Source: Bacteroidota bacterium
GTDB taxonomy: Bacteria; Bacteroidota; Bacteroidia; NS11-12g; UBA955
Reading direction: 5' to 3'
Length of the DNA stretch: 64,000 bases
Assembly (NCBI GenBank): GCA_027488835.1
Contig: JAIYAW010000008.1
Coordinates: 124,001-188,000 of the forward strand
Shown: positions 1 through 64,000 of the stretch, in pieces
Layout: every line of letters starts with the position of its first letter
Position numbering within the stretch: position 1 is the first letter of the stretch
Notes under the pieces: generated by a model
Seen by the model: the letters and a program-made list of their open reading frames with translations, nothing else
What the model was told of the DNA's origin: nothing
Databases searched by the model: none
Position numbers and translations under genes: made by a program

Positions 1-555
1 TCGCAAGTAAATTGGATTATCCCAACTTATTTGGCCGGTGGTTATTCAATGAAGGATGGTATTCCTCCAACCGATGTAACCATAACCGTGAGAATCAAAA
101 AAGCGTATGCTCCATTTGAATCTGCAGATAAGAGAAATTTAGTTGATAGAGGTGGAGCTAATAAATATTCTTTGCCAATGTACGAATTTGATGGTGGTTT
201 AATTGCCCCTAAAAGATCTACAGAGATTGGTAAAAAATCATTGGAAATGGTGAATGTTGTTCCAAATCCCTATAGAGGCTATAGCGAATATGAAAATAGC
301 CCAATTGATTCAAGAGTGAAAATAATTAATTTACCACCAACATGTAAGATTACAATTTTTGATATGTCAGGTAATTTAATTCGCACAATCAATAAGGCTG
401 ATGATGCAACTTATTACCAATGGGATTTGAAAAATGGAAGTAATGTACCTATTGCTAGTGGTTTGTATTTGATTCATGTGAAAGCTCCTGGTTTGGGTGA
501 GAAAATTGTACGTTGGTATGGAATAATGCATGCCGTTGATTTAGATACTTATTAA
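1..555 (+). CDS. C-terminal part of a T9SS-associated secreted protein (5' end outside the window)
   Basis: The frame is open from base 1 and ends at TAA 553-555, so only the last 184 codons are visible; the first internal ATG is not taken as the start. The final ~100 residues look like the FlgD-Ig/T9SS type A family of C-terminal beta-sandwich domains: a VVPNPYRG opening, a KITIFDMSGNLIRT strand and a SGLYLIHV strand near the end. Such domains direct or resemble export through the type IX system to the cell surface. The gene is followed 11 bp later by a PorV-family barrel, a neighbour pairing typical of large T9SS cargo genes. The N-terminal domains are not visible, so the function of the cargo cannot be given. 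Confidence 0.75.
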   Translation, partial: SQVNWIIPTYLAGGYSMKDGIPPTDVTITVRIKKAYAPFESADKRNLVDRGGANKYSLPMYEFDGGLIAPKRSTEIGKKSLEMVNVVPNPYRGYSEYENSPIDSRVKIINLPPTCKITIFDMSGNLIRTINKADDATYYQWDLKNGSNVPIASGLYLIHVKAPGLGEKIVRWYGIMHAVDLDTY

Positions 556-566
556 TATTGACAACG

Positions 567-1712
567 ATGAAAATCAATTTAAAAAATATATCAGCAGTTG
601 CTTTGACACTAGTGTTATCTAGTGCAAGTAACCTTTTCGCTGGCAATCCTGAGCGTCAAGGACAAGCGGGTGCTGCTCAGCTTACAATTAATCCTTGGAG
701 CAGAAGTGCAGGAATGGGATGGGCAAACGGAGGTAGAATTACTGGTGCTGAGGCAATGTTCATGAATGTAGCTGGTCTCGATAGAATGTTAAATAATACT
801 GAATTAGTATTTAACCGCACAGAGTGGCTTGTAGGGTCAGGGATTGGCGTGAATAATGTTGGCTTCGCTCAGCGCATGGGTGAGGATGGAGAAGGCGGTA
901 CTTTGGGTATCCAAGTAATGCAATTTGGAATTGACCCAATTGATATCAGAACTGAACAAAATCCATACGGTGGTATCGGTACTTATAGAGTAAGCATGAC
1001 CAATATTGGTCTATCTTATTCTAAGAGTTTCAGTAAAAATATTTCAGCGGGTGTGACAGCAAGAATGTTATCTGAAGGTATACCCGATGCACAAGCAAAT
1101 GGAATGTCAATTGATGCGGGAGTTCAATATTCTGCTAATTTAAGTCCTTCGAGAAATAATATCAAAAAGAACGACTTTAACTTTGGTATTTCAATTAAAA
1201 ATATTGGTCCAGATATGGACTTCACAGGAGAAGGTTTAAGTTATAAAGCAATGTTGCAAAATGGAACATTTGATAAAACCATGATTGTGAAAACATCTGC
1301 GGTGAAACTGCCCGCTTTGTTGAATATTGCTGCTTCATATGATCTTAAATTAGACAAAGCTGATAATCAATATGACAACCGTTTAACATTGGCATTTGGA
1401 TTTACAAACAATTCTTTCAGTGCAAATCAAACTACGCTGTCTGCCGAATATGCTTATAAAGATTTCATTATGGTGCGTGGTGGTTTTGCTTATCAAGAAG
1501 GTATTTTTAGTGAGGATACAAGATCGTCTGCATTCACAGGTCCATTTTGTGGCTTAAGCTATGATTGGCATGTTTTAGATGGTGACGAGCAAGACAATGT
1601 AATTTCAATTGACTACAGTTACCGCGCAACAAACCCATTCGGTGGTTGTCATTCCTTCGGAATTAGAATTGGTTTAGGTTCAGAATCTAAAGGAAAAGTA
1701 AAGAAAGACTAA
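567..1712 (+). CDS. PorV/PorQ family outer-membrane protein
   Basis: A 381-residue protein with an N-terminal signal peptide ending near NLFA, followed by a FadL-like beta-barrel of alternating strands. The early segment with GQAGAAQLTINPWSRSAGM and the GAEAMFMNVAGL motif are typical of the PorV/PorQ family, which shuttles T9SS cargo to the attachment complex at the outer membrane. ATG 567 is preferred over an in-frame TTG three codons earlier. It lies directly behind the gene for a cargo-like protein (gap 11 bp), so the two are probably co-transcribed and this may be a dedicated partner rather than the general PorV. A strong terminator follows at 1741-1776. Family assignment is firm; PorV versus PorQ-like paralogue is not resolved. 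Confidence 0.8.
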   Translation: MKINLKNISAVALTLVLSSASNLFAGNPERQGQAGAAQLTINPWSRSAGMGWANGGRITGAEAMFMNVAGLDRMLNNTELVFNRTEWLVGSGIGVNNVGFAQRMGEDGEGGTLGIQVMQFGIDPIDIRTEQNPYGGIGTYRVSMTNIGLSYSKSFSKNISAGVTARMLSEGIPDAQANGMSIDAGVQYSANLSPSRNNIKKNDFNFGISIKNIGPDMDFTGEGLSYKAMLQNGTFDKTMIVKTSAVKLPALLNIAASYDLKLDKADNQYDNRLTLAFGFTNNSFSANQTTLSAEYAYKDFIMVRGGFAYQEGIFSEDTRSSAFTGPFCGLSYDWHVLDGDEQDNVISIDYSYRATNPFGGCHSFGIRIGLGSESKGKVKKD

Positions 1713-1740
1713 ATTAAAATTTTATTATATTTGTATAATT

Positions 1741-1776
1741 GTTGCATCAATGAAAACATTGGTGCAACTTTTTTTT
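1741..1776 (+). terminator. Rho-independent terminator after the PorV-family gene
   Basis: GTTGCATCAATG (1741-1752) pairs with CATTGGTGCAAC (1757-1768) around an AAAA loop, with one G-T wobble, followed by eight T. It ends the cargo/PorV unit. A TATATTTG box at 1726-1733 lies just upstream and could be a greA promoter read through the hairpin, but no -33 TTG at standard spacing is present, so this is weak. Confidence 0.85.
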
Positions 1777-1804
1777 AATCAACAATCAAAACAAAACTAG
1801 AATT

Positions 1805-2278
1805 ATGAGTAACATTCAATATTTTACCCAAGAGGGCTTAGACGCAATTAAAGCTGAATTACAGGAATTAAAGCAGGTACAACGTCCTCTTATTATCCAA
1901 GCAATCGCTGAAGCCAGAGATAAGGGTGATTTAAGTGAAAATGCCGAGTATGATGCTGCTAAGGAAGCTCAGGGCCACATAGAAGATAGAATTGCACAGA
2001 TGGACAGTTTGCTGGCTAATTCTCGCGTAATAGATAGTTCTTTACTCGATACGAGTAAAGTCAGTATTTTATGTAACGTGCGTGTTAAAAATCACAATGT
2101 AGGCAAAGAAGCTGTTTATATGTTGGTTTCCGAAAAAGAAGCAAATCTTAAAGAAAATAAAATTTCGGTTAAGAGCGCCATCGGTGCTGGTCTTTTGGGT
2201 AGAGTTGTTGGTGAAATTGCAGAGATAACCGTACCGGCTGGTGTCGTAAAACTAGAAATTTTAGAAATATTTGTTTAA
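1805..2278 (+). CDS. greA: Transcription elongation factor GreA
   Basis: A 157-residue protein, the usual GreA length. The N-terminal coiled coil is clear and contains the conserved stretch DKGDLSENAEYDAAKEAQ, whose acidic tip residues reach into the RNA polymerase secondary channel and stimulate cleavage of backtracked transcripts. The C-terminal FKBP-like domain is less conserved but ends as expected. The stop codon overlaps the start of the HIT gene (TAATG, one shared base), so the two are translationally coupled. Start ATG 1805 gives the standard N-terminus. Confidence 0.95.
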   Translation: MSNIQYFTQEGLDAIKAELQELKQVQRPLIIQAIAEARDKGDLSENAEYDAAKEAQGHIEDRIAQMDSLLANSRVIDSSLLDTSKVSILCNVRVKNHNVGKEAVYMLVSEKEANLKENKISVKSAIGAGLLGRVVGEIAEITVPAGVVKLEILEIFV

Positions 2279-2670
2279 TGGCAAGTATCTTCTCTAAAAT
2301 TATTGCCGGTGAAATTCCTTGCCATAAAATTTGTGAGGATGAAAATCATTTGGCTTTTTTAGATGTAATGCCATTGGTTAGGGGACATGTATTGGTTGTT
2401 CCTAAAAAGGAAATTGATTATATTTTTGACTTGTCAGAAGATGAATTGGCAAATCTTTGGAAATTTGCACTTCCTATCGCCAAAGCAATTAAAATGGCTA
2501 TTCCTTGCAAAAGAATTGGAAATTCGGTTATTGGACTAGAAGTTCCACATGTACATATTCATTTGGTACCTATGGAAACTGCCAATGATTTGAATTTTAC
2601 CAGAGAAAAATTGCAAGTTTCGCATGATGAATTGGCCAATATTGCTGAATTAATTAGAAACTGCATTTAA
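2278..2670 (+). CDS. HIT family nucleotide hydrolase/transferase (HinT-like)
   Basis: A 130-residue histidine-triad protein. The N-terminus (ASIFSKIIAGEIPCHKI) is the standard HinT opening, and the catalytic histidine triad is intact as HVHIHLVP near residue 103. HIT proteins hydrolyse nucleoside phosphoramidates or dinucleotides; the physiological substrate cannot be read from sequence. It shares one base with the greA stop and is therefore in the greA operon, an arrangement common in Bacteroidota. Confidence 0.92.
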   Translation: MASIFSKIIAGEIPCHKICEDENHLAFLDVMPLVRGHVLVVPKKEIDYIFDLSEDELANLWKFALPIAKAIKMAIPCKRIGNSVIGLEVPHVHIHLVPMETANDLNFTREKLQVSHDELANIAELIRNCI

Positions 2671-2691
2671 CCTTTTTCTATTCTTTTGGTT

Positions 2692-2699
2692 TACATTTG
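2692..2699 (+). promoter_or_regulatory. TAnnTTTG -7 promoter box before the 51-residue ORF and holB
   Basis: TACATTTG matches the Bacteroidota -7 consensus TAnnTTTG and ends two bases before ATG 2701. If used, the mRNA for the small ORF would have almost no leader. I see no TTG at the usual -33 distance. Confidence 0.45.
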
Positions 2700-2700
2700 T

Positions 2701-2856
2701 ATGATGTACCCCGAGCTATTTTATTTTGGCGTGTCAGTAGATAAAATAAGTGTGCTTTTTTTGATATACGGCCAATTTTTAGCAATCTTGGTTAATTTAA
2801 TTTGGAGTTATTTTTATTTCATTTTCCAGAAGTCTAAATCGGTAATTGAAAAATGA
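2701..2856 (+). CDS. 51-residue single-pass membrane protein, unknown function
   Basis: A short open frame from ATG 2701 to TGA 2854-2856. After about 15 residues it has one long hydrophobic segment (roughly residues 17-42, rich in L, I, F, V with aromatic W and Y near the end), then a basic tail KSKS. The stop overlaps the holB start (ATGA, four bases), which is how real coupled genes look, and a TAnnTTTG box stands directly upstream. I recognise no family. It could alternatively be a leader peptide that couples ribosomes to holB. The ORF is real as sequence; its expression is inferred from the overlap and promoter position. Confidence 0.5.
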   Translation: MMYPELFYFGVSVDKISVLFLIYGQFLAILVNLIWSYFYFIFQKSKSVIEK

Positions 2857-3956
2857 AGTTTTCAGAGGTTATTGGTCAGGATAAATTAAAGAAACAGCTT
2901 ATTCATGGTGTTACTGTTGGAAGAATCCCACATGCACAGTTGTTTTTAGGTAAGGTTGGCAATGGTACGCTTCCATTGGCATTGGCATATGCCCAATATG
3001 TTTCATGCACTGATAGACAATTAGAAGATAGCTGTGGAACATGTTCGTCTTGTTCGAAATATCAATCGTTGGTTCATCCCGATTTGCATTTTAGTTTTCC
3101 ATTTCCCTCAAAAGCGGAAGTCGCCTCTGAATATCTAAAGGAATGGCGATCGGCACTTTTATCAAATCCATATTTGAGTTATGATGAATGGATGACCTTG
3201 ATTGAAGCCGACAATAAACAAGGAAATATTCCTGTAAAAGAATGCAGGGCAATTATCAGGAGTTTGTCATTGAAGCCCTTTGAAAGTGAATACAAAGTAT
3301 TACTGATGTGGCTTCCTGAGTATTTGGGTCAAGAAGGGAACATACTTTTAAAAATCATTGAAGAGCCGCCCCAAAATACATTGTTTTTGTTAGTGGGTGC
3401 AAATGCCGATAAAATTATCAATACCATTATTTCTAGAACCCAGCCAGTTAGGGTTCCTCCAATAGGTTTGGCTGAATTATCCAAGGCATTGGTAGAAAGA
3501 TTTGAAATAGCTGATAGCAATGCCAATAGAATTGCTCAAATGTCTCAGGGTGATTTTAAAATTGCGATTTCACTGATTCAGGAAACAGAAAATCCTTATT
3601 TTGATCAGTGGCGCAATTGGATGGGACTTTGTTATACCAGAAAAATTAGTGAAGCCGTAAAATGGTCTGATGAAATGGCTGCAATTGGAAGGGAGAGTTT
3701 AAAAAGTTTCCTTTTGTATGGATTGGAAATATTGCGTGGTGTTTTGGTTATTGGATTTGATAGCAGCGTTAGTTCATGGGTAGGGCAAGAACGCGATTTC
3801 ATAGAGAAATTTAATAATCTACAAATTCCTGTCCCTCAATTGGAAATAATAGTTCGAGAAATAGAGTCGGCAATATCAAATATTGAGCGCAATGGCAATG
3901 CAAAAATGATTTTAACCGATTTGTCATTCAAAGTGGCAAGAAATTTAAAAAAATAA
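2853..3956 (+). CDS. holB: DNA polymerase III subunit delta prime (clamp loader)
   Basis: A 367-residue AAA+ clamp-loader subunit. The N-terminus (FSEVIGQDKLKKQL, then RIPHAQLFLG) and the zinc-binding cysteines in SCGTCSSCSKY, followed by HPDLHF, are diagnostic of DnaX/HolB proteins. The P-loop region (GKVGNGTLP) lacks the GKT/GKS of an active ATPase, as expected for the delta prime stator; the sensor region SRTQPVRVPP is present. It works in the replisome to load the sliding clamp. Its start overlaps the preceding 51-residue ORF by four bases. Start ATG 2853 gives the normal N-terminus. Confidence 0.9.
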   Translation: MKFSEVIGQDKLKKQLIHGVTVGRIPHAQLFLGKVGNGTLPLALAYAQYVSCTDRQLEDSCGTCSSCSKYQSLVHPDLHFSFPFPSKAEVASEYLKEWRSALLSNPYLSYDEWMTLIEADNKQGNIPVKECRAIIRSLSLKPFESEYKVLLMWLPEYLGQEGNILLKIIEEPPQNTLFLLVGANADKIINTIISRTQPVRVPPIGLAELSKALVERFEIADSNANRIAQMSQGDFKIAISLIQETENPYFDQWRNWMGLCYTRKISEAVKWSDEMAAIGRESLKSFLLYGLEILRGVLVIGFDSSVSSWVGQERDFIEKFNNLQIPVPQLEIIVREIESAISNIERNGNAKMILTDLSFKVARNLKK

Positions 3957-3973
3957 TTCATTCCGAGGCAACT

Positions 3974-3992
3974 ATTGTATTGTGAATACAAT
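3974..3992. promoter_or_regulatory. Inverted repeat upstream of the ECF sigma gene
   Basis: ATTGTATT and AATACAAT form perfect 8-bp arms around a GTG spacer, 33 bp before the sigma start. There is no T-tract and the stem is AT-rich, so it looks more like an operator than a terminator. The half-site ATTGTAT recurs in the palindromes before the Nudix-like regulator at 12562-12594. Confidence 0.4.
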
Positions 3993-4024
3993 CTTGTTTA
4001 AAATCCGGATTATGAAATTGGCAA

Positions 4025-4561
4025 ATGGCAATAGAGCAAATCACCGAAGAGAAAAAAATGGTAATGGCTTGTGTGGCGGGCGAGAAATTGGCGCAGCAAG
4101 AATTTTACCAACGCTATTCGGGGGTGTTGTTTGCAATTTGTAAACGTTATGCCGGTCAAGATACTTTAGCAGAAGATATGTTTCAAGAAGCAATGATAAA
4201 GATTTACCAAAAATTAGGCGATTTTCGCTTTGAGGGATCCTTGGAGGGGTGGTTGAAACGTATTTGTGTAAATCAATGTTTAGATACATTGAAAAAGAGC
4301 AAGGCAAAGTTTCAGGATAGCCTCGATAATGTGCATGAGCTAATTGCTTCAACCGATGATGTTTTTGCAGAAATAAATGTAAAAAACTTAATGCAATTGC
4401 TAATGAAATTGCCTGTTGGTTACAGAACAGTTTTTAATATGTTTGCTATTGAGGGATATTCACACGCTGAAATTGCAGAAATTTTGAATATCTCTGAAAA
4501 TACCAGTAAATCTCAAATGTTCAAAGCCCGCAAATGGCTTCAATCTCAAATTTCAAGATAA
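4025..4561 (+). CDS. ECF-type RNA polymerase sigma factor
   Basis: A 178-residue sigma-70 family protein with region 2 (DTLAEDMFQEAMIKIYQKL, then FEGSLEGWLKRI) and region 4 (LPVGYRTVFNMFAIEGYSHAEIAEIL, then NTSKSQMFKARKWL), and no regions 1 or 3, which is the extracytoplasmic-function class. It probably directs RNA polymerase to envelope-related promoters. Its TAA overlaps ATG of the next gene (TAATG), so sigma and the downstream membrane protein are translationally coupled, the classic sigma/anti-sigma layout. It should respond to whatever the extracytoplasmic part of that partner senses. Confidence 0.92.
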   Translation: MAIEQITEEKKMVMACVAGEKLAQQEFYQRYSGVLFAICKRYAGQDTLAEDMFQEAMIKIYQKLGDFRFEGSLEGWLKRICVNQCLDTLKKSKAKFQDSLDNVHELIASTDDVFAEINVKNLMQLLMKLPVGYRTVFNMFAIEGYSHAEIAEILNISENTSKSQMFKARKWLQSQISR

Positions 4562-5703
4562 TGTTGCCTGAAGAAAATATTGACCAACTCTTCCGTTCGA
4601 CATTGGAAAATGCAAAGGAAATTCCGCCTCTAAATGCTTGGCAGGGGATTTCTAATCAATTATCTAATGTTTCTGGAGCTTCTCAAGGAGTTGTTGCAAA
4701 AAGTTGGTTTGCAAAATTGGGATTGGTTTCTAAAGTTGCGTTCCTTGCTACAGCAATAATCACAAGTGTTGCTTATGAATTATCGAAAACTGATGATTTA
4801 AATTTTACTCAAAACGAGGTGCTTTCAACTCAAAATGAAATTAGCCAAAATGATATTTTACCGGTGGGAATTGACAAAGGTGTTACAGAATCAAATAAAA
4901 TAAGTACTCCCAATCCTTCTGTCAATACTTCCAACAAGAGTCAAAGCCAATCACAAAATGGAATAGCCAAAGTATTTGAAGTTTATCCTCCTCTTTCTGA
5001 ATTGAATAAGGATCTTTTGGCTACGAATTCTTTTAGAAATGAAGATAATTTGCTAAATAGCATTCAATCTATCATTGCTAGTAACGGTGAAGTACAAAAA
5101 TCGAAAAATGAAACTTCAACACTAATTGGGAATTTGATTGAAAATGGGTGCAAGAATAAAATTGCATTGAACGCTGTAGAATCTGATTCAAATGGTACAT
5201 TGGTTCAAGTTAATTGTAATGGGAATGTAAAAAATTCATATTTGAATTTTGGAGATGGACAACAGGTGTATTTTGAGGGAAATACGATTGCTACAAATCA
5301 TTTTTACAAAGTAAATTCTAGAAAAGATTTTTATATAAAATTAATTTCAATTTTTTCTAATGGTTGTAAAGACAGCGCAATGACCAAAATTGAAGTAAGT
5401 CCTTCAATACCAATCAATGAAATCATGATTCCAACTGTTTTTACACCCAATGGTGACGGTAAAAATGATGCATATTACATAACAATTCCTGAACCGAAAA
5501 TTTTCGAAATGATGGTTTTTGATAAAGGTAAAAAAATGATATTTTCCACTACAAAATTCCGTGATTCATGGAACGGTAATTGTTTTGGAGAGCCATGTAT
5601 TGACGGCAATTATGAGGTTGTAATAAAAACGCAATACAGCGGTGAAAAAGAAAGTGTATCAACACGTTGGGTAAATTTAAATCGAAATTCTAATGGAAAT
5701 TAA
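4561..5703 (+). CDS. Anti-sigma-like membrane protein with PKD-like and T9SS type B (CHU_C) domains
   Basis: ATG 4561, overlapping the sigma stop by one base, gives 380 residues; an in-frame ATG at 4534 is possible. Residues 1-35 (IDQLFRSTLEN, then PPLNAWQGISNQL) match the cytoplasmic segment commonly found in Bacteroidota proteins encoded right behind ECF sigma genes. One membrane helix lies at about 55-72, then a low-complexity S/N/Q-rich linker, a PKD-like module around NFGDGQQVYFEG, and from about 289 a CHU_C domain opening TVFTPNGDGKND. The likely role is to hold the sigma factor at the inner membrane and sense envelope state. The oddity is the sorting-type C-terminal domain on a protein with an inner-membrane anchor. 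Anti-sigma function is inferred from position and topology. Confidence 0.7.
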   Translation: MLPEENIDQLFRSTLENAKEIPPLNAWQGISNQLSNVSGASQGVVAKSWFAKLGLVSKVAFLATAIITSVAYELSKTDDLNFTQNEVLSTQNEISQNDILPVGIDKGVTESNKISTPNPSVNTSNKSQSQSQNGIAKVFEVYPPLSELNKDLLATNSFRNEDNLLNSIQSIIASNGEVQKSKNETSTLIGNLIENGCKNKIALNAVESDSNGTLVQVNCNGNVKNSYLNFGDGQQVYFEGNTIATNHFYKVNSRKDFYIKLISIFSNGCKDSAMTKIEVSPSIPINEIMIPTVFTPNGDGKNDAYYITIPEPKIFEMMVFDKGKKMIFSTTKFRDSWNGNCFGEPCIDGNYEVVIKTQYSGEKESVSTRWVNLNRNSNGN

Positions 5704-5770
5704 TATGAAAAATAATTGGTTTGGAAAAATCATAGAATTGCCACAAAATAATGGACAAAATGGTCTATTG

Positions 5771-5801
5771 TTTGGTAAATCAACAAAAAAACCTATTTTT
5801 G
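5771..5801 (+). promoter_or_regulatory. Bacteroidota promoter deciding the start of the giant surface protein
   Basis: TTTG (5771-5774), 19 bp, then TATTTTTG (5794-5801): both halves of the Bacteroidota consensus at ideal spacing. Transcription would begin near 5808, about 20 bases before ATG 5828. This argues that the giant gene has its own promoter and starts at 5828, not at the upstream in-frame ATGs 5693 or 5705. Confidence 0.65.
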
Positions 5802-5827
5802 AACTTTTACGTACGAAAAATAAACTT

Positions 5828-8800
5828 ATGAAAGGATTTTCCTTATATTTAAAAAGCTGGGTAGTGATGCTTGGCACATTGTTTTTAGGATCCAATATTG
5901 CAAATGCACAGTGTGCAATTCAGTATAGCGGCTCTCCTTGCGTTGGATCGGCAATAATTTTTACCGGTTCAAATTCAGGTACATCCCATGATTGGGAATT
6001 TGTTGATGCAACGGGTGCAAAATATACCAGTAGCGGTCAAAAAATTGTCAATTATGCATTTCAAAAACCGGGTAATGCAAAAATTACCTACATCACAACA
6101 ATTGGTGGTACCAAATGTACTGCGGTGTTGGATTTGGTAATTAAAGACAAACCAAAAATCAAAATGAAATTGGTGAATCTCAAGCAGCAATGTTTTGAGA
6201 AAAACTTATTTTGTTTTGATGATAGCACATCCAACAAAAACGGTGCAAAAATTACGAGTACAAAATACGTTATATCTGATGGTCAATTATTTCAATACGA
6301 TTTTCCGCCATCGGTAATGCCCAACAGATTGTGTTTTTCAATTAAAGATCAACGCGGAGGTAAGTTTGACCTTTATATCGAAACAACAGATGAAAACGGT
6401 TGCCAAGATACACAATTGTTATCTGAGGCTGTGGAAGTAAGAGCTAAGATAGGAGCTCAATTTACAAGTAATAAGCCAATAGCGTGTGATTCTGTACAAG
6501 CGATTATCAAAAACATTAGCAGTATCAATCCAACCTTCGTAAAGAAAATTACATGGTTTTGGGGTGATGGTACTACCGATACATCGTGGGGTCCCAACTT
6601 CACACACTGGTTTTATGGACAAGGTACCTATAATTCTAAAATGGTTATTCAAACCATTGACGGTTGTATTGATTCATTTAAAATGACAGCAACCGCTACA
6701 GTTTTCCGTTCGGTAGCAATTATTTTAGCTGATAAAGATTCAACTTGTATTTCTGCGCCAAATATTAAATTTAGTGTGAATGAAATACCTTCAGGTGCTA
6801 CAGGTTTGTTATGGACATTTGGTGACCCGAACTCTGGCCCCCAAAATACAAATAATAGAACGTGGACGCCCGAACATGCTTTTACAGGATTAGGTCCTTT
6901 CTTAATTAAATTGGAATATAAACATCCAATATGCGGAAACAAGGTTACTTATGATACAATTATTATCTTAGGTCCTTCTTCTGCAATTGAGTCAGCATTT
7001 CAAAGGGTAGCTGATTATGAAACATTCCAATGTCCAAAAGATGTAATGGATACAGTGCATTTTAGGAAAAACTTGTCGACCTTCTATCACAATGATAGAA
7101 ACTTTACTGATGATGATAGTACTTTCTATAAAAAAGGTACACCAGCATTGGGTCACGTGTTCCAAGGAACTGCTAAAAATCCAACACAAGTTTGGTTAAA
7201 ACCAATAAGATTGGATACCAACTTAAATGGAACAGTTACCAGATATTCTGGTACTGCTTCTCCAGGTGGTGGATTTGATCCATTGAAAAGAGAAAGAGTT
7301 TGTGCTACGCGTTTGTGGGATTTTGGTGACAATTACGCACCGAAATGTACAACCGACACAAGAGCAAACAAAAACGTTTATGTAAACTGCGCATTCTCTA
7401 GAGACTCTATTCCGAATCACTATTATAGATCTTGGGATTTGGTAATGTTGTCTGATTTCAAAAATGCACCTATGCAAGATGCAATATTCTTGGATACGGG
7501 AATATTTAAAGGACAAGGATTGTGCAAAACAGTTCAAGTATGGCCTTCAGACAGTATGTACGTCATTGAAGATACATTGATTGTGGTGCCAACAGATATG
7601 AATGATATTGTTACTGCATCAGGTCCGCAGTTTGTTGGGAATAAAACGACTACTTATTATAATTATGGTCAGTATACTCCAGCTGTGCCTTCTTCTACTA
7701 AAAATCCAACCGGTAATACTACCCAAAAAGGAATGCGCGGTGTTGGACAAAGATATTTTGAAGATTATGTGGATGTGAAATTGGAAGCTGGTGATTCTGC
7801 TTATGTTGGTCCAGCATCCGGTCCATTTATTTTAAAGAAAGGGCCTCAAACAATTTCTATGGCTCCGAAGCAAATATTAAAATTAAAAAGCAAATCTGAT
7901 AGTTGTACTTGGTTATTTACTTATTACCTGAAAAAGGATACTTTGCCAAAAGACTTATATTTAATCCGTAAGGCGAAAGGTGAAAATCCAAAAGTTCTTA
8001 GTCGTTATAGAAGGAATTTCACCAACGGAGGTACTTTGGTTAGAAATAGAGATTTCTTCGTGAATTACAAACGCTTCCGTGAGTTGTATTATGCTCAAAT
8101 CCCTCAATGTAATAATGTGAAGCTAACACATAAAGATACTTGTCATCCAATGAAATGCGAAAGCGAAGCAATCAAGCAATTGTCGATGCTTCATGCAAAT
8201 GCAGGTGGTGTAGGTAGTGGTATGTTGAAAGATGCAATTGAGTGTTTGGGTTCTGATAACCCATCTTATGGTGTGACATTTATTTTGAGTGACTTAAAGC
8301 CTGGTTGTACTTTTACTGAAGTAAAAATTAATTATGATACTTTCTGTGGTAACTCTGCGGGCAACTGGAGTTCATTGCCGGGATTGTTCCCTGGTGGTCG
8401 TCCGTTGAACCCTCCAGCACCATATTGGAATACAGGATATCAGTTGGGTGGTAACCCTCCAAATAGATTCTCACAAGTATACAATCCTTCTGATGTTTGT
8501 AATGATTCTACGGGTTGTGTAACTGTGGGTATTATTGTCGGAAATGGTATTGCCCCTCCAGGTGGTAACGCTGCAAAACGTCCATTGTGTGCTGATACTC
8601 AGTATTATGATCGCTTTGCATGTTTCCCAATTATCGATACTGATTTTGAAATGTTAACACCAACCAAAAATAAATTGGGTGATTATAAAATTTGTAAATA
8701 CAATGATATTGTAGTTCGTCCTGTACCTAAGAATAAGACGCGAATTAAAGATTTGAAATCATTGCGTTGGAGATTAACTACTGGAGATGCAACTCCTGTA

Positions 8801-11443
8801 TTTGCCAAACAGTGGTCTGAATTTATACAAGAAGATTACTTACTGAATCAAAAGTTAGTACCGGGTAAAAATCCTAACTACCTTTATAACTATATGATTC
8901 AAACTCGTGGTCTTGAAAACCCGCGTCAGGTGCCATGTTCAGACGAATGGGCTGACGGCGTAGCTAAAAACTACAAAGGTCCAGATACTATTTTCACTTC
9001 TGAAATTCGTAAATATACCATTGGTGCTGACGTTTCATTGGTATGGGATAACATCAAGACCAAATTGGAAGCAAGAGGATTTGATCCATTTGCATTGGCT
9101 GATACAATGATTGCGAAAATGATTTGGAATAACAAAGGGGTAATTGGTCAACCTAGCACTGGTGCTTATGGCTGTATTGATACCACTGGTTTTGGTAAAT
9201 TTATTAAATTCTACTTTATTCCTGATCCAAAGAATACCACAATATTGCACTACCGTGATTCATCTATTTCACCGTTGGATAGCGTTACTTACTGGGATAA
9301 AGCAGCAAGAAAAACTAAAAAGGTTAAAGGGTATAAATTCAAACCACGTTGGGCTGGTTTCCATATCATGAGTTTGAATATGACTTCATCTAATGGTAAA
9401 TGTGATAAGGTAAGTGCATATCCAATTATTGTTGGTTTTGCCATGGGATTAAGAATCAATGATACATTGGTTTGTCAAGATGCGGGTAATTCATTAACAG
9501 CATCACCAGACTTTAGATACTTCTCTACAGATCCACAAAACTTTGGACAGTGGGATTGGAAGTACCAATGGAATACTGATCCAACACAAAATCCTACGGG
9601 TTATGATTATTGGAGAGATCCAGCGCGTTCAGCGCGTTTGACATCAGGCGACACGAACGTAGAAAGAGTTACACGTTGGGATTGGAACAAAAGAGACGAC
9701 GCTACATCAACTCCATTTGGAGGTGCTCCATATGGTGCGGTTGGTGCTGGTACAAATGCAAACCCATGGAAACAATTGGGTGGCGGTGGAATCTACTATA
9801 CCAATGATTCTGGTGTTTACACATTCAGAGTGGTTGCCGGTGACTCAACAGGTTGTATGGATACTTTAACCAAGAGAGTATTTATTTCTAGATTGGACGT
9901 TAAGTTTGGTTTAGATTTACAAACTCCTTCTTGTAACTCAATCATAGAGTTTTATGATTCTTCTAAGTTATTTGATCCTTGTAATTGGGCAATTAAAAAT
10001 TGTTCAGGTGGTGCTCCAACTTCATGTGATTTCGTAAAACAGTGGACAATTGATTGGGGAGATGGTATTGTCAATCAGTTTACCCGCAAAAAACAATCTG
10101 AAGCTGGTTTGCCAAACCGTATTGCACATAAATATACACGCAACGGTTGGTTCCAGATTAAATATCAATTGTCTACTCAAAGAGGATGTTTCGATACATT
10201 TAGCCGTTGGGTGAAAATTCCTGGACCTCGTCCAAGATTTGAATACACCACCAAGGCTGGTAATGATGTAACCATTTGTATGGGCGATAGCATCCAGTTT
10301 ACGAATATGTCTGATTCAGCTTCTATTAAGTCAGTATGGACATGGTTCTTCGGTGACGGTGAATTGTATTCTGGTCCAGATTCTACTTGGTATACAAAAG
10401 CACCAAATGGAAAACCTTGGGCTTCTGATTACTTTGTTGATACTGTTTGGCATACATTTAAAAAACCAGGTGTTTATAATGTTCGTCTTGAGCAATATGA
10501 CTACTTGTTTATTCCTCCAAATATCTTCCGTCCTTGTCCTGCTACTTACCCAGACACTCCGAGCCAACGCGCTTATATCGTCACTGTATTGCCTCGTGAT
10601 ACTGTGAGAGGTAGCGTTTTGAAAGCTGCAATTTGTCCAGGTGATAGCAATACGTTCATTGATAATTCAGATACAATATTGAAAAGATACAAATGGAAAT
10701 TTGTACACTACAGTAAAAAATTAGGTAAAGTTGTAACAGATACACTTTCTTCTAATAATAAAACTGTTTCAAAAATGTTCACGGATCCAGGTGTTTATAG
10801 GGTTTCTCATTATGCAGATTACAATGGTTCTCATCCGAAACCATGGTGTCCAACTGTAATGGGTGATATGTTCTTCACTGTGGATAGTGTGATCGCTGAT
10901 TTTGATATAGATTCTAGTGGTAAACCAGACTTTGTATTTACGCGCAAAGATCTAAATGGAGTAGAATGGAGATGGGGTTTTGGTCATCAAAATGATATAG
11001 CTAATTCAATGCCACGTGATTTTATTGAAAACTTGAAATCTACTGACAAAGATGTTCGTTGGTCTTATGATAGTTCAGGTAGATATTGGGCTTGTTTGAT
11101 TGTGAAAAATGCAACTGGTTGCTCTGACACAATATGTAAAGAAGTAGTAGTTGACTTGTTCGTTTACTTGGCAAACGTTTTCACACCTAATGGTGATAAC
11201 AAAAACGATTTGTTCAAAGTTCCAATTCAGGGTCACGATTTATTTGAAATACGTATCTTTAATCGTTGGGGAGAAAGAGTATTCTATTCTGAAGATTCTA
11301 AGAAACATTGGAATGGTAAAGTTAACAATGACGGACCAGATGCTCCTTCAGGTACTTATTTCTACCAGTTAGATTATAAGTTCAAATCTAAAACTAAAAT
11401 TAACCACGTAAGTGGATCAGTAAATCTGATAAGAACACAATAA
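5828..11443 (+). CDS. Giant PKD-repeat surface protein exported by T9SS (type B sorting domain)
   Basis: With ATG 5828 the product has 1871 residues and a clean signal peptide (KSWVVMLGTLFLGSNIANA, then QC). The body holds several PKD/Ig-like modules marked by WGDG or FGDG signatures (for example FWGDGTTDTSW, WDFGDNYAPK, DWGDGIVNQF, FFGDGELYSG) and many paired cysteines, fitting an extracellular adhesin. The last ~85 residues form a CHU_C/gliding-motility-associated domain (NVFTPNGDNKNDLF, IRIFNRWGERVF, SGTYFYQLDY), which directs T9SS export and surface attachment. It follows the sigma/anti-sigma pair, whose membrane protein carries the same C-terminal domain. An in-frame extension from 5693 or 5705 is less likely because a promoter lies inside it. 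A terminator follows. The ligand is unknown. Confidence 0.88.
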   Translation: MKGFSLYLKSWVVMLGTLFLGSNIANAQCAIQYSGSPCVGSAIIFTGSNSGTSHDWEFVDATGAKYTSSGQKIVNYAFQKPGNAKITYITTIGGTKCTAVLDLVIKDKPKIKMKLVNLKQQCFEKNLFCFDDSTSNKNGAKITSTKYVISDGQLFQYDFPPSVMPNRLCFSIKDQRGGKFDLYIETTDENGCQDTQLLSEAVEVRAKIGAQFTSNKPIACDSVQAIIKNISSINPTFVKKITWFWGDGTTDTSWGPNFTHWFYGQGTYNSKMVIQTIDGCIDSFKMTATATVFRSVAIILADKDSTCISAPNIKFSVNEIPSGATGLLWTFGDPNSGPQNTNNRTWTPEHAFTGLGPFLIKLEYKHPICGNKVTYDTIIILGPSSAIESAFQRVADYETFQCPKDVMDTVHFRKNLSTFYHNDRNFTDDDSTFYKKGTPALGHVFQGTAKNPTQVWLKPIRLDTNLNGTVTRYSGTASPGGGFDPLKRERVCATRLWDFGDNYAPKCTTDTRANKNVYVNCAFSRDSIPNHYYRSWDLVMLSDFKNAPMQDAIFLDTGIFKGQGLCKTVQVWPSDSMYVIEDTLIVVPTDMNDIVTASGPQFVGNKTTTYYNYGQYTPAVPSSTKNPTGNTTQKGMRGVGQRYFEDYVDVKLEAGDSAYVGPASGPFILKKGPQTISMAPKQILKLKSKSDSCTWLFTYYLKKDTLPKDLYLIRKAKGENPKVLSRYRRNFTNGGTLVRNRDFFVNYKRFRELYYAQIPQCNNVKLTHKDTCHPMKCESEAIKQLSMLHANAGGVGSGMLKDAIECLGSDNPSYGVTFILSDLKPGCTFTEVKINYDTFCGNSAGNWSSLPGLFPGGRPLNPPAPYWNTGYQLGGNPPNRFSQVYNPSDVCNDSTGCVTVGIIVGNGIAPPGGNAAKRPLCADTQYYDRFACFPIIDTDFEMLTPTKNKLGDYKICKYNDIVVRPVPKNKTRIKDLKSLRWRLTTGDATPVFAKQWSEFIQEDYLLNQKLVPGKNPNYLYNYMIQTRGLENPRQVPCSDEWADGVAKNYKGPDTIFTSEIRKYTIGADVSLVWDNIKTKLEARGFDPFALADTMIAKMIWNNKGVIGQPSTGAYGCIDTTGFGKFIKFYFIPDPKNTTILHYRDSSISPLDSVTYWDKAARKTKKVKGYKFKPRWAGFHIMSLNMTSSNGKCDKVSAYPIIVGFAMGLRINDTLVCQDAGNSLTASPDFRYFSTDPQNFGQWDWKYQWNTDPTQNPTGYDYWRDPARSARLTSGDTNVERVTRWDWNKRDDATSTPFGGAPYGAVGAGTNANPWKQLGGGGIYYTNDSGVYTFRVVAGDSTGCMDTLTKRVFISRLDVKFGLDLQTPSCNSIIEFYDSSKLFDPCNWAIKNCSGGAPTSCDFVKQWTIDWGDGIVNQFTRKKQSEAGLPNRIAHKYTRNGWFQIKYQLSTQRGCFDTFSRWVKIPGPRPRFEYTTKAGNDVTICMGDSIQFTNMSDSASIKSVWTWFFGDGELYSGPDSTWYTKAPNGKPWASDYFVDTVWHTFKKPGVYNVRLEQYDYLFIPPNIFRPCPATYPDTPSQRAYIVTVLPRDTVRGSVLKAAICPGDSNTFIDNSDTILKRYKWKFVHYSKKLGKVVTDTLSSNNKTVSKMFTDPGVYRVSHYADYNGSHPKPWCPTVMGDMFFTVDSVIADFDIDSSGKPDFVFTRKDLNGVEWRWGFGHQNDIANSMPRDFIENLKSTDKDVRWSYDSSGRYWACLIVKNATGCSDTICKEVVVDLFVYLANVFTPNGDNKNDLFKVPIQGHDLFEIRIFNRWGERVFYSEDSKKHWNGKVNNDGPDAPSGTYFYQLDYKFKSKTKINHVSGSVNLIRTQ

Positions 11444-11452
11444 CAAAAAAAG

Positions 11453-11478
11453 AGCCCCGGAAACGGGGCTTTTTTTTG
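11453..11478 (+). terminator. Rho-independent terminator of the giant surface-protein gene
   Basis: AGCCCCG (11453-11459), a GAAA tetraloop, CGGGGCT (11464-11470), then eight T. It is nine bases past the stop codon and the strongest GC-rich stem in the window. Confidence 0.95.
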
Positions 11479-11855
11479 TTTAAGCCTATCTGCAGTATAA
11501 GCTTCGCAATTTAGTTATGAAGTTTACGCTATGTAGTTTAAGGTACACATTTTAAGCTTCGCTTCGCCTCGCGTATTTATACTGCGCCGTAAACCAAATT
11601 GATTAGAATGATTATCTCGAAAGATTTCGGGAGAGTTAGACTGATTAGACATATTGTAATCGGGTTTATAAAAGTTTTTAAGCGATTATAATGGTTTATA
11701 AGAGTTATTTTAGGTAGTTACATTGAATAAACTGCATAGCGTCAACAGCTTCGCATTGCTCAGACCGTATATTAAATGTAAAAGTAATCAAGTAAAATAA
11801 CGTTCATAAACTTTTATAATCGCTTATAAACTTTTATAAACCTTTGAATTCCCCA
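11479..11855. other. Gene-free stretch carrying a large inverted repeat
   Basis: No convincing ORF, tRNA or known ncRNA is visible in these 377 bases. The stretch holds an imperfect 38-bp inverted repeat (listed separately) and several copies of the word GCTTCGC (near 11503, 11555 and 11749). Near its left side lies CGCTATGTAGT and on the right ACTGCATAGCG, which are near reverse complements, so the symmetry extends outward from the main arms. Confidence 0.6.
11663..11842. repeat. Imperfect inverted repeat, 38-bp arms
   Basis: The left arm is 11663-11700 and the right arm 11805-11842. The left arm matches the reverse complement of the right at 34 of 38 positions by my count. Both arms contain GGTTTATAAAAGTTT and AAGCGATTATAA. 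The 104 bases between them show no coding potential. It could be a small non-autonomous mobile element, a dispersed palindromic repeat, or an extended RNA structure between convergent transcription units. Confidence 0.7.
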
Positions 11856-12548
11856 CTAAAGATCAAACGAAAATCCACTTTGCTGCAATTGCGCATAGCG
11901 TTTGGTTATGTATTTATAAAGTTTTGCAGGTCTATGTGCCACTTCTTTTTGTTGTCGACCAGTGTCTACAATTAGATTCATTGAAAGTAGCTTTTTGCGG
12001 AAATTACGAGTATCAAATTGTGTTTCTAGAATTGCCTCGTAAAGTGATTGAATCTCGGTAAGCGTAAAGTATTTGGGTAATAATTCAAATCCAATAGGCT
12101 GATGCCTGATTTTGTTTTTCAATAAATCTTTTGCATATGCCAAGATTTCCATATGATCAAATGGTAATTCTGGAACTTCGTTTATTGGAAACCATGCTGC
12201 CTCTTCTGCCCAAGATGATGGTTTTACCATGTAATCTTGGATTTTAATCAAAGCAAAATAAGCCACTGTAAATACACGTCCAAAAGGATGTCTGTCTACA
12301 CGACCAAAAGTATGTATTTGGTCCATGTAAATGTTATCCAATCCAGTTAAGTTTTGTAATACGTTCTCAGCCGATTGTTCTAAATCTTGGTCTAAACTAA
12401 TTAAATCACCAGGGAGTGCCCAACAATCTTTGTATGGTTCTGCACCTCTGTAAATCAAAAGTACTTTTAAATCATTGTTGTCAAATCCAAATATAACATT
12501 GTCTACAGATACTGCTGCTTTGAATTTTGATTCAATGTTTCCTTCCAT
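11856..12548 (-). CDS. Nudix-domain transcriptional regulator (NrtR/AraR-type)
   Basis: ATG at 12548 gives 230 residues. The first ~150 form a Nudix fold (AAVSVDNVIFGF, LLIYRGAEPYKDCWALPGDLI, TVAYFALIKI, PFDHMEILAYA), and the rest a winged-helix domain (YFTLTEIQSLYEAIL, FRKKLLSMNLI, RPAKLYKY). This is the NrtR family plan; relatives act as repressors of NAD or sugar metabolism by binding ADP-ribose or sugars. The Nudix box is degenerate: where REXXEEXG is expected the protein has AENVLQNLTG, so hydrolase activity is unlikely and ligand sensing more likely. Perfect palindromes lie directly upstream (12562-12594), probably its own operator. No metabolic target gene is adjacent, so the regulon cannot be named. 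Confidence 0.85.
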   Translation of the reverse strand: MEGNIESKFKAAVSVDNVIFGFDNNDLKVLLIYRGAEPYKDCWALPGDLISLDQDLEQSAENVLQNLTGLDNIYMDQIHTFGRVDRHPFGRVFTVAYFALIKIQDYMVKPSSWAEEAAWFPINEVPELPFDHMEILAYAKDLLKNKIRHQPIGFELLPKYFTLTEIQSLYEAILETQFDTRNFRKKLLSMNLIVDTGRQQKEVAHRPAKLYKYITKRYAQLQQSGFSFDL

Positions 12549-12561
12549 CAAGGCGAATATA

Positions 12562-12594
12562 TTGTATATTATACAATAATTATAATTATTGTAT
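12562..12594. promoter_or_regulatory. Overlapping palindromes, probable operator of the Nudix-type regulator
   Basis: TTGTATATTATACAA (12562-12576) is palindromic around its middle base, and 12571-12594 is a perfect 24-bp palindrome running from ATACAATAATTA to its mirror image. They share the central ATACAA, giving three alternating half-sites (TTGTAT, ATACAA, TTGTAT). The block sits 14 bases before the regulator's ATG, where autorepression would act. Confidence 0.6.
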
Positions 12595-12726
12595 GGCTTT
12601 TATGCATTTTCTTAAACAATATTATTATTAATTAAATAAGTGTATTTTGCACACTTTGCCTTCATTTTTTAGCAATTGTAGATTTTTATTTGTGGTATCA
12701 TCTTTATCTTTCTCACAGTGATTGCT

Positions 12727-12734
12727 TAATTTTG
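12727..12734 (+). promoter_or_regulatory. TAnnTTTG -7 box before mnmE
   Basis: TAATTTTG matches the -7 consensus and ends four bases before ATG 12739, implying a nearly leaderless mnmE mRNA. No matching -33 element at 19 bp. Confidence 0.4.
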
Positions 12735-12738
12735 TGTA

Positions 12739-14118
12739 ATGAATTCATTTGATACCATTGTTGCTAGGGCAACTCCAGCAGGCAAAGGTGCCATAGCCGT
12801 TGTGCGCGTTTCTGGTCCTACTGCTTTTGCTTGCACCGATGGGTTATTGAAGAATAAAATATCCCTCAAAAAATCTCATACTGCTTTATTGCGTCAGCTT
12901 TTTGATACCAACGGTATGATTGACGAAGCTTTGGTAATTCTGTTTAAGGGACCTAAAAGTTATACCGGCGAAGACACAGTTGAAATTTCGGTGCATGGAA
13001 GTGATTATATTGTGAATCGTTTAATTGCAGCGTTGTTGTTGAATGGATGTAGGGTTGCTGAACCAGGGGAATTTACCCAACGTGCTTTTTTAAATGGTAA
13101 ATTGGATTTGGCTCAAGCTGAAGCCGTTGCCGACATCATTGCTGCCGAACATCGCTTTGCGCATGATCAGGCCTTAAAACAGCTTCGCGGTGGCTTTTCT
13201 GGGGATATTGATGCTTTGCGTGATAGATTGCTTCATTTTACGTCTTTGATTGAACTAGAGCTTGATTTTGGCGAAGAAGACGTTGAATTTGCGTCTCGCG
13301 ACGAACTTACATCCCTCGTGACCAATATAAAACACAAAGTTGATGCGCTTAAAGATTCATTTGCACTGGGAAATGCCCTGAAACAAGGATTTACTTTGGT
13401 GCTCGCAGGTAGACCCAATGCGGGAAAAAGTACGCTTTTTAATTCCTTGCTAAACGAAGACAAGGCAATAGTGAGCGACATTGCTGGTACCACCCGTGAT
13501 GCCATTGAAGATAGACTTTTTATTGAGGGACTTTCGCTCCGCCTTATTGATACGGCAGGAATTCGCGAAGCTACCGACGTTATTGAACAGCAGGGTATTG
13601 CCCGTACTTTCAAACACATTGAAATGAGCGGTGCCACGCTTTACCTATTCGAAATTGGAACAATAAGTCCTGCAGAACTGGAATCTGACTTGCTTGAATT
13701 AATAAGTAAAACTGACAGAATTTGGGTGGTTGCAAATAAAATGGATTCGTTTTTGGGGGACATAGAACCCTATACTGCCGTTGTTGAAAGCATTACCCAA
13801 TTGTGTATGTGGCAAATATCAGCCAACGATCGTTTATCCGTTTTACAACTTACCAAAGAGTTGGCATCGCGCTTCCAGCAAGATTTGGGAATTCTCGACG
13901 ATCAAACGGTGGTAACCAATGCGCGCCATGCAAATTCGTTGCTACACTGTTCTCAGGAGTTGCAGCACATTCTCGATGGTATCACCAATGCCCTCACCGG
14001 CGATTTATTGTCGTTTTATTTGCGCAGTGCCATCTCCGCATTAAGCGCCATTACCGGCCACATCGACAATGAGGAAGTGCTCGGGAATATCTTTAGCAAA
14101 TTTTGTATCGGAAAGTAA
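12739..14118 (+). CDS. mnmE: tRNA uridine-5-carboxymethylaminomethyl modification GTPase MnmE
   Basis: A 459-residue protein of standard length. The N-terminal tetrahydrofolate-binding domain begins DTIVARATPAGKGAIAVVRVSG. The G domain shows G1 (GRPNAGKST), G2/G3 (DIAGTTRD, DTAGI) and G4 (NKMD). The protein ends in CIGK, the conserved C-terminal motif with the catalytic cysteine region. With MnmG it builds the cmnm5 group on U34 of several tRNAs. It is transcribed divergently from the Nudix-type regulator. This gene and the next two look somewhat richer in G+C than the surface-protein genes. Confidence 0.96.
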   Translation: MNSFDTIVARATPAGKGAIAVVRVSGPTAFACTDGLLKNKISLKKSHTALLRQLFDTNGMIDEALVILFKGPKSYTGEDTVEISVHGSDYIVNRLIAALLLNGCRVAEPGEFTQRAFLNGKLDLAQAEAVADIIAAEHRFAHDQALKQLRGGFSGDIDALRDRLLHFTSLIELELDFGEEDVEFASRDELTSLVTNIKHKVDALKDSFALGNALKQGFTLVLAGRPNAGKSTLFNSLLNEDKAIVSDIAGTTRDAIEDRLFIEGLSLRLIDTAGIREATDVIEQQGIARTFKHIEMSGATLYLFEIGTISPAELESDLLELISKTDRIWVVANKMDSFLGDIEPYTAVVESITQLCMWQISANDRLSVLQLTKELASRFQQDLGILDDQTVVTNARHANSLLHCSQELQHILDGITNALTGDLLSFYLRSAISALSAITGHIDNEEVLGNIFSKFCIGK

Positions 14119-14324
14119 TCTCAAACAAACTAGGATAATCAAAAATAATGCGCCTCGGCATAACGGCGATGATTGGATTAAGGAATTGGCTCCATCACTC
14201 TAACTATCTATCCTTTGACAGAGAAAAATAATTAATGCGACAGAACCCCATTTATTTGTTTAACCAATTGTGCCAATCATTTTCATTTTTCAAAGAACTT
14301 TTAATACCTAGATTTGTTATTTAG

Positions 14325-15485
14325 ATGATGTTAGAGGGTATTGAATTCAATAAGGGGAAAGGTTTTATCATTGGTAAACATATTCCGAAGGACATCGAAC
14401 CTTTTGAACGGGTATTTGAAATTTTTAAAGAAATATTGACCCATACTTCGGGTGATTTGGATGAGGCCTTTGATTGGCTTGATTCGCTCGATAAAGAATA
14501 TAGCATTTTCAACGCTGAGTATACAATTCACGATTTTGAGGAAGACCTCAGAAAACGGGGTTACATCAAAGAAGAAATTTTGCCAAACCCTGATGGGGAA
14601 GAGGATTCGGATCAAAATGGGAAAGGAAAAAATCTGCTCACGGCGAAGCTTGAAGCGGCTTTGAGAGAGCACGCCCTCGACCAAATTTTCGGCAAACTTA
14701 AAAAAAGCGGTGCGGGAAACCATCTAACCAACAAACTCGGTGTGGGCGATGAGCGCGATGGTGAAATTCGCAATTTTCATTTTGGCGACGAAATGTCGCA
14801 AATCAATATGTCGGAAAGCCTCAAAAACGCCCAAATCAACCATGGGATTTCTGAGATGAAACTGACGGAAGACGACTTGGTTGTAGATGAGACCAAGCAC
14901 AAAGCCCAAATGAGCACCGTACTGATGATTGATATCAGTCATTCTATGATTTTGTACGGAGAAGACCGCATCACCCCCGCCAAAAAAGTGGCCATGGCCT
15001 TGGTAGAACTCATTCGCAGGAAATACCCCAAAGACGCCATCGATATTATCGTTTTTGGCAATGACTCGTGGTCGATTAAAGTGAAAGATTTACCCTATTT
15101 ACAAGTGGGTCCCTATCATACAAATACAGTGGCAGGGTTGGAGTTGGCGATGGACATTCTTCGTCGGAAACGCAATACCAACAAGCAAATTTTCATGATC
15201 ACGGATGGTAAGCCGAGTTGCGTAAAACTGTCTACTGGCGAACTATATAAAAACAGCAACGGATTGGATGAGTACATCGTTTCTAAGTGCCTCAATAAGG
15301 CTGCCCAGGCGCGCAAATTGAAAATTTCTATTACCACCTTTATGATTGCCCAAGATCCCTATCTCAGACAGTTTGTAGAACGCTTCACCGCCGAAAATCA
15401 AGGCAAAGCATTCCTTACTGGACTCTCAGATTTGGGTCAAATGATATTTGAAGATTACGAAAAAAACAGAATCAAACGGATTTAA
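14325..15485 (+). CDS. VWA-domain protein paired with a chelatase-like AAA+ ATPase
   Basis: A 386-residue protein. The N-terminal half is acidic and unassigned; the C-terminal half (from about residue 195) is a von Willebrand A domain with an intact MIDAS opening (LMIDISHSM, matching DxSxS) and a later FMITDGKPS strand. It corresponds to the VWA subunit of BchI/BchD-like and MoxR-type systems, in which an AAA+ ring and a metal-binding VWA partner remodel a client protein or insert a metal. The ATPase gene follows after six bases. A TAGATTTG -7 box ends at 14316, eight bases before the start, and ATG 14328 is an alternative start one codon later. No porphyrin genes lie nearby, so true magnesium chelation is unlikely. 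The client is unknown. Confidence 0.8.
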   Translation: MMLEGIEFNKGKGFIIGKHIPKDIEPFERVFEIFKEILTHTSGDLDEAFDWLDSLDKEYSIFNAEYTIHDFEEDLRKRGYIKEEILPNPDGEEDSDQNGKGKNLLTAKLEAALREHALDQIFGKLKKSGAGNHLTNKLGVGDERDGEIRNFHFGDEMSQINMSESLKNAQINHGISEMKLTEDDLVVDETKHKAQMSTVLMIDISHSMILYGEDRITPAKKVAMALVELIRRKYPKDAIDIIVFGNDSWSIKVKDLPYLQVGPYHTNTVAGLELAMDILRRKRNTNKQIFMITDGKPSCVKLSTGELYKNSNGLDEYIVSKCLNKAAQARKLKISITTFMIAQDPYLRQFVERFTAENQGKAFLTGLSDLGQMIFEDYEKNRIKRI

Positions 15486-15491
15486 TTACAG

Positions 15492-16922
15492 ATGAAACAA
15501 GAAACCACATTCAAAGAATTGAAAGCATCGGGCTATGCCCACCAAACCATAAACCAAGAAATTCAAGGAAACCTCATTGCGCGAATCAGAGCAAAACAGC
15601 CCGTTTTTGAGGGACTTTTTGGGTATGAGGATACTGTTGTGCCACAGCTAAAAAAAGCGATTTTGGCTGGTCACCACATTAATTTGTTGGGATTGCGCGG
15701 ACAGGCAAAGACCCGTATTGCTCGCAGTATGGTGGACTTGCTGGATGAATATATGCCCATTGTGAAGGGGTCGGAAATCAACGACAGTCCCTTTGAGCCG
15801 ATTTCCAAATTTGCCTTGGATTTGGTGGCTGAACTAGGCGATAAAACCCCTATCGCATGGGTGCACCGGTCGGCTCGATTCTTCGAAAAACTCGCCACGC
15901 CAGATGTGAATATTTCCGATTTGATTGGCGATATCGACCCCATTAAGGCGGCTACATTAAAACTGCCTTACTCTGATGAACGCGTGCTTCATTATGGAAT
16001 GATTCCACGTGCCAATCGATGCATTTTTGTACTAAACGAACTTCCCGATTTGCAAGCCCGTATCCAGGTTTCATTGTTCAATATTTTGCAAGAGGGAGAT
16101 ATCCAGATTCGCGGATTTCAATTGCGAATGCCATTGGATATTCAATTTGTATTTACGGCAAATCCCGAAGATTATACCAACAGAGGGAGCATCGTAACTC
16201 CTTTAAAGGATCGTATCGGCTCGCAAATTTTTACCCATTACCCAAAAAATATTGCTTTGGCTCGTGCCATTACTGAGCATGAGGCAAAGATTTCAGCTGA
16301 GGATTTGGCTGCGGTTGTCATTCCTGATTTGGCTAAAAATTTGTTGGAAGAGGTTTCATTTCAGGCTAGAGATAGTGAATATGTTGATTCGAAAAGTGGC
16401 GTTAGCGCGCGTTTGTCTATCAGTGCAATGGAGAATCTCGTGGCTGCCGGTAAACTCCGTTTGATCGAAACCCAAAGTGAAAAAACCACCATCCGATTGG
16501 TAGATTTTATGTCGATTATCCCTTCTATAACAGGTAAAGTCGAACTAGTGTACGAGGGAGAGCAGGAGGGGGCCGACGAGGTGGCTCGGATCTTGATTGA
16601 TACGGCGATAATGGCTCAATTCAACCAAATTTTTCCGCGCATTCCAAAGTTGGAAAAGGCCGGTACGAAAACGCCTTACAGCGATTTGGTTCACTGGTTT
16701 GAGAAAAATTATGTGGAACTCAATTACACGGATACAGATGAGGTTTTTTTCAAAAGCCTTAAGAACATCAAACCGTTAAATGCGCTCATTCAAGACCACG
16801 CTTCATACTTGAGCGATACTGACAAAGACTTTTGCATGGAATTGGTCCTATGGGCCTTGGCGATCAGTGATAAACTGGGCAAAACCGCCAGCGATGCGAT
16901 GTACAAGTTTGATTCAAATTGA
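15492..16922 (+). CDS. Magnesium chelatase ChlI-like AAA+ ATPase (MoxR-related)
   Basis: A 476-residue AAA+ protein. The Walker A region reads LLGLRGQAKTR, and the conserved block with ELPDLQARIQVSLFNILQEGDIQIRG followed by TANPEDYTNRG and TPLKDRIGSQI is the hallmark of ChlI-like ATPases. It likely forms a hexameric ring and works with the VWA protein encoded six bases upstream. Such pairs are widespread in bacteria that do not make chlorophyll and are thought to act as maturation chaperones. The MpaB-like oxygenase gene begins 38 bases downstream and is a candidate client, but that is only proximity. Confidence 0.85.
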   Translation: MKQETTFKELKASGYAHQTINQEIQGNLIARIRAKQPVFEGLFGYEDTVVPQLKKAILAGHHINLLGLRGQAKTRIARSMVDLLDEYMPIVKGSEINDSPFEPISKFALDLVAELGDKTPIAWVHRSARFFEKLATPDVNISDLIGDIDPIKAATLKLPYSDERVLHYGMIPRANRCIFVLNELPDLQARIQVSLFNILQEGDIQIRGFQLRMPLDIQFVFTANPEDYTNRGSIVTPLKDRIGSQIFTHYPKNIALARAITEHEAKISAEDLAAVVIPDLAKNLLEEVSFQARDSEYVDSKSGVSARLSISAMENLVAAGKLRLIETQSEKTTIRLVDFMSIIPSITGKVELVYEGEQEGADEVARILIDTAIMAQFNQIFPRIPKLEKAGTKTPYSDLVHWFEKNYVELNYTDTDEVFFKSLKNIKPLNALIQDHASYLSDTDKDFCMELVLWALAISDKLGKTASDAMYKFDSN

Positions 16923-16960
16923 TTTCCGCTTTGAGGGAAAGTAAATACTACCAAACAAAC

Positions 16961-17992
16961 ATGAACACCTCTCCTGAATTTTTGAATCAGAATCGATTAA
17001 TCGGTGATCCATCCGCTGATAATCTAGTTAATGAAATATTTGAAAAAATGGAGCAAGCTAAATTTTATAGGTTTCTTCAGATGGATTCAGCTGCTATATT
17101 GGAATCTGAGGATTCAAAATTGAAATCTTTCCTTATTGAAATTCGTCCTTTGCCACAATGGTTTGACGCTGAGCGAATTTCAAAAGGACAAAAATTCTAT
17201 AAGAAATTTGCTACACCTGTTATGACCTTGTTGGGCGGTTTGTCTCTGCCTTATTGCTATGCTGCCACTCCCGGTAATAAGGCATTGTATTTATCAGATA
17301 AGATGCGCAACTCTCCGGGAAAGCGATTGGTTGATACTGCAGATTTTATCATAACAGTTTCTACAGCGCTAAATATCTCGGAAAATAGCGAAGCACAAAT
17401 TAGTATGAACAAACTAAGGTTGATACATGCTGTAGCTCGATATTATATTTTTAAATCAAATAATTGGTCTATGGAATGGGGAGTTCCAATCAATCAGGAA
17501 GACATGGCCGGTACAAATCTTGCCTTTTCCTATATCATTATCTCTGGGCTACAGAAATCCGGTTATATGGTTACTGAACGTGAAAAAGAAAATTTCCTTG
17601 CGCTGTGGAGATATATTGGTTACCAACTTCATATTGAAGACAAATTACTACCCGCTACATTGAAAGAAGCTGAACTCCTTGAAAAAACCATTAGGAAGAG
17701 ACATTTTAAACAATCTGAAGAAGGGTTTACACTAGCTAAAGAATTGATTACCTACTACAAATCAATGACCAAGGGAATGGATTCTTACCTTTTAGAATCT
17801 CAGATACGGTATTGGTTAGGACCATTAGCCGCAGATTGCGTTGGTTTAAAGGCTGATAAAGTGAAAGATACTATTGTACAAACTGTTAATTTATTTAAGG
17901 AATCAACAAATTTTTACGACGGTGAATCTGATAGCTTCATGAAAATGATGAAAAACCACAAACTACTGAAAAAACAGGTGGCAAACCTGTGA
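16961..17992 (+). CDS. MpaB/rubber-oxygenase family protein (DUF2236)
   Basis: ATG 16961 gives 343 residues; an in-frame TTG at 16919 inside the upstream stop region is a poor alternative. The conserved core RLIHAVARYYI followed by WGVPINQEDMAGTNLAFSY matches the DUF2236 family, which includes fungal MpaB oxygenases and the haem-b latex clearing protein Lcp. The histidine of the RLIHAVAR segment is a plausible haem ligand. There is no signal peptide. It follows the AAA+/VWA pair on the same strand and may be in the same transcript. Its substrate is unknown; an oxidative cleavage of a long-chain or isoprenoid compound is possible by analogy only. Confidence 0.75.
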   Translation: MNTSPEFLNQNRLIGDPSADNLVNEIFEKMEQAKFYRFLQMDSAAILESEDSKLKSFLIEIRPLPQWFDAERISKGQKFYKKFATPVMTLLGGLSLPYCYAATPGNKALYLSDKMRNSPGKRLVDTADFIITVSTALNISENSEAQISMNKLRLIHAVARYYIFKSNNWSMEWGVPINQEDMAGTNLAFSYIIISGLQKSGYMVTEREKENFLALWRYIGYQLHIEDKLLPATLKEAELLEKTIRKRHFKQSEEGFTLAKELITYYKSMTKGMDSYLLESQIRYWLGPLAADCVGLKADKVKDTIVQTVNLFKESTNFYDGESDSFMKMMKNHKLLKKQVANL

Positions 17993-18093
17993 TTAACGAT
18001 TAACGGAAACGAAAGTCTCTATCTGTAATAGCTGCTGGGGATTTTGATTGTTGAATTTACCGGATAGTCCGAATATGCAATAATTTAAAGAGG

Positions 18094-19590
18094 TTATCTA
18101 TCCAATTGCTCCAAATACCCATCCGCGTTTTCTAAATGCATATTTTGCTTTGATGCATCCATTTTGTCGAAACTTTTGATAAGCATTCCCAACCTTGGAT
18201 TTTTAAGAAAAAATTCTCGGTGAACATGCATGAAACGCCAAAATAAACCGTCCCAAATTTGCTGCCAATCGCCTTTGGAATAATTGCTCATCTTCATCAA
18301 ATAATTGCTGCCGCTGATATAAGGTTTGGTCGACATTATACCGCCATCTGCAAACTGACTCATTCCGTAAACATTAGGAACCATGACCCAATCGTATGAG
18401 TCAATGAACATTTCCATGAACCATCTGTAAACCTCATCCGGATCGAATTCGCAAAGCAACATGAAGTTGCCCAACACCATCAATCGCTCAATGTGATGAC
18501 AATAGCCGGTTTCTAAAATCTTTTTGATGGTGATATCAATAGGTTCAATGCCTGTTGTTCCGTCCCAAAATGATCGGGGAATTTTGCGGTTAAACTGCCA
18601 ATAATTCTTGGTGCGTTCTTCGCTGCCCCGCAACTCGTAAACGGCCCGAATGAATTCTCTCCAACCCATGATTTGACGAATAAATCCCTCCAAAGAATTC
18701 ATAGGAATTTCATGATCCTTAGCGTATTCAAGGGTTTCACTCAGAATATATTCCGGTGTCAACAAACCCACATTCATCATGGGTGTGAGTATACTGTGAT
18801 GCAGAATAATTTCGTTGGTAACTATGGCATCTTCATATGCCCCAAATTCTAGAAAACGGGTTTCTAAAAACTGGGTTAGCCAATCTTTGCTTTCTTCGAA
18901 CGTAGTAGGATAAATAATTGATGGATTTGAAATTCCATAGTTGTTTGGGAAGTGCTTTTCAATGTATTCAACTGCTTCTGAATAAAATGGATTTTTAGAC
19001 AAACTCTCCGTTTTGGGAGGCGTTTTCCCCTTTGGGTATTTCAAACGGTTTTCATCATCGAAAGTCCATTTTCCCCCAATAGGATCTTTTTCGTTTTCAA
19101 TGAGTACGTTTCTCAATACCCGTTGATGCTTGTAAAAATCGGTTTGAAACATCCGTTTGCGGTTTTTGAAAAATTCAAAATTAGATTCGGAAGTATTCAG
19201 AAACATAGGGGTTTCTATCTTGTTACAAACCATGTTTACAGAAGCGCTGGCTTTGGCAATGCGTTGTTCCAACCAATTGTCGGTGGTATCTATGTAAATC
19301 ACTTCCAAATGTCCCTCAGAAAATAAAAAAGGAATCAATTTGCGCACGTCTGACAATTCATTGTTCGATTCAATATACACCACATTGATTTTGAGGGACA
19401 GCAAATGTGCTTCATAAAATTTCATGCTTGCCCGGTGGAAAATGAGTTTGCTTTTATGGAAGTTATATTGCTGAAAATATAGCCATTCTTCAACCAAGTA
19501 AACGGTATGGCAGGTTTCTAGCAAAGGGCTGTTTTCAAACAGCTGATGCGGAAAAACGATGCCTATTTTGTTGGGTTCTAATTTTTCCAT
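18094..19590 (-). CDS. Photolyase-related protein of the FeS-BCP/PhrB family lacking the Fe-S cysteines
   Basis: A 498-residue member of the photolyase-related family (PF04244, FeS-BCP). The N-terminal alpha/beta domain starts KIGIVFPHQLF and the C-terminal FAD-binding half has HHIERLMVLGNFMLL, DPDEVYRWFMEMF and VPNVYGMSQFADGG, all diagnostic. Characterised members (PhrB, CryB) repair 6-4 photoproducts and bind a [4Fe-4S] cluster through four cysteines. Here the three C-terminal ligands, expected after MSNY, are missing: the region reads SKGDWQQIWDGLFWRF, and the upstream ligand position holds no cysteine. It is encoded with no gap behind the other photolyase gene and must be co-transcribed. 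It may be a cluster-free photolyase or a light sensor. Confidence 0.85.
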   Translation of the reverse strand: MEKLEPNKIGIVFPHQLFENSPLLETCHTVYLVEEWLYFQQYNFHKSKLIFHRASMKFYEAHLLSLKINVVYIESNNELSDVRKLIPFLFSEGHLEVIYIDTTDNWLEQRIAKASASVNMVCNKIETPMFLNTSESNFEFFKNRKRMFQTDFYKHQRVLRNVLIENEKDPIGGKWTFDDENRLKYPKGKTPPKTESLSKNPFYSEAVEYIEKHFPNNYGISNPSIIYPTTFEESKDWLTQFLETRFLEFGAYEDAIVTNEIILHHSILTPMMNVGLLTPEYILSETLEYAKDHEIPMNSLEGFIRQIMGWREFIRAVYELRGSEERTKNYWQFNRKIPRSFWDGTTGIEPIDITIKKILETGYCHHIERLMVLGNFMLLCEFDPDEVYRWFMEMFIDSYDWVMVPNVYGMSQFADGGIMSTKPYISGSNYLMKMSNYSKGDWQQIWDGLFWRFMHVHREFFLKNPRLGMLIKSFDKMDASKQNMHLENADGYLEQLDR

Positions 19591-21123
19591 TTATTCGGGA
19601 GTTTCGTTATTGAACAAATCGTTGATTGCTTTTTGTTTTGCGTTGTTTTTAGCCATTTGTTTTGATGTATTTACATGCTTTTGCAAAATGCGTTGGCCTT
19701 CGGTTTTAACTGCTGCTGTTTTTTTGAATTGATACACCTGATCGCTGGCGGCTTTTCGGCTTTCTTCAATATCAACAATTGGATAGGGGTAGTCTTTTCC
19801 AATTTCGACCTTATATAATTCTTGCTCCATGGCACTCATTTTCCAAGGTTCGTGAATGATGTCGGCAGGCACCAACCGCAATTCAGGAATCCAAGTTTTG
19901 ATGAATTCACCGTTTTCATCGTGTTCCATCGAGTTTTTGATGGGATTGTAAATTCTGATGGTATTGATGCCAGTTACCCCAGATTGCATTTGCAACTGAG
20001 GATAGTGAATGCCTGGTTCATAGTCTAAAAACTGCTTTGCCAAGTAATGCAATTCCCGCCAATCTTGCCATAGGTTAAACACAAAAAATGAAACCACCAT
20101 GGCACGCATTCTAAAGTTCAAATAACCGGTTTCTTTTACGCACCGCATGCACGCATCTACAATGGGAACACCTGTTGTTCCAGTTTGCCAAGCCAAAATA
20201 TACGCTTCGTTTTTGGGTTTTACCAAGTTGTCGTAAGCGCGGTTAACGTTTTCAAATTCCATACGGCATTCATCTTCAAACTTTTGCATGAAGTGGCAAT
20301 GCCAATGTAGCCGAGAATTGAAATTGTTCAACGCTCTTTTGTTGATTGATGTTTTATAGTGCTGCAAGGTAAATTGGTAAACCATGCGCATGCTAATATT
20401 GCCATAACTCAAATACGGGGAAATACGGCTGCATCCCCTACGACTCAAGGCAGGTTTGGATATGTGTTTTGAATAATTTACGTAGCGGTCTTTTAAAAAG
20501 CTGCTTAAGTATTTCCAAGCCATTGTTTCACCACCCATCTGAAACGATTTATGTGGTTGGGTAATGTCGTTATTCAGCGGTTCTCCCCTTAGGTTTTCAT
20601 GCCAAACTTTGTCAATGTCTAAAAAGCGCCAATTGCTTTCACCAACCATTTTTGGCGGTTCTTGCATTTTAATTTTCCAACGCTTTTCCCAGTCCCTCCG
20701 AGATTTTAACTTGCGTATTACCCCATTGTTTTGGTATTCCTTCCAAACTATGTTGTGTTGGGTGCAAAAGTCTTTAACTGCAAGGTCTCTTTTGTAGGTA
20801 ATTAGATTGCCAATTTCTTGGTGGGAAAACAACGTGGCAATGGTATATTTTTTCTGTATTTCTTCGAAAACGAAAAGGGCTTCTTGATGGAAAATAGCAA
20901 TTTGAACATCGTGCTCTTTTAGTTTGTCTTGCATATCCTGCAAGGATTGATAAACAAAGCGCCAATGCCGCACGTCGCTATCTTCATAGTTCATCACTGA
21001 CGGCTCAAAGCAGTAAATTAGCAGAATGGGTAGTTGTTGGTTTTGGGCATTGAAAAGGGGTTCGTGGTCGGTAAACCTCAAATCTCTTTTAAACCAAACA
21101 ACGGCAATTTCCTGCTTCAACAT
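19591..21123 (-). CDS. Deoxyribodipyrimidine photolyase/cryptochrome family protein
   Basis: A 510-residue flavoprotein. The N-terminal antenna domain opens VVWFKRDLRFTDHEPL. The FAD-binding domain carries SRISPYLSYGNIS, RLHWHCHFMQKFED, WQTGTTGVPIVDACMRC and TGINTIRIYNP, followed by KTWIPEL. These motifs place it in the photolyase/cryptochrome superfamily, which uses blue light to reverse pyrimidine dimers or to signal. The QLQMQSG segment differs from the usual WQW motif of class I CPD photolyases and marks a separate subgroup, so the exact lesion is uncertain. The C-terminal tail (~60 residues) is lysine-rich and Q/N-rich. It is first in a two-gene operon with the FeS-BCP-like gene, which starts at the very next base. 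Confidence 0.88.
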   Translation of the reverse strand: MLKQEIAVVWFKRDLRFTDHEPLFNAQNQQLPILLIYCFEPSVMNYEDSDVRHWRFVYQSLQDMQDKLKEHDVQIAIFHQEALFVFEEIQKKYTIATLFSHQEIGNLITYKRDLAVKDFCTQHNIVWKEYQNNGVIRKLKSRRDWEKRWKIKMQEPPKMVGESNWRFLDIDKVWHENLRGEPLNNDITQPHKSFQMGGETMAWKYLSSFLKDRYVNYSKHISKPALSRRGCSRISPYLSYGNISMRMVYQFTLQHYKTSINKRALNNFNSRLHWHCHFMQKFEDECRMEFENVNRAYDNLVKPKNEAYILAWQTGTTGVPIVDACMRCVKETGYLNFRMRAMVVSFFVFNLWQDWRELHYLAKQFLDYEPGIHYPQLQMQSGVTGINTIRIYNPIKNSMEHDENGEFIKTWIPELRLVPADIIHEPWKMSAMEQELYKVEIGKDYPYPIVDIEESRKAASDQVYQFKKTAAVKTEGQRILQKHVNTSKQMAKNNAKQKAINDLFNNETPE

Positions 21124-21184
21124 TTTCTAGAGCGCAATTGCTCTTGCAATGCACTTAGGGTTAACAATTGAAGTTAAATTTAGT

Positions 21185-21280
21185 TCAAAGGAAAATAGCT
21201 TTACCGCTCACGATTTTTGTAATTTGTTGATGTGAAACTTCCATTTTGGCAGCAAGGTCTTTTTGAGTCCTAACAACCAT
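21185..21280 (-). pseudogene. Remnant of an XRE-type helix-turn-helix gene
   Basis: A 31-codon frame from ATG 21280 to TGA 21185-21187 encodes [19 protein letters not shown] followed by VSGK, an almost textbook XRE/HigA helix-turn-helix, with nothing on either side. The family needs about 60 or more residues, and a stop sits in frame just upstream of the ATG. It is best read as the surviving core of a broken regulator or antitoxin gene next to the photolyase operon. Confidence 0.55.
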
Positions 21281-21341
21281 TTCCGTTCACATTTGTTTTA
21301 TTCTTGTTGAATCAAGTGAAAAACTGGATTTACAGAAATTC

Positions 21342-21485
21342 ATGAAAGGCGTTAAAAAAGAAAATCTACCTGAAAAAGTATGCATATCCTGCAATAGGCC
21401 ATTTGCTTGGCGCAAAAAATGGGAGAAAAATTGGGCGGATGTAAAATACTGTTCAGACAAATGCCGCGCCAATAAAGGCAAATAA
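21342..21485 (+). CDS. DUF2256 small zinc-ribbon-like protein
   Basis: A 47-residue protein, ATG 21342 to TAA 21483-21485. It has two CxxC-type pairs (CISC and CSDKC) around a strongly conserved WRKKW...WADVKYC core, which is the DUF2256 signature. The four cysteines suggest one bound zinc. Its function is unknown. It lies between the photolyase operon and the carotenoid/rhodopsin genes on the opposite strand; as I recall, DUF2256 genes often stand beside cryptochrome or photolyase genes, which fits here. Length and motif are complete, so it is a real small gene and not a fragment. Confidence 0.85.
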
Positions 21486-21516
21486 GCCTAGAGAGATACC
21501 GGGAATTTGGTATTGC

Positions 21517-23592
21517 TTAATTCAAACTTGTTTTCTTATAAAACATATTCATTGCCAAAACATGAGGGAAGCTGATGCAGGCAATGAAAATAAAGAATAA
21601 GCTCAATAGATTGTTGTTGATTTGGCTTACCAGATTTAATTGAATACACACTGTCAAAACGGCAAACAGGAACAAAGCACCAAACGTAAATGGGAATGCC
21701 TTTTTAGTGAGATTGAGATTGTTTGCGTTTAATCCCTGTTTTAAATGCAACCATCCAGTGAAACTGTGTTGCCCAATGAAATATATGCCAAACGAGATTA
21801 GTAAAGGCAATTGATTTGCCAATAAAATTATTGCAACAGCCAAATATATGGGCTTCTTATTTTCTATGATGGCAAACCCAATTGCCAAAACAATACTTAC
21901 CCAATATGTATAGAATACTGTTGAATCTTTGATAGCAGAAAGGTCCACATTCATGTTCAATAATATGTCCTTCGTTTCATTGAAATGCCCAAACAATATA
22001 ATTCCAAAAACCAATGTCCCCCAAAGCCAACTTTTAAAAGCTTTGTTTTTGCCAACGCGCCATTCTAGAATGTCGGTAGAACCAAAATGCCAAATTGAGA
22101 AGATGAGGAAGAAGTAAAACGACAATTTCGGGGCTATTACCCAGAGTAAAAAATACAAAAAGGCGACCCCCAAATATTTGAAAATAAACTTGAACGTGGG
22201 TTTGTGATTGATTTGCTTGCTTTCGAGTAAATGGTCTAACGCTCCATGCGGAATTCCTACTGTGAAAAGTCCAACTACACCTAAAATTAGACTTGTTTTG
22301 TTGCCGATTTCAGGGTCTAAAACAAATAACAGATTCAGAAATAAGGTAGTTAGCAATAGCAGGAAAGAGGGAAAAAAAGGATTAAATCGATGCCATGTAT
22401 CTTTCAATAACGCTTTCATAAACGTTAAAAAAGGCAAAGTTTTGAATATTTGGATGTCCTCCCAAATGCTCGTTTTTTCATCCAAGAATTTTAGAATCAG
22501 TGCCAAAGGATTTTTTTGAAAAAGCGTTTCGAAGATGCTTGTTGCGGTTGTGTGGTTTTTTTCGATAATTTTCAGCAACAATCGATCGTATAATTGGAAT
22601 CGGGGACTTCTCTCAATAATTTCGATTTTGGTATTGTTTAAAATCGATTGAGATATTGTTTCCGAATGGTTGATCATATTTTTAAATGCATAACCGGTGC
22701 TCGGTTTGATGGCACCCGCCCTTGCTCCAATTTTGATTATTTTTTGCGAAGGAGTTTCGGTGGTTATTTCCGCTGAACTCATAGGGATACATCCAATTTC
22801 TGTATCAATTAACTGGAATGCTCCATAATGTTGTTCAACGTAATTTTTGATAATGGGTTCTGCTTCGTGAACAGTAATAATGTTTTCGCCAAATCGAGTG
22901 AGCTCTACCAAGGCCAAATTTTGGCCAAATGGCAATACGTACATGAATTGTGTGTTTTCATTTTGAGGGACATTGAAATCCATCAAATCGATGGTTGTTG
23001 ATTTGAAATGTGCGTCATTCAATTGAACAACAAAGCCAACAAACGATTGAAAAAGATGTGCTTGATGGATATTGGGTTTATGAAATCTTGGTGGACGGCT
23101 ATCAAAAACCATTTTGGCCAGCCAAGTTTCATCTGCAGACAATACCTTGGTATGTTCGTTGTTTTCTTTTAATTTATTTACCGCTGCATAGGTTCTGGTA
23201 ATATTGAATTTTTGGATAATTCTGTTAAGTTCCTGATATAAATCAATGCCTTTTATATGGAAATATTCAATGCCGTTGCTTTTGTCTGTGAGACTCTGGT
23301 TTACGGCAAATGAATTCCAGCGGTGAGAAACAATACGTTCAATGTTTTTGACAAAAGGTTCTTGGGCATTGCCCCAAAAACAATATGTTTTGTCGTTTTG
23401 ATCTTTTCGATCTGGATCGGCAATTAAGATATTTTTGTTTTCTAATAATGCGTTTCGTTCAAGACTTAACAGCAACAATATGGTTGAAGCGCCAGCGCCA
23501 ATGAATACATAATCATAAACGTGTATTTTATGGGTTGGCTGCATCATCTGATTAAACTTGTTTGTGTTTCTTGAGTGAACTTTTTTAGGCAT
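21517..23592 (-). CDS. Fused lycopene beta-cyclase (CrtY) and beta-carotene 15,15'-dioxygenase (Brp/Blh)
   Basis: ATG 23592 gives 691 residues. Residues ~25-400 are a complete CrtY-type cyclase: FAD/NAD fold (YDYVFIGAGASTILLLL), DKTYCFW, VFDSRPP, LMDFNVPQ, YVLPFG, IPMSSAE and KPSTGYAF. From ~404 a polytopic membrane domain of the Brp/Blh family follows, with GIPHGALDH (H449), IWHFGSTD (H502), FIGQHSFTG (H609) and FPH (H677). The first half would turn lycopene into beta-carotene; the second would cleave it to two retinals, the chromophore for the rhodopsin encoded next door. Fusion would channel the product within the membrane. A longer start at 23613 lies in a terminator hairpin and is unlikely; ATGs at 23547 and 23544 would also give a complete cyclase. 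The Blh ligand expected four residues after H609 is not His (nearest is H616). Confidence 0.9.
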   Translation of the reverse strand: MPKKVHSRNTNKFNQMMQPTHKIHVYDYVFIGAGASTILLLLSLERNALLENKNILIADPDRKDQNDKTYCFWGNAQEPFVKNIERIVSHRWNSFAVNQSLTDKSNGIEYFHIKGIDLYQELNRIIQKFNITRTYAAVNKLKENNEHTKVLSADETWLAKMVFDSRPPRFHKPNIHQAHLFQSFVGFVVQLNDAHFKSTTIDLMDFNVPQNENTQFMYVLPFGQNLALVELTRFGENIITVHEAEPIIKNYVEQHYGAFQLIDTEIGCIPMSSAEITTETPSQKIIKIGARAGAIKPSTGYAFKNMINHSETISQSILNNTKIEIIERSPRFQLYDRLLLKIIEKNHTTATSIFETLFQKNPLALILKFLDEKTSIWEDIQIFKTLPFLTFMKALLKDTWHRFNPFFPSFLLLLTTLFLNLLFVLDPEIGNKTSLILGVVGLFTVGIPHGALDHLLESKQINHKPTFKFIFKYLGVAFLYFLLWVIAPKLSFYFFLIFSIWHFGSTDILEWRVGKNKAFKSWLWGTLVFGIILFGHFNETKDILLNMNVDLSAIKDSTVFYTYWVSIVLAIGFAIIENKKPIYLAVAIILLANQLPLLISFGIYFIGQHSFTGWLHLKQGLNANNLNLTKKAFPFTFGALFLFAVLTVCIQLNLVSQINNNLLSLFFIFIACISFPHVLAMNMFYKKTSLN

Positions 23593-23597
23593 AAAAA

Positions 23598-23642
23598 AAG
23601 GCGGATTTTTCAAACGTATAGACTATTTGAAAAATCCGCCTT
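23598..23642 (-). terminator. Terminator/attenuator between rhodopsin and crtY-blh
   Basis: Two perfectly complementary 17-bp arms (23598-23614 and 23626-23642) enclose an 11-base loop. Read on the minus strand the stem is followed by a run of seven T, so it terminates rhodopsin transcripts 18 bases after the opsin stop. The ATG of the fusion gene begins at 23592, directly after the T-run. Any read-through mRNA would carry this hairpin right before the start codon. Confidence 0.9.
23611..23618 (-). promoter_or_regulatory. TAnnTTTG -7 box inside the terminator loop, candidate crtY-blh promoter
   Basis: On the minus strand TACGTTTG matches TAnnTTTG and spans the loop and the first bases of the second arm. 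Transcription would start near 23604, giving a leader of about a dozen bases to ATG 23592. No good -33 TTG at 19 bp is seen. Confidence 0.4.
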
Positions 23643-23660
23643 AGTTAGGAAATGAGTATA

Positions 23661-24377
23661 TTAGTCTTCGTTTCTGCTTAAAGCATAGATTACTAAACCA
23701 AAACCGATTTTGTTGATTGCATCGGCAATGTTATAAACGATGTCCATGTAGTGAGAAGCCAATTTTGGATCTGCAACTAATTTGATTCCGAAAAGACCAC
23801 CTGGAGTTCCCAAGATGTATCCTAATGGATAAATAGCCCAACCAACCAAAACGAACCAAGCCAAAATACGCGTTGCTTTTGCAACTTGTGGACCTGCAGT
23901 TTGTGACAACTTAGCTACTTCACCAAACCATACTAAGTATGCAATGTAGAAGTAAGCAGCACCAGAAATTACACCCCAAAGAACGCTATTGGCAGCATCG
24001 ATTGTTTCACCGAAATAACCGGTAACCAACATCACTACAGAAGCGAAGATTAACTTCCAAAGTAGGCTAATTTTAGCACCTGCTTTTTTGGTAATCAAAT
24101 AGAACTCTACGCACATCAAAGGCACAGTCAAAATCCAGTCAACATATCTAAAGAATGTTGGTGAATCGCCTGTTGCCAAGTTGTAACCGCGCATGTAGTA
24201 GTAATGCACAGCTGCGATGAAAGTAATTAGTCCTGAAACTAATACTGAAGTTCTCCATTTAGCTGAAGTGTTGTTCAACTCAAAGAAGAAGAAAACTGAC
24301 GCGGCCATCATAGCCATTGTGCCGATAAAAAACGTGAACGCCACGTAATTATCACTTGCAATTTTTAAATGTTCCAT
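23661..24377 (-). CDS. Proteorhodopsin, light-driven outward proton pump
   Basis: ATG 24377 gives 238 residues and seven membrane helices; a longer frame to 24467 adds a basic, non-hydrophobic extension and is rejected. Key residues match proteorhodopsin: H58 (its H75) in AAVHYYYMRG, D80 as proton acceptor, T84, and E91 as donor in RYVDWILTVPLMCVEF, and K223 for the retinal Schiff base in DAINKIGFG. The D-T-E triad indicates outward proton pumping rather than sodium (NDQ) or chloride (NTQ) transport. The tuning position (105 in proteorhodopsin) is M88, which fits green absorption. The gene next downstream makes retinal from lycopene, so chromophore supply is local. It has a private terminator. 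Confidence 0.97.
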   Translation of the reverse strand: MEHLKIASDNYVAFTFFIGTMAMMAASVFFFFELNNTSAKWRTSVLVSGLITFIAAVHYYYMRGYNLATGDSPTFFRYVDWILTVPLMCVEFYLITKKAGAKISLLWKLIFASVVMLVTGYFGETIDAANSVLWGVISGAAYFYIAYLVWFGEVAKLSQTAGPQVAKATRILAWFVLVGWAIYPLGYILGTPGGLFGIKLVADPKLASHYMDIVYNIADAINKIGFGLVIYALSRNED

Positions 24378-25003
24378 AATATATAAATTTAGTTTGGTTT
24401 TTCCTACTCTTTTGGCTTTTCGGTTAAGGCCCCGTTTTTTTAATTGGTAGCTGGACTCCAATTTCAAAGAAACAATGATAGAATAATTAAGTTTTAAAAA
24501 CTAATGTAAAAATGTTTATTTCAATAATTTATTCAATTTTTGGCTGTTTTAAACGCGAAAAACTCAAAAAATATTTAGCATTTTTTTTAAACAAAACTTT
24601 TTAAACTCAATGTTTACATAATAATTAAATAACAAAAACATTAAACAAAATAATTTGTTGAACTTTGATTGAATAAAAGATGAACAATTTAAAATTGAAT
24701 TTATAATCGCCAAAAAAAATCCCTCGGTTCTTGAGGGATGGATTGAAGGGGGGGTTGGTTAATGGTGCGCCAATTTATAAGCCACCCATCTTCTATTTGC
24801 CCTTGATTAAGTCAAGTACATTTTCTCTGTAGCGGTTTTGATTGCTGTACGATATCTGTCCCTCATGAGCCAATGTGCCAACAACAATTGAAAAAATTTA
24901 ATATTGCTACTGATAGTTACGCTTCAGGTTAGGTAATTATTCCGTTTATGGTGCAATTTGCATTTTAGCATCAAAAACAATACAAGTTATGGTATGTGAG
25001 CAC
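24378..25003. other. Long regulatory/intergenic region upstream of the rhodopsin gene
   Basis: These 626 bases separate the rhodopsin from the DUF1801-CDGSH gene, both on the minus strand. The half nearest rhodopsin is extremely AT-rich with A- and T-tracts (24481-24720) and probably holds its promoter, although I find no clear TAnnTTTG box. A minus-strand hairpin with a T-tract lies at 24719-24739. At 24793-24897 an open minus-strand frame of 34 codons without ATG reads like a decayed protein end, but it matches no family I know. No RNA gene is recognisable. Confidence 0.5.
24719..24739 (-). terminator. Terminator-like hairpin upstream of rhodopsin
   Basis: ATCCCTC (24719-24725) and GAGGGAT (24733-24739) flank a 7-base loop; on the minus strand the stem is followed by eight T. 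It is 265 bases beyond the stop of the nearest minus-strand gene (25004), so it either ends a long 3' tail or an unrecognised small transcript. Confidence 0.7.
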
Positions 25004-25648
25004 TTACGCCTCTTTCAGCATCTTGTGGCTGCCGTCGCAATTGGGCATGCGTTTACTTAAACCGCAAATGCAATCGTTGGGGCCTTTTCCCTTCATTACC
25101 CTTGGTACAACTGCCAAAATGCGCGAAGTGCGGGTTTCTGATTGCTTGGCCGATGCAAAGTGCATGTTGTAAGCGCGCTGTCGGCCAGGAGTAAGTCCCT
25201 CAAAAGCTGCCTTAAATTCAGCATTTTCCGCAATGAATTTGTCGAATTCCGGTATTTGTTCCAAAGCTGGTTTGGTAGCAGGATCGAGCTTCATGCCCGC
25301 CTTTTCAACCTCGATGGCTTCGTAAATGTATGTTTTGATGATGGGTTCCAATTCCAAAACCTGAGATGCCTCCGTAAATCGGATGATTCTCGAAGTCTGG
25401 GAATTGTCGCCAGGTTTTTGCAACAACTTGTGGTCGTCCCTCAAAAACACACCCTTTAAAAAGCTGATTACAAAATTGTCTTTAAATCCTCCAATGATGA
25501 TACTGTTGCTATTGTTGTAAGAATAACAAGGGCCGCGCCATTTGAATTCTTCAACCATACCGCAATCCAACACGATATTGCGCAACATTTCAAGCTCTGG
25601 TTTCCATTGCTTCAAGTTTGCAAAGTATGCTTCAACGTTGGTGTTCAT
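25004..25648 (-). CDS. DUF1801/YdeI-type protein with a C-terminal CDGSH iron-sulfur motif
   Basis: A 214-residue cytoplasmic protein. Residues ~1-115 resemble the DUF1801 fold (also called YdhG or iron-chaperone like; MVEEFKWRGPCYSY is typical), followed by a YdeI-like helical segment (FKAAFEGLTPGRQRAYNMHFASA). The last 22 residues read CICG, SKRMP, NCDGSH, an exact C-x-C-x2-S-x3-P-x-C-D-G-S-H pattern (C193, C195, C204, H208), the ligand set of CDGSH-type [2Fe-2S] clusters. The motif replaces the short basic tail usual in YdeI proteins. A role in iron or redox handling is likely but the reaction is unknown. The zinc-ribbon gene lies seven bases upstream, so the two form an operon. Confidence 0.8.
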   Translation of the reverse strand: MNTNVEAYFANLKQWKPELEMLRNIVLDCGMVEEFKWRGPCYSYNNSNSIIIGGFKDNFVISFLKGVFLRDDHKLLQKPGDNSQTSRIIRFTEASQVLELEPIIKTYIYEAIEVEKAGMKLDPATKPALEQIPEFDKFIAENAEFKAAFEGLTPGRQRAYNMHFASAKQSETRTSRILAVVPRVMKGKGPNDCICGLSKRMPNCDGSHKMLKEA

Positions 25649-25655
25649 AGAAGTT

Positions 25656-26003
25656 TTATCCGAGTTTTACAAATTCTGATTTGATAGACATAGAGCCAAA
25701 TTCGCCAATTTTACAATCGATGTTGTGGTCGCCATCGGTCAAACGAATGTTGTTCACTTTTGTACCTACTTTGATTGATTTTGAAAATCCTTTTACAGGC
25801 AAATCTTTGATAATGACAACGGTATCGCCGTCTTTTAAAATTTTTCCGTTAGAATCTTTCACAACCAAACCGCCATCTTCTGTAGATACTTCTTCCACTT
25901 CGTTAGGATTCCATTCATGGGCACATTCAGGACAAATCATTAAAAGTCCGGAAGGATAAGGGTATTCTGAACCGCATTGTGGGCAAGGAGTATTTTCTGA
26001 CAT
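25656..26003 (-). CDS. PhnA/YjdM-type zinc-ribbon protein
   Basis: A 115-residue protein. The N-terminal zinc ribbon has two cysteine pairs ([10 protein letters not shown] and [10 protein letters not shown]). The C-terminal PhnA domain contains [26 protein letters not shown] and ends SIKSEFVKL, a nearly canonical YjdM/PhnA protein. Despite the historic name it is not needed for phosphonate use; its function is unsettled. It is the first gene of a two-gene minus-strand unit with the DUF1801-CDGSH gene. Confidence 0.93.
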
Positions 26004-26131
26004 AGTGAAACAAAGGTTGTTAAACTTTGGGGTATATGCAAGGGAATTCTATGAATGCTGTGTTTTTAATTGTAAAGGAAAAATTAAAATAGGTCCAAGG
26101 CAAGAATAATACCGAAGCTTTTTGATTGTTT

Positions 26132-27013
26132 TTACAAGTTTATTTCTGCGTAAAGCAATTTAATAAGTCCATCTGCCAGCCCGATTTTTGGGACATATAT
26201 TTCAGTAGCGTTGGCCCATTTCATGATTGTGGTATAGATTTCTAGTGCCGGAACAATTACGGCCGCCCTCTCATCTTTCAAATTGAATTTGTGAACCCGC
26301 TCATCAATAGAAAGGTTTTCCATTTCTGTTAAACTATCCTTTAATATACTATATTTTAGTGGTCTGCCTTCCTTGACCTTTGACATTGAAAATATTTTAT
26401 TGATGTTGCCACCACTTCCAATGAGTTGAATTGGTTGGTATTTTTCGACTTCATTTTTAATAAAATACTTCACACTATCCCAATGCTTTTGGGTAATTTT
26501 AAAATTCAACAACCGAATGGTACCAATGTTGAACGATTCCTTGAAAATAATTTTTTTATCTGCAAATAAAGTCAGTTCAGTACTTCCTCCACCTACATCT
26601 ATATAGAGCGATGCATTGTTGTTTTGAAATTGCTCGGCAATATGTGTTTCATATAAAATGGAGGCTTCTTCTTGTCCGCTGATTACCCTGATTTTGATAC
26701 CAACTTCACGGTCAATTTGTTCAATAATTTCATCGGCATTTTTTGCATCACGCATTGCGCTGGTGGCACATGCTTTGTATGCTTTGACCTGATAAATATC
26801 CATCAAAATTTTGAAAGCCTTCATCGTTTCGATGAAATTGTGGCGTTTTTCAATGCCAATGGAACCACTATCAAACACATCATATCCCAATTGAATGGGA
26901 ACCCTGATTAAGTTCAATTTTGTGAAATCTACCTCATTGTTGCCATAAGGCTTCACTTCGGTTATGAGTAACCGAGCAGCGTTGGAACCAATATCAATAG
27001 CAGCAAGTATCAA
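26132..27013 (-). CDS. ppx: Ppx/GppA family exopolyphosphatase
   Basis: A 293-residue member of the acetate kinase/Hsp70/actin ATPase fold, with phosphate loops AAIDIGSNAARLLI near the N-terminus, YIDVGGGSTELTLF near residue 138 and IGSGGNINKI. It removes terminal phosphates from polyphosphate or converts pppGpp to ppGpp. The start is TTG at 27013: its bases overlap the ppk stop codon (TTGA, four shared bases) and no ATG precedes the first motif. A rare start inside the upstream stop implies translational coupling and lower output than ppk. Short C-terminus (no HD domain), as in many Bacteroidota. Confidence 0.9.
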   Translation of the reverse strand: MILAAIDIGSNAARLLITEVKPYGNNEVDFTKLNLIRVPIQLGYDVFDSGSIGIEKRHNFIETMKAFKILMDIYQVKAYKACATSAMRDAKNADEIIEQIDREVGIKIRVISGQEEASILYETHIAEQFQNNNASLYIDVGGGSTELTLFADKKIIFKESFNIGTIRLLNFKITQKHWDSVKYFIKNEVEKYQPIQLIGSGGNINKIFSMSKVKEGRPLKYSILKDSLTEMENLSIDERVHKFNLKDERAAVIVPALEIYTTIMKWANATEIYVPKIGLADGLIKLLYAEINL

Positions 27014-29103
27014 GAGTTGTATTTCTTGGCGCTAAGGTAGTGATAAATCTCAATCTGCGACCTCATTTCTGGGGTATTATCATCAGAAATTACATATTTA
27101 TTTGTTTGGTCGTTGTCTAAAATTCTACCCTTTACATTCTCTTGCATTTGCAATTTTAAAATGGTGTTTAATTCCTCTTGAATTGAGTTATCAAAGATTG
27201 GACAAGCAACTTCAATTCTATGGTCTAAGTTTCTCACCATCCAATCAGCCGACGAAATATAAACCATTGGCGTATTGAAGTTGTTGAATATGAAAACCCT
27301 GGCATGCTCCAAATATTCGTCTACAATACTGATGGCATGAATGTCTTTTTTGAAGGACTTTTGTTCAGCTTTTAAGCAACAAATACCGCGAATAATCATG
27401 TGAATTTCCACACCTGATCTTGCTGCATGGTATAATTCCTCAATGAGTTCGTGGTCTACCAAGCTATTTAATTTTAAAAATACGCTCGCGTGTTGTTTCT
27501 TTTTGGCAAATCGAATTTCTTTGGCAAGCATGTTTAAAAAGTACTTACGCATGTTATTTGGAGCAACAATCAGTGTTTTGCATGTTTTTAAAGAGTCAAT
27601 TCGAATGATTGGTTTGTCTAAACAGTCAAAAATACGATTGATATCAGCCAAAATCATTTTGTTGGTTGTTAGTAACAAGTGATCACCATATAATTGTGCC
27701 GTAGATTCATTGAAATTGCCTGTAGACACAAATCCATATTGCGTAGTTTTATTAAATTCTCGTTTTTTAATCACGCAAATTTTTGCGTGTACCTTCATGT
27801 CAGGAACACCCAAAAGAACTTTGATTCCCTCTTCTTCCAGCACAGATTTCCAATATAAATTTGCCTCTTCATCAAAACGAGCCCTTAACTCAATGACCAC
27901 GGTTACCTGTTTTCCGTTTCTAACAGCATTTAACAGTGCATTGATTACTTTTGATTGTTTTGCCAATCGATAAGCTGTAATTTTTATGCTTTGCACTGAT
28001 GGGTCAATTGCTGCTTCTCTCAATAAGTCAATAATTGAGTCAAATGAGTGGTATGGAAAATGCAGCATTACATCTCGTTTTTCTAACACTTCCATGATGC
28101 GACATGGTTGTTCTAACAAAGGATGTACAAATGATTTTGGACGGGTTGTTAAGTCATTGAAAACCGATTTAGGGAAATCCATAAAATCTTTAAAATTATG
28201 AATTCTTCCGCCTGCAATTAGGTTGTCTTTTTTTAATAAGTTTAGTCGTTTGGTTAAATAATCCAATAAATGTGGATCTATGCTTCTGTCGTATACAAAA
28301 CGTGTAGCCTTGCCTTTGTTTCTGTTTTTTAAGCTTTTTTCAAGATCACCAATTACATTGTTGTTTAAGTCATTGTCTAATTCCAATTCTGCATCTCTGG
28401 TAAGTTTTACAATATGGCTACTGAAACGGTTGAATCCAAAGGGAGCAAATAGGTATTTAAGATTAAAACGAATAATATCGTCAAGTAAAATAATATGTGT
28501 TTCGTTTTTTGGAGAGGGTATAATTACGAATCTTGGAACTTCTTTTTCTGGGATTTGAATCAATGCATAACGCTGTAGCATTGGATTTTGAGTATTGCCA
28601 AGTACGCATGCCAAATATATTGAACGATCTTTCAAAAAAGGAGCTTGGGGCATACTTTCAATCATTAAAGGAACAATTTGTGTGCGCACCTTGTCTTCGA
28701 AATAATGCTGCACAAAACTTTTCTGTTCTTTAGAAAGTTGCTTTTCATTTTTAAAGAAAATTTTGTGCTGAATTTCTAGTTGGTTAATAATTTCGGCATA
28801 TGTATTGTCGAAATTAATTTGCTGTTCAAGAACTACCTCTTGAATTTTCTTTAGAATTTTTTCTGGATCGTCTTCAAAATGCATTTTTGCATTTTTTTCT
28901 AATTTGAGCATTTTGTTTAATGTGCCCACGCGAACTCTGAAGAATTCATCTAAGTTGTTGGAGAAAATACCTAGAAATTTTAATCTGTTATTTAAATGTA
29001 CACTCGGATCTTTAGCCTCCTGCAATACTCTTTCATTAAAAGACAACCAACTGATGTCTCTCACTATACTAAGCCTATTCGATTTCAATTTTTTTAAATG
29101 CAA
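27010..29103 (-). CDS. ppk1: Polyphosphate kinase 1
   Basis: About 697 residues, full PPK1 length. The N-domain opens ISWLSFNERVLQEA; the catalytic half has MKVHAKICVI, with the histidine that becomes phosphorylated, and YLEHARVFIFNN with the second catalytic histidine. It makes polyphosphate from ATP at the membrane. No ATG precedes the conserved N-terminus: TTG at 29103 overlaps a TAnnTTTG box (29101-29108, minus strand), so TTG 29088 or GTG 29064 may be the true start. It is coupled to ppx by a four-base overlap, giving a synthesis/degradation pair. Confidence 0.95.
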   Translation of the reverse strand: MHLKKLKSNRLSIVRDISWLSFNERVLQEAKDPSVHLNNRLKFLGIFSNNLDEFFRVRVGTLNKMLKLEKNAKMHFEDDPEKILKKIQEVVLEQQINFDNTYAEIINQLEIQHKIFFKNEKQLSKEQKSFVQHYFEDKVRTQIVPLMIESMPQAPFLKDRSIYLACVLGNTQNPMLQRYALIQIPEKEVPRFVIIPSPKNETHIILLDDIIRFNLKYLFAPFGFNRFSSHIVKLTRDAELELDNDLNNNVIGDLEKSLKNRNKGKATRFVYDRSIDPHLLDYLTKRLNLLKKDNLIAGGRIHNFKDFMDFPKSVFNDLTTRPKSFVHPLLEQPCRIMEVLEKRDVMLHFPYHSFDSIIDLLREAAIDPSVQSIKITAYRLAKQSKVINALLNAVRNGKQVTVVIELRARFDEEANLYWKSVLEEEGIKVLLGVPDMKVHAKICVIKKREFNKTTQYGFVSTGNFNESTAQLYGDHLLLTTNKMILADINRIFDCLDKPIIRIDSLKTCKTLIVAPNNMRKYFLNMLAKEIRFAKKKQHASVFLKLNSLVDHELIEELYHAARSGVEIHMIIRGICCLKAEQKSFKKDIHAISIVDEYLEHARVFIFNNFNTPMVYISSADWMVRNLDHRIEVACPIFDNSIQEELNTILKLQMQENVKGRILDNDQTNKYVISDDNTPEMRSQIEIYHYLSAKKYNS

Positions 29104-29202
29104 AACTATTTGTTGTTATTTTTATTTTAAATTAAGGTATTGTTAAGTATTTGTTTCCAATTGAGGGGTAATTAATCGACTAAATTATAAAAATAGACAA
29201 GC

Positions 29203-29210
29203 TATATTTG
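29203..29210 (+). promoter_or_regulatory. TAnnTTTG -7 box before the esterase gene
   Basis: TATATTTG, six bases before ATG 29217, implies a leaderless or nearly leaderless transcript. No TTG at the usual -33 distance. Confidence 0.45.
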
Positions 29211-29216
29211 TAACTT

Positions 29217-30188
29217 ATGATTCATTCGATCAAATTTTTTGTTGTTACCTCGTTTTTTATTGTCGGTAATTTACTTGCTCAGAATTCAAATCCAAAGGTA
29301 CAACATGGAACGATAAAACGGATTGAAAATATTGGAGGATATGTAGATGGTAGAATTGTTGATATTTGGTTGCCACCGAATTTTAGTCCATCAAAATCAT
29401 ACCCAGTGTTATATATGCACGACGGACAAATGCTTTTTGATTCTTCAATTACTTGGAACAAGCAAGAATGGGATGTTGATGGGGTTCTGGGTAAGATGAT
29501 TGTATCTAAGCAAATTAGGCCGGTAATTGTAGTTGGGATTTGGAATAACGGAAGCAAGCGCCGTGCAGAATATTTACCAGAAGACCCTCTTGAAATTTTA
29601 ACCGACGGTGAAAATCAATTTATGTTGGGTAAAGATCGACTCGGGATTTTGCCATTGTTCGAGCACCCTGTGCAGTCTAATAATTATCTTAGGTTTATTG
29701 TAGAAATACTAAAACCCAAGGTAGATTCGATGTTTAAAACAGTGAAAAACGAAAACTACATTGGCGGTTCAAGTATGGGAGGTTTAATTTCATTGTATGC
29801 AATTTGTAAGTATCCCGATGTTTTTAAAGGTGCTGTTTGTATGTCTACCCATTGGCCTGGTTTATTCATCAAACCAGATTCATTGAATCCATTTTATAGA
29901 GATTTTCAGAAGTATTTGGATATGAATTTACCTGATCCTCACAAACACAAAATTTACTTTGATCATGGTAATAAAACACTTGATTCAATGTACGGTAGTG
30001 CTCAAAAATCGGTCAATCAAATTATGCTTGATTTAGGATATGTATTTGAAAATAGGATAAATGAAAAGAAAATGAAATTTAAAAAGGATATTTCCTGTTT
30101 GAGTTTGTTTTTTGAGGGAAAAGATCATTCAGAATTATCTTGGAGCGAGCGGTTAAATATTCCTATGATATATATGTTTGGAGACTAA
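29217..30188 (+). CDS. Secreted esterase of the Fes/esterase D alpha/beta-hydrolase family
   Basis: A 323-residue protein with a signal peptide (FFVVTSFFIVGNLLA, then Q). It has the PF00756 layout: VDIWLPPNFSPSKSYPVLYMHDGQ near residue 50, the nucleophile elbow GGSSMGGL near residue 184, and the catalytic histidine in GKDHSELSW close to the end. Relatives include enterochelin esterase, feruloyl and acetyl esterases. It stands upstream of the SusC/SusD glucan locus on the same strand but is separated by 228 bases, so a role in removing acyl groups from the polysaccharide is possible, not shown. Confidence 0.82.
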   Translation: MIHSIKFFVVTSFFIVGNLLAQNSNPKVQHGTIKRIENIGGYVDGRIVDIWLPPNFSPSKSYPVLYMHDGQMLFDSSITWNKQEWDVDGVLGKMIVSKQIRPVIVVGIWNNGSKRRAEYLPEDPLEILTDGENQFMLGKDRLGILPLFEHPVQSNNYLRFIVEILKPKVDSMFKTVKNENYIGGSSMGGLISLYAICKYPDVFKGAVCMSTHWPGLFIKPDSLNPFYRDFQKYLDMNLPDPHKHKIYFDHGNKTLDSMYGSAQKSVNQIMLDLGYVFENRINEKKMKFKKDISCLSLFFEGKDHSELSWSERLNIPMIYMFGD

Positions 30189-30348
30189 AAGTCCTCAAAT
30201 ATGCAATAAGCATCGTTATTTTTTAATAAAGGAAATGATGAAAAAACAATTATATGGGTTAATCGTTGAAAAATATAAAAAATTAAAATTATTCTAAATT
30301 AATAGAAATAAGTTGTTGTACTTTTAACAATTACTTATATTGCCAAAT

Positions 30349-30398
30349 CATTTGGGAGTGTGCGCTTTACTTTCATGGTGTTGTTTCGCTCCCAAATG
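30349..30398 (+). promoter_or_regulatory. Stem-loop in the susC leader
   Basis: CATTTGGGAG (30349-30358) pairs perfectly with CTCCCAAATG (30389-30398) around a 30-base loop, 18 bases before the susC-like start. A weak -7-like TATATTG ends at 30342, which would put the hairpin at the extreme 5' end of the mRNA. It could stabilise the transcript or bind a regulator; there is no T-tract directly after the stem. Confidence 0.5.
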
Positions 30399-30416
30399 TT
30401 TTTCAACGAATAAATT

Positions 30417-33400
30417 ATGGAAAGAAAAGTACCCTGTAAGCCAACTTTTTTATTGTGGTTTAATGTGAAACTATTTAGAGTTTCATTTTTACTGTTGTTT
30501 GCTATTGGATTGAACTCTTTTTTGTTTGGTCAAAATATACCGCAGGTTTATAATATTAAAATAACCGGACAAAATAATCAACCTTTAAACGCTGCAAAAA
30601 TTTCTTATTCAGAAAACACCTCGGCTGGAAGCATAAAGAAGGAAGTGCTTTCAAATGATAAAGGTCAATTAGAATTGGTATTGCTGCCAGGAATAGCAAT
30701 TGAAATTAGTGCTCCAGAATATGAATCTCAATCATTCATACTTGCCGATATTTTAAAATTAGATATACAATTAGAACCCAAATCAGAAAATGTTGGGGAA
30801 GTGGTTGTTGTTGGTTATGCAACTTCCAAAAGAAGAGAATTAACAGGATCAATTGGTTCTGTGAGCGGCGCAACACTTGCAAAGCAACCTGTTTTGACGG
30901 CATCACAAGCCCTTCAAGGTAAACTTGCCGGTGTGCAAATTACAGCCTCAGGAGCTCCGGGTTCTGCTCCAACAGTGAGAATCCGTGGAACGGGTTCTGT
31001 AATTGGTGGCGCTGAGCCATTATACGTTGTTGATGGTGTAATTACTGAAGATATTAGAAATATTAACAATGCCGATATCCTTTCAGTTGATGTTTTGAAG
31101 GATGCTTCTTCTACGGCAATCTATGGTGTTCGTGCATCGAATGGAGTAATTTTAATTACAACAAAAGCTGGAACCCGTGGCAAAGCCTCTGTAACCTATG
31201 ACGGATATTATGGTATAAAAAGTATTTCGGATAAGGTTGATATGGCGGGACCTAATATGTATGCTACTTATTCAAATGAAGCAGCAGGTACATTTGCCGT
31301 TATTGCTTCAGATATTTCTAAAACACCAACCACCGATTGGTTTGATGCAATTACAAGAACAGGTATACAACAAAACCATGCTATATCAGTTTCGGGTGGT
31401 GGTGATTTGGCAACTTCTTTGCTTTCAGTAAACTACATGAAAGAACAAGGTATTTTAAGTGGTAATGATTACGAAAGATTGGCAATCAGAAATAACAATA
31501 CCTTCAACATTAATGAATCCCTTAAAATCGGAAATAATATTGGATTGAGCAAGTATCACTCCAATAACAAACCCTTTAGTTTGTTCACCCAAGCCTATAA
31601 TGCCGCTCCAATTTATACTGCAAAAGATGAAAACGGGGTATATGGTTATACCACCAAAAGCGACGTTGGCAATCCATTGGCCACTTTAGATTACACCAAC
31701 GATCAATCTTATGGTTTCCGTTTAATGGGTAATATTTATGCAGATTTAGATTTGGGAAAAGGATTTTCATTTAGGTCAAGTTTTGGTACAGATATGTATG
31801 ACAATAATGGTGAAAATTATCAAACAAAATATAAGGTTTCACCAACCCAAAAATACGATACTACAACATTGACATTAAGCAATTCTAGAGGTTATCGTTG
31901 GATCTGGGATAATATTGTAACGTATACCAAACAATTGAAAGATCAGAATTTTAAGGTGATGTTTGGACATACTGCCGAGCAATACGATGGTGAGCAGATG
32001 GCAATTTCTAGAGACGGTGTTCCACCTCAATCTCAATATAGATATTTAAATACCGGAAGTTCAACTGTTCAAGCAAATTTGCTATATCAAAGTCCTGTTG
32101 CCGATTACGGTCGTCGTGAAAGTTATTTAACCAGGGTTAATTACGGCTTTAAAGATAAATTATTCATTACCGCAAGTTTCAGAAGAGATGGTTCATCCAA
32201 GTTTCCAATTCAAAACCGTTGGGGTAATTTTCCATCTTTTGGGGTGGGTTATGAAATTTCTAAAGAGTCTTTCTTCCATATCCCCAAAATGAATTATTTG
32301 AAAATTAGAACTTCTTGGGGTAAGGTTGGTAATGACAGAATCAATCCTTCAGAATTTGTTACTTTATTGTCTTCAGGGTTGACAGCAGTTTTTGGAAATC
32401 AGATAAAAAACGGTACCACCATTGCTGAAGTAAAAGATCCAAATTTGAAATGGGAAACTACAACAGAATATGATTTGGGTTTTGATTATGAATTTTTTGG
32501 GGGACGTTTGAAGGGTACAGTAGATTACTATTACAAATACACAGCCGGCGCTTTGTTTAATATTCCTTTGTCGGCCGGTTTGGGCGACAACAACAATTCC
32601 ATGCTAACAAATGCAGCTGATATTAGCAATACTGGTTTAGAATTCACCATTGGATACAACAACGATCCAAGAAAACACAAGGTTGCATATTCTGTGAGTT
32701 TGAATGCCACATTTAATAAAAATAGGGTTGAGAATTTAGGTTTGGGACAACCAACTAATTTCGGAAACTTAAATAACGGTGAATTTGCAACTAGAGTGGC
32801 AGCAGGGCAACCAATTGGTTCTTTTTGGGTTTATCAAACAGATGGCGTTTATCAAAACCAAGCTGAAATTAACAAAACACCACATTTGTTCGGTGTTAAA
32901 CCTGGCGATTTTAAGTTTGTTGATGTAAATGGTGACGGCATAATTAACGACAAAGACCGTCAATATGTAGGGTCTTACCAGCCAATTTGTTATTTGGGAT
33001 TTAATAATCAAATTTCTTATAAGAGTTGGGATGTTAGTTTTGATATCTTTTCTAACATAGGAAACAAAGTGTTTAACGGTAAGAAAACAGTGCGTTATGG
33101 TGGAAATTACAATGTAGAATACGATGTTGCATTGAACCGTTGGACACCAAACAATCCAACCAACCAATATCCAAGGGCTTTTAATGGGGTGCCAAAACCA
33201 TCAACTTACTTCGTTGAGTCTGGTAGTTTTGCCCGTTTGAATAATTTCACAATTGGTTATAAATTGCCAAATACTTGGGCAAGAAAGAGCCATGTGAAAT
33301 CATACCGTTTTTATATCACAGCACAGAATTTGGTTACTTGGAAAGCTTATTCTGGTTTTACAGCCGAATTGCCGGGTGCTCCGCCAGAAGCGGGAATTGA

Positions 33401-33458
33401 GTTAAATGTTTATCCAACCTCTCGTACAATTTTAACAGGCGTGAATATCCAATTTTAA
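30417..33458 (+). CDS. SusC/RagA-family TonB-dependent outer-membrane transporter
   Basis: A 1013-residue protein with a signal peptide (ending LNSFLFG, then Q), a carboxypeptidase-regulatory-like domain (~30-125), the SusC boundary motif GEVVVVGYATSKRRELTGS, a TonB plug (GKLAGVQI, VRIRGTGSV, VLKDASSTAIYGVRASNGVI) and a C-terminal barrel ending in FNIQF-like aromatic strands. It imports oligosaccharides through the outer membrane with TonB energy. The SusD-like gene follows after nine bases and the enzymes after it suggest beta-1,2-glucan fragments as cargo. No STN domain, so it does not signal to an anti-sigma factor. Confidence 0.95.
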   Translation: MERKVPCKPTFLLWFNVKLFRVSFLLLFAIGLNSFLFGQNIPQVYNIKITGQNNQPLNAAKISYSENTSAGSIKKEVLSNDKGQLELVLLPGIAIEISAPEYESQSFILADILKLDIQLEPKSENVGEVVVVGYATSKRRELTGSIGSVSGATLAKQPVLTASQALQGKLAGVQITASGAPGSAPTVRIRGTGSVIGGAEPLYVVDGVITEDIRNINNADILSVDVLKDASSTAIYGVRASNGVILITTKAGTRGKASVTYDGYYGIKSISDKVDMAGPNMYATYSNEAAGTFAVIASDISKTPTTDWFDAITRTGIQQNHAISVSGGGDLATSLLSVNYMKEQGILSGNDYERLAIRNNNTFNINESLKIGNNIGLSKYHSNNKPFSLFTQAYNAAPIYTAKDENGVYGYTTKSDVGNPLATLDYTNDQSYGFRLMGNIYADLDLGKGFSFRSSFGTDMYDNNGENYQTKYKVSPTQKYDTTTLTLSNSRGYRWIWDNIVTYTKQLKDQNFKVMFGHTAEQYDGEQMAISRDGVPPQSQYRYLNTGSSTVQANLLYQSPVADYGRRESYLTRVNYGFKDKLFITASFRRDGSSKFPIQNRWGNFPSFGVGYEISKESFFHIPKMNYLKIRTSWGKVGNDRINPSEFVTLLSSGLTAVFGNQIKNGTTIAEVKDPNLKWETTTEYDLGFDYEFFGGRLKGTVDYYYKYTAGALFNIPLSAGLGDNNNSMLTNAADISNTGLEFTIGYNNDPRKHKVAYSVSLNATFNKNRVENLGLGQPTNFGNLNNGEFATRVAAGQPIGSFWVYQTDGVYQNQAEINKTPHLFGVKPGDFKFVDVNGDGIINDKDRQYVGSYQPICYLGFNNQISYKSWDVSFDIFSNIGNKVFNGKKTVRYGGNYNVEYDVALNRWTPNNPTNQYPRAFNGVPKPSTYFVESGSFARLNNFTIGYKLPNTWARKSHVKSYRFYITAQNLVTWKAYSGFTAELPGAPPEAGIELNVYPTSRTILTGVNIQF

Positions 33459-33467
33459 TAAATAGCC

Positions 33468-34946
33468 ATGAAAAACAATATGAAAAAGATCACAAAAACA
33501 TTTACGATCATTGGTTTGGCTTCAATTTTACTTGCTGTTCCTTCCTGTAGAAAATCATTTTTAGAGGAACCACCGAGAGCCCAAACTCCAGATGATTACT
33601 TTTCGGGCACAAAGCAAGCCGCTGAAGAATTGGTGACATCTGTTTATAACAAATTATACGATTGGTCTCAACATTCATTTTCTTGGATTGGCATAACCAG
33701 TATTGCCAGCGATGATGCCGACAAGGGAAGTGATCCAGGAGATACCGGTGCAGATAAAGATCAATTAGATAATTTGTCACATACATCTACTTCTATTTCA
33801 TTTGGTGAAGTATGGGAATCTAATTACGAAGGTATTTCAAGGGCAAACAAAGCAATTTATTTAATGGATAAATTAAATATGGATCCTTTCCAACGTAATA
33901 TATTCAAGGGAGAGGTTCAGTTTTTAAGGGCTTACTACTACTTTAATTTGGTTCGATGTTTTGGTGGTGTGCCAAAAATTGACAAAGTTCCAATTACCCA
34001 AGCTGAAATCGATGCGGTTAATGTGAAATCAACTGCCGATGAAATTTACGACTTAATTGAGTCTGATTTAAGCTATGCCGGTTCGGTATTACCGTCAACA
34101 AGGTTAATTGATCAAGGTAGGGCAACTTCTTATGCTGCAATTGGATTGTTGGCCAAAGTGAATTTATACAGAGAAAAATGGGCACAAGCTGCGGCAAATG
34201 CAGAAGTGTTGATAGGTTCGAAGAATTTTGATTTATTGCCAGATTATTCTCATGTTTGGAGGGAAATTGGAGAATTTTCATCAGAATCTATTTTTGAAGT
34301 AAATGCAAAAGGCACAGATCCCGCAAAAGGTATTGTGGGTTATTTTGTAGTACAGGCGCCGCGTGGACAAGGTGGTTTGGGTTGGGGTTTCAATACGCCA
34401 TCTATAGATCTTTATAATGCTTATGAAGCTGGTGACGTTAGAAGAGATGCAACAATTATTAAATCAGGTCAAGTTTTGTGGGATGGATGGCAAACAAGCA
34501 ATTTAGCACCAAACGCCAGGTACAATTACAAGAGTTACGTAAGTAAATTGGTTGAATCTTGGGGTAAGCAAGACAATGAAACAAATAAAAATTTACGTAT
34601 ATTGCGTTATGGTGATTTGCTACTCATTGCAGCAGAAGCCTATAACGAACTTGGTGATACATCTAAAGCATTGAAATATATGAATATGGTTAGAAATCGT
34701 GCTGGATTGGCTAATACTACTGCCACAACAAAAAACGATATTCGTACTGCCATTTGGAAAGAGCGTAGGGTAGAAATGGCCATGGAGCACGACCGTGTTT
34801 TTGATCTCAGAAGAACAAAACAGGCAGGTACTATTATGAGAGCACATGGAAAAGCTTATGTGGATGGCAAACACGATTTATACCCAATACCACAGCGCCA
34901 AATAGATTTGGCAAATGGTAAACTCATTCAAAACCCAGGATATTAA
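33468..34946 (+). CDS. SusD/RagB-family surface glycan-binding lipoprotein
   Basis: A 492-residue lipoprotein; lipobox LAVPSC near residue 27 (second ATG 33480 gives a shorter signal). The SusD fold is shown by LRAYYYFNLVRCFGGVP, RATSYAAIGLLAKVNLY, LRILRYGDLLLIAAEAYNELG and the C-terminal KERRVEMAMEHDRVFDLRR with LYPIPQRQIDLANGKLIQNPGY. It caps the SusC barrel and captures glycan at the cell surface. It starts nine bases after the susC-like stop. Confidence 0.95.
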   Translation: MKNNMKKITKTFTIIGLASILLAVPSCRKSFLEEPPRAQTPDDYFSGTKQAAEELVTSVYNKLYDWSQHSFSWIGITSIASDDADKGSDPGDTGADKDQLDNLSHTSTSISFGEVWESNYEGISRANKAIYLMDKLNMDPFQRNIFKGEVQFLRAYYYFNLVRCFGGVPKIDKVPITQAEIDAVNVKSTADEIYDLIESDLSYAGSVLPSTRLIDQGRATSYAAIGLLAKVNLYREKWAQAAANAEVLIGSKNFDLLPDYSHVWREIGEFSSESIFEVNAKGTDPAKGIVGYFVVQAPRGQGGLGWGFNTPSIDLYNAYEAGDVRRDATIIKSGQVLWDGWQTSNLAPNARYNYKSYVSKLVESWGKQDNETNKNLRILRYGDLLLIAAEAYNELGDTSKALKYMNMVRNRAGLANTTATTKNDIRTAIWKERRVEMAMEHDRVFDLRRTKQAGTIMRAHGKAYVDGKHDLYPIPQRQIDLANGKLIQNPGY

Positions 34947-34978
34947 ACTTTAACCAAATAAATAAAATTAATACAACA

Positions 34979-35866
34979 ATGAAAAAACAAATTTCCTCAA
35001 TCACAGGCTTTGCAGCCGCTGCCTTATTGGCATTTACATTCACTTCATGTGGTGACGACAAAAAAACTGACAATGGTACCCCTCCAATTGGTGGCTACAA
35101 CACTTCAGATGAGATTGCTTCTTCTAACTTGGTTGCGAAATTTTCGTTCGAAAATGATGTTACTGATGCAAAAGGCAACATTACTGGTGGTGCTGCTGAA
35201 GGTACTTCATTTGTAGCTGGTGCTAAAGGCCAAGCTTGGCAAGGTGCCTCTGCTGGTTACGTTTTGTACTCTGGAGTTTCTAGTAAAATATCTGGAATTC
35301 AATCTACAACTATTTCTTCTTGGGTTAAAGCCGGTGTTCACACTGATGGTGCTCAATCTTGGTTCCAATTGTTGAACGACAGTAACTGGATTGGTAACTT
35401 ATTTATTTTACAAGAGTCAGGTACTGTGGGTAATGATTCTACGCGTATCAAATTCACAATGAACAATTGGAATGCAACTGCTTGGAAAGAACAGTGGACA
35501 GATTTGGTAAATGAAAACCGTATCAAAATTGGTGACAATTCTTGGCACCATGTAGTATGTTCTTATGATGCTTTAACTTCTAAAATTGCTGTTTATGTTG
35601 ATGGTGTTAAAAGTAACTTGCCTGCAGGTGTAACTGATAAATTCCAAGACGATCCTACAAAAGGTGGTTTGCCTTTGGGTAATTTGGCGTTCAAAAACGC
35701 TACTAAATTTGTTTTTGGTTGTTACAAACAAAGCCTACCTGGTGGAACTCCAGATGCTTGGATGAAAAACTACACTGGTGCTTTAGATGAATTCCGTATT
35801 TATGACAAAGCATTGGCTGATGCTGATGTAACTGCTTTATATCAATTAGAAAAAGCGGGTCGTTAA
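34979..35866 (+). CDS. Surface lipoprotein with a LamG/concanavalin-like domain
   Basis: A 295-residue lipoprotein with signal and lipobox (LLAFTFTSCG). From about residue 50 to the end it is one LamG-type jelly roll (LVAKFSFENDVTDAKGN, TTISSWVKAG, SWHHVVCSYD, IAVYVDGVKS, GALDEFRIYDKAL). It occupies the slot of SusE/F-like glycan-binding proteins in the locus, between the SusD-like gene (32 bases) and the GH144-like gene (4 bases). It probably holds polysaccharide at the surface; binding specificity is not visible. Confidence 0.85.
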   Translation: MKKQISSITGFAAAALLAFTFTSCGDDKKTDNGTPPIGGYNTSDEIASSNLVAKFSFENDVTDAKGNITGGAAEGTSFVAGAKGQAWQGASAGYVLYSGVSSKISGIQSTTISSWVKAGVHTDGAQSWFQLLNDSNWIGNLFILQESGTVGNDSTRIKFTMNNWNATAWKEQWTDLVNENRIKIGDNSWHHVVCSYDALTSKIAVYVDGVKSNLPAGVTDKFQDDPTKGGLPLGNLAFKNATKFVFGCYKQSLPGGTPDAWMKNYTGALDEFRIYDKALADADVTALYQLEKAGR

Positions 35867-35870
35867 TTCG

Positions 35871-37583
35871 TTGAAAAAAATAATTTTATCGGGGCTGGGC
35901 GTTTTGCGAACAGCCCCTTTTGTTTTCAGTTTGTTCTTAGCGTCTTTGATGTTTGGGGTGGTTGTTTCCTGTAAAAAAGAAACGCCGGCTACCCAGCCTC
36001 CAGTTGCTAAAAATTTTGAAATATTAAACATCAAATTAAACAACAAACAAATGAGTACAGTTGTTCCAAATTTGGCTGTTAATCCAACTTTTGAACTAAC
36101 ATTTACCGCAGCACTTGATACCAATAGTGCTAAAAAAGAATTGGCAATTAAGGAAGGTGGATTTACTCCCGTTCAAGTTATTTATCTTTTTTCACATTCT
36201 GATTCAACAGTTTCAATTCGCTGTGAAAAACCACTGAAATACTTTACCAAATACACATTAACGGTGCCTACTACATTGGCATCTAAGTCAGGTGGCCGAA
36301 TATCGAAATATTATGCTGCACAACTGCGCACTGGCATGGATACTTCAATTAAATTTAGTGTTATCTCTGATAACCAACTTATGGATTCGGTTCAATACCG
36401 AAACCTACAATATTTTTGGAATTTTGCCCACCCAATCAGTGGGCTGGCGCGCGAGCGCAATACTTCGGGTGACTTGGTTACCTCCGGTGGATCTGGCATG
36501 GGAATTATGGCCATTATTGCTGGTGTGAACCGCAATTTTATTAGCCGTTCCGAAGCGGTGAATCACCTCAATATCATGTCGCAGTTTCTTTTGTATAAAA
36601 CCAAAGTTTATCATGGGGCTTACCCTCATTGGTTCAATGGGGCAAATGGCAATACCATTGCATTTTCTACAAATGACGACGGCGCAGACTTGGTAGAAAC
36701 CTCTTATTTGATTCAAGGATTATTAACCGCTCGCCAGTATTTTAACGATGCAGGCAGCAAAGAAACGTCCCTCAGAAATAAAATTGATAGCATTTGGCAC
36801 AGGGTTGAATGGAAATGGTTTACCAAAAATGGTGCAGAAACAAATCTGTATTGGCATTGGAGCCCTACAAAAGGATTTGCCATGAATATGCAGATTCGCG
36901 GATGGAATGAGTGCTTGATTACCCATGTTTTGGCCGCTTCGTCTCCAACTTATCCGGTAAGTACCGACGTTTATAAAAACTGTTGGGCTTCTAACGGTGG
37001 AATGAAAAATGGGAAGTCGTTTTATGGTTACAAATTGCCATTGGGTCCTGATTATGGTGGACCTATGTTCTTTGCCCATTATTCATTTTTGGGAATTGAC
37101 CCAAGAGGTCTTACAGATCAATATGCCGATTATTGGCAACAAAATCAAAATCATGCATTAATCAATTACACTTATTGCAAACAAAATCCAAGGAATTTTG
37201 GGGGATATAGCTCCGAATGTTGGGGTTTAACTGCTAGCGATAATCCGTGGGGTTACGAAGCCCATTCTCCAACAAACGACAGGGGTGTAATTTCTCCCAC
37301 TGCGGCATTGGCTTCTATGCCTTTTACTCCAAATGAATCTAAGGCAGCAATGCGCTTTTTCTATTACAAATTGGGTGATAAAATATGGGGAGAATATGGT
37401 TTTGTTGATGCTTTCAATGTCAACGAAACTTGGGTTGCTGATTCTTATTTGGCTATCGATCAAGGACCAATTGTGGTAATGATTGAAAACTACAGGTCAT
37501 CATTGCTTTGGGAACAATTTACAAGTTGTACCGAATTGAAAGCAGGTATGAAAAAATTGGGCTTTTCAGCCCCTTATCTATAA
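35871..37583 (+). CDS. GH144-like glucanase lipoprotein (PF10091 glucoamylase family)
   Basis: A 570-residue protein with a lipoprotein signal (FGVVVSCKK) and an N-terminal Ig-like domain (~45-160). The catalytic part has YFWNFAHPISGLARE, SGGSGMGIMAIIAGV, DDGADLVETSYLIQGLL, WHWSPTKGFAMN, GWNECLITHVLAAS, ECWGLTASDNPWGYEAH and DAFNVNETWVADSYLAIDQGPIVVMIENYR, typical of PF10091. In Bacteroidota this fold includes GH144 endo-beta-1,2-glucanases, known from Chitinophaga and encoded with GH3 beta-glucosidases, the same pairing as here. The start is TTG 35871, four bases after the previous stop; no ATG fits the signal peptide. Substrate assignment rests on the family and neighbours. Confidence 0.82.
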   Translation: MKKIILSGLGVLRTAPFVFSLFLASLMFGVVVSCKKETPATQPPVAKNFEILNIKLNNKQMSTVVPNLAVNPTFELTFTAALDTNSAKKELAIKEGGFTPVQVIYLFSHSDSTVSIRCEKPLKYFTKYTLTVPTTLASKSGGRISKYYAAQLRTGMDTSIKFSVISDNQLMDSVQYRNLQYFWNFAHPISGLARERNTSGDLVTSGGSGMGIMAIIAGVNRNFISRSEAVNHLNIMSQFLLYKTKVYHGAYPHWFNGANGNTIAFSTNDDGADLVETSYLIQGLLTARQYFNDAGSKETSLRNKIDSIWHRVEWKWFTKNGAETNLYWHWSPTKGFAMNMQIRGWNECLITHVLAASSPTYPVSTDVYKNCWASNGGMKNGKSFYGYKLPLGPDYGGPMFFAHYSFLGIDPRGLTDQYADYWQQNQNHALINYTYCKQNPRNFGGYSSECWGLTASDNPWGYEAHSPTNDRGVISPTAALASMPFTPNESKAAMRFFYYKLGDKIWGEYGFVDAFNVNETWVADSYLAIDQGPIVVMIENYRSSLLWEQFTSCTELKAGMKKLGFSAPYL

Positions 37584-37584
37584 T

Positions 37585-39951
37585 ATGAATATAATCAATT
37601 TTATGCATAAAAACAAATTTTCCGTTGCAAAAACATTGGGGTTAAGCCTATTTGTTTCTGTATTTTCTTGTCAAACAGTATTTGCTCAAAACGCTCCGGT
37701 GTTGAACAAATCAATAGGTACGCGTGCCGATGTTTTTGTTGATTCGTTGATGAATATCATGACCATTCAAGAAAAAATTGGTCAGTTAAATTTGCCATCG
37801 GTAGGTTTTGACGTAACCGGTCCTATTGTGAGCCAAGGCGTCGATGAGAAATTGAGCAAAGGGTTAGTTGGTGGTGTATTCAATACATTTACTCCAGTTG
37901 CTGTAAGGAAGTTGCAAGAAAAGGCAATAAAAGGTCATCGGTTGCATATTCCTTTGTTATTTGGATATGATGTAATTCATGGACATAGAACCATTTTCCC
38001 AATTCCATTGGCATTGTCATGTACTTGGAACTTAGGTAAAATTGAAGACATGGCAAGGATTTCGGCTAAGGAAGCAACTGCAGATGGATTGAATTGGACG
38101 TTCTCTCCAATGGTTGATATTGCCCGCGATCCTCGTTGGGGTAGGGTTTCTGAAGGTGCGGGAGAAGATCCATATTTGGGTTCCCGCATTGCCGAAGCCA
38201 TGGTACGCGGTTACCAAGGTACAAGTTTAACCAATCCTGTGAATGTAATGGCCTGTGTAAAGCATTTTGCACTTTATGGTGCAGCTGAAGCTGGCCGTGA
38301 TTACAATACGGTAGATATGTCCCTCTATAAAATGAGTAATGATTATTTGCCACCATACCATGCCGCGGTAAATGCGGGAGTTGGAAGCGTAATGACATCA
38401 TTTAACGATGTAAACGGTGTTCCAGCAACTTGCAATCCATTCTTATTAGATACTATTTTGAAAAAACAATGGGGATTCAACGGTTTGGTTGTTACGGATT
38501 ATACTGCAATTAATGAACTCATGAATCATGGAATGGGCGATGAAAAAACAGTTGCCAAGCGTGCGTTAGAAGCTGGTGCGGATATGGATATGGTTGGTGA
38601 ATTGTATTTGAACCAGGTAGAAAGTCTTTTGAGGGACGGTAAATTGAGTATGGAATATTTGAACCGTTCATGCAGAAATATTTTAATGGCCAAGTACAAA
38701 TTGGGGTTGTTTAGTGATCCATATAGAGGATTAAACGAAGTTAGGCAATCTGAAATCATGTCTGATGAGCATAAAACAATTGCTTTGCAAATTGCAGAGG
38801 AATCAATTGTGTTATTGAAAAATAATAACAATATATTGCCTTTGGGTAATGGAGTAGCTCCATCTGCTATAGCTTTGAAGTTGCCTTCAAATCAGAAAAT
38901 TGCTTTAATCGGACCACATATCAAAGGTCAGCGCGATTTGATCGGAAGTTGGAGCGGTGCAGGTGATGCTAAGAAAGCAATTACCCTTTACGATGCAATT
39001 GTTTCAGATCAAGGAACTATAAAAAAGGAAAACATATCCTATGCCTTGGGTTGTAATATGATTGAAAATCCTGATTTGATGAACAAGTTGAATCAACACG
39101 ATGGTCAACTTACAATTGCAAAACAATCTGCTGCGGATTTAATCAAAGAAGCGGTGAAAGTTGCAAAAAAATCTGACGTAGTAGTTTTGGCATTGGGTGA
39201 AGCGTTTGGAATGACAGGAGAAGCCGCTTCTATGTCGAATTTAGATTTGCAACCACAGCAAAAAGCTTTGTTTACTGCATTGAAAGCAACAGGAAAGCCA
39301 ATTGTGCTTTTGTTGTTTAACGGAAGGCCAATGACCATTGAAAATGAATTTAATCAAGCCGAGGCAGTACTTGAATGTTGGTTTCCTGGAACAATGGCTG
39401 GTGAGGCAGTAAAGAACGTATTGTTTGGAAATGTAAATCCTTCAGGAAAATTGACAATGACCTTTCCTCGTGATGTGGGTCAAATTCCAATTTATTATAA
39501 TTCGCGTAAAACAGGACGTCCAGTTGATCCAAATCAGAAGTACAGTTCTAAGTATTTGGATGTTGCAAATTCGCCGCTATTGCCCTTTGGTTATGGCTTG
39601 AGTTATTCAAAATTTGAATATACCAATTTGAAAGCTACAGAAGTGGGCAATGGATTGCTAAATGTATCGGTTGATATAACCAATACTGGTAATAGAGAAG
39701 GACAAGAAGTTGTGCAAATTTACATGTCTGATTTGGTTGCTTCTAAAACCCGTCCTGTGAAAGAGTTAAAAAGGTTTAAAAAGGTGAATATTCCAGCAAA
39801 ATCAACCTTTACTGCTAACTTTCAACTAACAAAAGAAGATTTTGGTTTTTACAATGAACAAATGAAATTGACCATAGAGCCAGGAGATTTTGAGATTTCT
39901 GCAGGTGGTAATTCGAATGCAAATTTGGTAGTAAAATATTTATTGAATTAA
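37585..39951 (+). CDS. GH3 family beta-glucosidase (BglX-like)
   Basis: A 788-residue periplasmic enzyme with a signal peptide (SVFSCQTVFA, then Q). The N-terminal TIM barrel has LLFGYDVIHGHRTIFPIPLA, SPMVDIARDPRWGR, GEDPYLGS, VKHFALYG and the nucleophile Asp in GLVVTDYTAI. The alpha/beta sandwich has VVLALGEAFGMTGEAASM with the likely acid/base Glu, and a fibronectin III-like end (FGYGLSYSKFEY to the C-terminus). It cleaves terminal beta-linked glucose from oligosaccharides, here probably the sophoro-oligosaccharides released by the GH144-like enzyme one base upstream. It is the last gene of the locus and is followed by a terminator. Confidence 0.94.
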   Translation: MNIINFMHKNKFSVAKTLGLSLFVSVFSCQTVFAQNAPVLNKSIGTRADVFVDSLMNIMTIQEKIGQLNLPSVGFDVTGPIVSQGVDEKLSKGLVGGVFNTFTPVAVRKLQEKAIKGHRLHIPLLFGYDVIHGHRTIFPIPLALSCTWNLGKIEDMARISAKEATADGLNWTFSPMVDIARDPRWGRVSEGAGEDPYLGSRIAEAMVRGYQGTSLTNPVNVMACVKHFALYGAAEAGRDYNTVDMSLYKMSNDYLPPYHAAVNAGVGSVMTSFNDVNGVPATCNPFLLDTILKKQWGFNGLVVTDYTAINELMNHGMGDEKTVAKRALEAGADMDMVGELYLNQVESLLRDGKLSMEYLNRSCRNILMAKYKLGLFSDPYRGLNEVRQSEIMSDEHKTIALQIAEESIVLLKNNNNILPLGNGVAPSAIALKLPSNQKIALIGPHIKGQRDLIGSWSGAGDAKKAITLYDAIVSDQGTIKKENISYALGCNMIENPDLMNKLNQHDGQLTIAKQSAADLIKEAVKVAKKSDVVVLALGEAFGMTGEAASMSNLDLQPQQKALFTALKATGKPIVLLLFNGRPMTIENEFNQAEAVLECWFPGTMAGEAVKNVLFGNVNPSGKLTMTFPRDVGQIPIYYNSRKTGRPVDPNQKYSSKYLDVANSPLLPFGYGLSYSKFEYTNLKATEVGNGLLNVSVDITNTGNREGQEVVQIYMSDLVASKTRPVKELKRFKKVNIPAKSTFTANFQLTKEDFGFYNEQMKLTIEPGDFEISAGGNSNANLVVKYLLN

Positions 39952-39972
39952 TAAAACATATTTAAATTCAAT

Positions 39973-40006
39973 AAGATAGCCTTTCTGTTTGCAGTTAGGC
40001 TATCTT
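39973..40006 (+). terminator. Terminator of the glucan-utilisation operon
   Basis: AAGATAGCCT (39973-39982) and AGGCTATCTT (39997-40006) form a perfect 10-bp stem with a 14-base loop and a short TGTTT tail. It overlaps the TATCTTTG box (40001-40008) of the next gene, so terminator and promoter share bases. Confidence 0.7.
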
Positions 40007-40011
40007 TGTTT

Positions 40012-40704
40012 ATGTGTTTTTCAGCCACGGCTAGTTTTACGTCATCTGTGGTCATTGGTGCCTTGGGTATTTATTCCATTAAATCGGTAACCCACTCCCA
40101 TCAGAAATATTTAGCGGCCATTCCGTTTTTATTCGCAGTTCAGCAATTTTCAGAAGGGTTTGTATGGCTCACACTGAATTATCAGTTAAGTATGAAATAC
40201 CAAGGTTTTTTTACCCAATCTTTTCTTTCGTTTGCTTGGATTATAGGGCCAATTTTGGTTCCTTTTGCTTTGTATAAATTCGAATTTGGAGGCAAAGGTT
40301 TGCCATCTACTCGAGTAAGCTCAACACATCCTGTATGGCGTAAATTTGGGTTGTTTTTGTGTTTGGCTGCGGGTGTTTTTACCGCGCTTTATTCTCTTTA
40401 TCAGATGATCTATTTAATTCCGTTTCCAAAGATTCATGATTTTCATATTGCATACGAATTTAAAAACATTGAAGCGACATGGACTATGAATAATTACTTC
40501 TATGTCGTATCTACGGTTGTCCCTTTTTTCCTATCTAAAATTCGTGAAATATTGGTTTTGGCATTTGTAAATGCATTGGCTTTAGGTATTGCATACTATT
40601 TTTATATTAATGCGTTGCCTTCAACATGGTGTTTTATGTCGGCCGGTATTAGTTTGCTCATCATTTGGATTATAAGAAATAATAAATTGCCGTTGAATAC
40701 TTAG
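40012..40704 (+). CDS. DUF6629 family integral membrane protein
   Basis: A 230-residue protein beginning MCFSATASFTSSVVIG, a distinctive DUF6629 opening, with six to seven hydrophobic helices and the conserved AAIPFLFAVQQFSEGFVWL in helix 2. Function unknown. ATG 40012 is preferred to an in-frame TTG two codons earlier, which lies within the TATCTTTG promoter-like box at 40001-40008; the mRNA would be nearly leaderless. It is not obviously linked to either neighbour. Confidence 0.8.
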   Translation: MCFSATASFTSSVVIGALGIYSIKSVTHSHQKYLAAIPFLFAVQQFSEGFVWLTLNYQLSMKYQGFFTQSFLSFAWIIGPILVPFALYKFEFGGKGLPSTRVSSTHPVWRKFGLFLCLAAGVFTALYSLYQMIYLIPFPKIHDFHIAYEFKNIEATWTMNNYFYVVSTVVPFFLSKIREILVLAFVNALALGIAYYFYINALPSTWCFMSAGISLLIIWIIRNNKLPLNT

Positions 40705-40818
40705 AATTTGAAATTCACAGCGAATTTGATTTCGTTTTTGAGTAAAAATTACGTTATCTCATGTTTTTATCTTTGTCAATGAGCGCAAACAATTATCTAT
40801 TTTCTTTGTTCTATCAGT

Positions 40819-41280
40819 ATGAAAAGACTTGTTCAGGAACAATTTTTACCGGTGTCATTAGAAACTGCTTGGAATTATTTTGCAACCCCAAAAAATCTAA
40901 ATGACATAACTCCTAAGGATATGGTTTTCAAAATCGTTTCTGAATTGCCAGAGAAAATGTATGAAGGCATGTTTATTCAGTATAAAATTAAGCCAATGTT
41001 GAATATTGAATTAAATTGGTGCACAGAAATTACGCATATTGTTGAGGGACAATTTTTTGTTGATGAGCAGCGTAAAGGTCCATACAGTATTTGGCATCAC
41101 GAACATCATTTTAAGGCTGTTGACGGTGGGGTATTAATGACAGATATTTTGCATTACGAAGTGGGCTTGTCTTTTTTAGGTTGGATAGCGAGCAAGCTTT
41201 TTGTAGATAAAAAAGTGGAGCAAATTTTCAAATTCCGTAGATTGGAATTGACTAAAATTCCGGTATTTCAGGTTAAGTAA
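40819..41280 (+). CDS. SRPBCC superfamily ligand-binding protein
   Basis: A 153-residue START/Bet v 1-like protein: FLPVSLETAWNYFATPKNLNDITP at the N-terminus is the typical SRPBCC opening, and FVDEQRKGPYSIWHHEHHF and GGVLMTDILHYEVGLSFLG continue the fold. Proteins of this group are often annotated as cell-division inhibitor-like cyclase/dehydrase domains; they bind a hydrophobic ligand, unidentified here. A TATCTTTG box (40768-40775) lies 43 bases upstream and could be its promoter. Confidence 0.8.
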   Translation: MKRLVQEQFLPVSLETAWNYFATPKNLNDITPKDMVFKIVSELPEKMYEGMFIQYKIKPMLNIELNWCTEITHIVEGQFFVDEQRKGPYSIWHHEHHFKAVDGGVLMTDILHYEVGLSFLGWIASKLFVDKKVEQIFKFRRLELTKIPVFQVK

Positions 41281-41377
41281 CGGGTCAAATTTGAGTAACA
41301 TTAACAATTTATGTAATTTTAACACTTAAATAACAGATTTACGTTTGTGTTTTGGTGTTAATTATACATAGTTTGAT

Positions 41378-41385
41378 TATCTTTG
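41378..41385 (+). promoter_or_regulatory. TAnnTTTG -7 box before the type A cargo gene
   Basis: TATCTTTG, 24 bases before ATG 41410. A TTTG at 41351-41354 is 23 bp upstream, longer than the ideal 19, so this is a moderate match. Confidence 0.45.
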
Positions 41386-41409
41386 TATCAATTAAACAAT
41401 AAAAAATTT

Positions 41410-44148
41410 ATGATTTCTTTCCTAAAACAATTGAATTATTCAAAAAGAATTTTCATTTTGAGTCTAATTTCATGTTTATTTACAATAAATAGTCATGCAC
41501 AAACAATAACTAGCATATCATCTGCCGGTGCCGTTTCTGCAGGATCTAGTTCTGCTTATAACTTAAAATGGACAACTTCCACAACCACTACGAATATTGA
41601 AAAGCAAATTGATTTGACTTTATCATCTATTTCAGGTGGTACTAAGTTAATTTTCAATGCGTCCAATACGGCAGATTGGGAGGTCTTAATCGGATCACCG
41701 GGTTCGAATAGTTGGAAATCGTTTTGTCAAGTTAAAAGTTTATCCGCGGGTCAAACAACCGAAACTGTGTTTGTCCGCAATATTTCAACGAATGCCGGAA
41801 CATACAACAATACAATAACCATTGGTTTTGGTTCAAATTGTAGTTCGTATACTACTGCAGTTACGTTTAATGTAACTGTACAAAAAACAGCAAACGGAGT
41901 TTATACTTGGGTTGGGGCAAGCGGAATAGATAGTACTTATGGCAGATCTGATAACTGGTCTCCTGCGAGAACGTCGCCATCTACCTCTGATGTTTTGGTT
42001 GTAGATTTAGGCTCTGAAACTACTCCAGTGAAAACATCAATTAATATCTCTGGTGTAACCGAAACTATCAATCAATTTAAAATTTTTGATTATAACACTG
42101 TTGATTTTGTTTGTTCAACTTCTAATTCAAAATGGACAATAGGAAATAGTGGGTCATCGGGTTTGGGAGCTGACTTTGTGATTAATCCAAACTCAGCAAT
42201 GCGTAAAACTGGAAATGCAACATTAGAATTGGTAATTCCTTCATCTGATTCATTAACTGCAATGGGTTCATTGCATACGATTGCTGGAGAATTAAAATTC
42301 ACAGGAGCTGGTAAACAAATTTTCTCAAATACAATTAATACCTTGGGTGGGTTGTTATCTTTTATTCCGAGCACGCTCAATACACTATACTTGGATGGTG
42401 TATCACAAACAATAACAGGTAATTCTGGTACATTATATATTGATTCAATGATGAATGTACAAGTTGGAAAGGGATCGACTACAACGGCATTGACATTAAA
42501 TAGATCATTACCTTTATTCAGTACTCTAAGTATTTTGGGTAATACTACAATTAACTCCAATACTCCCTCAAGCGCAAGCGCTGCAGATTGGAATTCTTGG
42601 GTACCTTATTTGCAATTTAGATCAGCTACGAGAGTAGGTGCTAAAAGTAGAGGTGAGTTGGATGTATTTCCATCAACAGCAACGATTAATGGAGGTTGTT
42701 TATTTGAAATTCAAGGAACCAATGTACGTGCATACCGAATGTTCGGTATTCCTCTGAAAAACGGAGTGAATTTATCTCAGTTTACTGATAATATTGATAT
42801 CACGGGGAGCTATGCCTTTAAAAATAAAGATTCATTTTCTACCACTTGTAGTAATTGTATTTCATCAGCATTTACTTGGTATGAATCGAGTCAATCTTGG
42901 GGTGCTTTTAGTTCAGGGAATAATGCCAATGTAGTGCCTCATGGTACGGGAATTATGATGTTCTTTAGAGGAGCTAAAGGATATAATTTGGGTAAGCCAG
43001 ATAGTGATGCAAATGCTTCAACTATTGATTTTAAAGGACAACTTTTTACTGGTGATCATACTGTAAGTCTAGATTATAATAGTTCTGGTGCTGATCCAGC
43101 CTTGAAGGGATACAATCTAATTAGTAATCCTTATCCTTGCGCTATAGATTTTAAAGAAATCACAAAAGCTTCTGGATTTAAACAGAAGTTCCAAGTATAT
43201 GATAGCCGTGCAAAAACCTATAATGTTTGGGACAGTACTTTAGGTTTATCAAAGTCAGGGTCATCCAAATTTGTAAATGGATCAAGAAATGCGAGTCGCA
43301 TAATTGAAGCGGGTGCGTCATTTTTTGTTGTTGCCAGTAACACAGGGCAAAGTTTAACTTTTACAGAAAATTCAAAACGTGCGGGTTTGAAATCAACAAT
43401 TGATCATTTTAAAGCATCTTCAAATAATTTGAAATGTAACGAATTGAGAATTGGAATTAGGTTTGGTAATGATAGTATTCCTGAAAACGACAATGCGTTG
43501 ATTCAATCCGATATGAATTATGACAAAATTGTGAATGAAAAGGATGAATTCGATGCACCAAAATTGTTTGGTGGGTTCTTAGGTATAGGTCCTCTTACCC
43601 CTGATAATGTATGGATGTCAATTGATCGCAGGCCTGCGTCAGAGTTGAAATCTTATACAATTCCGTTGAAAGTAAAAACGCCTGAAAATAATAAATATAT
43701 AATTTCTTTCGATGGTTGTGAAAATAACGCTGGTCGTTATGAGATTTCTTTGGTAGATAAAATGCTCAATAAAGTAGTTCGCATGCGCAATGGGTCTGAG
43801 TATTCGTTTACAAAGTCTTTAGGAGATGCTTTGATAGAAAATAGATTTGAACTTTTGTATAATTCAAATATTGAAGTTACTACAGGGCTAAACGTTGCTG
43901 TACAAAATAAATTCACTGTGTACCCAAATCCAACCATTTCTAACGAAATAAATATTGTGAGCAATTCTGAAAATAGGATTCAGAAAGTTGAAATTTATTC
44001 AATGGATGGAAAATTGGTTCAATCATTTAACACCGATAATCATTCAAGTTCTGAAATTTGCAAAATTAATTTTGCTGGTAAAGGTACTTTTATTATAAAA
44101 ATGATTGGTAACAAATCAGTTGGAACAGAAATTATAATCGCCAAATAA
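41410..44148 (+). CDS. Secreted protein with T9SS type A sorting domain
   Basis: ATG 41410 gives 912 residues with a signal peptide (LSLISCLFTINSHA, then Q); a TTG at 41383 is inside the promoter box and rejected. The body is beta-rich and low in conserved motifs; a segment near the middle (GYNLISNPYPCAIDFKEI) matches repeat-like parts of large Bacteroidota surface proteins. The last ~75 residues form a type A sorting domain (FTVYPNPT, VEIYSMDGKLVQSF, GTFIIKM, then a basic-poor end IIIAK). It should be exported by T9SS and linked to or released from the surface. The exosortase operon follows after 39 bases, but a promoter in between suggests separate transcription. Specific role unknown. Confidence 0.82.
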   Translation: MISFLKQLNYSKRIFILSLISCLFTINSHAQTITSISSAGAVSAGSSSAYNLKWTTSTTTTNIEKQIDLTLSSISGGTKLIFNASNTADWEVLIGSPGSNSWKSFCQVKSLSAGQTTETVFVRNISTNAGTYNNTITIGFGSNCSSYTTAVTFNVTVQKTANGVYTWVGASGIDSTYGRSDNWSPARTSPSTSDVLVVDLGSETTPVKTSINISGVTETINQFKIFDYNTVDFVCSTSNSKWTIGNSGSSGLGADFVINPNSAMRKTGNATLELVIPSSDSLTAMGSLHTIAGELKFTGAGKQIFSNTINTLGGLLSFIPSTLNTLYLDGVSQTITGNSGTLYIDSMMNVQVGKGSTTTALTLNRSLPLFSTLSILGNTTINSNTPSSASAADWNSWVPYLQFRSATRVGAKSRGELDVFPSTATINGGCLFEIQGTNVRAYRMFGIPLKNGVNLSQFTDNIDITGSYAFKNKDSFSTTCSNCISSAFTWYESSQSWGAFSSGNNANVVPHGTGIMMFFRGAKGYNLGKPDSDANASTIDFKGQLFTGDHTVSLDYNSSGADPALKGYNLISNPYPCAIDFKEITKASGFKQKFQVYDSRAKTYNVWDSTLGLSKSGSSKFVNGSRNASRIIEAGASFFVVASNTGQSLTFTENSKRAGLKSTIDHFKASSNNLKCNELRIGIRFGNDSIPENDNALIQSDMNYDKIVNEKDEFDAPKLFGGFLGIGPLTPDNVWMSIDRRPASELKSYTIPLKVKTPENNKYIISFDGCENNAGRYEISLVDKMLNKVVRMRNGSEYSFTKSLGDALIENRFELLYNSNIEVTTGLNVAVQNKFTVYPNPTISNEINIVSNSENRIQKVEIYSMDGKLVQSFNTDNHSSSEICKINFAGKGTFIIKMIGNKSVGTEIIIAK

Positions 44149-44152
44149 ATAA

Positions 44153-44182
44153 TTGTAATTTAGAATAAATTAGTTAAATTTG
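44153..44182 (+). promoter_or_regulatory. Promoter of the exosortase operon
   Basis: TTG (44153-44155), 19 bp, then TAAATTTG (44175-44182): ideal Bacteroidota spacing. The box ends five bases before ATG 44188, so the transcript would be nearly leaderless. Confidence 0.6.
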
Positions 44183-44187
44183 TAACA

Positions 44188-44379
44188 ATGAAAAATTTTT
44201 TAAAACACACAATAGCTGTAGCATTATTTACAGTTGCTGTAAGTGCATTAATGGCACAAGGAACTCCAAATACGGATCCAGATGCTTCAGTTCCTGTTGA
44301 TGGTGGTATTTTTTCCGTAGTAGGTGGAGCAATCGCTTACGGTGTTTACCGCGTTAAAAACAGAAAATCTACTAAATAA
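44188..44379 (+). CDS. Tiny exosortase substrate with a PID-CTERM-like sorting signal
   Basis: A 63-residue pre-protein: signal peptide of ~24 residues (VALFTVAVSALMA, then Q), a ~14-residue acidic/Pro/Thr spacer (GTPNTDPDAS), then the sorting signal VPVDGG, a glycine/alanine-rich hydrophobic stretch and the basic end VKNRKSTK. This tripartite tail is the exosortase recognition pattern in Bacteroidota (PID-CTERM type). The exosortase gene follows after four bases, so it is the obvious local substrate. After both cleavages only a short peptide would remain, making it more a peptide tag or pilot than a structural protein. Confidence 0.85.
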   Translation: MKNFLKHTIAVALFTVAVSALMAQGTPNTDPDASVPVDGGIFSVVGGAIAYGVYRVKNRKSTK

Positions 44380-44383
44380 TTCT

Positions 44384-44941
44384 ATGATTTTCAAGGGTGT
44401 TTCCACCCAAATATTGAAGGAAGTTTCTTTGAGCAAAGCCCAAAGAAATTTCCTTTTTTTTGTTTTAATAAGCTTAATTATTTTTCCAGTTCTGAATAGC
44501 ATAGATGGGTTGAATGATTTTTTTACACATTTAGCGGCAACTGGTTCACGATATTTAATTGAATTGTTTTCCGGGGTAAAACCTTGGGGTTATTATAATC
44601 CTTTGAAATCTACATACCATGTTTTTGATTCAAGGGCCCATGTGCTTATAGGTGAGCCTTGTAATGGCTTGGATCTTTTTTACCTTTGCGTTGCATTTAT
44701 TATTGCAATTCCCAATGTTTCTTGGCAAAGAAAATTGATTTTTTCAACTAGTGGATTTCTCATTTTATTTATAAGTAATTTGCTTAGAGTTACTGCATTA
44801 TTTTTTGTAGCGAGAAATATGCCTGATTGGTTTGATACATTTCATAAAACCATCTTTCAATTATTGGTATACGGTATTATGTTTGCAATATGGATAATTT
44901 ATCTAAAGCCATTGAGTGGCAAAAAAACACAAAAAGAATAA
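44384..44941 (+). CDS. Exosortase family protein (XrtF/XrtX-like)
   Basis: ATG 44384 gives 185 residues; an upstream in-frame GTG at 44324 lies inside the substrate gene and is rejected. About five membrane helices carry the exosortase catalytic set: Cys93 in EPCNGLDLF, Arg135 in SNLLRVTAL and His154 in FHKTIFQLLVYG. It is a membrane cysteine transpeptidase-like enzyme that cleaves the PID-CTERM tail and probably transfers the protein to another envelope component. It sits between its substrate (4 bases upstream) and a small membrane protein that overlaps its end by 52 bases. The short length matches Bacteroidota exosortases; assignment to XrtF or XrtX is not certain. Confidence 0.88.
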   Translation: MIFKGVSTQILKEVSLSKAQRNFLFFVLISLIIFPVLNSIDGLNDFFTHLAATGSRYLIELFSGVKPWGYYNPLKSTYHVFDSRAHVLIGEPCNGLDLFYLCVAFIIAIPNVSWQRKLIFSTSGFLILFISNLLRVTALFFVARNMPDWFDTFHKTIFQLLVYGIMFAIWIIYLKPLSGKKTQKE

Positions 44942-45339
44942 TCGTATATAGTTTTGTATTACTAGTTTTAAATTTTGTTTTTCAATTTATTTCGAATGAA
45001 ATAGTTTTTCAAAACAAGAATTATCAAAGTTTACAATTCTTATTTGCGAATAAGGTTTTTCGATTTTTCTATCGAGAAATCATTGTATATACATTTGGTT
45101 ATTTGGGGTTTCGTTTTATTTCTAAAAATGTTTCGAAATTTTGGGCCAAACTATTTATTTATTTTTTACTTTTATTTGATTTTTGTTTAGGTTTAATTGG
45201 AGTTTCTCATTTTGTTTTCAATGAAAATATTCTATTGGAAAATATTTACAATTATCTTGTCATTTTCATTGCTTCACCTTTTTATTTCATGGCTTTCGTT
45301 ATTTTCGCTGTGTATCTGAATAATCATGAAAATGATTAA
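44890..45339 (+). CDS. Exosortase-associated small membrane protein
   Basis: A 149-residue protein with four predicted hydrophobic helices and aromatic-rich loops (NKVFRFFYREIIVYTFGYLGFRFISK). It matches, in size, order and texture, the exosortase F system-associated membrane proteins found next to xrtF in Flavobacteriia; the assignment is by context. ATG 44890 is the only good start and lies 52 bases inside the exosortase gene, an unusually long overlap. It may stabilise or partner the exosortase. Confidence 0.65.
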   Translation: MDNLSKAIEWQKNTKRIIVYSFVLLVLNFVFQFISNEIVFQNKNYQSLQFLFANKVFRFFYREIIVYTFGYLGFRFISKNVSKFWAKLFIYFLLLFDFCLGLIGVSHFVFNENILLENIYNYLVIFIASPFYFMAFVIFAVYLNNHEND

Positions 45340-46432
45340 GAATTGGAAAAAGCAATTTGGCTGTTTTTTATTTTTATTTATAACTGTCAATTACTGTTAT
45401 TCTCAATATTCCTTATCCTTGCAATATTTAAGAGGTGAAATGTTGCCTCATTCCGAATATACCCAACCATTAAAGGCGATGGTTGATGGAGTTCAAATTG
45501 ATGCATTATGGAAACTGCGTATGGATCAATCTTCCAAACTTACCTCAAGTTCTAATGCTGCTTATTGTCCTAAAATTGGTGGTTCTCTTATTTTTATAAA
45601 TAATGGGTTATCCGTAAGTGGATATCAATTGGGTGTTGGAGTAACTATGGGTGCAGAAATGTCAACAAAAAAGGAATGGTTGTTATCTTGGTCTTTAACA
45701 CATGGCCTATCATATGTTTCTGAAAAGTATGATACATTTACTAAGCCAATAAACTATGCAATTGGAAGTTATATTAATTTTTTAGCTCAACTTAAAATTG
45801 AGGCACAATATAATGTGTTGCCAAATTTTTCGGTTGCTCTTGGTGCAAATTTAACACATGTTTCAAATGCCAATTTTGCAAAGCCCAATGTTGGATTAAA
45901 TTCCATTCACGCAAATATTGGTGTTATATATTTTCCAAACGAAGTTTATAATACAGAAAGAAGCTCTTTTTATTTGCATAAAAGGAGATATTATACGAGT
46001 CCTTTATCCGTTGGAATGCGTTATGCCATAAGAGCGCATACACTTGAGTATCCTAATTCTTTGTCAACGGTAATTACAGATATCCAATATAGGATTCAAA
46101 AATCGGCGAATCACATTTGGGATGTTGGACTTGAATTTTTTTCTGATGATAATTACAAATTTGATAAATATGGAAATTCAAATGATATAACAAATTCAGA
46201 ACAATGGGAGTTGGGACTAAAATTTGGTCATCAATATGTTTTTGGTAGGTTAGGATTGCGAACAGATTTAGGAATGTACTTGTTAAAGCCAATTTTTAGC
46301 GAGAAGCCAGCCTTTTATAATTGTTTTGGTATAGATTATAGGTTGAGTCAAAATTGGGTCGCTAGAACGCGTTTAAAAGCGCATCTGAATATAGCAGATT
46401 ACATGGAATTCGGTTTCAGTTATTTGTTGTAA
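45326..46432 (+). CDS. PagL-like lipid A 3-O-deacylase (acyloxyacyl hydrolase family), outer-membrane barrel
   Basis: A 368-residue outer-membrane protein with a signal peptide (FLFLFITVNYCYS, then Q). The block LTHVSNANFAKPNVGLNS matches the PagL catalytic segment (HxSNA...PNxG), containing the His-Ser dyad that removes the 3-O acyl chain of lipid A. It is longer than enteric PagL but typical for Bacteroidota homologues. Its start overlaps the preceding membrane-protein gene (14 bases, or 8 with ATG 45332), so it belongs to the exosortase operon. This links the sorting system to lipid A or outer-membrane remodelling. A bidirectional terminator follows. Confidence 0.8.
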   Translation: MKMIKNWKKQFGCFLFLFITVNYCYSQYSLSLQYLRGEMLPHSEYTQPLKAMVDGVQIDALWKLRMDQSSKLTSSSNAAYCPKIGGSLIFINNGLSVSGYQLGVGVTMGAEMSTKKEWLLSWSLTHGLSYVSEKYDTFTKPINYAIGSYINFLAQLKIEAQYNVLPNFSVALGANLTHVSNANFAKPNVGLNSIHANIGVIYFPNEVYNTERSSFYLHKRRYYTSPLSVGMRYAIRAHTLEYPNSLSTVITDIQYRIQKSANHIWDVGLEFFSDDNYKFDKYGNSNDITNSEQWELGLKFGHQYVFGRLGLRTDLGMYLLKPIFSEKPAFYNCFGIDYRLSQNWVARTRLKAHLNIADYMEFGFSYLL

Positions 46433-46451
46433 TTTGATTTCCTCAATCAAT

Positions 46452-46486
46452 AAAAAAACCGCGATTTTAAAATCGCGGTTTTTTAT
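46452..46486. terminator. Bidirectional terminator between exosortase operon and desaturase
   Basis: A near-perfect palindrome, ACCGCGATTTT and AAAATCGCGGT, flanked by A-run and T-run on both sides, between convergent genes ending at 46432 and 46505. Confidence 0.92.
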
Positions 46487-46504
46487 TTGTAAATTATTTT
46501 TTAA

Positions 46505-47590
46505 TTATGATGTTGGATTTAATTGGCCAATATATTTGATATAATTAAAATGAGATTTAATTGCAGTTAACATTGTAGGGAATTCTTGATATCTAATGTT
46601 GAAATCAGCACAGGTAGATTTCACAATTTCGTTAATTTTAGGATAATGTATGTGGCTAATTTTTGGAAATAAATGATGTTCCACTTGGAAGTTTAGACCA
46701 CCCAATAACCAACACCATATTTTACTTTTGGTAGCAAAATTAGAAGTAGTGTGGATTTGATGCGTAGCCCAATCATTTTCAACTATAACTTCTTCAGGAT
46801 GATGTGCAATAAAATCCATGCCTTCTACCACGTGTGCCAATTGGAAAACAATTGTAATGCAAATGCCTGTTACTATGGCCGTGATTAAGTATCCCGTTAA
46901 TGCTATTGGCAAACCAAATTTCATTGCTGGTATCACTATAAATATGCCTAAGTAAACCAATTTGCTCGCCCAGAATTCAAAATGTTCAAATGAAGTCATT
47001 TTACCCTTCATTTGTCGCTCACCTATTTTACCGCTAAAATATTTTTTGAAATCTTGCAAAGTAATCCAAGTTATATAAGCCACTGAATATAAAAAGATAC
47101 CGTAAATATGTTGAAATTTGTGGAACCATAACTTTTTCTGGTTTTTATTTACGACCATGAAAGGATAAATATCAATGTCTTCATCAGCACCATCAATATT
47201 GGTAAAGCTATGGTGTGCAATATTGTGTTTTTCAACCCAATTAAAAGCGTTTCCGCCAAGGAAATTTAGACTATTCGCCATTATTTTATTTACCCAAGGT
47301 TTCGTAGAATAGCTGCCATGAGAACCATCGTGCATTACATTGAATCCAATCGCCGCGAAAGAAATTCCTAACAATGAGCAAAGAACTATTTGCAACCAAG
47401 TTTGTTCAGGTGTGAAAACAACCAAATACAAATATGCACTTACAAGCATTAATCCAAATACGATAGTTTTTATATATAAACTCCAATTTCCAGTTGGTTT
47501 AATATTGTTTTCTGTAAAGTATTGATCGATTCTTGATCGTAAAGTACTAAAAAACTGAGCATTTCTGCCTTCAAATCTTATTGTAGCCAT
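46505..47590 (-). CDS. Membrane fatty acid desaturase (acyl-CoA/acyl-lipid type)
   Basis: A 361-residue membrane protein with the three iron-binding histidine boxes: HDGSH, HNIAHH and QVEHHLFP, plus paired hydrophobic helices before and after. The QxxHH third box places it with front-end/linoleoyl-CoA-type desaturases of Bacteroidota. It introduces a double bond into fatty acyl chains using O2. A CAAATTTA box (47612-47619, read TAAATTTG on the minus strand) 21 bases upstream is a likely promoter. Regiospecificity cannot be told. Confidence 0.92.
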   Translation of the reverse strand: MATIRFEGRNAQFFSTLRSRIDQYFTENNIKPTGNWSLYIKTIVFGLMLVSAYLYLVVFTPEQTWLQIVLCSLLGISFAAIGFNVMHDGSHGSYSTKPWVNKIMANSLNFLGGNAFNWVEKHNIAHHSFTNIDGADEDIDIYPFMVVNKNQKKLWFHKFQHIYGIFLYSVAYITWITLQDFKKYFSGKIGERQMKGKMTSFEHFEFWASKLVYLGIFIVIPAMKFGLPIALTGYLITAIVTGICITIVFQLAHVVEGMDFIAHHPEEVIVENDWATHQIHTTSNFATKSKIWCWLLGGLNFQVEHHLFPKISHIHYPKINEIVKSTCADFNIRYQEFPTMLTAIKSHFNYIKYIGQLNPTS

Positions 47591-47692
47591 GTTTTAGATG
47601 TTTATTGTGTACAAATTTAGGATTAATTAAACCAATACGCAATGAAATTTAACGATAATTAAAAGAATAGTTGATTTGTTTAAACAAGAAGA

Positions 47693-48376
47693 TTAAAATT
47701 TGATTCCTAATCTAATTCCTGAATTTGTTTGCAAAGTGAATCCCATTCTTGAACCTAAAAATACTTCTCTGGTTTCATTGTTGCCATTATTCCAATATTG
47801 GGCTGTGCCATTGTCATTATAACCAAATCCATATCCAATTTCAGCACCCAAATAAATACTTGGAATGATATAATAATCAGCCCCAAATACAAGTCCACCG
47901 TATATTGAAAATGCACCCGAGTTAATTAGTGTCATTTGACCATTTTCAGTAAAAGTAACTCCGTTCAATGTATTGGTGCCATCCTTACTCATAGTTGAAA
48001 TCCCCATACCCGCTTCAGCGCCAACGTATGGTGAAAGTTTTTCAGTTCCAGGCAGGTGTTTTTCCACTCCTAAAATGAATTTTAAGTCGGTACTTTGTTG
48101 ATTTATTGTAAATGGAGGATTACCAGGTGCCATGCCATCATATGAATAATCGGTATTTTGATTAAAACTAAAGGCCAATCTTGTTCTCAAGGCGATATCT
48201 TTTTTTAGGAAATAACGCATCCGGATTTCTGAAATACTCAGACCAATGGGTGCACTACCTGTTTGGATATTCAAAGTTGTTTCAATTGTTTTATTTCCTT
48301 TTTCTGCTTTTTGCGCAAAGCTGTATTGAAAAAGTGAAGTAAATACAAAGAATGCGATAATTGATTGTGATTTCAT
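47693..48376 (-). CDS. Outer-membrane beta-barrel protein, paralogue of the gene upstream
   Basis: ATG 48376 gives 227 residues with a signal peptide (FFVFTSLFQYSFA, then Q). The rest alternates polar and hydrophobic residues as a small OmpA/OprF-like 8-strand barrel (IRMRYFLKKDIALRTRLAFSF, KLSPYVGAEAGMGIS, YYIIPSIYLGAEIGYGFGY) and ends GIRLGIKF, with terminal aromatic. It lies 12 bases downstream of its paralogue (48389-49150); both share the IxxRYF and YYIxxxFYLG(T/A)EI blocks, so they arose by tandem duplication. Function unknown. Confidence 0.75.
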   Translation of the reverse strand: MKSQSIIAFFVFTSLFQYSFAQKAEKGNKTIETTLNIQTGSAPIGLSISEIRMRYFLKKDIALRTRLAFSFNQNTDYSYDGMAPGNPPFTINQQSTDLKFILGVEKHLPGTEKLSPYVGAEAGMGISTMSKDGTNTLNGVTFTENGQMTLINSGAFSIYGGLVFGADYYIIPSIYLGAEIGYGFGYNDNGTAQYWNNGNNETREVFLGSRMGFTLQTNSGIRLGIKF

Positions 48377-48388
48377 ATGTTTCTGCAA

Positions 48389-49150
48389 TTAAAATTTATA
48401 TCCCAATCTGATGCCATTTGTATAAGTCAAAGCCAAAGAAGAGTTAGTGCCTAAGCTTTCTCCAGTGGTCAATGTTCCAGTAGGACTCAAAATTGACTTA
48501 TCTAAATTGCCCAAACTTACTGATTCATAACCATATCTAATTTCTGTCCCTAAATAAAAATTAGAATTTATATAATAATCCAATCCCACTATTCCACCAG
48601 CGTATACACCTTGTTGGGTAATTGAAGAATTATATATAAATCCTTTTTTGTACGTTGATGCATCATCGGTATTTGTTCCATTCACTGTTTTTGAACGAAT
48701 GGAAAATACCAATTCTACTCCCCAATACGGCGACAAATCATTTTTGGATTTAATATGTTGTTCAACGCCACCGCCAAGAGTAAATGATTGATTTGTTTCA
48801 TAAATTTTTGCACTTTCATCTTTGTCACCGGTAATTGTTTTATTGATAGACGACATTGTAATCATTCCTCTACCTCTGTATGCTCGCTTTTCCGAAATGA
48901 AATATCTTACTTTTATTTCGTCAAACTTAATTCCCAAAGGCTGATTCATCAGTTGAAGATTTAAAATTCCCTCAAAAGTAATATTGTCTTTTTTTGCCTT
49001 TAAGTATGGACCAACATTGTTTTGATTATTATTAACATTATTGTTGTTTGCATTGATATTTGCAACAGTATTGATTGCTTTTGCTGGTGTTTGGGCACCA
49101 ACGGAATGAAACATGAAACAAGCAAAAATTGCAATAAAAAGCGTTTTCAT
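48389..49150 (-). CDS. Outer-membrane beta-barrel protein with Asn-rich linker
   Basis: A 253-residue protein with a signal peptide (FIAIFACFMFHSVGA, then Q), an unusual asparagine-rich linker (residues ~32-46), and a barrel like that of the downstream paralogue (IKVRYFISEKRAYRGRGMI, YYINSNFYLGTEIRYGYE, ending GIRLGYKF). It is first in a two-gene operon. No family function is recognisable. It is transcribed divergently from 49210-49806. Confidence 0.75.
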   Translation of the reverse strand: MKTLFIAIFACFMFHSVGAQTPAKAINTVANINANNNNVNNNQNNVGPYLKAKKDNITFEGILNLQLMNQPLGIKFDEIKVRYFISEKRAYRGRGMITMSSINKTITGDKDESAKIYETNQSFTLGGGVEQHIKSKNDLSPYWGVELVFSIRSKTVNGTNTDDASTYKKGFIYNSSITQQGVYAGGIVGLDYYINSNFYLGTEIRYGYESVSLGNLDKSILSPTGTLTTGESLGTNSSLALTYTNGIRLGYKF

Positions 49151-49194
49151 TCTTCGAATTTACAAATATTGAATTATAACATTGCTATTTAATC

Positions 49195-49202
49195 TATTTT
49201 TG
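49195..49202 (+). promoter_or_regulatory. TAnnTTTG -7 box before the 198-residue secreted protein
   Basis: TATTTTTG, seven bases before ATG 49210. A TTG at 49169-49171 is 23 bp upstream, a little far for the ideal. Confidence 0.45.
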
Positions 49203-49209
49203 TATCGAA

Positions 49210-49806
49210 ATGCGGAGAATTATATTATTCTTTTTGATTTTATTTTGTAATCAGATAGCAATTGGGCAGAACTGGTCTCCAATAGATAGTATAAATTTGT
49301 CTTTAAAAAACAAACCGAATATTATTTTGGGAATGGACAAAAGAAATTCATATGTTGTTGGCATGCCTGTGAATGTTTTTGGAATACGGGCGGGTTGTGA
49401 TTATGGTAAACTTGCTCTTCTTGGTGCTTTTTATTCAGCGTCAACCCAAAAAGAAGGAACAGAGAATACATATGATTTTTTAATTTTAGGAGCAATTTGC
49501 GAATATCATTGGTATAAAACCTATCGCTTTCATTTTCATCAAACTGTCCAAACTGGAATTGGAACCGTTGATATTAAAGAATCTAATGTTAAAAAGGAAA
49601 TCCAATACACATCAAAAATGATAATTCCCATTGAAACAGGAATCACTGGGAATTTACGTTTTTTAAAGTATTTCGGACTTACAGCAGGGATTGGAGTAAG
49701 GACTTCCTTAACCCCCAACACTTATTATACTGCGCCATATTATTCTTATGGAATAATGGTCTTTACGAAAGATTTATTAAAAGACATTCGTGAATTCACT
49801 AAATAA
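49210..49806 (+). CDS. Small secreted or outer-membrane barrel protein, unknown function
   Basis: A 198-residue protein with a signal peptide (LFFLILFCNQIAIG, then Q) and a run of alternating beta-strands (VNVFGIRAGCDYGKLALLGAFYS, LILGAICEYHWYKTYRFHF, FGLTAGIGVRTSL), resembling a small outer-membrane barrel. I recognise no family. It faces the tandem barrel pair divergently and ends at a hairpin terminator. Confidence 0.7.
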   Translation: MRRIILFFLILFCNQIAIGQNWSPIDSINLSLKNKPNIILGMDKRNSYVVGMPVNVFGIRAGCDYGKLALLGAFYSASTQKEGTENTYDFLILGAICEYHWYKTYRFHFHQTVQTGIGTVDIKESNVKKEIQYTSKMIIPIETGITGNLRFLKYFGLTAGIGVRTSLTPNTYYTAPYYSYGIMVFTKDLLKDIREFTK

Positions 49807-49835
49807 AAATGGTCGGATTTTTCCGACCATTTTTA
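49806..49835. terminator. Bidirectional terminator
   Basis: ATGGTCGGA (49809-49817), loop TTTT, TCCGACCAT (49822-49830), with A-run before and T-run after, between convergent genes ending at 49806 and 49861. Confidence 0.92.
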
Positions 49836-49860
49836 TATGATAAAAGTCTTATGATTAAAT

Positions 49861-51432
49861 TTATTTTGATTTAAATTTTTCGTTGTGTTCAATGAATTCT
49901 GCAACTTTTTCTACATCGATTCTATTTGCAATGATTTTCTTGTTTGAATCTAAAATGAAGATTGTAGGACTCGCAATAACATAATATGAGTAAAGTGCAT
50001 CAGCATATTTTTGACTTTGTACTTCACCGCGAATTAAGTGAATAAATTCTTTCATTTCTGGATGCTCTTTTGCATATTCATGCCATTCTTTCTTTTTATC
50101 TCCAGAGGATAATGCAACTACTTTCCACCCTTTGCTTTTGTTTTCTTCATAAATCTTTGCCAACTTAGGCATTACTTCTTTGCAATGACCACAGGTTGGG
50201 TCCCAAAAAATCATAATGGTGTAAGGTGCCTTAATTGAATTGGTTCTTACCCATGCACTGTCTAAGTTTTTCAATTCTAATTCAGGTGCTATTTGCCCAA
50301 TTAATGTATGAGAACGCCTGAAAGCATTTTCGCACATTTTGGCAACAGTTACACTATCCACCCACCAAGCTTTACCTGCACAATAATTAGATAATGCCAT
50401 ATGCACAAATGCTTTGTCCAATCCCATTACATTGCTAGATTCAAATCTATTTGTTAAATACCAAATGATATATTTTTCATTTTCAATTGAATTTTTAGTT
50501 TTTGACAAAAGCCATTCACTCGCCACAATACAGGTATCTGCATCTGGAACAATCACTTTATCAAAGTAAAAGTCTAATTTCTGTTTCAATACGTTTACCG
50601 GCATTCTCACCAATCCATCTTCGTTGAAATCAACATGGTCCCAATAATGTAATTTGAAATAATTAAATGGATATGCACTGTCTTTGGTTCCATCTGCTTT
50701 GGTTGGCAAAACTGTGGGAAAATCAACCGCAATCAATGAGTATAGAAAACGGGATAATAAATTTTTAGGATGCGTTGCAATAAAAAGAGAATCTGAAGCT
50801 TCTTTTTCTCTTAAATATGCAGCTTTTTTAGGTTCTAGGCGTTTGATATTTGCAGGTGTTGAGTCTTTTTTTAATTCCTCATCAAGTGCAATTAACTTTT
50901 CAATTACCGACATTTTGGAAACCTGATATTGAACAAAATCGGAATTTTCTGTTGAACCTTCAACTTTCATTTTTTTGTAATATTCTCTTTCGTAAAAAGA
51001 AGTATCAAAAGTGATTGTGAAATCTTGATCATCATCAATCATGAATTCGAAATAATCTTTCTTTTCAGGTAATACAAACAAATACATACCGCGTTGTAAT
51101 TTGCTAGGGCTTGGTTTTTTTGTATTGTAGCCTCCGTTAAAAGTGGCAATTCCATTCGCTTGAATTTCTGCGGTATCTCTTAGGTATTTTCCTCCAATAT
51201 GGTGATCGGCAAGAAAAACCAATTGCCCTGGCTTTAATGCTTTACATTTAAATTTAATACTGTATGATCCGGGTTCTCGGCCATCCCAACTGGTTTTATT
51301 TTTTAGTTCGGGATACATTCCAACAGTATTTCTTTTTACTGGTGGTGTAATTCTTTGATAAGGAATTATTTGTGCATTCGTACAGAGTGCGGTAAGCACA
51401 AAAGCAAGGGTTAAAAAATATTTAGGCTTCAT
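49861..51432 (-). CDS. TlpA-like thioredoxin-fold protein with DUF4369/DUF5106-type N-terminus
   Basis: ATG 51432 gives 523 residues with a signal peptide (LAFVLTALCTNA, then Q); a longer start at 51477 only lengthens the N-terminus. The N-terminal ~200 residues look like the DUF4369 beta domain, the middle is helical (DUF5106-like), and the last ~140 form a thioredoxin domain with FWDPTCGHCKEVMPKL (active site CGHC) and the cis-proline segment ASPTIFIL. It should act as a periplasmic disulfide reductase/isomerase, perhaps in cytochrome or envelope protein maturation. It is divergent from the alkyltransferase-like gene. Confidence 0.85.
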   Translation of the reverse strand: MKPKYFLTLAFVLTALCTNAQIIPYQRITPPVKRNTVGMYPELKNKTSWDGREPGSYSIKFKCKALKPGQLVFLADHHIGGKYLRDTAEIQANGIATFNGGYNTKKPSPSKLQRGMYLFVLPEKKDYFEFMIDDDQDFTITFDTSFYEREYYKKMKVEGSTENSDFVQYQVSKMSVIEKLIALDEELKKDSTPANIKRLEPKKAAYLREKEASDSLFIATHPKNLLSRFLYSLIAVDFPTVLPTKADGTKDSAYPFNYFKLHYWDHVDFNEDGLVRMPVNVLKQKLDFYFDKVIVPDADTCIVASEWLLSKTKNSIENEKYIIWYLTNRFESSNVMGLDKAFVHMALSNYCAGKAWWVDSVTVAKMCENAFRRSHTLIGQIAPELELKNLDSAWVRTNSIKAPYTIMIFWDPTCGHCKEVMPKLAKIYEENKSKGWKVVALSSGDKKKEWHEYAKEHPEMKEFIHLIRGEVQSQKYADALYSYYVIASPTIFILDSNKKIIANRIDVEKVAEFIEHNEKFKSK

Positions 51433-51485
51433 TGTTTTTACTAAAATCTCCGTAAATTTAGACAAATTTTGTTCCAAAACATTGT

Positions 51486-51818
51486 ATGGATTCTGAAAAC
51501 TATAATTTTTATGATCGAATTTTCGATGTAGTGAGATTAATTCCCCATGGAAGGGTTACTTCCTATGGGGCAATTGCATCTTTTCTGGGTGCGAAAAGGA
51601 GTAGTCGCATGGTTGGGTGGGCCATGAACCTAAGCCATTCTGTTGAGCCTTTTGTTCCAGCTCATAGGGTGGTAAATAGGAATGGACTTCTCACAGGGAA
51701 AGCCCATTTCAAAGATATAAATGAAATGCAACAGCTGTTAGAGGCCGAAGGAATTGTTGTGATAGACGATCAAATTCAAAATTTCATGGACGTTTTTTGG
51801 GACCCGGCTTCTTTGTAA
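51486..51818 (+). CDS. Alkyltransferase-like (ATL) DNA-binding protein of the MGMT family
   Basis: A 110-residue protein matching the C-terminal DNA-binding domain of O6-alkylguanine-DNA alkyltransferase: VRLIPHGRVTSYGAIASFLG, a helix-turn-helix GWAMNLSHS, and FVPAHRVVNRNG. The catalytic cysteine of the PCHRV motif is replaced by alanine (A59), so it cannot transfer alkyl groups itself; ATL proteins instead bind O6-alkylguanine and hand it to nucleotide excision repair. Its 3' end overlaps the convergent pseudouridine synthase gene by 35 bases. Confidence 0.9.
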   Translation: MDSENYNFYDRIFDVVRLIPHGRVTSYGAIASFLGAKRSSRMVGWAMNLSHSVEPFVPAHRVVNRNGLLTGKAHFKDINEMQQLLEAEGIVVIDDQIQNFMDVFWDPASL

Positions 51819-52566
51819 TTGGTTTGTTTTCAAAAGGCTTCTTTGAAAATTCTTTCTTTTTTGCCGGCTTTTTGAAGTCGTCTTTTTTTAATAAATCAGC
51901 AAATAACTGCCACCATTGCTTTTTTGGATAAGGTGCTTTTATATTCAACGATGGATTGCTTTTTACGGCATGTGGTGTAACCAATTGATATGCATGTAAA
52001 GCAATGCTTCTGTCAGGAAGGGGTTCTCTTGCTCCATATTTCAAATCGCCCATTATGGGTGAACCCTGTTTAGCCAATTGTGCACGAATTTGGTGGAAAC
52101 GCCCTGTTTCTAATTGGATTTCGTATAAGAATTTATCTCCTCTGTTATTCAATAACTTATAATGTAGAACAGCGTGTTTGCTACCAGGACGCGGTGTGTT
52201 GTATGTAAGTGCTCTATGTGTAGTGCTGTCTTTCCCTAAATAATTTTCTAAAGTTCCTTCAGATTCGGGGAGTGCATATTGGGTGATACAATGATATATT
52301 TTTTTATTTTGCTTTAATCTGAAAACCTCATTCATTCTAATAAGTGCTTTTGATGTTTTTGCCAACATCATAGTTCCACTTACCGGGCGATCTATTCGAT
52401 GAATTAATCCAACAAAAGCAGCACCTGGCTTATTATATTTTTCTCGAATATATCTTTCGGCAATCTCCAATAAGTGTTCATCACCAGTTTCGTCGCCTTG
52501 AACTGGCAACCCTGCTGGTTTATTTACCACCAAAAGGTGATTGTCTTCCCATAATACTTCAAGCAT
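51784..52566 (-). CDS. RluA-family RNA pseudouridine synthase
   Basis: A 260-residue protein without S4 domain. Motif I reads LIHRIDRPVSGTMMLA, with the catalytic Asp; LLVVNKPAGLPV, TGRFHQIRAQLA and MGDLKYG complete the family pattern. It isomerises a uridine in rRNA or tRNA; the target cannot be named. The last ~35 residues are a lysine/proline-rich basic tail that may help RNA binding. A TAAATTTG box (52571-52578, minus strand) lies four bases before the start. Confidence 0.9.
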   Translation of the reverse strand: MLEVLWEDNHLLVVNKPAGLPVQGDETGDEHLLEIAERYIREKYNKPGAAFVGLIHRIDRPVSGTMMLAKTSKALIRMNEVFRLKQNKKIYHCITQYALPESEGTLENYLGKDSTTHRALTYNTPRPGSKHAVLHYKLLNNRGDKFLYEIQLETGRFHQIRAQLAKQGSPIMGDLKYGAREPLPDRSIALHAYQLVTPHAVKSNPSLNIKAPYPKKQWWQLFADLLKKDDFKKPAKKKEFSKKPFENKPITKKPGPKKRP

Positions 52567-52570
52567 TCAG

Positions 52571-52578
52571 CAAATTTA
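52571..52578 (-). promoter_or_regulatory. TAnnTTTG -7 box before the rluA-type gene
   Basis: CAAATTTA on the plus strand reads TAAATTTG on the minus strand and ends four bases before the minus-strand ATG at 52566. Confidence 0.45.
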
Positions 52579-52615
52579 CCAAATTGTTGGCTATTTAATA
52601 TTAAAGTTTTAGAAG

Positions 52616-52623
52616 TACTTTTG
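52616..52623 (+). promoter_or_regulatory. TAnnTTTG -7 box before the MATE gene
   Basis: TACTTTTG ends eight bases before ATG 52632; with the preceding minus-strand box it forms a compact divergent promoter region of 65 bp. Confidence 0.45.
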
Positions 52624-52631
52624 TAAGATAC

Positions 52632-54041
52632 ATGTCGTTTTTTTCTTTTAAGAGTTACAAGTTCGAATTAAAGGAGATAGCCTATTTGGCTTATCCAATG
52701 ATTTTAGGTCAGTTGGGAGTAGTTTTAATGGGAGTTGCAGACACTATTATGGTTGGTAAATTGGGAACAGATGCCTTGGCAAGTGTGAATCAGGCCAACA
52801 ATTTATTTTTCATGCTAAGTGGATTAACTTTCGGGGTTCTGTTTGCCGTAAGTACGCTAGTTAGTATTAAAGTTGGTGAAAATAAAGCGTCGCATGGTTT
52901 TGCAATTTATCGTGCAAGTTTAATCGTAAGCATATTGCTATTTGTATTTCAATTTGTTATTTTACAAATCCTTATTCATAATTTTCATTGGTTGGGTCAA
53001 TCTGGAAATATTAATATTCTCGCCCCGAAATTTTTAAATATAGTGAGTTGGTCTATTTTGCCAATTTTAATCACAATGAGTTCGAGGCAGTTTACTGATG
53101 GTTTGGGTCATACCAAAGTATTCATGATTTTGACAATTGCCGCTTTGATTCTTAATGTGTTTTTGAATTGGATTTTGATTTATGGAAATTGGGGAGCACC
53201 TGCATTGGGTGTTGAGGGATCTGCGTATGCTACATTAATTTCGAGAATATTGATGGCAATCGTTGGACTCTGGTATGTTCGTTATTCTAAATTAATGAAG
53301 CAATATTTGCCAGAAAAAATGCCAACTTGGACATCTGTTTTGCCAGAAATGATACCAATTTGGAAAATGGGAATTCCATTGGCCTTGCAAACTTTTGCAG
53401 AATGGGCTTGTTTTGCATTGTCGGGAGTTATGGTTGGATGGTACGGTGCATCACAGTTGGCAGCTCATGCTGTTGCATTGAATATTGCATCGGTTACTTA
53501 TATGATTGCTAGTGGTGTTGCTATGGCTGGATCCATCTTGGCAGGAAATAGTTACGGAGAAAAAAATGGTCTTAAACTCAAAAAAGTTGCACACGCTACA
53601 TTTTTACTTTTAACTCTTTTTGAAATATTTAATGCTTTGCTTTTTATGCTTTTCAATAAACAAATAGCAGCCCTTTACATGGTAGATGATTCTGTAATGC
53701 CATACATTTTGCCTTTATTATCTTTAGCTGCTTTCTTTCAACTTTCTGATGGAATACAAGCAGGAGCAATGGGTTTGTTGCGTGGAGTAAAGGATGTTGT
53801 TTGGGCTAGTATTATTTCAATCGTTTCTTATTGGGTAATTTCTTTGCCTTTGTCTTACTATTTTGGAGACTATCGGATTAATTACTTAAATGGTCACTTT
53901 ACCCGGGTTCATGTACCAAACTCAATATGGGAAAATGGACAGGTTTATGGGGTTTGGATAGGATTTACCGTTGGATTATTTGTTGCATCTATTTTTGGGG
54001 TTTATCGTTTTTATAGTAAATTAAATAAATTAAAATTTTAA
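52632..54041 (+). CDS. MATE family efflux transporter
   Basis: A 469-residue, 12-helix membrane protein in two homologous halves (AYPMILGQLGVVLMGVADTIMVGKLG in the first, GIPLALQTFAEWACFALSGVMVGWYG in the second), the internal repeat that defines MATE antiporters. It exports cationic drugs or metabolites with Na+ or H+; the substrate is unknown. It is followed one base later by a barrel-type gene, so the two are co-transcribed. Confidence 0.93.
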   Translation: MSFFSFKSYKFELKEIAYLAYPMILGQLGVVLMGVADTIMVGKLGTDALASVNQANNLFFMLSGLTFGVLFAVSTLVSIKVGENKASHGFAIYRASLIVSILLFVFQFVILQILIHNFHWLGQSGNINILAPKFLNIVSWSILPILITMSSRQFTDGLGHTKVFMILTIAALILNVFLNWILIYGNWGAPALGVEGSAYATLISRILMAIVGLWYVRYSKLMKQYLPEKMPTWTSVLPEMIPIWKMGIPLALQTFAEWACFALSGVMVGWYGASQLAAHAVALNIASVTYMIASGVAMAGSILAGNSYGEKNGLKLKKVAHATFLLLTLFEIFNALLFMLFNKQIAALYMVDDSVMPYILPLLSLAAFFQLSDGIQAGAMGLLRGVKDVVWASIISIVSYWVISLPLSYYFGDYRINYLNGHFTRVHVPNSIWENGQVYGVWIGFTVGLFVASIFGVYRFYSKLNKLKF

Positions 54042-54042
54042 T

Positions 54043-54885
54043 ATGAAATTAAGTAAGATACTTGTTTTTTGTGCCTTTTCGATTGTAAATATCTCTTTTG
54101 GCCAAGATCTGAAGTGGGATAGAACCTTTGAATTGTTTGTTTCTCCATCCATTTCTACTCGCATTTTAGGTGCAATTACTCCTGATATTGAGGGAGGATT
54201 TACTTTAAATCAGCTAACCGATTCATTTTCGAAAGCAGATGTCTCAAGTGATTTTGTCAATTTCGGTGCAAATTTCGTTTATCGAAAAACGGATAGAAAA
54301 GCATTTTCAATAGGGATTTCATATTTAAAAACGGGATTTACTAGGCAAAAGGAAGGGAATATGTTCAATTACTCTCCACATCCAGATCTCCAGGTTTATG
54401 CAAATCTTTCGGAAGGACCCACACAAATTTTGAATTATCAGTTTAATTATTCATATGTAACTCTCGATTTAAAATATTTAGGAAGGATAGATGGCGCTGG
54501 ATTAATGATTAAAAATACTAAACTGTGGTATTTTGTTGGTGCATCACCAGGTATTTTATTCAATAGTGATTTGAATATTATGACCCAAGGTTTTACATTG
54601 GCGGAAGGTAATAATATTTCAACGTATGATTATACTGTAGTTCAAAATGCAAATGGAAAATATTCAAATGACAAAGGGCGTTTTGATATCAAAAGGGTTT
54701 ATCCCTCAAAAATAAATGTATTTGTAAATACGGGTCTGCGGTTTGATTATACATTTGGTGAAACAATGCATTTGTTGTTGCAACCCAAAGTAAATATCCC
54801 ATTGTTGCCATCTGCTGGTGGTGTACAAATTGCTTGGTGTCCTCAAGCATCGATAGACATTGGAATAATTTGGCCTTTGCACTAA
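54043..54885 (+). CDS. Outer-membrane beta-barrel-like secreted protein, unknown function
   Basis: A 280-residue protein with a signal peptide (VFCAFSIVNISFG, then Q) and beta-rich body (FVNFGANFVYRKTDRKAFSIGISY, YVTLDLKYLGRIDG, FVNTGLRFDYTFGE), ending in an aromatic-proximal strand (IDIGIIWPLH). No family recognised. It starts one base after the MATE stop, so the pump and this protein probably form an operon. Confidence 0.7.
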   Translation: MKLSKILVFCAFSIVNISFGQDLKWDRTFELFVSPSISTRILGAITPDIEGGFTLNQLTDSFSKADVSSDFVNFGANFVYRKTDRKAFSIGISYLKTGFTRQKEGNMFNYSPHPDLQVYANLSEGPTQILNYQFNYSYVTLDLKYLGRIDGAGLMIKNTKLWYFVGASPGILFNSDLNIMTQGFTLAEGNNISTYDYTVVQNANGKYSNDKGRFDIKRVYPSKINVFVNTGLRFDYTFGETMHLLLQPKVNIPLLPSAGGVQIAWCPQASIDIGIIWPLH

Positions 54886-54888
54886 ATA

Positions 54889-54922
54889 AAAAACCCTTGA
54901 AGATTTCTTCAAGGGTTTTTTA
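54889..54922. terminator. Bidirectional terminator between the MATE operon and sdhB
   Basis: AAAAACCCTTGAAG and CTTCAAGGGTTTTT pair around an ATTT loop, with A- and T-runs, between convergent genes ending at 54885 and 54940. Confidence 0.93.
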
Positions 54923-54939
54923 TCAATAAGTTAAATGGA

Positions 54940-55695
54940 TTAAATTCCGTTTAATTTGGCTTTTGTGTATTCTCTGTTAAGTGTTGAGATAACAGACAAT
55001 GGAATTCCCTTAGGACATTCAGCAGAACAAGCACCGGTGTTGGTACAAGCACCGAATCCCTCAGCATCCATTTGATTTACCATTGCAACAACGCGACTTT
55101 GACGTTCAGATTGGCCTTGTGGCAACAAACTTAGTTGAGTTACCTTGGCACCTACGAAAAGCATGGCAGAAGCGTTTATACAAGCACTTACACATGCTCC
55201 ACATCCTATACATGTAGCTGCTTCAAAAGCTTCATCGGCAATATCTTTTGGAATAAGAATGTTGTTTGCATCAACGGCGTTACCTGTATTCACAGAAACG
55301 AAACCACCTGAAGCAATAATTCTATCAAAAGAAGAACGATTTACACTTAAATCTTTGATTACAGGAAAAGCATTGGCTCTCCATGGTTCAACAACAATGG
55401 TGTCACCATCATTGAAACTTCTCATGTGTAATTGGCAAGTAGTAATGGCTTGTTTAGGTCCGTGAGGATTGCCATTGATTACCATGCTGCACATACCACA
55501 AATACCTTCACGGCAATCGTGATCAAAAGCAACTGGTTCTTTGCCATCATGAATTAATTGTTCGTTTAGAACGTCGAACATTTCCAAGAAACTCATGTCA
55601 GGATTCGTTTCAACGCTATAATTTTCAAAATTCCCTTGAGCTTGGGTGTTTTTTTGACGCCAAACTTGAAGGTTTACTTTCATTGAATGTTTCAT
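54940..55695 (-). CDS. sdhB: Succinate dehydrogenase/fumarate reductase iron-sulfur subunit
   Basis: A 251-residue protein with ligands for three clusters: [2Fe-2S] in [12 protein letters not shown], [4Fe-4S] in [11 protein letters not shown], and the [3Fe-4S] in [14 protein letters not shown]. It passes electrons from SdhA to the membrane quinone site. It is last in sdhCAB, ten bases after sdhA. ATG 55683 is an alternative start four codons in. Confidence 0.96.
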
Positions 55696-55705
55696 GTTTC
55701 TCTAA

Positions 55706-57685
55706 TTATTTATAGCTACGTTGTTGAATTTTAATATTTTCATAAACAAGTTCTTCTTTGTGAAGTTCCCATTTGTTATTTTCAGTATGTTCCCAAGCGA
55801 ATACATTTTTGTAATTCTCATCATCACGCAATGCCTCACCTTCTTCGGTTTGGAATTCTTCACGGAAGTGTCCTCCACAACTTTCATTTCTGTTTAATGC
55901 ATCGATACACATCAACTCACCCAATTCTAAGAAGTCAGCAACCCTTCCTGCTTTATCTAATTCTGGATTGAATTCTTTATCTGTACCTGGTACTCTTACA
56001 TTTTTGTAGAAATCTTCGCGCAGGGCTCTGATCTCGGCAATGGCTTCATTTAATCCTTTTTCATTTCTCGCCATACCACATTTGTTCCACATGATTAATC
56101 CCAATTCTCTATGGTAACTTTCAACAGAACGTGTACCGTTGATATTTAAGAAGTTTTGGATTCTTTCGTTGGCGCGTTTTTCAGCAGCTTCGAATGCTTC
56201 ATGAGTTGTAGGAATTGCTTTTGTGTGAATTTCTCCACTCAAATAACTTCCGATAGTTAAAGGAATTACAAAGTAACCATCGGCCAAACCTTGCATTAAA
56301 GCAGATGCTCCCAAACGGTTAGCACCATGGTCTGAGAAATTCGCTTCACCTAAAGCATATAATCCAGGTACGGTTGTCATTAAGTTGTAATCTACCCACA
56401 ATCCACCCATTGTGTAGTGAACTGCTGGATAAATACGCATTGGAACTTCGTATGGATCTTCGTCAGTAATTTGCTTATACATGTCAAACAAATTGCCATA
56501 TTTCTCTTTTACTACTTCTTGACCAAGACGCAATAAAGTTGCATCATCAGGATTTTCTATATTATGCTTACTTGCTTCGGTACGGCCATATTTTTGCATC
56601 ATGTTGTATTTGAAATCCAAATAAACAGCCATTTTGCTAGGACCAACGCCATAACCACCATCACAACGCTCTTTTGCAGCGCGGCTTGCAATATCTCTAG
56701 GTACTAAATTACCAAAAGCGGGGTATCTTCTTTCTAAGTAATAATCGCGTTCATCCTCAGGAATATCGTTTGGATGACGGTCGTCATTTTGTTTTTTAGG
56801 GACCCAAATACGTCCATCATTTCTCAAAGACTCACTCATGAGGGTAAGTTTAGATTGGTAATGACCTGAAACAGGAATACATGTTGGGTGAATTTGTGTA
56901 AAGCAAGGATTACCAAAGTAAGCGCCTGCTTTGTGAGCTTTCCAAGCAGCTGTAACGTTACTTCCCATTGCATTTGTACTTAAATAGAATACGTTTCCAT
57001 ATCCTCCTGTACACAATAGAACAGCATGACTGAAGAAACGCTCTAATTTACCTGTAACAAGGTTACGCGCAATAATTCCGCGGGCTTTACCTTCGATAGT
57101 TACAACTTCCACCATTTCATGGCGGTTATACATTTTAACATTTCCCAAACCAACTTGACGTTCTAGCGCAGAATAAGCACCCAATAAAAGTTGTTGGCCT
57201 GTTTGACCTGCAGCGTAAAATGTGCGTTGAACTTGAGTACCACCAAATGAGCGGTTACTTAAAGTTCCACCATATTCACGAGCAAAAGGAACACCTTGCG
57301 CAACGCATTGGTCAATAATTGATGTTGATACTTCTGCCAAACGGTGAACGTTGCCTTCGCGCGCTCTATAATCGCCACCTTTGATAGTGTCGTAAAACAA
57401 ACGAAAAACGCTATCACCATCATTTTGATAATTTTTTGCAGCGTTGATACCTCCCTGAGCCGCAATTGAGTGTGCTCTACGCGGAGAATCTTGGAAGCAA
57501 AAAGCAGAAACTTTATAACCCATTTCTGCAAGTGAAGCTGCCGCGCTTGCACCAGCCAAACCTGTTCCAACAACAATGATTTCTAAATGTCTTTTATTTG
57601 CAGGGTTTACCAAAGGAACCGTGCTTTTGAATTTGGTCCATTTTTCAGATATTGGACCTTCTGGAATTTTTGATTCTAATTTCAT
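55706..57685 (-). CDS. sdhA: Succinate dehydrogenase/fumarate reductase flavoprotein subunit
   Basis: A 659-residue flavoprotein. The dinucleotide fold is [20 protein letters not shown]; the FAD-linking histidine lies in [16 protein letters not shown]; the active-site region [25 protein letters not shown] is intact. It oxidises succinate to fumarate in the TCA cycle. Flavoprotein of this length and order C-A-B is the Bacteroidota type with a single cytochrome b subunit. The gap to sdhC is four bases. Confidence 0.97.
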
Positions 57686-57689
57686 AAAA

Positions 57690-58364
57690 TTATTTAATCA
57701 AGCCTAAATGTATAACAACCGGTATTGATGCAAATACCAATGGAACAATGATAGAAAATGCTGCGCCCAATGTTTTAATCATTGGAGTTAAAATTGGGTG
57801 ATTCAATCCAAAAGTTTGAAATGCACTTTGAAAACCATGTAGTAAGTGATAAGCCAAACTAATACATCCCAAAACGTACAAAGTTACTGGAACAGGGTTA
57901 GTAAAAACTTCTAACATGAAATGATATAAAGTTTTTGATTCGGTTAACCCACCTTGAGCATCAAAGCGGCTAACAATCCAGAAGTCTTTAAGATGCATAA
58001 CCAAAAACAATAACAATATAGTTCCGAGTAAGCCCATGCTTCTTGAATACCAAGTACTGTTTGTTCTTTTTGGAGATGACCCGTATTTGTTGTTTCTCTT
58101 TTTCATGTTGTTTAACGTTAAAGATAAACCTTGTACAATATGAATCAACAAACCGCCAATTAATCCAACCTCGGCAAGACGAATAAATAAATTATGAGCC
58201 ATGAATTCAGCGGCAGCATTAAAAGTTGCCCCTCCATCCATAAAAAAAACACAAGCATTAATTGCGCAGTGAACCACCAAAAAGGCGATGAGTGAAACTC
58301 CCGTCACTGCCATAACTAGTTTTCTACCAATGCTAGAAGAAAACAAGAACGACAAAACTCCCAT
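57690..58364 (-). CDS. sdhC: Succinate dehydrogenase cytochrome b subunit
   Basis: A 224-residue membrane protein with five hydrophobic helices and histidines for two b haems ([42 protein letters not shown]), typical of the B-type SdhC of Bacteroidota. It anchors SdhAB and reduces menaquinone. First gene of the operon. Confidence 0.94.
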
Positions 58365-58397
58365 AAATAATTTTTATATATTTAAATTGATTGACTG

Positions 58398-58405
58398 CAA
58401 ATTTA
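58398..58405 (-). promoter_or_regulatory. TAnnTTTG -7 box of the sdhCAB operon
   Basis: CAAATTTA on the plus strand is TAAATTTG on the minus strand, 33 bases before the sdhC start. It predicts transcription start near 58391. No clear -33 TTG. Confidence 0.45.
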
Positions 58406-58505
58406 GCAAATGAGAGTGAAATACCTTTGATAAATTTAAGAAGTTTGTTATTTATAATAATTTCAAAGAAAAAATTCAACAAGATAAGAACGCGTAGAGA
58501 TCTTT

Positions 58506-59096
58506 TTATTTGGTTTTCAAATCTTTAAATTTTTGAAAGTATTTACCCAAAACATCAAATTCTAGATTGACTGAATCACCTTCTTTTAACTTAGAGAAAT
58601 TGGTGTTTTCCCAAGTGTATGGTATAATAGCAACAGAAAATGCGATAGGAAAACTATCTACAACAGTTAAACTAACTCCATTTACTGTTATGCTTCCTTT
58701 ATTTACGGTTAGACCGGCGTCTTCTGGATGAGAAATGAAAATCATAAAAGAACCATCTAAATCATGAATTTCATCCACAATTCCAATACAATCTACATGC
58801 CCTTGAACATAATGTCCGTCGAATCTTGCATCTGCTTTCATACAACGTTCAATGTTGATTGTGTCACCAATTTTCCATAACCCGGCATTGGTTCTGCTCA
58901 AAGTTTCTTTAATTGCCGTTACAGAATATTGTAACCCATTCACTTCAGTAACAGTTAAACAGATTCCATTGTGTGATATACTTTGATCTACCTTGAATTC
59001 GTTACAAATATTTGATTGTAAGTGGAATACAATGTTTGTTCCATTTGGCTTTATATCCATAATGGTGGCAAATGATTCAACGATTCCAGTAAACAT
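58506..59096 (-). CDS. ribE: Riboflavin synthase, alpha chain
   Basis: A 196-residue protein made of two lumazine-binding repeats: MFTGIVES at the N-terminus, NGICLTV and GHVDCIG in and around the first repeat, NGVSLTV in the second. It converts two molecules of 6,7-dimethyl-8-ribityllumazine to riboflavin. Single gene, divergent from grpE. Flavin supply is relevant to the sdhA and photolyase enzymes in the window, but no regulatory link is visible and no FMN riboswitch precedes it. Confidence 0.95.
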   Translation of the reverse strand: MFTGIVESFATIMDIKPNGTNIVFHLQSNICNEFKVDQSISHNGICLTVTEVNGLQYSVTAIKETLSRTNAGLWKIGDTINIERCMKADARFDGHYVQGHVDCIGIVDEIHDLDGSFMIFISHPEDAGLTVNKGSITVNGVSLTVVDSFPIAFSVAIIPYTWENTNFSKLKEGDSVNLEFDVLGKYFQKFKDLKTK

Positions 59097-59121
59097 GATG
59101 CGAAATTAACAAATAATGTGA

Positions 59122-59129
59122 TATTTTTG
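59122..59129 (+). promoter_or_regulatory. TAnnTTTG -7 box before grpE
   Basis: TATTTTTG would place transcription start near 59135, upstream of both candidate grpE starts (59143 and 59191). Confidence 0.4.
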
Positions 59130-59190
59130 TTTTAATGACAGAATGGCACGAAAAAAGTGTGGCAAAATCTTTGCTAAATCTGTTATGATT

Positions 59191-59745
59191 ATGACTAAGA
59201 AGCAAGATCAAGAAAATAAATCTAAAGAAGAATCAATTGAAAACATTGATGTTCAAGCTGGAAATTCTTCAGAAACTCAATCTGTTGAAAATGATATTGA
59301 TGAGAGTGGAATCGACCAACTTCAAGCTGAAAAAGATAAGTACCTAAGATTGTATAGCGAGTTTGAAAATTTTAGACGTCGCACAACCAAAGAACGTTTA
59401 GATTGGATGCAAACGGCAAGCAAAGACGTGATTTTAAGCGTTTTGCCAGTAATTGATGACATGGAGCGCGCCCTAAAATCTATGGAAACCGCCAATGATA
59501 TTTCTAAATCTGCAATTGAAGGAATGGAATTGATTTACAAGAAATTATATTCAATTATGGAGAAAATTGGTTTGAAACCTATGAACGCACAAGGACAACC
59601 ATTTGATCCTGAATTACATGAAGCAATAACCCAATTTCCTGCACCAAGTCCGGATTTGATTGGAAAAGTAGTCGACGAGGTTGAAAAAGGTTATTTGTTA
59701 AACGATAAAGTAATTAGATTTGCTAAAGTAGTAGTCGGTAATTAA
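59191..59745 (+). CDS. grpE: Nucleotide exchange factor GrpE
   Basis: ATG 59191 gives 184 residues with the acidic, disordered N-terminus usual for GrpE; ATG 59143 would add 16 untypical residues. The coiled coil (AEKDKYLRLYSEFENFRRRT) leads into the beta-domain with GLKPMNAQGQPFDPELHEAI, GKVVDEVEKGYLLNDKVIRFAKVVV. It releases ADP from DnaK. It is followed after 12 bases by dnaJ, so the two co-chaperones form an operon without dnaK. Confidence 0.95.
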   Translation: MTKKQDQENKSKEESIENIDVQAGNSSETQSVENDIDESGIDQLQAEKDKYLRLYSEFENFRRRTTKERLDWMQTASKDVILSVLPVIDDMERALKSMETANDISKSAIEGMELIYKKLYSIMEKIGLKPMNAQGQPFDPELHEAITQFPAPSPDLIGKVVDEVEKGYLLNDKVIRFAKVVVGN

Positions 59746-59757
59746 TTAAAAACAAAA

Positions 59758-60879
59758 ATGAGTAAAAGAGATTACTACGATATATTGGGTGTTACAAAAT
59801 CATCGAGCGCTGATGAGATAAAGAAGGCATACCGTAAGCTAGCCATAAAATTTCATCCAGATAAAAATCCTGGTGACAAACAGGCAGAAGATAATTTCAA
59901 GGAAGCGGCTGAAGCATACGATGTACTCAGCAACGAAGATAAGAAACGCAAATATGACCAATTTGGTCATGCCGGTCCAGGCGGTGCTGGCGGATTCAGT
60001 GGCTCTGGTGGCTTTAGCATGGATGATATTTTTAGCCAGTTTGGAGACGTTTTCGGTGATGATAGTGTATTTGGATCTTTTTTTGGGGGCGGAGGTGGAT
60101 CACGTGGCGGTTCTAGAAGAACAGTAGGGTCTAACATACGAATCAAATTAAAACTTACCCTCGCGGAAATGCGTTCAGGGGTCGAAAAAAAGGTAAAATA
60201 CCGCCGCATGGTGCAAGCTGAAGGCGTTAAATACGATAGTTGTAAGCAGTGTAATGGAACAGGAGCGGTAAAAAGGGTTACAAATACTTTCTTGGGTCAA
60301 ATGGCCACACAAAGCGCTTGTCCTTTATGTCAAGGTCTGGGTAAAATAATAGAAAGCAAACCAAAGGATGCCAATGAGCAAGGATTAGTTAGTCAAGATT
60401 TTGAAACCTCAATTAAAATTCCTGGAGGCGTTGCCGATGGAATGCAATTAAGTGTAAATGGCAAAGGAAACCAAGGCCCAGCCGGTGGTTCATCTGGTGA
60501 TTTGATAGTACTCATTGAAGAAGTTGAGCATGAAGAATTGCACCGTGAAAATAACAACGTTATTTATCATTTATGGTTGAGCTTTCCTGAGGCTTCTTTG
60601 GGCGCAAGTGTTGAGGTGCCCACTCTCGATGGAAAAGCAAAAATTAAAGTAGATTCTGGCACGCAAGCTGGAAAAGTTCTGCGTTTAAAAGGTAAAGGAT
60701 TTCCGGATTTAAATGGATATGGAACGGGAGATCAATTGATAGTGGTAAATGTGTTTGTTCCAACAAAATTATCTTCTGAAGAAAAAGATCTTATGATGAA
60801 ATTGCAAGAAAGCAAAAACTTCAAACCAGATGAAAAAGAGAAGAAGTCTTTTTTTGATAAAATGAAGGATATTTTTTAA
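59758..60879 (+). CDS. dnaJ: Chaperone DnaJ with a reduced zinc domain
   Basis: A 373-residue type I J-protein: J domain with HPD at 33-35, Gly/Phe-rich linker (~70-120), zinc region, two C-terminal beta domains (EDLHRE-like substrate site) and dimerisation end. Instead of four CxxCxGxG motifs it has two: CKQCNGTG (162-169) and CPLCQGLG (188-195), separated by [12 protein letters not shown]. From spacing these are motifs 2 and 3, which form zinc centre II; motifs 1 and 4 (centre I) are gone, the fourth position reading [10 protein letters not shown]. It delivers substrates to DnaK and activates its ATPase. Co-transcribed with grpE; terminator follows. Confidence 0.95.
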
Positions 60880-60914
60880 ATGTAATTTTTGTGTAATTTT
60901 AATCAATACATTCT

Positions 60915-60949
60915 AAAAAACGCCGTTTTATGACAAAACGGCGTTTTTT
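60915..60949 (+). terminator. Rho-independent terminator after dnaJ
   Basis: AAAACGCCGTTTT and AAAACGGCGTTTT pair around a short ATGAC loop, followed by a T-run. Confidence 0.93.
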
Positions 60950-61001
60950 TATTTAAGTAATTTTAATACGTCAAATTTATTTTGTTTTTTTGTTGCAATA
61001 A

Positions 61002-63305
61002 ATGTATTCTATGAAACGTATTAAAAGCAATTTGATATTGCTCTCTTTTTTGTTTTCACTGGTGAATTTGAAAGCTCAGAATTCGAAGGTGAAGGATTAC
61101 GATAATTACGAACCGCAATATTGCGAAGGCGTTATTCCGTCAATTTTAAATCAATCAAGTAGCTCAAAAGCTAAAGAAGCAACCAAAACAATTAAAAGCA
61201 CAAATGCCAAAAGATCTGATAAGAAAACAGAAATTGATCATGCAATAGAATCGAGTTTTTTTGAAGATCAACTTTTAACAAGTGGTCAAATTTTATATGG
61301 TGATCCTATGTCCGAATTTGTGAATCAAGTTGCAGATGAATTATTAAACGATAAAAAACAACTGCGTGATGAACTTCAGTTTTTTGTAATGAAATCTCAT
61401 GTTCCCAATGCTTACACAACGCACAATGGAATTGTGGTGGTTACTATTGGATTGTTAGCTCGATTGGAAAACGAATCGCAATTGGCCGTGATTTTAGCCC
61501 ACGAAATCCAACATTTTGTGTTAAAGCATTCTTTACAACAATATAAAGAAGTGAAACAAACCATTGCTGATTCTCGTTCAAGAAGAGGTAATTCAGATGT
61601 TGAATCTAAAATCAAGCATTTGTATCGTTTTAGTAAGGATCAAGAGTTAGAAGCGGATAAAATGGGCTATGAATTAATTAAAAATTCTAAATATGATTTA
61701 TCGGAGGGGATTTATGTGTTCGAAATGCTGAAGTACACTGATTATCCATTCTTAGAAACTACAATGTCAATTGAATCATTTGAAACTCCTTACTACAAAT
61801 ATCCAACTCATATTAAAGAAGGTATTGCTAAAAAACTCTCCGAAGCAGTTGTTGCAGATGAAAAATCAGACAAAGAGGAATTAGATGAGGAAACGAGTAC
61901 GCATCCCTCATTAGACAAAAGAATAAACATTCTAAAGAATTTAGTTGACCAAAAGAATTTTACAGGTAATCAGAAGTTTGTTGTAGGACAAAAACAATTT
62001 GAGGAAATTCAAAAAATGGCGCGTTATGAATTGTTGCTTTTGTTTGTTCGTCGCGGCGACTATGGAAGAAGTTTTTATTTGTCGTCTGTTGTTGAAATTT
62101 TGTACGGCAAAGGAAATTTTATTGATAAGGTGAAAGCAATGAGTTTGTACGGTATTTTAGAGCATAAAATTAAAAAACACGATTTAGCAGATTATGGTTG
62201 TGGAATTAATCAAAACAGAGGTGATTGGCGCCCAATTACTGCGGCAATAGAAACCTTAGATGCTAAAGATTTTGGAGCCTTTGCTTCTAAATTAATTTAT
62301 GATATTTATGCTCAACGCAATCAAGAATCATTTTTAACTAAAATTACAAATCGTTCTTTTCAACTGATTCAGAGTAAATTGGACATAAATTTGAAAGATT
62401 TTTTAAATTTTAAACCACAGGATATTGAAGCTGCTAAAAAGAATATTGATACATCTGCGGTTATGGATGGTAAATTGAAAAATCCTCGTTCTAGGATAAC
62501 TAGAACATCTGGAAATGAAATTGCAATAAATACAGCATATTATATGGGGGTTTTCTACACGATTGCCGATAAAAAAGCATTAGAAAGTTATTTTAATTCA
62601 GTTGAACAATCTTATAGTTCAATAGGTACTACAAAGAAAGAAACTTATTCCTCAAAATTAGAAAGAGATAAAAAGAGATATTTATATTCAAACAAAAATA
62701 TTTCATCAATTACGCTTTTGGAACCTAAATTTAGTTATTCTTTAGGTCGGATTACAGGAAATGGAGATGATATTAGGTCGAACAGAAATTACTATTTGGA
62801 AGAAATTACCAAGAAAAATATCCTTGAGCAATGGAAATATGTTTCTAAGTACACGAATAATGATATCCAAATGCTCAATAATTCTGTAAGTAAATCATTG
62901 AAAACCGAGGATTTGAATAATTATTCGAGAATGAATGATTGGCTTTCTGAGCGATTGAATAATGATACAGGCCAAATGATATTGTTTTACAGCCAATATT
63001 TGAATTTGGATGCAAATGATAAATATGTGGGTTGGGTTGGATATGAATATACCGAAGTCCCAAGACCATTTGATCCTTTGGCATTGTTTTACACCTTGTA
63101 TTTTCCTGTTTACTTTCCTTTTTATTTGGCCCAACAGTTGCAAAACGACTGCTATTTTAATCAAAAGGTTTTGGTATACAATACCGAAACTGGACGCCAA
63201 ATTTATAATCACAAAAACATGGTTGAGCATAAAATAAAGGAAGATTTTCTGCGAGCTCAGATTTACAATACCATTTATGAAATTAAACATGTTGAAGGGA
63301 AATAA
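61002..63305 (+). CDS. Secreted M48 family metalloprotease
   Basis: A 767-residue protein with a signal peptide (LILLSFLFSLVNLKA, then Q); ATG 61011 is an alternative start three codons in. The M48 domain (~90-290) carries the zinc motif in LAHEIQHFVLKHS and the third ligand Glu in DQELEADKMGYELI, close to the BepA/LoiP type that controls outer-membrane protein quality. The remaining ~450 residues are helical-rich, without recognised repeats; the tail has two or more hydrophobic stretches (FDPLALFYTLYFPVYFPFY). It is followed after four bases by a barrel-type gene, which may be a client or partner. Confidence 0.85.
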   Translation: MYSMKRIKSNLILLSFLFSLVNLKAQNSKVKDYDNYEPQYCEGVIPSILNQSSSSKAKEATKTIKSTNAKRSDKKTEIDHAIESSFFEDQLLTSGQILYGDPMSEFVNQVADELLNDKKQLRDELQFFVMKSHVPNAYTTHNGIVVVTIGLLARLENESQLAVILAHEIQHFVLKHSLQQYKEVKQTIADSRSRRGNSDVESKIKHLYRFSKDQELEADKMGYELIKNSKYDLSEGIYVFEMLKYTDYPFLETTMSIESFETPYYKYPTHIKEGIAKKLSEAVVADEKSDKEELDEETSTHPSLDKRINILKNLVDQKNFTGNQKFVVGQKQFEEIQKMARYELLLLFVRRGDYGRSFYLSSVVEILYGKGNFIDKVKAMSLYGILEHKIKKHDLADYGCGINQNRGDWRPITAAIETLDAKDFGAFASKLIYDIYAQRNQESFLTKITNRSFQLIQSKLDINLKDFLNFKPQDIEAAKKNIDTSAVMDGKLKNPRSRITRTSGNEIAINTAYYMGVFYTIADKKALESYFNSVEQSYSSIGTTKKETYSSKLERDKKRYLYSNKNISSITLLEPKFSYSLGRITGNGDDIRSNRNYYLEEITKKNILEQWKYVSKYTNNDIQMLNNSVSKSLKTEDLNNYSRMNDWLSERLNNDTGQMILFYSQYLNLDANDKYVGWVGYEYTEVPRPFDPLALFYTLYFPVYFPFYLAQQLQNDCYFNQKVLVYNTETGRQIYNHKNMVEHKIKEDFLRAQIYNTIYEIKHVEGK

Positions 63306-63309
63306 GATC

Positions 63310-64000
63310 ATGAATAAACTAACTACAAATATTAAAATTACTTTGGTTTGTTTTCTTGCCGCATTGGGTGGAATTGGAAACGCTTCTGGACAAGCAAACC
63401 CAGGTTACATGGGCCGAAAAAGTCTAGTCCAACTTGATATTACTGGTTTGATGGGTAATGCCGTTTTTGCAGGACCATTAATGAATTTAAACTTTGGTGT
63501 ATCTTATGAGTTTGCTCGATCTAAAGATTTTGCGTGGAATATTGGGTATAAAAAAATTACCCAGCAAATGAATCCAGACATGGTGGATTATGAAGAATAT
63601 CGTTTTTATGAATCGGATAATAATGGAAATTCAGAATATAATGGAGTGAATTCTGGTTATTTAACATATAGCATCAATGAATTAAAAATTACACCAAAAT
63701 TTTATAGCGATGGAAAAGGCGCGATTGCCCCTTATGGTAGTTATTCAGGTCTTGAAATTGCGTATGATCAATTGAGTATTTCTGATGTAAGTAAAATTGG
63801 TTGGCGTAAACCTTTGGCTGAGTCTGCAAGTTTAAATTCCATTGGCAACGTTACAATTATTGCTGTGAGTTATGTTCAAGGCGGTAGAAGAATGATGACG
63901 GATCAGATAGGATTAGATTATAGTTTTGGTATGGGCTACACAATTTATCAAAGTACACCTAATTCCTTAATTGAATTGGTAGATGGCGGTGGATATACGA
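63310..64000 (+). CDS. Outer-membrane beta-barrel protein, 3' end outside the window
   Basis: An open frame from ATG 63310 to the window edge (230 codons, no stop). The signal peptide (TLVCFLAALGGIGNASG, then Q) is followed by alternating strands (LVQLDITGLMGNAVFAGPLMNLNFGVSYEFA, and later IGLDYSFGMGYTIY), consistent with a barrel of the outer membrane. It begins four bases after the M48 protease stop and is probably in the same operon. No family recognised. Confidence 0.75.
   Translation, partial: MNKLTTNIKITLVCFLAALGGIGNASGQANPGYMGRKSLVQLDITGLMGNAVFAGPLMNLNFGVSYEFARSKDFAWNIGYKKITQQMNPDMVDYEEYRFYESDNNGNSEYNGVNSGYLTYSINELKITPKFYSDGKGAIAPYGSYSGLEIAYDQLSISDVSKIGWRKPLAESASLNSIGNVTIIAVSYVQGGRRMMTDQIGLDYSFGMGYTIYQSTPNSLIELVDGGGYT

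Follow-up and report, generated by a model that had tools for sequence, protein, structure and literature searches.

A fused CrtY-Blh protein of Bacteroidota as a putative lycopene-to-retinal enzyme associated with proteorhodopsin

Retinal supply limits rhodopsin phototrophy, a common route of light capture in water, and lycopene cyclase and the dioxygenase Blh are the last two enzymes in the synthesis of retinal, the aldehyde of vitamin A. In the window, by which we mean the whole 64,000-nt stretch of Bacteroidota DNA analyzed here, sequences resembling both enzymes lie in one reading frame next to an opsin gene, which raises the question of whether the joined protein is a working bifunctional enzyme and whether it is dedicated to that opsin. 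The locus contains the following features, in the order of transcription.

23661 to 24377, minus strand: opsin gene of the proteorhodopsin type, 238 aa, with the Asp, Thr, Glu and retinal-Lys positions conserved
23593 to 23642, minus strand: intrinsic terminator (hairpin and T-tract, -24.4 kcal/mol, z -6.9) between the opsin and the fusion gene
21517 to 23544, minus strand: crtY-blh fusion gene, 675 aa from its likely ATG start, which is placed by comparison with relatives L002 and L003; the open reading frame reaches TTG 23613
22414 to 23514, minus strand: CrtY-type lycopene cyclase domain (Pfam Lycopene_cycl), residues 34-400 of the 698-aa open reading frame
22318 to 22431, minus strand: predicted continuous helix from the end of CrtY into the first Blh membrane helix (AlphaFold, model residues 372-409)
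21541 to 22272, minus strand: Brp/Blh beta-carotene 15,15'-dioxygenase domain (Pfam BCD), residues 448-691

Read from its TTG codon, the open reading frame (21517-23613, minus strand) encodes 698 aa with no internal stop, and it matches nearly the full length of both Lycopene_cycl (PF05834; E = 7.9e-45, 154 bits against a cut-off of 23.4, model positions 1-377 of 380) and BCD (PF15461; E = 1.2e-34, 120.6 bits against a cut-off of 28, model positions 2-266 of 267). The single uninterrupted frame described in an earlier note on this DNA was thus borne out. The same note had placed the start at ATG 23592, leaving a gap of 69 nt to the opsin. Because this ATG directly abuts the T-tract of the terminator hairpin, and because its N-terminal extension is closed in L002, where the counterpart of ATG 23592 soon runs into a stop and the sole open start is the counterpart of ATG 23544, ATG 23544 is the likely start, and the gap to the end of the opsin gene at 23661 was corrected to ~116 nt.

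The fusion is present as a single copy in the window genome (a 2.49 Mb assembly, 99% complete), with no other CrtY or Blh. Relatives assembled separately keep the same open frame at about 81-82%, 51% and 35-47% identity, so it is neither a read nor an assembly artefact. An error joining two genes was accordingly rejected as vanishingly improbable, given that many independent assemblies spanning 35-82% identity share the frame, and the frameshift between the domains that had been proposed as a refutation is absent. The nearest named relatives are L002 (about 81%) and L003, whose gene is truncated by a contig end; both are metagenome-assembled genomes titled Flavobacteriales bacterium, the isolate names of which point to a freshwater habitat.

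A search for the same architecture across the phylum, as the earlier note had suggested, recovered it in at least 12 Bacteroidota families (f1, f2, f4, f12, f13, f15, f21, f22, f35, f43, f52 and f89). Counting full-length sequences only, 40 of the 108 genomes from the order carry a fusion, as do 33 of 395 in a class-wide sample; more come from family f89, which lies outside the class. In quick trees of each half, all fused Blh domains form one clade (98% SH-aLRT), and a single clade of fused CrtY sequences was not rejected (AU p = 0.77, with a likelihood above that of the free tree). The closest unfused group in the CrtY tree consists of adjacent crtY-blh pairs, which often lie nearly end to end, so that a small frame change could have created the fusion. 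The sole unfused member of the fused Blh clade, G017, is a natural fission in which crtY and blh are split with a 4-nt overlap (L100, 410-2481); an opsin fragment adjoins the split genes. Both topologies fit a fusion that arose once, from neighboring crtY and blh genes, and was later split once, and the interleaving of families within them suggests transfer between lineages. Several independent fusions were also considered, as two f52 sequences stand apart in the free CrtY tree, and found unsupported, the constrained tree being likelier and the Blh clade single. No viral carriage of the fusion was found, and a search for plasmid carriage gave no full-length match. The fusion is no rarity; it is a widespread architecture, apparently of single origin.

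Whether both halves of so widespread a protein are likely to be active was addressed through conservation, selection and predicted structure. In an alignment of 51 unfused and 73 fused CrtY sequences, nearly all columns invariant in the unfused relatives are retained by the fused clade, and the window protein keeps every one of them, the nucleotide-binding glycines included, except W54, which is Tyr. Residue 54 (numbered from ATG 23544) marks a fusion-specific change, being Trp in 98% of unfused and 3% of fused sequences. In Blh, four His are invariant across all fused and unfused sequences, and all four are present in the window protein. The two halves show similarly strong purifying selection, with dN/dS against L002 of about 0.10 for the CrtY half and 0.095 for the Blh half. 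An AlphaFold model of the fusion, built with 22 sequences, has a mean pLDDT of 87.5 and a pTM of 0.74, the latter making the relative placement of the domains only moderately sure. In its fold the CrtY half resembles flavoproteins, among them geranylgeranyl reductases, the C-terminal half is all-helical, and one unbroken helix (residues 372-409) bridges the two, such that the junction is predicted to be a rigid helix without a flexible linker. A sequence-profile search returned no solved structure.

One could suppose that a single half is active and carries a degenerate partner as a passenger or scaffold. Favoring this, the window protein falls short of the strict NCBIfam lycopene cyclase cut-offs (TIGR01790, 92 against 209.5 bits; TIGR01789, 67.6 against 215.2 bits), a shortfall that may reflect the scope of those models. 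The NCBIfam blh_monoox model (TIGR03753) is passed at 138.2 bits against a cut-off of 95.25. Retention of the invariant residues in both halves, the similar selection on each and the presence of no other Blh in the window genome all argue against a passenger, which we regard as quite improbable. Both halves look functional, the completeness of both domains claimed in the earlier note was upheld by the near-complete Pfam matches and conserved residues, and there is no sign of the degenerate domain that it had named as a refuting outcome. The identification of the fusion as a putative bifunctional enzyme is, at the level of sequence, well supported.

The fusion is also linked to an opsin. The window opsin, the only one in its genome, matches PF01036, and its helix C Asp, Thr and Glu and helix G retinal Lys line up with those of green proteorhodopsin. 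Among solved structures, the chains 9jov and 9jou are nearest to it. An opsin occurs in 55 of the 57 fusion genomes and in none of 13 same-order relatives without these genes (Fisher p = 2e-12, uncorrected for kinship). Two fusion genomes have no counted opsin: G009, in which part of an opsin gene adjoins the fusion at the edge of a contig, and G004. In G004 (98% complete) the fusion is present and neither an opsin nor a second cyclase was found. The opsin is adjacent, upstream and on the same strand in 29 fusion genomes; in 6 more it adjoins the fusion in a different arrangement, and in 20 it lies elsewhere. The association drawn in the earlier note is supported, and of the neighborhood that it described the upstream adjacency holds here, whereas adjacency is not universal and the strong terminator between the genes means that they are not simply co-expressed. 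The two neighbors also differ in divergence: between the window and L002, L104, L105, L110 and L117 the opsin protein is 91-98% identical, as compared to 41-83% for the adjacent fusion, and against L002 the opsin dS is 0.16 while that of the fusion, 0.1 kb away, is 0.85 and 1.13. The low opsin dS would fit higher expression of the opsin than of the fusion.

Two photolyase/cryptochrome-type genes (PF04244; PF00875/PF03441) at 18094-21123 on the minus strand adjoin the opsin-fusion pair in the window, and L110 has similar-looking open reading frames (MNEAVLIFPHQLF..., IIWFKRDLRL...) close to its own pair. Upstream of the window opsin, ~620 nt of AT-rich DNA (24378-25003) hold no annotated gene and include a terminator-like hairpin at 24719-24739.

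To what extent the terminator is a shared feature was assessed at 37 opsin-crtY junctions, three of which are contig-cut or unfused. A consensus scan found a hairpin and T-tract in 35 of them; the two that it missed (L007 and L073) have a hairpin and T-tract with an indel when inspected by eye. Two of the scan matches are poor, of which L083 shows a clear hairpin and T-tract by eye and L077 a very stable hairpin but no clear T-tract. The whole gap folds at z < -2 relative to shuffled sequence in 34 of the 37 junctions. Stem sequences vary between genera, and a compensating base-pair substitution separates the window from L003 (AAGGCGG/CCGCCTT versus AAAGCGG/CCGCTTT); a mixed alignment contains two pairs changed on both sides. 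At some g12 junctions the start codon lies no more than about 15 nt from the T-tract, leaving little space for a separate promoter, which makes read-through past the terminator the simplest route by which the fusion would be transcribed.

The fusion is not the sole cyclase of the window genome, a possibility that was considered and rejected when a CrtYcd-type cyclase, unrelated to CrtY, was found on contig C8 (G000; L187, 1167-2413). Contig C2 of the same genome carries crtZ-crtI-crtB and a CruF-type gene, where the names crtZ and crtI rest on sequence appearance and neighbors, the crtZ reading frame being without a Pfam match. A second cyclase is present in 50 of the 57 fusion genomes, as CrtYcd in 45 and, among the 12 others, as a stand-alone CrtY in five (G203, G213, G220, G344 and G484). 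In 12 CrtYcd neighborhoods, the gene lies beside xanthophyll genes in five (crtZ/cruF/crtI/crtB in L191, L192, L193 and L196; crtZ in L197) and beside an ECF sigma-factor-like gene in seven (L187 of the window genome, L188, L189, L190, L194, L195 and L198). This pattern fits a split of roles in which CrtYcd would supply other carotenoids and the fusion retinal, and the split is not universal. No second cyclase was found in seven fusion genomes (G004, G032, G087, G448, G648, G663 and G755), including three f89 genomes that are 99-100% complete; in such genomes other carotenoids may also depend on the fused cyclase, or beta-carotene may be released. All seven have crtZ, which lends no support to the idea that the need for a second cyclase is confined to genomes with crtZ.

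We consider it probable that the fusion is a bifunctional enzyme that makes retinal from lycopene specifically for the opsin, with preferential transfer of beta-carotene and expression held below that of the opsin by the terminator. The N-terminal flavoprotein half (CrtY) would cyclize both ends of lycopene to give beta-carotene, and the C-terminal membrane half (Blh) would cleave this into two molecules of retinal, to be used by the organism's one proteorhodopsin. With both halves on the same membrane and one rigid helix between them, beta-carotene would pass preferentially from one to the other, while CrtYcd, the second and unrelated cyclase, would serve the other carotenoids (CrtZ, CruF) and the terminator would keep the fusion transcript below the opsin transcript. 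The catalytic activity of both halves, the preferential transfer and the expression ratio are what we infer from these features, the preferential transfer in particular because the junction is rigid, a second cyclase is present and the fusion has long been conserved; substrate channelling of beta-carotene, which the earlier note had proposed, is plausible.

Being soluble in the membrane, beta-carotene could reach one enzyme from the other by diffusion even if the two were separate. The fusion might then be bifunctional without channelling, a fixed accident of an overlapping crtY-blh pair that guarantees only 1:1 expression, with beta-carotene mixing freely in the membrane. The sister position of unfused, often nearly contiguous crtY-blh pairs to the fused CrtY clade, the return of G017 to a split pair, and the f89 genomes with crtZ and no second cyclase found all speak for such an accident. 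Set against them are the retention of the fusion across 12 families with one fission detected, the rigid helical junction without a flexible linker in the AlphaFold model, and the second cyclase retained in 50 of 57 genomes, and we judge this alternative possible and on balance doubtful. Dedicated conversion with preferential transfer remains the reading we favor.

No description of a bacterial CrtY-Blh fusion was found in the open-access literature, in line with the statement of the earlier note that the fusion is not known to have been characterized; protein databases may already contain this combination of domains. The nearest known protein, CrtI-CrtB-CrtYcd-Blh, has four domains and comes from the apusomonad Thecamonas trahens; direct production of retinal has been proposed for it (PMC10016063). 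Like the window fusion, it combines a lycopene cyclase with Blh at the C terminus of a single chain; unlike it, it is eukaryotic, has an unrelated CrtYcd-type cyclase and carries two extra domains, whereas the window protein consists of a CrtY-type cyclase and Blh only. In Bacteroidota with crtY and blh side by side as unfused genes (for example L197/G262 and g14 genomes), the same two families occur in the same order, and in G262 the pair also lies beside an opsin with a terminator between, yet such pairs encode two polypeptides and fall outside the fused clade. Stand-alone Bacteroidota CrtY shares the family and catalytic residues of fused CrtY and forms a clade apart from the fused and blh-adjacent cyclases. 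The Brp/Blh beta-carotene 15,15'-dioxygenase Blh of an uncultured marine bacterium (Kim et al. 2009, cited in PMC13043013) belongs to the same enzyme family as the window Blh half, but is stand-alone. The fusion-type lycopene cyclases CrtYcd of Sulfolobus and Algoriphagus, as cited in PMC2889829, are carotenoid-pathway fusions related to the second cyclase of the window genome; they join two cyclase halves, whereas the window fusion joins a cyclase and a dioxygenase.

We tentatively propose, at somewhat below an even chance, a class of dedicated lycopene-to-retinal enzymes in Bacteroidota that hand over beta-carotene directly, keep the retinal branch apart from xanthophylls made through a second cyclase, and are kept at lower expression than the opsin by a conserved terminator. 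A natural one-protein converter of lycopene to retinal would be a useful engineering part, and the fusion would be a clean test bed for the channelling of membrane-bound intermediates among carotenoid enzymes. The presence of two cyclases suggests a way in which these cells divide lycopene between antenna or protective pigments and the chromophore of the opsin.

Follow-up and report, generated by a model that had tools for sequence, protein, structure and literature searches.

What does an exosortase with a very short dedicated substrate do for its host, and which neighbouring gene product does it work with? The question is raised by a locus within a 64,000-nucleotide stretch of DNA (the window), which is part of a 2.49-Mb Bacteroidota genome in nine contigs. 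A first-pass annotation of the sequence had described a four-gene, one-substrate exosortase operon that included a homologue of the lipid A deacylase PagL, and had proposed that the peptide, once sorted, is joined to outer-membrane lipid or monitors it. The exosortase cassette is real, and of a widespread but little-studied kind. Within the literature searched, in which subscription papers were largely outside scope, we found no described function for any PID-CTERM or XrtX system.

Gene layout of the locus

All four open reading frames were found, all on the + strand and overlapping or closely spaced as had been described, with successive spacings of +4, −52 and −14 nt (Table 1). The exosortase frame might also open further upstream, at a GTG at 44324. 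What did not hold is the start of the unit at 44188, because a gene for a 921-aa T9SS cargo, ending 39 nt upstream of the substrate gene, shares the same presence/absence block.

The first-pass annotation had placed a clean promoter before the substrate gene, and a site of Bacteroidota type does stop just short of the substrate ATG; we take it to be of the −33/−7 type. Its −7 box, TAnnTTTG, recurs 9–13 nt upstream of the ATG in 6 of the 9 PID-CTERM genes of this bacterial family, so that the PID-CTERM mRNA made from this promoter may be nearly leaderless. Over a wider set, where the box was found ahead of 14 of 41 PID-CTERM genes and of 67 of 310 control open reading frames, conservation is only slight. 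Since the PID-CTERM gene has a promoter-like site of its own, co-transcription with the cargo gene is not required.

Table 1. Features of the locus, in window coordinates
Feature	Position	Strand	Remarks
START/SRPBCC-like resident gene, left of the block	40819..41280	+	~153 aa; name presumed
Block absent from close relatives	41272..45397 (about)	+	T9SS cargo, PID-CTERM, exosortase and small membrane protein genes
T9SS type A cargo gene	41383..44148	+	921 aa; TTG start of open reading frame, ATG at 41410 probable; TIGR04183
Promoter-like site, TTG-N19-TAAATTTG	44153..44182	+	presumed Bacteroidota −33/−7 type
PID-CTERM-like substrate gene	44188..44379	+	63 aa; NF046080, 21.2 bits (cut-off 26)
Exosortase gene, XrtX-like	44384..44941	+	185 aa from ATG; Cys93/Arg135/His154
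Membrane-protein gene 3, overlapping the exosortase gene	44890..45339	+	149 aa
PagL-family barrel gene	45326..46432	+	368 aa; THVSNAN from residue 177

An exosortase cassette of the XrtX/PID-CTERM kind

Genome-wide, the window exosortase was the one protein to exceed the cut-off of the exosortase/archaeosortase superfamily model TIGR04178 (54.1 bits, cut-off 23). A related-locus search of genome contigs returned one locus. The Cys, Arg and His residues of a cysteine transpeptidase, which had been assigned to positions 93, 135 and 154, were verified there. Across 18 aligned exosortase homologues, Cys93 and Arg135 do not vary, and 17 of the sequences keep His154. The exosortase at L015:5668-6207, in genome G002, has Asn at the His154 position, which may mark either an inactive enzyme or a tolerated change.

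NCBIfam defines a three-part system composed of a PID-CTERM substrate (NF046080), the exosortase XrtX (NF046081) and an XrtX-associated membrane protein (NF046082). XrtX is the best specific model for the window exosortase (88.1 bits, cut-off 170), followed by XrtF (64.6 bits, cut-off 90), both scores lying under the respective cut-off. The substrate also scores below the cut-off of its family (Table 1), and gene 3 matches no NCBIfam family directly, NF046082 included. Comparison of gene 3 with NF046082 by hhalign (probability 37%, E 3.5e-4, 76 columns) suggests, but does not prove, a remote homology; by position, gene 3 is the counterpart of the XrtX-associated membrane protein. As all three window proteins fall under the curated cut-offs, the unit is, judged by these profile scores, a divergent XrtX/PID-CTERM variant and not a filed member. 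It resembles the known system in its short substrate with signal peptide, P[VI]DGG motif, helix and basic tail, in an overlapping partner gene of equal size, and in an identical gene order, the PID-CTERM, XrtX and partner relatives of the wider loci being arranged as in the window. It differs, apart from the scores, in a predicted mature peptide that is acidic and lacks the CWPPPC stretch of many sampled XrtX substrates, and in that the block also carries a T9SS cargo.

In 29 of 34 exosortase loci, the window counted, the exosortase gene has a partner gene of 142–196 aa overlapping it or directly adjoining it, and NF046082 was matched in four of the wider loci with a score under its cut-off. 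The exosortase gene lies directly downstream of the PID-CTERM gene in 22 of 41 cases in our first sample and in 12 of 20 in the second. The exosortase with a very short dedicated substrate next to it, which the first-pass annotation had picked out, is thus the usual arrangement of XrtX-like systems, and one exosortase with one short peptide is an ordinary unit in Bacteroidia. The probable role of the cassette is to trim a very short exported peptide and attach it.

Short substrates and their predicted mature peptides

PID-CTERM sequences were detected in 169 of 396 Bacteroidia genomes (E ≤ 1e-4), mostly once per genome and in short open frames. The genome that holds the window has two matches at E ≤ 1, the second being a 66-aa orphan at C6:5002 which, at 32.4 bits, is over the cut-off; the description of the locus as serving a single substrate therefore fails. 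Many other PID-CTERM proteins in the genome would have weighed against a dedicated unit, and here the result is mixed: a second one exists, but with two matches in all, a set of many further substrates is ruled out.

Cleavage before Gln24 and processing after DGG would leave a mature window peptide of 17 aa, QGTPNTDPDASVPVDGG, which agrees with the earlier view that the mature substrate would be only a short peptide. The two predicted mature peptides of the genome, of ~17 and ~18 residues, both begin with Gln and so fit the Bacteroidota Q-rule (PMC5837995, PMC10653852). Conservation extends past the sorting signal, with QGVPDDPD shared within the family and an acidic motif of the F[DE]DDVxD type recurring in mature PID-CTERM peptides, distant genomes included (L171, L185, L018:4891-5091 and L021). 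The F[DE]DDVxD peptides exist next to a different, CWPPPC type.

Among the relatives, ten genomes gave PID-CTERM matches, of which four were set aside as chance. Those in G019, G037 and G050 are open frames of ~35 aa, and that in G066 lies inside a 367-aa frame; none combines a signal peptide with VP[VI]DGG. A fixed order of the four genes across genomes stood only in part. The substrate gene is away from the exosortase gene in G002, G011 (on C6) and G012, whereas all four same-genus genomes with an exosortase at this site (G000, G002, G011 and G012) keep exosortase, partner and pagL in one order, overlapping or directly adjoining. Besides its pagL-linked exosortase, G011 holds a second, more distant one (L017, G011:C2:67000-80000) with its own 77-aa PID-CTERM substrate and T9SS cargo.

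Boundaries and distribution of the block

In all ten same-genus genomes that lack the exosortase, pagL stands directly beside the counterpart of 40819–41280, which we take to be a START/SRPBCC-like gene, with no cassette between them; the two are on the same strand in nine of the ten. Alignment by blastn with the three closest relatives (G010, G013 and G008) breaks at 41268–41271 and resumes at 45398–45400. What these relatives lack is thus the stretch from the T9SS cargo gene through the PID-CTERM and exosortase genes to gene 3, with pagL marking its end. Joint gain or loss of the exosortase module and the large cargo gene, as a single block placed upstream of a resident pagL, belongs to the explanation set out below, in which, as a whole, we place somewhat better than even confidence. 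The block is 4 kb long, close relatives have empty sites in its place, and it provides a minimal gene set for deletion or transfer.

The exosortase search was positive in 5 of 97 relatives, plus G028, in which the contig ends inside the exosortase gene, just past the PID-CTERM gene. A search for cargo homologues that left out the sorting domain was positive in 6 of 57 relatives (G000, G002, G011, G012, G016 and G028). With the four chance PID-CTERM matches set aside, cargo, PID-CTERM and exosortase are confined to the same six of the 57, a count that comes from related genomes and does not amount to 57 independent trials.

Linkage to T9SS cargos

The 921-aa protein passes the T9SS type A model TIGR04183 (38.5 bits, cut-off 23) and thereby resembles known type A cargos in having a C-terminal sorting domain; it has no other recognised domain. 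A T9SS sortase gene is present in the genome (NF033707, 991 bits). Elsewhere in the window, positions 5693–11443 encode a 1916-aa protein whose C-terminus, as we presume, resembles a T9SS type B sorting domain.

Full-length homologues of the cargo were found only in same-family genomes that hold the cassette. Outside the family, partial matches occur in 5 of 396 genomes, at E 2.6e-23 or weaker, and of these only G432 is also PID-CTERM-positive; on this count we rejected the idea that PID-CTERM genes are everywhere tied to the cargo family of the window. Since matches to that family are nearly absent outside the bacterial family, any wider link involves T9SS cargos of diverse types. Such a link is seen. 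In the first sample, 18 of 41 PID-CTERM genes are immediately preceded, on their own strand, by a T9SS cargo gene; among the other closely spaced same-strand gene pairs of these loci, taken as background, the figure is 6 of 288 (Fisher p ~9e-14). The second sample gave 9 of 20 against 3 of 123 (p ~5e-7). These samples, of 40 and 20 regions, were chosen by hand from the 169 PID-CTERM genomes and are mostly high-scoring and non-random. The T9SS profile was seeded from several cargos, and the first sample shares loci with these seeds, whilst the second does not. TIGR04183 matched 22 of the 24 cargos scanned, and besides the sorting domain no common Pfam domain was found among them. For about half of the PID-CTERM genes in the two samples, the gene immediately upstream is not a T9SS cargo.

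G012 and G011 have a split unit, in which the PID-CTERM gene has remained with its T9SS cargo and the exosortase is elsewhere. The PID-CTERM neighbour in G002 is a different large T9SS-like protein, located downstream, the sequence homologue of the window cargo being on another contig. At L087, L071 and L100 the T9SS cargo lies between the exosortase/partner genes and the PID-CTERM gene, so that the pairing of cargo and substrate is kept as the position of the exosortase varies. Thus, the T9SS cargo looks like a better partner for the exosortase substrate than PagL. It gives a concrete, testable partner to a system whose substrate family is present in 169 of the 396 sampled Bacteroidia genomes. 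The literature searched, again with subscription papers largely outside its scope, held no description of an exosortase substrate paired with a T9SS cargo.

A proposed mechanism and its alternatives

Our best explanation, which we consider probable though well short of settled, is that the locus is a divergent XrtX/PID-CTERM module with a block-linked T9SS cargo, whose peptide serves a T9SS-delivered surface protein. Counting against it are the window XrtX and PID-CTERM scores, which lie under the cut-offs, and the lack of a family match for gene 3. The cutting of the substrate, its joining to a carrier and its working tie to the cargo are steps that we infer from the sequences. Sec would export the 63-aa precursor, and signal peptidase I would expose Gln24, which would probably cyclise to pyroglutamate, the usual outcome in Bacteroidota, while the C-terminal helix would keep the precursor in the inner membrane. 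Cys93 of the exosortase, aided by Arg135 and His154, would then cut near VPVDGG, and the acidic peptide of ~17 residues would be joined through its new C-terminus to a carrier, either lipid or glycan, with the 149-aa partner protein assisting. At the outer surface, the conjugated peptide would serve a T9SS-delivered protein, for example the 921-aa cargo, as an anchor, a receptor or a matrix component. It is rather unlikely, though worth stating, that the idea extends to Bacteroidota at large, with an exosortase-made peptide conjugate dedicated to one specific T9SS cargo, perhaps as its acceptor or anchor on the surface, and with the inner-membrane exosortase and the outer-membrane T9SS jointly building one surface structure.

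Some published observations bear on a tie between exosortases and T9SS. The Flavobacterium johnsoniae XrtF system resembles the window unit in having an exosortase and a neighbouring partner gene (Fjoh_1448/1449), but the available parts of its description mention no adjacent short substrate, and they tie it by experiment to colonisation and biofilm: deletion of xrtF or of the partner gene reduced both and abolished zorbs (PMC10936215). In the summary table of mutants in the same source, the entries for the xrtF and partner-gene deletions equal those for porU and porZ, and nearly equal those for porV and sprA (PMC10936215). By analogy these mutants lend support to the exosortase–T9SS idea, short of proof, as the exosortase there is XrtF and not XrtX. 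For Porphyromonas gingivalis, a further report discusses exosortase loci together with the T9SS linking sugar, by way of VimA-like genes (PMC7468200).

The same peptide might instead be conjugated to a surface polysaccharide, or assemble or retain one, the adjoining T9SS cargos then acting as matrix binders. Beside many XrtX loci there are genes on the opposite strand that end in YGYGYG repeats, which we take to be Wzc-like, and several PID-CTERM genes without an upstream T9SS cargo face such a gene; exopolysaccharide may therefore be the more general theme. Two reports add that exosortases were first linked to exopolysaccharide clusters (PMC10936215, PMC7468200), and one of them that the F. 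johnsoniae mutants lose biofilm (PMC10936215). However, no polysaccharide genes were identified beside the window unit, where part of the window genes were annotated, and the co-occurrence of cargo and cassette in the family and the enrichment of the T9SS neighbour in two samples point elsewhere. On balance we give the polysaccharide reading a modest chance, to be taken seriously but doubtful.

It is quite improbable that the peptide is released unconjugated, as a signal, an inhibitor or a chaperone for the cargo; whilst it is very short and conserved past the sorting signal, with the F[DE]DDVxD-type motif even in distant genomes, the exosortase keeps its cysteine transpeptidase residues and has a dedicated partner gene.

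The resident gene pagL

The fourth gene is PagL-like, as had been described. The barrel passes the Pfam PagL model PF09411 (44.2 bits, cut-off 23) and contains, within LTHVSNAN, the H-x-S-N motif, which we take to be the catalytic motif of this putative lipid A deacylase. A PDB sequence search with the protein gave no match. Of 10 aligned barrels, 8 keep the motif; the two that have lost it are those of G002 and G011, where, as in two further genomes, pagL follows the exosortase. In each of these four same-site genomes gene 3 overlaps pagL, and exosortase, partner and pagL are therefore possibly co-transcribed there.

The gene is nonetheless distributed independently of the exosortase, in which it differs from a component of the unit. 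Homologues of the window pagL are present in 14 of 14 same-genus genomes, ten of them without the exosortase, and PagL-family genes in 90 of 97 relatives; the three closest relatives carry a pagL that is 78–82% identical and lack the cassette. By coordinates, a PF09411 search found no PagL adjoining the PID-CTERM gene in 40 wider PID-CTERM genomes, and a less sensitive profile built from the genus detected none in 20 further PID-CTERM loci. PagL thus falls outside the presence/absence block, and we regard its gene as part of the resident core of the genus, adjoining the module without belonging to it. A four-gene unit in which the peptide is attached to or monitors lipid A, as the PagL-like enzyme modifies that lipid, is then highly improbable, despite the intact motif in the window barrel and the constant exosortase–partner–pagL order with its possible co-transcription, given how widespread pagL is without the cassette, the absence of PagL hits near the 60 sampled PID-CTERM genes and the two motif-less barrels beside an exosortase. 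Setting this reading aside removes a misleading hypothesis about lipid A. Next to pagL, at window positions 47693–49150, lie two tandem outer-membrane-barrel-like genes, which occur together in some relatives and are reduced or lost in others.
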